A DNA stretch of 32,186 nt from Actinomycetota bacterium (lineage in GTDB: Bacteria > Actinomycetota > Actinomycetes > S36-B12). The notes beneath the pieces were generated by a model. That model did not search any database and was not told the DNA's origin. It worked only from the letters and a program-made list of their open reading frames with translations. Numbering within the stretch: position 1 is the first letter of the stretch; every line of letters starts with the position of its first letter. Positions 1 to 32,186 of the stretch are shown in pieces. A program made the translations under genes and the position numbers. Where the stretch lies: the NCBI GenBank assembly GCA_029978585.1, contig JAPOJD010000008.1, forward strand, positions 1 to 32,186, given 5' to 3'.

Positions 1-1139
1 TGCTGTCCCCAGTAGCGCAGGGTCGCGGCGGTGAAGCCATAGGCCCCGAGGTTCTCCAGTGCCCCGCGCTGCCAGCGCTGCCGCTGTCGCCACAGGCTGC
101 GCCACGTCGGCATGATCTCGGTCACGACGTAGCACTCGACGGGGGACATCATGGTGGCACCGAGGGACTTCAGGGCGAGGGTGAGTTCGTTGTCCTCCGT
201 GAGCGCGGCGGTGTCGTACACCTGGCCGGGCTCTCCCGGGATGAAGACGCCTCGCGCGGCGGCGACGTCGAGCAGCGCCTCTGCCCGGAACATGGTGGCG
301 GTTCCCGTGAGGACGAAGACGCGGCCGCGTCGCTGGCGGATCTGCAGGCTGTAGCGCGTGTACTCGTTGCGCTGGAATTGGCCGAGGATGCCGCTGCCGC
401 CCTCGCCCTAGAAGACGCCGCCCACGGCGGCGAGCTCGGGATCGTCCTCGAGTTCGCCGGCGGCCACCTCGATGAAGCGCGGCCCCAGGCTGGTGTCGGC
501 ATCCATGACGAGGACGACATCGTCCGGGCCGGCCAGGGGAAGGATCCGGGCGAGGACCTGGTTGAGCGCGCCGCCCTTCTTGTGCTCGTTGTCGACCGTC
601 TCGAACGCCTCGTGACCCATCTCCCGGGCGATCTCGGCCGTGCGGTCGGCGCAGTTGTCGGCGACGACGATGACGCGGTCGGGCATGCGCGTCTGCTGCG
701 CGAGGGCGCCGAGTGTCGTGGGAAGTGCCTCCTGCTCGTTGTGTGCGGGGATAAGGACCGTGACGCGCACGCGGGACCCCGGCTCCGGCCTGGACATTCC
801 GGCGCTGCGCAGCGTCTCCAGGTAGCGCCGGCGCGGACTGATGGTCATGAGTGCGGCGATGATCTCGAAGGACAGGGCCGTGAAGGCGATCAGCGCGATC
901 CCGAGGAGCGCGAGAAGAACGAGGTTCAGCGGCGGCCGCTCGCCCGAGACAAGCACCTCCCAGGAGCCGATGAACATCTCCCGCGGGGTCACGGCAGTGC
1001 GATTGAGCGCGAAGAAACGGCCTATGGCCCAGGCCACGATGGCCACGGAGACGACCGCGGCGACGACGAGGAGGACCACGACCCTGCCGTAGAACGCCTC
1101 CGACCGAACGGGGGAGGGCTGCGGCAGGGGAGTGCTCAC
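1..1139 (-). pseudogene. Family 2 glycosyltransferase, membrane-anchored (BcsA/IcaA-like), interrupted by in-frame TAG at 408-410; continues beyond left edge
   Basis: Minus-strand reading gives VTVLIPAHNEQEALPTTLGAL, DDVVLVMDADTS, VGGVF*GEGGSGILGQFQRNEYTRY, then RVFVLTGTATMFRAEALLDVAAARG, TEDNELTLALKSLGATMMSP and WRQRQRWQRGALENLGAYG (QxxRW) in the same frame. Two hydrophobic N-terminal segments. Start probably GTG at 1139 (VSTPLPQPSP) or further upstream at 1217. Confidence 0.85.
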
Positions 1140-1233
1140 GAATCGCCGGTCGGCGCTGCGATCCCCCTCTCGTGGCACCCTCGTATGTTGACACCGGACC
1201 TGGCCTGACGCACTCAACTGGCACGATCGGCAC

Positions 1234-3228
1234 GTGACCAGCGTGGCGCGCGTTGCCGTCGACGTGCCCCTGCCGCACCTCGACAGGGTGTTCGACTACG
1301 AGATTCCGCAGGCGATGGCCGCGGCGGCCCGGCCGGGGCACCGCGTCAGGGTGCGGTTCTCCGGAAGGCTGGTCGATGGATTCATCGTGGACGTCGCTGA
1401 CTCGAGCGGCCACCGCCTGCAGCCCCTCCAGCGGGTCGTCACCGACTATCCCGTGCTCACCCCCGAGGTCCTGCGCCTGTGTCGGGCCGTCGCGGACAGG
1501 TACGCGGGCTCCCTGGCCGACGTCCTCCGGGCCGCCATCCCGCCGCGGCACGCCCGTGCCGAGAAGTCGGCGGCGACGGCTCCCTCCACCGAGGGCCTCC
1601 CCGAGCCGGTCGTGGCCGCGGCATGGACGTCGTACGTCGGCGGACCGGCGCTGCTCGGCCGGCTCGCATCCGGTGCCGGCGAGGTGCACGCCGTCCTGAC
1701 CTGCGCACCGGGCGGGGGAGTGGACCCGGCGGGAGACTGGCCGGCGCTGCTCGCCAACATCGCAGTAGTGGCAGCGCCGCATCGCGGCGTCGTCATCGTC
1801 GTGCCGGATGCGCGGGACCTGCGCCGCGTTGATGCTGCGCTCACATCTGCCCTCGGTTCAGGGCGTCACGCGCTCCTGACTGCGGACCTCGGACCGCAGC
1901 GCCGCTACTCGCAGTTCCTCTCGGTGCTGAGTGGACGGGTGCGCATCGTGCTAGGCACTCGAGCAGCGGTCTTCGCTCCCATCGTCGACCCCGGAGTCTT
2001 CGTGATCTGGGACGACGGTGACGAGTCCTTGAGCGAGCCTCACGCTCCGGGGTGGCATGCGCGCGAGGTGCTGGCGCTGCGCGCCCACCTGTGCGGTGGC
2101 GCACTCGTCGCGGCCGGGTTCACGCGCACCGCCGAGACGCAACTGTGGCTCGAGACCCGGTGGGCGGCGCCGGTCACTCCCCGCCGGGACGTGCTGCGCC
2201 GGATCGCGCCCCGGGTGGTGGCTGACGACTCCTCGCAGGACGCCGGTCCCGCGCGGCTACCGCACCGGGCCTGGGAGGCAGCGAAGGCCGCCCTGGGCAG
2301 CGGCCCGGTGCTCGTGCAGGTTGCGCGGCGCGGCTACGTCCCGGCGCTTGCCTGCCAGGACTGCCGGGCCGCGGCGAGATGCGCCGCGTGCGGAGGGCCG
2401 CTCGCCCTCGGGAGCGGGGGCGGATCGGCTCCCGTCTGCCGCTGGTGCGGCACGACCGAGGTCGGCCGGCGGGGCGGCGCGGCCGGACCTCAGGCGACCG
2501 CCCTCTCGTGGAGTTGCCCCTCCTGCGGATCGGGGCGGCTGCGCGCTGTCACCGTGGGCAGCCAGCGCACCGCGGAGGAACTCGGCCGCGCGTTCCCCGG
2601 GGTGCCGGTGGTGGCGTCCGGGGGAGACCACGTCGTCGACGAAGTCGGCCAGGAGCCCGCCCTTGTCGTGGCAACGCCGGGGGCCGAGCCGGAGGCAGAG
2701 GGCGGATATGCCGCCGTCCTCATCCTCGATGCGCACGCGCACCTCAGGCGCACGTCCCTGCGTGCCGGCGAGGAGACCGCCCGCCGGTGGTTCGCGGCCG
2801 CTGCCCTCGCCCGTCCCGGGGCCACCGCGATCGTCACGGCCGATGCCGCTTCACCCGCGGTGCAGGCCCTGGTGCGGTGGGACCCCGGCTGGCTCGCGCA
2901 GCGGGAACTCGCCGAGCGCACCGAACTCGGCCTCCCGCCTGCCGTTCGCTCCGCGATGGTGACGGGTTCTCCCACCGCGGTCGATGATGCGGCCCGCGAA
3001 TTGCGGTCCGTTGCTCGCGTGGTGGGGCCGCTCCCTGCCGGAGGTCGATCAGCGGGACGGCTTGGCCGGTCCGACGCCGACCAACTCCGCATTCTCGTCA
3101 CCGCACCCCGCTCCTCCGGCGAGGCGCTCGCCGGCACCCTGCATGCGATCGCGGCGACGCGCAGCGCGCGGAAGGACCCCGAGCCGCTCCTGATCGCCGT
3201 CGACCCGCTGGACTGGGGCGGGGAGTGA
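1234..3228 (+). CDS. priA: Primosomal protein N' (PriA-like, actinobacterial type without Walker A)
   Basis: N-terminal VARVAVDVPLPHLDRVFDYEIP and VRVRFSGRLVDGFIV; paired Cys motifs CQDC, CAAC, CRWC, CPSC; downstream of it lie def, fmt and rsmB. Confidence 0.88.
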   Translation: MTSVARVAVDVPLPHLDRVFDYEIPQAMAAAARPGHRVRVRFSGRLVDGFIVDVADSSGHRLQPLQRVVTDYPVLTPEVLRLCRAVADRYAGSLADVLRAAIPPRHARAEKSAATAPSTEGLPEPVVAAAWTSYVGGPALLGRLASGAGEVHAVLTCAPGGGVDPAGDWPALLANIAVVAAPHRGVVIVVPDARDLRRVDAALTSALGSGRHALLTADLGPQRRYSQFLSVLSGRVRIVLGTRAAVFAPIVDPGVFVIWDDGDESLSEPHAPGWHAREVLALRAHLCGGALVAAGFTRTAETQLWLETRWAAPVTPRRDVLRRIAPRVVADDSSQDAGPARLPHRAWEAAKAALGSGPVLVQVARRGYVPALACQDCRAAARCAACGGPLALGSGGGSAPVCRWCGTTEVGRRGGAAGPQATALSWSCPSCGSGRLRAVTVGSQRTAEELGRAFPGVPVVASGGDHVVDEVGQEPALVVATPGAEPEAEGGYAAVLILDAHAHLRRTSLRAGEETARRWFAAAALARPGATAIVTADAASPAVQALVRWDPGWLAQRELAERTELGLPPAVRSAMVTGSPTAVDDAARELRSVARVVGPLPAGGRSAGRLGRSDADQLRILVTAPRSSGEALAGTLHAIAATRSARKDPEPLLIAVDPLDWGGE

Positions 3229-3267
3229 CGACGCCTACACTGGCGTGACTCGACGAAGGAGAAGTCC

Positions 3268-3813
3268 GTGTCCGTGCAGCCGATCCGCCTCTTCGGCGAC
3301 CCCGTCCTGCGCACGCCGGCCGCTCCCGTGGAGACGTTCGACAAGGAATTGCGCAAGTTGGTCAAGGACCTCACTGACACGATGCGCGATGCCCCCGGCA
3401 GCGGACTCGCCGCTCCGCAGATCGGGGTGTCGCTGCGCGTGTTCACCTGGTGGGTCGATGAGGAGCTGGGTCATCTGTGCAACCCCGTCCTCCAGCTGTC
3501 CGAGGAGGTGCAGGAGGGCGAGGAGGGATGCCTGTCCATCCCAGAGCTCGCCTTCGACACCAGACGGGCGCGCCGGGTCGTGGCCCGCGGGTTCGACGAG
3601 CACGGGGAGCCGGTGACCGTCGAGGGCAGCGACCTGCTCGCCCGTGCCCTTCAGCACGAGACGGACCATCTCGATGGGATCCTCTTCATCGACCGCCTGG
3701 ATCCGCAGTTGCGCAAGGAAGCGATGAAGGCGATCCGGGAGGCCGAGTGGTTCGGCGAGCAGCCCCCCGAGGTGCGCATCAGTCCGCACACGGTGTCCTC
3801 CCGGTGGCTGTAG
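3268..3813 (+). CDS. def: Peptide deformylase
   Basis: Motifs GSGLAAPQIGV, EEGCLSIPE, QHETDHLDGILFIDRL; GAAGGAG upstream of GTG. Confidence 0.95.
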   Translation: MSVQPIRLFGDPVLRTPAAPVETFDKELRKLVKDLTDTMRDAPGSGLAAPQIGVSLRVFTWWVDEELGHLCNPVLQLSEEVQEGEEGCLSIPELAFDTRRARRVVARGFDEHGEPVTVEGSDLLARALQHETDHLDGILFIDRLDPQLRKEAMKAIREAEWFGEQPPEVRISPHTVSSRWL

Positions 3814-3817
3814 GGCG

Positions 3818-4741
3818 ATGCGCCTTGTCTTCGCCGGCACCCCGGCCACCGCGGTGCCGTCCCTCGAGGCGCTCGTCGCGTCGAGACATGACGTCTGCGG
3901 GGTCCTGAGCCGCCCGGACGCGAGTGCAGGCCGGGGGAGACGAACTCTCCGCAGCGCCGTCGCCGAGCGAGCCGATGCACTCGGGATCCCGGTCTGGACC
4001 CCGAAGTCGCCCGGCGACCCCGACTTCCTGGCCGCGCTGCGGGAAGCGGCACCGGACTGCTGCCCGGTCGTGGCGTACGGCGCGCTGCTGCCGCTCGAGG
4101 CGCTGACGATTCCCCGGTATGGCTGGGTGAACCTGCACTTCTCGCGACTGCCCGCGTGGCGCGGTGCGGCGCCCGTGCAGCATGCCGTCCTGCACGGGGA
4201 TGCCGAGACGGGCGCCACGACCTTCCGGATCGACGCCGGCCTGGACACCGGTCCCATCCTCGCCGGCCTCAGGGAGCCGATCCATTCCGACGACACGGCG
4301 GGAAGCGTGCTCGATCGGCTGTCATCGCTGGGCGCCGACCTGCTGGTCTCGACGATGGACGGGATCGAGGACGGATCCCTCATCGGCACGGCGCAGCCCG
4401 ACTCCGGCGCGACGTACGCGCCCAAGCTGGACCCGGACGATGCCCGCATCGACTGGTCAGCTCCGGCAGTGGCGATCGACCGACTCGTCCGCGCGTGCAC
4501 GCCCGCGCCCGGCGCCTGGACCACCTTCCGCGGCGAGCGGCTCGGACTAGGTCCGGTGAGGATTGCCGACGCCGCCATGGGGGCCCCGGGTGAACTGCGT
4601 GCGGGCAAGGCCGAGGTCATCGTCGGCACGGGGTCAATGGCCGTCGTACTGGGAGAGGTGCGTCCCCAGGGGCGCCGCGCGATGCCGGCGGCCGACTGGG
4701 CACGCGGGGCGCGCCCGGATCCGGGCGAGGCCTTCGCGTGA
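3818..4741 (+). CDS. fmt: Methionyl-tRNA formyltransferase
   Basis: MRLVFAGTPATAVPSLEAL, VNLHFSRLPAWRGAAPVQHAVLHGDAETGATTFRIDAGLDTGPIL. Confidence 0.96.
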   Translation: MRLVFAGTPATAVPSLEALVASRHDVCGVLSRPDASAGRGRRTLRSAVAERADALGIPVWTPKSPGDPDFLAALREAAPDCCPVVAYGALLPLEALTIPRYGWVNLHFSRLPAWRGAAPVQHAVLHGDAETGATTFRIDAGLDTGPILAGLREPIHSDDTAGSVLDRLSSLGADLLVSTMDGIEDGSLIGTAQPDSGATYAPKLDPDDARIDWSAPAVAIDRLVRACTPAPGAWTTFRGERLGLGPVRIADAAMGAPGELRAGKAEVIVGTGSMAVVLGEVRPQGRRAMPAADWARGARPDPGEAFA

Positions 4742-6123
4742 CGAGGGGCCAGCAGAGGAACCAGGGCAGGAGCCGGCGCCGGACCGCCCGGGGGGCCGCG
4801 TACGACCTCCTGCACGCCGTCCACGTCGACGACGCCTACGCCAACATTGCGATGGCCGAGATCCTCGCGCAGGCGAACCTCGATGCCCGCGACGCCGCGA
4901 TGGCGACCGAGCTCGCCTACGGCACGCTGCGCTGGCAAGGGCTCTACGACGCCGTCCTTGCGCAATGTGTCGACAGGCCGCTGGACGCCCTCGACGGCCG
5001 GCTCCTCGACGTCCTGCGCATGGGCGCGCACCAACTCCTCGCGATGCGCGTGCCTGCGCACGCTGCCGTGGGTGAGACGGTTGCCCTCGCGCGCGACGTC
5101 GCGGGGGAGGGCCCCGCCCGACTCGCCAACGCGGTGCTGCGCCGAGTGGCCGACGGCGGAGGTGCCGAGGAGTGGCGGGGGCGTGTGGCGGCCGGCGACA
5201 GCGTGGACGCCATGGCGGTCGCCACGTCGCACCCGGCCTGGATCGTGCGCGCGCTGGGACAGGCCCTTGCCGCGCACCCGCCGGGCGAGGCGCCGGGGAC
5301 TCTCTCGCTGCGGGCGCTGCTCGACGCCGACAATGTCCCCGCGCGCCCGGTCCTGGTGGCCCGGCCCGGGCGCATGTCCGTGGCGGACCTGCTCGCCCTC
5401 CCCGGTGTCTCGCCCGGGACATGGTCGCCCTACGCCGGAGTCCTCGAGGACGGTCGGCCCGACGACCTGGCACCGGTGCGCGACGGCCGCGCGGGGGTGC
5501 AGGACGAGGGCAGCCAGTTGGTCGCCCTGGCCCTGGCCGACGCCGCGATCGACGGGCCCGACGAGTCCTGGGTGGACCTGTGCGCCGGCCCCGGAGGCAA
5601 GGCAGCGCTGCTGGCCGGCCTCGCCGGGCAGCGCGGTGCCCAACTCACCGCGATCGAGCCCCATCCGCATCGCGCGGAACTCGTCCGCCGGACCGTCGGC
5701 GAGGGCGCTCGCGTCATCGTGGGGGATGGGCGCACGGCTATCGCTCCCGGCTCAGCGGACCGGGTCCTGGTCGATGCCCCGTGCACGGGACTCGGCGCCC
5801 TGCGTCGGCGCCCCGAGGCGCGTTGGCGCCGAGCCCCCGCGGACCTCGCCACGCTGGGACCCCTTCAGCGCGAACTGCTCTCCGCCGGGATCGACGCTGC
5901 ACGCCGGGGCGGTGTCATTGGCTACGTCACCTGCTCGCCGCACGTCGCCGAGACAGACCTAGTCGTCGATGACGTCCTGCGTGCCCGGGGGGACGTGGAG
6001 CGCTTCGATGCCCGACCGCTGCTGGCGGGCGTTCCCGACCTCGGTGAAGGGCACGCCGTCCGGCTGTGGCCGCATGTCCACGGGACTGACGGCATGTTCC
6101 TTGCACTGCTCCGCAAGGCCTAG
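4738..6123 (+). CDS. rsmB: 16S rRNA (cytosine967-C5)-methyltransferase
   Basis: NusB-like N-terminal domain plus VDLCAGPGGKAALLA, VLVDAPCTGLGALRRRPEARWRR, YVTCSPH; 4-nt GTGA overlap with fmt. Confidence 0.93.
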   Translation: MTRGQQRNQGRSRRRTARGAAYDLLHAVHVDDAYANIAMAEILAQANLDARDAAMATELAYGTLRWQGLYDAVLAQCVDRPLDALDGRLLDVLRMGAHQLLAMRVPAHAAVGETVALARDVAGEGPARLANAVLRRVADGGGAEEWRGRVAAGDSVDAMAVATSHPAWIVRALGQALAAHPPGEAPGTLSLRALLDADNVPARPVLVARPGRMSVADLLALPGVSPGTWSPYAGVLEDGRPDDLAPVRDGRAGVQDEGSQLVALALADAAIDGPDESWVDLCAGPGGKAALLAGLAGQRGAQLTAIEPHPHRAELVRRTVGEGARVIVGDGRTAIAPGSADRVLVDAPCTGLGALRRRPEARWRRAPADLATLGPLQRELLSAGIDAARRGGVIGYVTCSPHVAETDLVVDDVLRARGDVERFDARPLLAGVPDLGEGHAVRLWPHVHGTDGMFLALLRKA

Positions 6124-6132
6124 GCTCACGCC

Positions 6133-6615
6133 GTGGCGTCCTCCTCATCCTCGGCGGCAAGCCCGCGCGCCTCGCGCTTCCTCATGATCGCGACGTATGT
6201 CGTCTCGGTGGCCGGTCTCGTGCTCGCGTTCATCACCCTGTCGCAGGATCCGCCCAGCCTCGCCTGGGCGACGCTGCTCACCGTCGTGGGGGGAGGCGCC
6301 CTGTCCTTTGTCCGCCATGCTGTCACGCACCGCTCCGACGCGGTGCGCCTCGGATGGGACTACGGCACCACCAATGCGTTCCAGATCGAGGCCGGGGTCG
6401 CCAATGGCGCATGGGCGCTCGTGGGGCTGGTGGCCGTTGTGCTGGGTTGGGGCCTCGTCGCGGAGGGGACGGTATTCCTCGTCTTCGGGGTGTACATGAT
6501 CGGTGCGGCGATCGTCCAACTGATCCTCAAGCGCGGGGTTGCGATGTCGATCGCGTCCGCGACATTCGGCATCGTGCTGTGCATCGTCGGCTGGCTCGGC
6601 GTCGCCGCGGCCTGA
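6133..6615 (+). CDS. Small multi-pass integral membrane protein, function unknown (possibly DUF6790-like)
   Basis: 160 aa with about four hydrophobic segments; [28 protein letters not shown] start. Confidence 0.75.
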
Positions 6616-6640
6616 TGGGGCGGACCGCTACCCTGTCGCC

Positions 6641-7318
6641 GTGGCCATGCAGATCTCTCCGAGCATCCTCTCGGCGGACTTTGCCCGGCTGGGCGAGGAG
6701 ATGGCGCGGGTGCCCGACGCCGACTGGATCCACGTCGACGTCATGGACTATGCCTTCGTGCCGAACCTCACGATGGGCCTGCCGGTCGTCGAGAGCCTGC
6801 TCGCGGCTACGTCCACGCCCCTCGACTGCCATCTCATGATCGACGACCCCGACCGGTGGGCCCCGGGCTATGCCGAGGCGGGTGCCGGGAGCGTGACCTT
6901 CCACGCCGAGGCGGTCAAGGCTCCGGTCCGTCTCGCGCGGACGCTTCGAGGGCTGGGCTCGCGCGCCGGCCTCGCGGTCAACCCTGCCACGCCCATCACG
7001 CCCTACGCCGACCTCCTGCCCGACCTCGACATGGTGCTCCTCATGACCGTGGAACCAGGGTTCGGCGGCCAGCCCTTCCTCGACATGGTCCTGCCCAAGA
7101 TCGCCGAAGCGCGCGAACTCGTGCGTCGCAGCGGCTGCGACGTCTGGGTCCAAGTCGACGGTGGCGTGAGCGAAGCGACCATCGGGCGGTGCGCCGAGGC
7201 CGGCGCTGACGTTTTCGTCGCCGGGTCGGCGGTGTTCGGTGCCGAGGATCCCGACCGCATGGTGCGCACGTTGCGCGGCATGGCCGAGGCGGCTTCCTCG
7301 CTACCCGCGGACGCCTAG
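6641..7318 (+). CDS. rpe: Ribulose-phosphate 3-epimerase
   Basis: [57 protein letters not shown]. Start placed at GTG 6641 (ATG at 6647 also possible) rather than the longer ORF start. Confidence 0.95.
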
Positions 7319-8337
7319 TGGCATCGCCGGCCGAGGTTGCGGCCATGCACCGGGCACTGGCCCTGGCGGCCGCCCCGGGGGTTCCCCCCGGTCCCAATCC
7401 CCGCGTGGGATGCGTTCTCCTCGATTCGACCGGCACGACGCGCTCCGAAGGGTGGCACCGCGGAGCCGGGACCCCGCACGCCGAGGTGGATGCGCTTGCG
7501 CGAGCCGGCGAGGCCGCTCGGGGAGCGACCGCGGTGGTCACCCTCGAGCCGTGCAATCACGTCGGGCGCACCGGGCCCTGCAGCGAGGCGCTGGTGGCGG
7601 CCGGGGTGGCGCGCGTGGTCTACGCCCAGTCGGACCCGCATGCGATTGCGGCCGGGGGAGCGGAGCGGCTGCGGGCGGCCGGCATTGACGTCGAGGGCGC
7701 GGTCCTCGCCGAGGAGGCTTCCGCCATCAATGAGGCCTGGACGTTCGCGGTGACCCAGGGCCGGCCCCTGGTGACCTGGAAGGTCGCGGCGACCCTGGAC
7801 GGCCGCGTCGCAGCGGCCGATGGAACGAGCCGATGGATCACCGGCGAGCCATCGCGCGCGCAGGTTCACGACCTGAGGTCGGACGTCGACGCGATCGCGG
7901 TGGGGACAGGCACGGTGCTCGCCGACGACCCGCACCTGACCGCGCGCGATGGGGCGGGCGGGCTGCAGGCGTGGCAGCCGCTGCGCGTCGTCATCGGGAT
8001 GAGCGATGTCCCGCCCCGGTCCCGGGTCCTGGACGACGCGGCCCCCACTATCCACCTGCGGACGCATGATCCCGCGGCGGCGCTCGAGGAGTTGCAGGCG
8101 CGCGAGGTCCGCCACCTCCTTCTCGAGGGCGGTCCCACCCTCGCGGCGGCCTTCCTGCGCGCCGGAGTGGTGGATCGCGTCACCTGGTACGTCGCGCCGG
8201 CCATCCTGGGCGCGGGTCACGCCGCGGTCGCCGATCTCGGGATCGCAACCCTGGCCCGTGCCATCCGGCTGACGGAGGTGCGCGTCGACCAGGTGGGCGC
8301 TGATGCCAGGATCAGGGGGCGAGTCGAAGGGGCGTAG
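7318..8337 (+). CDS. ribD: Bifunctional diaminohydroxyphosphoribosylaminopyrimidine deaminase / 5-amino-6-(5-phosphoribosylamino)uracil reductase
   Basis: NPRVGCVLLD, GTPHAEVDAL, VVTLEPCNHVGRTGPC, TWKVAATLDGRVAAADGTSRWITG; TAGTG overlap with rpe stop. Confidence 0.95.
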   Translation: MASPAEVAAMHRALALAAAPGVPPGPNPRVGCVLLDSTGTTRSEGWHRGAGTPHAEVDALARAGEAARGATAVVTLEPCNHVGRTGPCSEALVAAGVARVVYAQSDPHAIAAGGAERLRAAGIDVEGAVLAEEASAINEAWTFAVTQGRPLVTWKVAATLDGRVAAADGTSRWITGEPSRAQVHDLRSDVDAIAVGTGTVLADDPHLTARDGAGGLQAWQPLRVVIGMSDVPPRSRVLDDAAPTIHLRTHDPAAALEELQAREVRHLLLEGGPTLAAAFLRAGVVDRVTWYVAPAILGAGHAAVADLGIATLARAIRLTEVRVDQVGADARIRGRVEGA

Positions 8338-8377
8338 GCGTCAAGTGCGCGCCGCTGCGGACGAGGGAGGGAGAACC

Positions 8378-9010
8378 GTGTTCACGGGCATCGTGGAGGA
8401 GCTCGGCGAGGTCGTGGAGGTGACACCGCTACCCGACGACGCCCTGCGGCTGGTGGTGTCCGGCCCGCTTGTCACCTCCGATGCCCGCGATGGCGATTCG
8501 ATCGCCGTCAATGGGGTCTGCCTCACCGTGACCGGCCTCCGCGAGGGCACTTTCGGTGCCGACGTCATGCGCGAGACCCTGGATCGCTCGTCACTTCGGG
8601 GTGTCCAGGCCGGAACCCGGGTCAACCTCGAGCGGCCCGTGACCCTGGGCACCCGGCTGGGCGGGCACCTGGTGCAGGGGCACGTCGACGGCGTGGGCAC
8701 AGTCCTCGGTCGGGAGCCCAGCGAGCACTGGGAGGTCGTGCGCATCTCACTCCCCTCTGCCCTGTCGCGCTACGTGGTGGAGAAGGGATCCATCGCCGTC
8801 GACGGTGTCTCGCTCACTGTGGCGGCGATTGGGGTCAGCGAGGGGGACGGCCCGGCCGGCGCGCCGACCTGGTTCGCCGTGTCGCTCATCCCCACGACCC
8901 TGCAGCGCACCACGCTCGGGCACCGACAGGTGGGTGACCCCGTCAACCTTGAAGTGGACGTCCTCGCGAAGTACGTGGAGAGCCTCATGGTCCGGGGAGG
9001 GACGTCATGA
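8378..9010 (+). CDS. ribE: Riboflavin synthase, alpha subunit
   Basis: [50 protein letters not shown] (two lumazine-binding repeats). Start moved to GTG 8378 after GGAGGGAG. Confidence 0.95.
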
Positions 9011-10245
9011 CGGGGGTCGGTTCCCTGGATCCCGTCGAGGACGCGATCGCGGCCGTCGGTGCGGGGCGCGCAGTGGTTCTCGTCGACGATGCCGACGCCG
9101 AAGGCGGCGGCGACCTGGTCGTGGCGGCCGACGCAGCCACGCCGGAACTGATCGGATTCCTGGTGCGGCACACCTCCGGATACGTGTGCGCTGCCCTCGA
9201 CGGAGAGGATCTGGATCGCCTCGGCCTCCCCGGCGTCGTGGCGCGACCCTCGGATGCCGGCCGGGGGGCGGCCGCAGTCTCGGTGGACGCCCGCGGGATC
9301 GAGACCTCCGGCTCGTCGGCGACGGACCGGTCCCTCACGCTGCGCACCCTGGCGAATCCGGATGCCGTGCCCGAGGACCTGGTGCGCCCAGGCCATGTGA
9401 TGGCGCTGCGAGCCGTGACCGGCGGTGTCCTGCGCCGCGCCGGCCACGCCGAGGCCGCCGTCGACCTCTCCCGTCTCTCCGGAAGGGGGACCGTGGCGGC
9501 GCTGAGCGAACTCGTGCACGACGACGGTTCCACCATGAGGGGGAGCGACTGCCGTGCCTTCGCCCGCGAGCATGGTCTGCCCATCGTCTCCGTTCGTGAC
9601 CTCATCGCCTTCCGCCGTTCTCGCGAGAAGTACGTCGAGCGCACGGTGACGCGCACTCTTCCGACGGAGTTCGGCGACTTCACGGCCGTGGGATACCGCA
9701 ACGCTCTCGACGACATCGACCATGTGGCACTCGTCGCCGGGGACATCGGCGACGGCGAGCGCATCCTCGTGCGGGTTCACTCGGAGTGCCTGACCGGAGA
9801 CATCCTCGGATCCCTGCGGTGCGACTGCGGGGCGCAGCTTCAGGATGCCCTGCGTGCCGTGTCCCAGGAGGGCCGGGGCGTGGTGCTGTACCTGCGCGGG
9901 CACGAGGGTCGCGGCATCGGACTCCTGCACAAGCTCCAGGCCTACCAGCTGCAGGACACCGGCCGCGACACCGTCGACGCCAACCTCGACCTGGGCCTTC
10001 CCGCGGACGCCCGCGACTACGGCATCGGGGCGCAGATCCTCGCCGACCTCGGCGTGCGCTCGATGCGCCTGCTGAGTAACAACCCCGCCAAGCGGGCCGG
10101 TCTGGAGGGCTACGGACTGTCCATCGTGGATCGAGTCCCGCTGCGCGTGGAGCCCAATGCCCACAATGAGCGCTATCTGGCCACGAAGGAGGCGCGGATG
10201 GGTCACGACCTGGGCGTGTCCGACGATGCGGAGGCGTCAGCGTGA
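9007..10245 (+). CDS. ribBA: RibBA: DHBP synthase-like domain (atypical active-site loop) fused to GTP cyclohydrolase II
   Basis: C-terminal [22 protein letters not shown] and [20 protein letters not shown] (GCHII); N-terminal [31 protein letters not shown] (DHBPS). Confidence 0.94.
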
Positions 10246-10733
10246 GCGGCGAGGGCGCGGCGTCCGCCACGCCTGTCGATGCCGACGGGCTCCGGGTAGC
10301 CATCGTCGCCGCCTCATGGCACGAGTCGATCATGAACGCGCTCATCGCCGGCGCCCTGGCACTGTGCGAGGAATCGTCTGCGGACGCCGTGGTCCTACGG
10401 GTGCCGGGTACGTTCGAGCTCCCGCTCGCGGCCGCTGTCTGCGCCGATGCCGGTTTCGACGCAGTCGTGGCGCTCGGAGTGGTCATCCGCGGCGGCACGC
10501 CCCATTTCGAATACGTCTGCGAGGCCGCAACGACCGGCCTGACCCGGGTCGCCCTGGATACCCGAACCCCCGTGGGCTTCGGGGTGCTCACGTGCGACAC
10601 GGTCGAGCAGGCGCTCGACCGGGCCGGGCTGCCGGGCTCCCGGGAGGACAAGGGGCGCGAGGCGGCACACGCGGCGCTCGCAACCGCGCTGGTGCTCCGC
10701 CAGGTCCCCGGCGGCCCTAGGCTGCGCCCGTGA
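10242..10733 (+). CDS. ribH: 6,7-dimethyl-8-ribityllumazine synthase
   Basis: [69 protein letters not shown] overlap with ribBA. Confidence 0.95.
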
Positions 10734-10993
10734 AGACGTTCGATGAGCTGTACGCGGAGTTGCAGGCGAAGACCTCCTATCCGGACGAGTCGTCGGGGAC
10801 CGCGAAGTTCCTGGCCCGTGGCGTGCACGAGGTCGGCAAGAAGGTGGTCGAGGAGGCAGCCGAGGCGTGGATGGCTGCCGAGCACGAGGGTCCCGAGCGC
10901 GCAGCCGAGGAGATCGCCCAGCTTCTCTACTTCACCCAGGTCCTCATGATGGCGAGCGGCGTCACGCTCAAAGACGTCTACGACCGCCTCTAG
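10730..10993 (+). CDS. hisE: Phosphoribosyl-ATP pyrophosphohydrolase
   Basis: 87 aa: [58 protein letters not shown]; next gene is hisG. Confidence 0.93.
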
Positions 10994-11008
10994 TCGGGGG
11001 GAGGGACC

Positions 11009-11854
11009 ATGCTGCGCGTCGCCCTGCCCAACAAGGGCCAGCTCGCTGATCCGGCTCGCGCCATGCTGCGCGAGGCTGGCTACCTTCGCTCGTCCGCCGC
11101 TCGCGACCTCGTCGTGAACGACCCGGAGAACGACGTCGAATTCTTCTTCCTGCGGCCCAAGGACATTGCGACGTACGTCGGATCGGGGACCCTGGACGTG
11201 GGCATAACCGGCCGCGACATGCTCCTCGACTCGGGAGCCGACGCCGAGGAGGTCGTCGCCCTTGGATTCGGGGAATCGACGTTCCGACTCGCGGCACCCG
11301 CGGGCACAGCCCGTGAACTCGGGGATCTCGCCGGCCGGCGTATCGCGACCTCCTACCCGGGCCTCCTCGCGGAGTACCTGGCCGCACACGAGGTCCAGGC
11401 GCGCGTGGTGCGCCTGGACGGTGCCGTGGAGAACGCCGTCGCCCTGGGGGTCGCGGACGCTGTGGCCGACGTGGTCGCCACGGGCACGACCCTTCGCCAG
11501 GCCGGCCTGGAGCCCGTGGGAGAGCCGCTCCTGCGCTCCGAGGCGCTCGTGGTGCGACGCCGAGGAGCACCGGAGGATGCCGCCGTGGCGACCTTCGTGC
11601 GCCGTCTGCACGGCGTCATGGTGGCCCGAGCATATGTGCTCGTCGACTACGACATCCGCGCAGAGGCCCTCGAGGAGGCCTGCTCGATCACCCCGGGAAT
11701 CGAGTCCCCGACCGTCTCGCCGCTCCACGACACCGCATGGGTGGCCGTGCGCGCGATGGTGCCGCGGCGGGAGGTCCACGCGGTCATGGACGAGCTCTTC
11801 GATCTCGGCGCCCGCGGGATCCTCGTCACCGACATCCATGCCTGCCGGCTCTAG
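11009..11854 (+). CDS. hisG: ATP phosphoribosyltransferase
   Basis: MLRVALPNKGQLADPARAMLREAGY, YVGSGTLDVGITGRDMLLD, RIATSYPGL; C-terminal regulatory domain GARGILVTDIHACRL. Confidence 0.96.
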   Translation: MLRVALPNKGQLADPARAMLREAGYLRSSAARDLVVNDPENDVEFFFLRPKDIATYVGSGTLDVGITGRDMLLDSGADAEEVVALGFGESTFRLAAPAGTARELGDLAGRRIATSYPGLLAEYLAAHEVQARVVRLDGAVENAVALGVADAVADVVATGTTLRQAGLEPVGEPLLRSEALVVRRRGAPEDAAVATFVRRLHGVMVARAYVLVDYDIRAEALEEACSITPGIESPTVSPLHDTAWVAVRAMVPRREVHAVMDELFDLGARGILVTDIHACRL

Positions 11855-11879
11855 CACCCCGAACCGGAGGGATGACCGC

Positions 11880-12368
11880 ATGGTCGAGGGGCTCGGTCGT
11901 CGGATCGAGGCTCCCGCCGATTTCGCCGGCGATGACGGGCGAATAGACGCCGCCCTCGACGCCGCGATCTCGGCTGACGACGCCGATGCCGTACTCCTGG
12001 CGCTGTGCTTCGGTGCCCGACTCCTGGTGCCGGTCGTGGCTGTCGCCGATGAGACCGATGCGGACAGCGGCGCGGGCGAGTCCGGCCAGGTCGCGAAGCG
12101 GGACGGCCAGGCCGGCTCGTCTGCGACCCACATGGCGTCGGTGAGCCTGGTGCAGCAGGACGGCCGCCGTGGCCTCCTCGCGTTCACGTGCCTGGACTCG
12201 CTGCGCCGATGGGATCCCTCGGCCCGGCCGGTGCCCGTCCTCGCGACCGCGGCGGCGCGCGCCGCCCTCGACGAGGGGGCGCACGGCCTCCTCGTCGACG
12301 TCGCGGGGCCGGTTCGCTTCGCGGTGGACGGCCCCGCACTTCGCCGCGTCGCCGGGTTCGCCCCCTAG
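11880..12368 (+). CDS. SseB family-like protein
   Basis: ATG after [71 protein letters not shown] resembles SseB N-terminal domains; located between hisG and infC. Confidence 0.7.
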
Positions 12369-12637
12369 GGGCCGGGCCTGCTACCGTGGGCCCTGATCTC
12401 GCCGCCCCTGGGCGGCGTGCGCGAAGTGGAACTCGATTCCCACCCTCCGCCTGCGGGCGTCGGGTCCAGCGCCGGGGATTCCTGCCCGTCGCGCCGAATC
12501 GGGTCGCCGTCGGGTCGGCCCTGCCGCCCCGCCCGGCGATCCGGATCACGGGAAGCCTGCTGTCGCGTCGAGGGGCTCGCCCCTCGGATCCCTGCGCCGG
12601 CGAAGGCCGTCGGCCGTGTGGCGCGCGAGGAGGCAAC
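12369..12637 (+). promoter_or_regulatory. Long structured 5' leader of infC-rpmI-rplT
   Basis: About 270-nt noncoding gap in an otherwise tightly packed region. TACCGT -10-like element at 12382-12387; inverted repeats CGCCGCC-CCTG-GGCGGCG and CGAGGGG-CTCG-CCCCTCG; GAGGAGG at 12627-12633. Confidence 0.5.
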
Positions 12638-13213
12638 ATCAGCGTCGAGCCCAGGATCAACGACAGGATCCGCGTCCCCGAGGTGCGCCTCGTCGGCCCC
12701 CAGGGCGAGCAGGTAGGGATAGTCCGCATCGAGGACGCCCTGCGACTGGCCCAGGAGTCCGACCTCGATCTCGTCGAGGTGGCACCGATGGCGAAGCCGC
12801 CCGTCTGCAAGCTCATGGACTACGACAAGTTCAAGTACGAGGCCGCCGTGAAATTGCGCGAGGCGCGCAAGAACCAGGCGCACACCGTCATCAAGGAGAT
12901 GAAGCTCCGCCCCAAGATCGACCCGCACGACTACGACACCAAGAAGGGTCACGTCGTGAGGTTCCTCAAGGCGGGGGACAAGGTGAAGATCACGATCATG
13001 TTCCGCGGAAGAGAGCAGTCCAGGCCCGAGCTCGGGCTACGGCTGCTGGCACGGCTCGCGGAGGATGTGGAGGATCTCGGATTCGTCGAGGCGGCCCCGA
13101 AGCAGGATGGCCGCAACATGATCATGGTGCTCGCACCCCACCGCACCAAGGCATCGCAGGCGAAGGCGTCGGCGTTGTCCGAAACCGAGGCCGCCCTGGC
13201 CGCGGAAGCCTGA
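12638..13213 (+). CDS. infC: Translation initiation factor IF-3 (AUC start codon)
   Basis: [68 protein letters not shown]; only plausible start is ATC at 12638 preceded by GAGGAGG. Confidence 0.95.
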
Positions 13214-13262
13214 ACAGCCCGACGCACCGGGCGCACGGAACCGACGACGAGAGAGGGAGAAC

Positions 13263-13508
13263 ATGCCGAAGCAAAAGACGCACAGCGGCGCCAAGAAGCG
13301 CTTCAAGGTGACCGGCTCGGGCAAGATCACGCACGAGCAGGCGAACCGCCGCCACCTGCTCGAGGGCAAGTCCTCTCGCCGCACCCGCCGCCTCGACAAG
13401 GACGTCGTCGTCAGCCCTGCCGACACCAAGAAGGTCAAGCGCCTCCTCGGCAAGTGCCCCCCCCCGCCGCGACCGTTTGCGGCACACCCGCCACGCCCGG
13501 GCCCATGA
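13263..13508 (+). CDS. rpmI: 50S ribosomal protein bL35 with atypical 17-aa C-terminal extension
   Basis: [64 protein letters not shown] followed by [17 protein letters not shown] before TGA. Confidence 0.93.
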
Positions 13509-13533
13509 GGCCCCCGAACCAAGGAGATCCGTC

Positions 13534-13902
13534 ATGGCACGCGTGAAGAGGGCGGTCAATGCCCACAAGAAGCGCCGTGAGGTCCTCGACCAGGCGAGCG
13601 GCTACCGGGGCCAGCGCTCACGGCTGTACCGCAAGGCCAAGGAGCAGGTCACCCATTCGCTCGTCTACGCGTTCAACGACCGCAAGGACCGCAAGGGGGA
13701 CTTCCGCCGCCTGTGGATCCAGCGCATCAACGCCGCGGTCCGTGCCCGCGGGATGACCTACAACCGTTTCATCCAGGGGCTCAAGGCCGCGGGAATCCAG
13801 GTCGACCGCCGCATGCTCGCGGAGATCGCCGTGAGCGATCCGCAGGCCTTCGACTCCCTGGTGGAGACGGCGCGAAAGGCCCTCCCGGCCCCGGCCGCCT
13901 GA
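13534..13902 (+). CDS. rplT: 50S ribosomal protein bL20
   Basis: [75 protein letters not shown] upstream of ATG. Confidence 0.97.
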
Positions 13903-13910
13903 ACCGCTCC

Positions 13911-14744
13911 ATGTCTGAGCCGGAGATCACCTCGCCGAGGTCGGCGAGGGTGACCGAAGTCCGGCAGTTGCACGACCGAAGGCACCGCGCCCGGCGCGGT
14001 GCCTTCGTCGTGGAGGGGCCCCAGGCCCTCGACGGAGCGGTCGCGGAGCCGAGCGCGAACGGCCTGGGGCGAGTGAGCCAGGTGTACGTCGACACCGAGG
14101 CGCTCGGGAGGCATCGCGCGCTCATTGCGCGGGCCCGACGCTCGGGGGCAACGGTGACGCTGGTGTCGCCGGATGTCCTGCGGGCGATGGCCGAGACGCG
14201 ACAGCCGCAGGGGATCGTGGCCGTGTGCCCGCTGGTGACCGTCGAGGCGGCGTCGGCGTTCGCCGCGGCGGGAGATCTCGCGGTCATCCTCGACGGAGTC
14301 GCCGATCCCGGCAACGCTGGAACGATCATCCGCACAGCCGACGCTCTCGGGGCCGGTGCCGTCGTCCTCACCGAGGGATCGGTCGACCCCCACAACGGCA
14401 AGTGTGTGCGCTCGACCGCAGGGTCGATCTTCCACGTCGCGGTCGCGCAGGGCGTCCCCGTGCGCTCGGCGATCCAGCAGGCGCGCTCCTGCGGCTTTGA
14501 CATCCTGGCGGCCGATGCGCGGGCGGACGTGGTCCTCGGGACTGCTGAGGCCGATGAACTCCTGGCACGACCGGTGGCATGGGTCTTCGGCAGCGAGGCC
14601 CACGGGGTCAGTCCCGATGCGCGCGCGGAGGCTGTCCGCACGGTGGCCGTGCCCATGGCCGGACGAGCCGAGAGCCTCAACCTTGCGGCCGCCGCCGCGA
14701 TCTGCCTCTACGCCACGGCCCTGGCGCAGCACCGCGGAGCATAG
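13911..14744 (+). CDS. SpoU/TrmH family RNA methyltransferase (TsnR/RlmB-like)
   Basis: ITSPRSARVTEVRQLHDRRHRARRGAFVVEGPQAL, LDGVADPGNAGTIIRTADALGAGAVVLTEGSVDPHNGKCVRSTAGSIFHV, WVFGSEAHGVSPDA, VPMAGRAESLNLAAAAAICLY. Confidence 0.93.
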   Translation: MSEPEITSPRSARVTEVRQLHDRRHRARRGAFVVEGPQALDGAVAEPSANGLGRVSQVYVDTEALGRHRALIARARRSGATVTLVSPDVLRAMAETRQPQGIVAVCPLVTVEAASAFAAAGDLAVILDGVADPGNAGTIIRTADALGAGAVVLTEGSVDPHNGKCVRSTAGSIFHVAVAQGVPVRSAIQQARSCGFDILAADARADVVLGTAEADELLARPVAWVFGSEAHGVSPDARAEAVRTVAVPMAGRAESLNLAAAAAICLYATALAQHRGA

Positions 14745-14750
14745 GGCTGA

Positions 14751-14774
14751 TCGGCGGGACCTTGGTCCCGCCGA
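14751..14774 (+). terminator. Candidate intrinsic terminator without U-tract after the methyltransferase gene
   Basis: Perfect 11-bp inverted repeat TCGGCGGGACC-TT-GGTCCCGCCGA beginning 6 nt after the stop codon. Confidence 0.65.
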
Positions 14775-14827
14775 CACGGGTCCTTCGGTGCCGCCTGCCT
14801 GACGCTCCCCGCCGCGACACTGGTGTC

Positions 14828-15592
14828 ATGGCGCACTATCGGATGTCAGTCCTCGAGGAGAAGGGCTACGTCGTCCTGTCGCGGGATGGCACGGTCATCG
14901 ACCCTCGCGAGTGGCAGGATCTCGAGTACGTCGACTGGAAGTCCTCAGGCGATACTCGCTTCGCTCCCCTCGCCTCGGCGTACGGCGGTATCGACTGCAA
15001 TGCCTTCTGGCACTTCGACCCGCCCAAGCCCGACCGGGATGGCGTGTGGATCCCGTCCCAGGTGGCCGTCGCTCCGACGATCGCGGGGCTTGCCCAGGAG
15101 TCGGGGGCCAATGTGGGCAGGGTGCGCATCATCGAGTTGCAGCCGAACACCTACGCCGATGCGCTCTACAACTCCCATCTGGACGACAACAACCGACTTA
15201 CGCGTGACGGCGATGGCTGGGTGGTCAGGGGATTCCGCAATCTCACCGACGATGCCGGTTCGTTCCTGGTCCTGCGAGAGGACGTCCGGGATCCAGCCAC
15301 GGAGACGCGAATTCCCCTTCCCGCCGGCGCCCGGGTCATCGTCGATTCCGAGCGGATGTGGCACTCGGTGTGGCATCCGGGTCCGCTGCCGAGGTACTGC
15401 CTGATCACGTCGTACGAGTCCGGTCCCGAGCTCGAGAAGTGGATCTTCGAGAACGATCCCACCACCTATGTGGATGTCGCGGTCCTCGACGAGGGATTCG
15501 CGAGCGCGATGGAGGCTGAGGCGCAGGATCGCCGCGCGAAGCGCACGGCGTTCTACGGCTACGACCCGACCAACGTCATGTCGGAGGCTTAG
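14828..15592 (+). CDS. Predicted Fe(II)/2-oxoglutarate-dependent dioxygenase-like protein, paralog A
   Basis: 254 aa. H117-L-D119 in YNSHLDDNNR, H179 in MWHSVWHPG, R189 in PLPRYCLI: the HxD-(~60)-H-(~10)-R pattern of double-stranded beta-helix dioxygenases. High similarity to the next gene. Confidence 0.6.
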   Translation: MAHYRMSVLEEKGYVVLSRDGTVIDPREWQDLEYVDWKSSGDTRFAPLASAYGGIDCNAFWHFDPPKPDRDGVWIPSQVAVAPTIAGLAQESGANVGRVRIIELQPNTYADALYNSHLDDNNRLTRDGDGWVVRGFRNLTDDAGSFLVLREDVRDPATETRIPLPAGARVIVDSERMWHSVWHPGPLPRYCLITSYESGPELEKWIFENDPTTYVDVAVLDEGFASAMEAEAQDRRAKRTAFYGYDPTNVMSEA

Positions 15593-15690
15593 CCCGGGGG
15601 TGGATATCCGGGGAACCTCCCGGGGACGTGACGCACGACACACGCGATCGCTGGCACGCGGCTGGCCCTTCCATGGGGGAGAATAGGGGG

Positions 15691-15714
15691 GCTCCGAGGC
15701 GGCCGCCCCGGAGC
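15691..15714 (+). repeat. Inverted repeat / hairpin upstream of paralog B
   Basis: GCTCCG-A-GGCGGCCGCC-C-CGGAGC: outer 6-bp stem, one mismatch, inner palindrome. Confidence 0.5.
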
Positions 15715-15736
15715 GTTCCAGGGAAGGACCCGCCGG

Positions 15737-16498
15737 ATGTCCTACGTGAAGTTGCCGGAGTTCGAGGAGTCGGGCTACGTCGTCGTGGATTCCTACGACC
15801 AGTCCCAGGATCCGCAGGAATGGCGGGACATCGAGTTCGTGGACTGGAAGTCCTCAGGCGAGACCCGGTTCGCTCCGCTCGCGTCGGCGTACGGCGACAT
15901 GGAGTGCAACGGCTTCTGGCATCACGATCCCCCGAAGACCGACAAGGACGGAGTCTGGGTTCCCGCCAACGCGGCCAGGGCACCGCGGCTCAAGGCGCGC
16001 GCCGAGGAGCCGGGCGCGAACATCGGTCGTTGCCGCGTCATCGAGCTCCAGCCCAATGACTACGCGGACTGCATCTGGAACCTCCACCAGGACGACAACA
16101 ACCGTCTCAACCCGGAGGGAACCGGCTGGATCGTGCGCGGGTTCTTCAACCTGACGGACAATCCCGACTCCTACATGATCCTGCGCGAGGACAAGAACGA
16201 TCCCGCCACGGAGACGCGCATTCCGCTGCCGGCCGGGACACAGGTCATCATCGACACGCAGCGCCTGTGGCACGCGGTGTGGCATCCCGGCCCGGAGCCG
16301 CGTTACTGCCTCATCACCTCCTGGGAGTCCGGTCCCGAGCTCGGCGGATGGATCCGGGAGCGCCATCCGCGTACCCGAGTGGAGAATGCCCCTCTCGACC
16401 CGGCATTCCTGGAGGCCGCCCAGGCCGAGGTGGCCCGACGTCAGGCCGCGAAGGAGGCGGCGTCGGGGGCTATGGTCGACGTGATGAGCGAGGCCTGA
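15737..16498 (+). CDS. Predicted Fe(II)/2-oxoglutarate-dependent dioxygenase-like protein, paralog B
   Basis: 253 aa; H117-Q-D119 in WNLHQDDNNR, H179 in LWHAVWHPG, R189 in PEPRYCLI; aligns without gaps to paralog A through the core. Confidence 0.6.
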   Translation: MSYVKLPEFEESGYVVVDSYDQSQDPQEWRDIEFVDWKSSGETRFAPLASAYGDMECNGFWHHDPPKTDKDGVWVPANAARAPRLKARAEEPGANIGRCRVIELQPNDYADCIWNLHQDDNNRLNPEGTGWIVRGFFNLTDNPDSYMILREDKNDPATETRIPLPAGTQVIIDTQRLWHAVWHPGPEPRYCLITSWESGPELGGWIRERHPRTRVENAPLDPAFLEAAQAEVARRQAAKEAASGAMVDVMSEA

Positions 16499-16617
16499 CC
16501 CTCCCGGGTCTCGACCCGCCGCCGCGCGGCCGACCTGTGTCGTGGCGCTGCGGTTGCCCAGGTAGCGTGTAGGAAAGCCCGCCCCCACGGGCAACGAACC
16601 ACGGAAAGAGGCTCACC

Positions 16618-17543
16618 GTGACCACGGCCGCTCCCGCGACCGTCTCCGATGACGACGTCCTCGATGCCCTAGAGGCCGAGGCACTGCACGTCTATCGAGA
16701 GGTGGCCGGCGCCTTCCGGCGTCCCGTCCTGCTGTACTCCATCGGCAAGGACTCCAGCGTGCTCCTGCACCTGGCGCGCAAGGCCTTCCACCCAGCGCCG
16801 ATCCCCTTCAAGGTCATGCACATCGACACGACCTGGAAGTTCCGCGAGATGATCGAGTTCCGCGAGCGCATGGCGCGCGAGCTGAACCTCGACCTGAAGG
16901 TCCAGACGAATCTCGCGGCTGTCGCCGAGGGCGTGACCCCGTTCACCCACGGAACCCACGAGTACACCCGGATCATGAAGACCGTGGCCCTGCGCGAGGG
17001 CCTGGACGAACTCCAGGCCGACTGCGCGATCGGCGGAGCCCGTCGCGACGAGGAGAAGTCGCGGGCCAAGGAGCGGATCTTCTCGCTTCGCGAGCCCGGT
17101 CATCGCTGGGACCCGCGCAAGCAGCGGCCGGAGTTCTGGCGGACCGCAAATACCGCGCTTGCCGAGGGGCAGACGATGCGCGCGTTCCCGATCAGCAACT
17201 GGACCGAGTTCGACATCTGGCGCTACATCCGGCGGGAGAACATCCCCATCGTCGATCTGTACTACGCGCGACCGCGCCCGGTCGTGTGGCGCGAGAACAC
17301 CTGGATCATGGTGGACGATGACCGCCTCCCGCTGAGGGAGGGCGAGGTTCCCGAGATGCGCAGCGTCCGCTTCCGCACCCTGGGGTGCTACCCGCTCTCG
17401 GGCGCAGTGGAGTCCACGGCGGCCGACCTGGACACCCTCATCGCCGAGATGCTCGAGAGCAACGTCTCCGAGCGGGCCGGGCGACTCATCGACGGCGAGG
17501 GTGGGGGCTCGATGGAGGCCAAGAAGGCGGAGGGCTACTTCTG

Positions 17544-17544
<1 letters not shown>
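16618..17544 (+). CDS. cysD: Sulfate adenylyltransferase subunit 2
   Basis: [84 protein letters not shown] start after AAAGAGG. Confidence 0.96.
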
Positions 17545-20544
<3,000 letters not shown>

Positions 20545-20545
<1 letters not shown>

Positions 20546-23037
20546 TGCGTGTCCCGCTGTCGTGGATCCGCGACCACGTGGCTCTGCCCGAGGATGTCGA
20601 CGGTCGCGACGTCGCTGACCGCCTCATCAGGGCCGGCCTCGAGGTGGAGTCCGTCGAGGCGCTCGGCGCCGGAGTTCTCGGCGAGCTCGTCGTCGGGCGT
20701 GTGCTCTCCATCGAGGAGCTCGCGGAGTTCAAGAAGCCGATCCGCTGGTGCCAGGTTGACGTCGGGCCCGCGCACGGGGGAGTGCGAGGCATCATCTGCG
20801 GTGCTCGCAACTTCGTCAGCGGCGACTTCGTCGTAGTGGCGCTCCCGGGCACGGTACTTCCGGGGGACTTCCGCATCGCGTCTCGGCAGACATACGGCCA
20901 CGTGTCCGACGGAATGATCTGCTCTGAGCGCGAGCTTGGGCTGGGGGAGGACCACTCCGGCATCATCGTCCTCAGCGAGGGAACCGTGGGCGAGGATGCC
21001 GCGCCGCTCCTCGGCATCGGGGACGAGGTGCTCGACATCGCCGTAACGCCCGACCGCGGCTATGCCCTCTCGGTGCGCGGTGTCGCGCGCGAGGTCGCAA
21101 CCGCGTACGGCCTGCCTTTCGTCGACCCCGGTGAGCAACTCGTGGCATTGCCGGCGCCCTCGGGAGGGGAGCCGAGAGCCTGTGACGTGGACGATCCCTC
21201 CATGTGCGAGATGTTCACGCTGCGCAGGATCGTGGGGTTCGACCCCCAGGCCCCGACGCCTGAGTGGATGCGTCAACGACTCGTGGCATGCGGCATGCGG
21301 CCGGTCTCCCTCGCGGTGGACGTCACCAACTACGTGATGCTCGAACTGGGACAGCCGCTGCACGCCTTCGACGGAGCGAAGGTGTCCGGCACGCTCCGCG
21401 CCGGCCGGGCCGGGACGGACCGGCGGCTCGAAACCCTCGACCACGTGGAACGCACGCTTGAGCCCGACGATGTCGTGATCCGCGACGACTCCGGGGTCAT
21501 CGGGCTCGCGGGCACCATGGGCGGGCTCACGACCGAGATCGACGAGCATTCCTCCGACATCCTGCTGGAGGCCGCGCGCTTCGTGCCGGGGCCGGTGGCA
21601 CGCACCGTGCGACGGCACAAGCTCTCAAGCGAGGCGTCACGGCGCTTCGAGAGGGGCGTCGACCGAACCTTGGCTCCCTACGCCTCCGCGCGCGCCGCTG
21701 CCCTCCTGCTGGAGTACGGCGGCGGCACCTACGCCGGACTCACCGCGTGGGAGGCGCCGTACGAGCCCACCGTCGTCGAGATGGCGGTCGACCTGCCGGA
21801 GCGCACGGCCGGCATGCCCATCCCGGCCCGGGAGGTGCGCCGCCTCCTGGAGGAGGTGGGCTGCGAGGTGGACGGGGACATCACGTTCACGGTGACCGTT
21901 CCGCCGTGGCGCCCTGATCTCACCGACCCTGCCGACCTCGTCGAGGAGGTCGTGCGCCTGGTGGGATACGAGTCGCTACCGTCCCGACTGCCGATGGCTC
22001 CGGCCGGCTATGGGCTGACGCGCGATCAGCGCCTGCGGGCCCGCGCGGCCCGCGCCATCGCGGCGGCAGGGGTGGTCGACGTGCTCACGTACCCGTTCGT
22101 GGGGCCGGCCGAACTCGATGCACTGCTCCTCGACCCGGATGACCCGCGACGCCGAGCTCCTCGCCTGGCGAATCCGCTTAGCGAGGAGCAGCCCATGCTG
22201 CGCACCACCCTCCTGCCCGGCCTGCTCGCGGCCGCGCGACGCAACCTCTCGAGAGGCGCCGACTCCGTGGCGCTCGGGGAGATCGGCAGGGTATTCATCC
22301 TGCGCGACGGCCAGGACCCCGCAGGTATCACCGACCCGCCGAGACCGGGTGTCGAGGCGCGGCCCTCGGCTGCGGAAATCTCGGCTCTCGAGTCCCTGCT
22401 CCCAGCCCAGCCGTACCATCTCGCGGCGGTCCTCCTCGGGGATCGGGAGCCCGCGGGCTGGTGGGGTCCTGCCCGTCCCGTGACCTGGGCGGACGCGGTG
22501 GATCTCGCACGCGTCGCCGCGGAATCGGTCGGGGCCGATCTTGTCGTCGCCCAGGGTGCCGACGCGCCGTTCCACCCCGGACGCACGGCGACACTCCTCG
22601 TGGGCGATCAGGTCGTCGGTCATGCTGGCGAGCTGCATCCACGCGTCATCAGCGCCTACGAGGTGCCCGCGCGCACATGCGCCGTGGAGATCGACCTCGA
22701 CATGCTGCAGGCGGCGGCGCGGGACGTCGCCCCCGCGCCGCGGTTCAGCACGCACCCCGTAGCCAAGGAGGACATCGCGCTGGTCGTCGATGTCGGCACT
22801 CCCGTCGCGGACGTGGAGTCAGCGCTGCGCGAGGGCGCGGGGGACATCTGCGAGGACGTGCGGCTCTTCGACGTCTACACCGGTCCGCAGGTGCCCGAGG
22901 GCAGTCGCTCGCTGGCCTTCGCGCTTCGCTTCCGAGCCCCCGACCGCACCCTGTCGGCTGAGGACATCGCCGCGGCGCGCTCGGGCGCCGTGGCCGAGGC
23001 AGCCCGCCGGCACGGGGCGGTGCTCCGGGGGACCTGA
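20545..23037 (+). CDS. pheT: Phenylalanine-tRNA ligase beta subunit
   Basis: MRVPLSWIRDHVALPEDV; EMAB/B3/B5 domains; VTNYVMLELGQPLHAFD; C-terminal anticodon-binding FRAPDRTLS; TGATG overlap with pheS. Confidence 0.97.
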
Positions 23038-23069
23038 GATAAATATGCGCGTATGCGTATAATTCCCCC
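23038..23069 (+). promoter_or_regulatory. arg operon promoter: TATAAT -10 overlapping an AT-rich candidate ArgR operator
   Basis: GATAAATATGCGCGTATGCGTATAATTCCCCC; TATAAT at 23058-23063, i.e. -12 to -7 relative to GTG 23070; no Shine-Dalgarno. Confidence 0.7.
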
Positions 23070-24137
23070 GTGAGCACGGTTGCCGAGCGGAACTCCCCGG
23101 ATGGCCCGACGGCGAGCCTGACCGCCGCCGTCGCCGGCGCCTCCGGGTATGCCGGGGGCGAACTGCTCCGGCTGCTCCTGGGGCATCCGACGCTGGAGAT
23201 CGGACCTGTCGCGGCCAGTTCAGCGGGGCGGACCCTCGGAGATGTCCACCCGAACCTCCCGGAATTGGCGATGCGTCCGCTCATCGCGGCCGACGCCGAT
23301 GCCCTCGCCGAGGCGGACGTCGTGTTCCTCGCCCTGCCGCACGGCGAGTCAGCGGCCATCGCCCGCAGCCTCCCGCCCGACCGGATCGTGGTGGATCTCG
23401 GCGCCGACTTCCGCCTGCGCGAGGAGTCGGACTGGACCGCCTTCTACGGAGGCGCGCACGCGGGTCACTGGGTCTACGGGATGCCGGAGCTCCCGGGCGC
23501 GCGCGTGCAGATTGCCGAGGCGACTCGCGTGGCGAATCCCGGCTGCTATCCGACAGCCGTGACCCTGGCGATGGCCCCGCTGCTTGCCGAGGGGCTCGTC
23601 GACGCGCTGCTCACCGTTGTCGCTGCCTCGGGCACCTCCGGTGCAGGACGCACGCCAACCGAAACACTCCTCGCCTCGCAGGTGATGGGATCGATGTCGC
23701 CGTACAAGGTGGGCGGGGTTCACCAGCACACGCCCGAGATGGAGCAGGCCCTCGGCCATGCGGCCGGACGCTCCGTGCGGGTGTCATTCACCCCGCTCCT
23801 CGCTCCGATGCCGCGCGGCATCCTCGCTACCTGCACCGCCGACCTGGCCGAAGGGGTGACGACCGAAGACCTCCACGAGTGCCTGCACGCGGCCTATGCT
23901 GGCGAGGCCTTCGTTCACGTGCTTCGACCAGGTTCGTGGCCCCAGACCGCCGCAACGCTGGGGGGCAATGCCGTTCACCTGCAGGCCGCGGCCGACCGTC
24001 GTACCGGACGAGCGGTGGTCGTGAGCGCGCTGGATAACCTCGTGAAGGGCGCCGCCGGCCAGGCGGTGCAGAACGCCAATCTCATGCTCGGTCTTCCCGA
24101 GGGCTCCGGGCTCACCGCGTCGGGGGTCGCGCCGTGA
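23070..24137 (+). CDS. argC: N-acetyl-gamma-glutamyl-phosphate reductase
   Basis: VAGASGYAGGELLRLLLGHP, VFLALPHGESA, ANPGCYPTAVTLAMAPL. Confidence 0.96.
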   Translation: MSTVAERNSPDGPTASLTAAVAGASGYAGGELLRLLLGHPTLEIGPVAASSAGRTLGDVHPNLPELAMRPLIAADADALAEADVVFLALPHGESAAIARSLPPDRIVVDLGADFRLREESDWTAFYGGAHAGHWVYGMPELPGARVQIAEATRVANPGCYPTAVTLAMAPLLAEGLVDALLTVVAASGTSGAGRTPTETLLASQVMGSMSPYKVGGVHQHTPEMEQALGHAAGRSVRVSFTPLLAPMPRGILATCTADLAEGVTTEDLHECLHAAYAGEAFVHVLRPGSWPQTAATLGGNAVHLQAAADRRTGRAVVVSALDNLVKGAAGQAVQNANLMLGLPEGSGLTASGVAP

Positions 24138-25300
24138 GCGTCACATCAGCGCGAGGATTCCGAGCGTCCGGCGTCACGGCCGGCCTCAAAGCCTCGGGGC
24201 GCCCCGATGTCGCGGTAGTCGTCAACGACGGTCCCCTCCAGGCCGCCGCCGGAGTTTTCACGTCGAACCGCTTCGCGGCAGCGCCTGTCCTGTGGTCCCG
24301 CCAGGTGCTCCTGGACGGAGAGATCCACGCCGTCGTACTGAACTCCGGGGGAGCCAACGCGTGCACGGGCCCCGAGGGCTTCGCCGACACGCATCGCACG
24401 GCAGAGCATGCGGCCGGGGCGCTCGCGAAACAGGGACGCGACGTCGGGGCGGGCGAGATCGCGGTCTGCTCTACCGGGCTCATCGGCGAGCGACTTCCGA
24501 TGGACCTACTGCTGGCGGGAGTCGACTCGGCCGTGGACTGCCTCGCCGCGACCGGCGGAGGAGATGCCGCCATCGCCATCATGACGACCGACACCGTCCC
24601 CAAGACAGCGGCCGTGTCCACCGGGGGGTTCACGGTTGGCGGCATGGCGAAGGGAGCGGGCATGCTCGCGCCCGGCCTGGCGACCATGCTCGTCGTGCTC
24701 ACGACCGACGCTGTCGCGGATCCGGCCGCCCTGGGGAGCGCCCTGCGAGAATCCGCGAGACTCACCTTCGACCGCATCGACTCCGACGGGTGCATGTCCA
24801 CGAACGACACGGTGCTGCTGCTCGCCAGCGGCGCGTCGGGGATTTCTCCCAACCACCGTGAACTCACTGATGCCGTCATGTCTGTCTGCGATGACCTCGC
24901 CCGGCAACTCATTCACGACGCCGAGGGTGCCAGCAAGGACATCAGGATCGACGTCGTCAACGCGGCCACCGAGGAGGACGCCGTCGATGCCGCCCGGGCC
25001 GTGTCGCGGTCAAACCTGCTCAAGTGCGCCATCCACGGGGAGGACCCGAATTGGGGCCGGGTCCTTGCCGCGCTCGGGACGACCGCCGCGGACTTTGAGC
25101 CGGACTCCGTCGATGTTGCCATGAACGGCGTGTGGGTGTGCCGTTCCGGCGGCGTCGGCGACGACCGCTCCCTCGTCGACATGTCTGCGCGCGAAGTCTT
25201 CCTCACCATCGACCTCCATGCCGGGGAGGCATCGGCAACCGTGTGGACCAACGACCTGACTGCCGCGTACGTCCACGAGAATTCGGCGTACTCCACATGA
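24134..25300 (+). CDS. argJ: Bifunctional glutamate N-acetyltransferase / amino-acid acetyltransferase
   Basis: [65 protein letters not shown] overlap with argC. Confidence 0.96.
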
Positions 25301-26172
25301 GCGCCCGATCCGCACGAGACAAGGCCGCGGTCCTCGCGGAGGCGCTGCCCTGGCTGGAGCGCCTCGCGGGTGCAACGGTCGTCATCAAGTACGGCGGCAA
25401 CGCCATGACGGACGCGGGCTTGCAGGAGGCATTCGCCGAGGATGTCGTCTTCCTCAGGCTGGCGGGCCTGCGCCCCGTCGTCGTCCACGGGGGCGGCCCC
25501 CAGATCACCGCCATGCTCGAAAGGCTCGGCGTCGCCAGCGAATTCCGCGGCGGCCTACGGGTCACGACCCCGGAGGCCATGGACGTCGTGCGCATGGTCC
25601 TGACGGGCCAGGTGCAGCGGGAGATCGTCGCGCTCATCAACGCGCACGGCCCCTTCGCTGTCGGCCTCTCGGGCGAGGATGCCGGACTGTTCGTCGCGGA
25701 GCGCCGGGGCACGGTGGTGGACGGCGCGGACGTCGATCTGGGACTCGTCGGCGATGTCGTCGCCGTGGAGCCGGACTTCGTGGAGGACCTGCTGGACGAC
25801 GGCAGGATCCCCGTGGTGTCCACCGTCGCGCCGGATGCTGATGGAGTGGCGCTCAACGTCAATGCGGACACCGCCGCGGCTGCACTCGCGGTCGCCCTCG
25901 GCGCGGAGAAGCTCGTCGTGCTCACCGATGTCGAAGGGCTCTACGACGACTGGCCCCGCAGTACCGCGGTGATCCCTGAGATCCCCGCCGAGCGGCTGCG
26001 GGCCCTGCTGCCCGAACTCGAGTCCGGCATGATCCCCAAGATGGAGGCGTGCCTGCGCGCAGTGGACGGCGGCGTCCCTCGCGCTCATGTCATCGACGGC
26101 CGGGTACCGCACGGCCTCCTCGTCGAGGTGTTCACCGACGAGGGATTCGGGACGATGGTGGTGCCCGAATGA
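25297..26172 (+). CDS. argB: Acetylglutamate kinase
   Basis: [63 protein letters not shown]. Confidence 0.97.
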
Positions 26173-27361
26173 CGATCCAGGAGGAGGCTCTGCTCACATT
26201 GGCCTGGCAGGAGCGCTGGTGCGGCTCCCTCATGGACAACTACGGCACTCCCGTGATGACCGTGGTGCGGGGGAAGGGCGCCCGCGTCTGGGATGCGGAC
26301 GGTCGGGAGTACGTCGACCTTCTCGCGGGGATCGCGGTGAACGCCCTGGGTCACGCGGACCCGGATGTCGTCGAGGCCGTGTCCGCGCAGCTCAGGACGG
26401 TGGGTCACACCAGCAACCTCGCGATCACGCCGCCGGCCGTCGAGTTGGCGGAGCGCCTGATCGCGCTGCTCGACCCCGCGGGCGACCGCGGCGGACGCGT
26501 GTTCTTCTGCAACTCGGGTGCGGAGGCGAATGAGGCGGCCTTCAAGCTGTCCCGCCGCACGGGACGCCCCCGGGTCGTGGTCGCGGAGCGATCCTTCCAC
26601 GGCCGCACGATGGGTGCCCTCGCGCTCACAGCACAGCCGCCGAAGCAGGACCCGTTCCGTCCCCTGCCCGGCGACGTCGCGGTGGTGCCCTACGGCGATG
26701 CCGGCGCGCTGGCGGCGACGGTCGACTCGCACACCGCCGCGGTCTTCCTCGAGCCGATCCAGGGGGAGGGTGGGGTGGTCCCGCCATCACCGGGCTACCT
26801 GGCTCGAGCCCGCGAGGCCTGCGATCGCGTGGGCGCGCTGCTCGTGCTCGACGAGGTCCAGACCGGGATCGGGCGCACGGGACAGTGGTTCGCGCACCAG
26901 GAGGACGACGTGCGCCCCGATGTCGTCACGCTGGCGAAGGGGCTCGGGGGTGGCCTGCCCATCGGCGCGTGCATCGCCTTCGGCGACGCCGCCACGTTGC
27001 TCGGTCCCGGAAGCCACGGGTCGACCTTCGGCGGGAACCCGGTGAGCTGTGCTGCAGCACTGGCCGTTCTGAGGGTCATCGAGCGGGACGGGCTCGTGTC
27101 CCGCGCGCGCATCGTCGGCGAGCGCTTGCGCGCGGTCACCTCCGCGGATCCCCGGGTGATCGAGGTCCGCGGGCGGGGGCTGCTCCTCGGCGTGGTTCTC
27201 GATGCTCCCATCGCCGGCGCGGTCGAGACCGCGGCTCGCGAGCACGGGATCATCGTCAACGCGGTCGCCCCCGACGTCGTGCGGCTGGCGCCACCCCTCG
27301 TGCTGGCCGACGCGGACCTGGAGTGGGTGGCCGAGCGATGGCCTCGAGTGATGGGGGCGGT

Positions 27362-27365
<4 letters not shown>
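26169..27365 (+). CDS. argD: Acetylornithine aminotransferase
   Basis: [76 protein letters not shown]; start ATG 26169 (ATGA overlap). Confidence 0.96.
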
Positions 27366-29727
<2,362 letters not shown>

Positions 29728-29731
<4 letters not shown>

Positions 29732-30399
29732 CGCGCAGCGCCGCTCCGGCTGGCGCACCTCTGTGGATGCGGGCGGGGGCGTCGGATGCCGCTCCGCGAA
29801 TACTGGGCTCGATCCTCGTCTCGGACCTGGCGGGCGCCTGCGTCGCCGTGCGCATCACGGAGGTCGAGGCGTACGGCGGGGAGGGCCAGGACCCCGGTTC
29901 GCACGCCTATCGGGGCCGCACACCGCGGAATGCCGTCATGTTCGGCCCGCCCGGAGACCTCTACGTGTACTTCACCTACGGCATGCACTGGTGCTCCAAC
30001 ATCGTCGTCGGGTCCGAGGGTGAGGCGTCCGCGGTGCTCCTGCGCGCAGGGGAGATCGTCGAGGGCGTCGAGGCCGCACGCGCGCGGCGACCGTCATCGC
30101 GATGCGACCGCGACCTGGCCCGCGGGCCGGCCCGGCTCGCTGCCGCCCTCGGCCTCGGTGCCGACGCCAACGGCATTCGGCTCTTCGACCCCCGGTCGCC
30201 GGTACGCCTCGAAGTGGCACGCCGTCCCCTGGCAGTGCACGCGATCACCCCGCGCACCGGCGTCTCAGGTGAGGGGGCGCTGACGCCCTGGCGATTCGCC
30301 GCCGACCATCCGACCGTGAGCCCCTATCGGCCTGCCCAGCCCCGGCGCAGGCGCGGCGGTCCGGACCCGGGGCGCGTTTGCGAGGATGACTCCTCGTGA
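29728..30399 (+). CDS. mpg: 3-methyladenine DNA glycosylase, AAG/MPG family
   Basis: RITEVEAYGGEGQDPGSHAYRGRTPRNAVMFGPPGDLYVYFTYGMHWCSNIVV; ARGPARLAAALGL; GTGA overlaps at both ends. Confidence 0.94.
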
Positions 30400-31676
30400 A
30401 CCCCCTGCTCGAGGACCTCGCCTGGCGTGGCCTCATCGCCCAGAGCACCGACATCGAGGCGTTGTCGCACGAGTTGGACGAAGGCCCGACCACCTTCTAC
30501 GTCGGCTTCGATCCGACGGCACCCAGCCTGCACCTGGGCAATCTCCTGCAGATCCAGACGATGCGGCGCTTCCAGGCCCACGGTCACCGCCCGCTGGCGC
30601 TCGTCGGAGGGGCCACGGGGCTCATCGGCGACCCCAAGATGACGGGGGAGCGGACCCTCAATCCCGCGGACGTCGTCGAGGAATGGGCCTCGAGGCTGCG
30701 CCGGGAACTCCAGGGATTCTTCAGCTTCGACGGCCCTGCCGCCGCCCGGATGGTCAACAACTACGACTGGACCCAGGGCGTCGACGTCATCGAGTTCCTC
30801 CGCGACATCGGCAAGCACTTCAGCGTCAACAGGATGCTGGACCGCGAGGCGGTCGCGGCACGCCTCGCCGGAGAGGGCATCTCGTTCACTGAGTTCAGCT
30901 ACCAGGTCCTGCAGTCCTTCGACTACCTGCAGCTCTTCCGAGCGCACGGCTGCCACCTGCAGATGGGCGGCTCGGACCAGTGGGGCAACATCACGGCAGG
31001 AGTCGACCTCATCCGCCGCGTCGAAGGCGCTCACGTCCATGCCCTGACGACGCCCCTGGTCACGAAGTCGGACGGGACGAAGTTCGGAAAGACGGAGTCC
31101 GGCACCGTGTGGCTCGATCCGCAGATGACGAGTCCCTACGCCTTCTTCCAGTTCTGGCTGAACGCCGATGACCGGGACATTCCCACCTACCTCCGGCTCT
31201 ACAGCATGCGCGGTCGTGAGGAGATCGAGAGCCTCGAGGCGGCGACCGCGGCACAGCCTCACCTGCGTGCGGGGCAGCGGGCGCTCGCGGAGGAGCTCAC
31301 CACGCTCGTGCACGGTCCCCGGGCGACCGAGGCGGTAGCCGATGCCGCCCGCGCCCTCTTCGGCCAGGGGGAACTGTCCGACGTCCCGGGAGAGGTTCTC
31401 GATCCGGCGCTGCGCGAGGTGCCCCACGCCATCCTCGGCGAGGCGGATATCACCGAGGACCGCCTGCCCGACGTGGTCGATCTACTCGTGCGCACGGGCC
31501 TGTGCCCGAGCCGGGGTGCCGCCCGCCGCGCCGTGGGGGAAGGTGGGGCCTATGTGAACAACGTGAGAGTCGAGGACGAGGGCCATCGGCCATCCCGCGG
31601 GGACCTGCTCGCCGGGCGCTACCTTGTCCTTCGTCGGGGGAAGAAGACCCTCGGCGGGGTCATCGTCGGGCCGTGA
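30396..31676 (+). CDS. tyrS: Tyrosine-tRNA ligase
   Basis: FYVGFDPTAPSLHLGNLLQIQTMRRFQAHGH (HIGH-like HLGN), LQMGGSDQWGNITAG, KFGKTESGTVWLD (KFGKT); C-terminal S4-like domain. Confidence 0.97.
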   Translation: MNPLLEDLAWRGLIAQSTDIEALSHELDEGPTTFYVGFDPTAPSLHLGNLLQIQTMRRFQAHGHRPLALVGGATGLIGDPKMTGERTLNPADVVEEWASRLRRELQGFFSFDGPAAARMVNNYDWTQGVDVIEFLRDIGKHFSVNRMLDREAVAARLAGEGISFTEFSYQVLQSFDYLQLFRAHGCHLQMGGSDQWGNITAGVDLIRRVEGAHVHALTTPLVTKSDGTKFGKTESGTVWLDPQMTSPYAFFQFWLNADDRDIPTYLRLYSMRGREEIESLEAATAAQPHLRAGQRALAEELTTLVHGPRATEAVADAARALFGQGELSDVPGEVLDPALREVPHAILGEADITEDRLPDVVDLLVRTGLCPSRGAARRAVGEGGAYVNNVRVEDEGHRPSRGDLLAGRYLVLRRGKKTLGGVIVGP

Positions 31677-31688
31677 TCTCAGGGTGAC

Positions 31689-31716
31689 CCAGATCACTCG
31701 CGGAACGCTGATCTGG
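31689..31716 (+). repeat. Perfect 8-bp inverted repeat between tyrS and the rrn promoter
   Basis: CCAGATCA-CTCGCGGAACGC-TGATCTGG, ending 2 nt upstream of the TTGACC -35 at 31719. Confidence 0.7.
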
Positions 31717-31718
31717 AG

Positions 31719-31747
31719 TTGACCTTCGCCGGGGACCGGCGTATAGT
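31719..31747 (+). promoter_or_regulatory. rrn promoter P1
   Basis: TTGACC (31719-31724), 17-bp spacer, TATAGT (31742-31747), followed by an untranslated leader into 16S. Confidence 0.8.
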
Positions 31748-31855
31748 TCTATTTCCTTGCTAGGAAGCAACGGACATCGGGTCTCCCGATCAGGCCGGTT
31801 CAGCAAGGCTCGACAAAGCCCCTAGGGACGAGTTGTCGGATCCACCTCGGTGGAT

Positions 31856-31885
31856 TTGACCGGTCACCTCCTGCGCGGGTAGCGT
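31856..31885 (+). promoter_or_regulatory. rrn promoter P2 (candidate)
   Basis: TTGACC (31856-31861), 18-bp spacer, TAGCGT (31880-31885). Confidence 0.6.
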
Positions 31886-31940
31886 TGGGGAGTTGCCCCG
31901 GGAACGGTCTGCACTGCGGACACGCCCGATGCGCAACCGC

Positions 31941-31964
31941 TCCTTGAGAACTCAACAGCGTGCC
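31941..31964 (+). promoter_or_regulatory. boxA-like antitermination/processing element of the pre-16S leader
   Basis: TCCTTGAGAACTCAACAGCGTGCC matches the actinobacterial TTGAGAACTCAA-AG leader element. Confidence 0.75.
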
Positions 31965-32133
31965 ACATATCGATGCCAAATAACCCCGTTCACGGGGTGG
32001 TCGGCTTGCCGACCGATGCCGTGACGGTTCCTTTGGTTGACAGAAGCATCACAGCTCTGTCCGCCATGATCACTCACGTTTGGGTGATAGCGCCGAGGCC
32101 ACTTCGCGTGGCGACAGGCGCAATCAACATTCC

Positions 32134-32186
32134 TTAACGGAGAGTTTGATCCTGGCTCAGGACGAACGCTGGCGGCGTGCTTAACA
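32134..32186 (+). rRNA. rrs: 16S rRNA 5' end (truncated by window)
   Basis: AGAGTTTGATCCTGGCTCAGGACGAACGCTGGCGGCGTGCTTAACA from 32141 (E. coli position 8); start estimated at about 32134. Confidence 0.97.

Follow-up and report, generated by a model that had tools for sequence, protein, structure and literature searches.

The oxygenase gene pair

Two adjacent genes on the forward strand of the 32,186-nucleotide stretch of actinobacterial DNA analysed here (the window) encode predicted Fe(II)/2-oxoglutarate (2OG) oxygenases, at the positions and with the lengths given in the initial annotation (Table 1). Both start with ATG. For copy 1 a longer open reading frame, starting at 14579, is also open, but the ATG at 14828 is favoured because orthologs have the same start (MKHYRMSVLEE..., MSHYRMPILEE...). 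BLASTP aligned the two proteins with 151 identities in 254 positions (59%), 75% positives and E=4e-116, a likeness that, judged by the sequences, is far beyond chance. More than half of the positions are thus identical, as had been estimated by eye. The expected gap-free alignment was found for the core; over the full length there is a single gap of one residue, near the C-terminus. The genome of the window contains exactly these two copies.

Table 1. Features of the oxygenase gene pair and its neighbours in the window
Feature	Position	Strand	Remarks
SpoU-family rRNA methylase	13902..14744	+	upstream, conserved; plays no part in the function
Copy 1	14828..15592	+	subfamily 1; 254 aa; tail YGYDPxxVxSEA; predicted Fe(II)/2OG oxygenase
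Copy 1 R98-x-R100	15119..15127	+	aligned with the substrate-carboxylate arginines R95/R97 of proline 3-hydroxylase; invariant in 107 homologs
Copy 1 H117-L-D119	15176..15184	+	predicted Fe(II) ligands
Copy 1 R134	15227..15229	+	aligned with R122 of proline 3-hydroxylase
Copy 1 H179	15362..15364	+	predicted distal Fe(II) ligand
Copy 1 R189	15392..15394	+	predicted 2OG C5-carboxylate arginine
Copy 1 C-terminal Ser-Glu-Ala	15581..15589	+	
Copy 2	15737..16498	+	subfamily 2; 253 aa; predicted Fe(II)/2OG oxygenase
Copy 2 H117-Q-D119	16085..16093	+	predicted Fe(II) ligands
Copy 2 H179	16271..16273	+	predicted distal Fe(II) ligand
Copy 2 R189	16301..16303	+	predicted 2OG arginine
Copy 2 C-terminal Ser-Glu-Ala	16487..16495	+	
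CysD-like, sulfate adenylyltransferase small subunit	16618..17544	+	PAPS_reduct domain
CysNC-like, sulfate adenylyltransferase GTPase fused to APS kinase	17553..19433	+	

Predicted fold and active site

The double-stranded beta-helix proposed in the initial annotation is the fold predicted by AlphaFold2 and by Foldseek searches of the models against the PDB. The models had pLDDT values of 90.4 (25 homologs) and 91.2 (62 homologs), and both matched Fe(II)/2OG oxygenases of known structure. L-proline cis-4-hydroxylase ranked first for both models (7.2e-7 and 1.4e-7). Proline 3-hydroxylase, HIF prolyl hydroxylases and Cpz10 were listed for both and AspH for the first model, and nearly all remaining PDB matches listed were 2OG oxygenases. 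TM-scores of the matches were moderate, about 0.5. Matches among viral structures included Asp/Asn/Pro hydroxylase domains of phages.

The HxD motif (HLD in copy 1, HQD in copy 2, residues 117-119), H179 and R189 in PRYCLI are all where they had been placed, and in both copies H179 stands in the context (M/L)WH(S/A)VWHPG. Of the core strands in the model, the last but one carries H179 and the last starts with R189, the arrangement expected for a double-stranded beta-helix. The fold and the conservation of the triad across homologs had been named beforehand as points on which the oxygenase reading could fail, and both spoke for it. H117, D119, H179 and R189, as well as R98, R100 and R134, were invariant in 107 distinct sequences; this set was collected by a motif containing D119, and the remaining invariant residues lie outside the collecting motif. 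The HxD...H triad was also invariant in a set of 62 sequences. In 25 homologs gathered without any motif filter, W37, S39, G41, F45, F60, W61, H117, D119-R123, R134, R176, H179, H183 and R189 did not vary, so the sequence blocks that had been quoted as strongly conserved are indeed conserved. The predicted fold and the invariant triad with R189 support the assignment to the Fe(II)/2OG dioxygenases at family level.

It might be argued that the proteins have kept the fold and lost catalysis, and now serve in binding or sensing, given that oxygenase activity and substrate are both predicted from the sequence. However, none of the 107 divergent homologs departs from the three predicted Fe ligands or the 2OG arginine, and we regard a loss of catalysis as extremely improbable.

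Family placement and distribution

Neither window protein gave a match above noise in Pfam, NCBIfam or PHROG or a meaningful sequence match to any solved structure in the PDB, and the proteins therefore belong to an unnamed subfamily. This agrees with the initial annotation, with the nuance that the branch adjoins PF05118 (Asp_Arg_Hydrox) and that one member just passes the gathering cut-off of that family. Both window proteins fall short of this cut-off (22.6 bits). When 62 members were scanned singly, 25 matched PF05118 and no other family was matched repeatedly; the best member reached 23.0 bits and most stayed below the cut-off. A profile built from four actinobacterial PF05118 domains aligned with the oxygenase family over 134 columns (hhalign, E=3.8e-5). 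The same profile matched cis-4-proline hydroxylase (1.3e-12), proline 3-hydroxylase (6.9e-8) and, weakly, AspH, and direct comparison of the oxygenase family with the proline hydroxylases and Cpz10 gave 8.3e-5; these E-values are single-comparison values and hhalign probabilities were only 61-71%. By profile comparison the family is thus placed as a divergent branch just outside PF05118, beside the Asp_Arg_Hydrox / proline hydroxylase group. The earlier description as aspartyl/asparaginyl hydroxylase-like is right as a statement of kinship, PF05118 being the sole Pfam model matched by many members. The suggestion of a new family holds for a subfamily that lacks a model, but not in any wider sense.

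Relatives were present in 50 of the 59 related genomes and in 15 genomes of a phylum-wide sample of 297. A genome-wide scan found at least 558 relatives. The best 80 of these were actinobacterial or uncultured-bacterium records, many of them titled Nanopelagicales, Microbacterium, Agreia, Herbiconiux, Cryobacterium or Subtercola. Among the matches listed (the best 80 of at least 558) the subfamily was seen only in Actinomycetota, where it spans several groups. The distant lineages of the phylum, whose proteins lack the C-terminal tail described below, are here called Acidimicrobiia-like, a label of our own. An origin from phages or plasmids was also considered and rejected, as viral contigs, phages and plasmids contained no relatives. 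The sequence from a record titled Bifidobacterium breve MAG (L062) clustered with those of Nanopelagicales and uncultured actinobacteria; the record is probably misnamed.

A conserved C-terminal tail

The most unusual feature of the subfamily is its conserved tail. Exactly Ser-Glu-Ala (SEA) ends 84 of the 107 homologs, after a linker of variable length: from core residue L202 to the C-terminus the tailed proteins count 46-84 residues. In subfamily 2 the residues preceding SEA vary strongly. Codons for the tail serine come from both the AGY and the TCN family, and each of the three stop codons occurs, which points to selection on the protein and rules out a cause at the DNA level. The distant Acidimicrobiia-like homologs stop before the tail, so it must be dispensable for the basic chemistry, and one branch of Microbacteriaceae has other, mostly acidic ends. 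Only three changes on the tree are needed to explain presence and absence of SEA, and no clear change in the active site accompanies its loss.

The two models, made from different but alignable proteins, differ by only two stretches of added strand, residues 118-119 and 250-251. By elimination the tail (M250, S251) would most simply be paired with the HxD motif, which, at a pLDDT of about 42, is a lead only. A C-terminal tag shared with other proteins, as in cargo or degron signals, was rejected: the only proteins in the genome of the window with an (I/L/M)SEA end before a true stop were the two oxygenases, the search covering these three preceding residues. SEA could be a built-in substrate or pseudosubstrate whose acidic end docks to active-site arginines, either in the same molecule or in a partner subunit. 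The enzyme would then cap or hydroxylate itself, and the paralogs might act on each other's tails; we consider this specific proposal unlikely.

Paralog history

Copy 1 falls in a clade of 18 sequences with the tail YGYDPxxVxSEA (support 92). Since this clade is sister to the remaining tailed family, the pair goes back to an old duplication that produced two sister subfamilies. With the thresholds applied, the paralogs were separated at core positions 116, 174, 175, 177 and 180, all of them close in sequence to a predicted iron ligand. As the paralogs differ most cleanly beside the predicted iron ligands, they probably act on different substrates. Several genomes of the same genus retain copy 2 only. 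In one locus (L011; G006:C3:64773-64898) a remnant of 43 residues with 57% identity is located just upstream of copy 2 and is probably a decayed copy 1.

Gene neighbourhood and sulfur context

Neighbouring genes were named by Pfam in the window and by clustering in the other loci. The gene order in Nanopelagicales is SpoU, oxygenase(s), cysD, cysNC, pheS, pheT, with the cys genes missing in some loci; in 14 loci cysD directly follows an oxygenase gene. The genome of the window had no match to sulfite reductase and three matches to sulfotransferases. In the 35 genomes of its family, counted by hand, a full APS kinase was found in 34, a sulfotransferase match in 33 and no sulfite reductase match in 28, which suggests that in some Nanopelagicales PAPS serves sulfation and not sulfur assimilation.

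Three genomes of the phylum sample (L157, L159 and L160; minus strand) contained a PF05118 domain followed in one frame by a sulfotransferase-like stretch, confirmed for L160 by Pfam (PF05118, 7.5e-12; Sulfotransfer_3, 2.5e-24). In 20 loci of Microbacteriaceae (L078, L089-L128) a gene whose start resembles a DUF262-type protein, a name given by eye, adjoins the oxygenase gene, mostly on the opposite strand. Inspection by eye of the Acidimicrobiia-like loci listed revealed no conserved operon partner.

Conceivably, the oxygenases add a hydroxyl group to a metabolite or surface component, which sulfotransferases then sulfate with PAPS supplied by the adjacent cysD-cysNC genes. The 14 loci with cysD next to the oxygenase, the enzyme repertoire of the window's family and the PF05118 domains in frame with sulfotransferases would fit such a module. 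However, adjacency to the cys genes was seen in this one family only, with the two genes on separate contigs in other families of the order and the oxygenase in other settings in Microbacteriaceae, and a role in sulfation therefore stays improbable. Moreover, in some loci the oxygenase genes lie directly before pheS, and spacings of 119-144 bp between the genes are no evidence of an operon.

Substrate and proposed mechanism

Clues to the substrate come from three arginines. In proline 3-hydroxylase R95, R97 and R122 bind the carboxylate of the substrate, according to docking and structure analysis (PMC9968057). Aligned through the intermediate PF05118 profile, they correspond to R98, R100 and R134, so that the assignment runs via an intermediate family rather than a bound structure. 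In AspH, R688 contacts the side chain of the substrate Asp (PMC6817910), and by eye this residue appears to correspond to R134. These alignments with carboxylate-binding arginines predict an amino acid or another carboxylate-bearing substrate, though they do not name it.

Such a substrate might be part of a protein. The enzymes would then resemble AspH or the ribosomal oxygenases and modify Asp, Asn or another residue of a cellular protein, perhaps one of translation. Both the kinship with PF05118, which includes AspH, and the apparent match of R134 to R688 are in line with this idea, and a target in translation would suit the SpoU-oxygenase order conserved in Nanopelagicales and the rplT-SpoU-pheST neighbourhood. 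Against it, hydroxylases of free amino acids (proline) are the best matches by both structure and profile, and the proteins have no TPR or other docking domain. Microbacteriaceae and Acidimicrobiia-like genomes, moreover, lack this neighbourhood, which therefore looks like inherited gene order. We regard a protein substrate as possible but doubtful.

We favour, with a probability of roughly 0.6, the view that the two copies are paralogous Fe(II)/2OG oxygenases of an unnamed actinobacterial subfamily whose substrate is an amino acid or bears a carboxylate, with the tail as a lid or pseudosubstrate and with different substrates for the two paralogs. In such enzymes H117, D119 and H179 would bind Fe(II), R189 the C5 carboxylate of 2OG, and R98, R100 and R134 the carboxylate of the substrate. 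They would hydroxylate an amino acid, or else a side chain or peptide end that bears a carboxylate, with release of succinate and CO2. Ser-Glu-Ala, on its flexible linker, would probably act in cis or between subunits, and the paralogs would probably each accept a substrate of their own.

Significance

The subfamily is real, unnamed and apparently intact. With an intact predicted active site and no family model, its members would normally stay hypothetical proteins. They occur in most of the related genomes sampled and in cultivated Microbacteriaceae. Their function can be tested by way of the strict C-terminal tripeptide and the set of arginines, which point to targets for mutation, to a first type of substrate and to a possible self-regulating tail. 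New here are the SEA tail, the invariant R98, R100 and R134 as putative counterparts of the carboxylate arginines of proline 3-hydroxylase, the paralog-separating positions beside the predicted iron ligands, and the cysD-cysNC context.

Comparison with known hydroxylases

Among enzymes of known structure the closest are the proline hydroxylases, with L-proline cis-4-hydroxylase (4p7w/4p7x) as the top Foldseek match and type II proline 3-hydroxylase (1e5r) also among the matches. They share with the family the order HxD...H...R, and the distance from His to Arg, 10 residues, equals that between H158 and R168 of proline 3-hydroxylase. However, identity is 14-18% over the aligned region, spacing and insertions around HxD differ, and the DDNNR and YVDWKS[SG]G blocks and the SEA tail of the family were not seen in the aligned stretches.

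Of all Pfam families only PF05118, which includes human AspH, was matched repeatedly. Its domains carry a His two residues after R134 that is not kept in the window family. The Fe site of AspH itself consists of two His without an Asp ligand, and the enzyme has a TPR domain in addition (PMC6817910, PMC10947486), whereas the family has Asp119 and a single domain, and no TPR. On the other hand, Glu617 of AspH mimics the substrate (PMC6817910), a limited precedent for a self-regulating tail.

Cpz10, a beta-hydroxylase of caprazamycin biosynthesis (7v4f) in which a second iron has been reported (PMC9814697), scored highest of the PDB matches listed in TM-score by target length (0.64-0.67). It works in a nucleoside antibiotic pathway, a type of cluster absent from the window locus, but around the distal His it has in common with the family a stretch resembling VDT...HSA / VDT...HAV.
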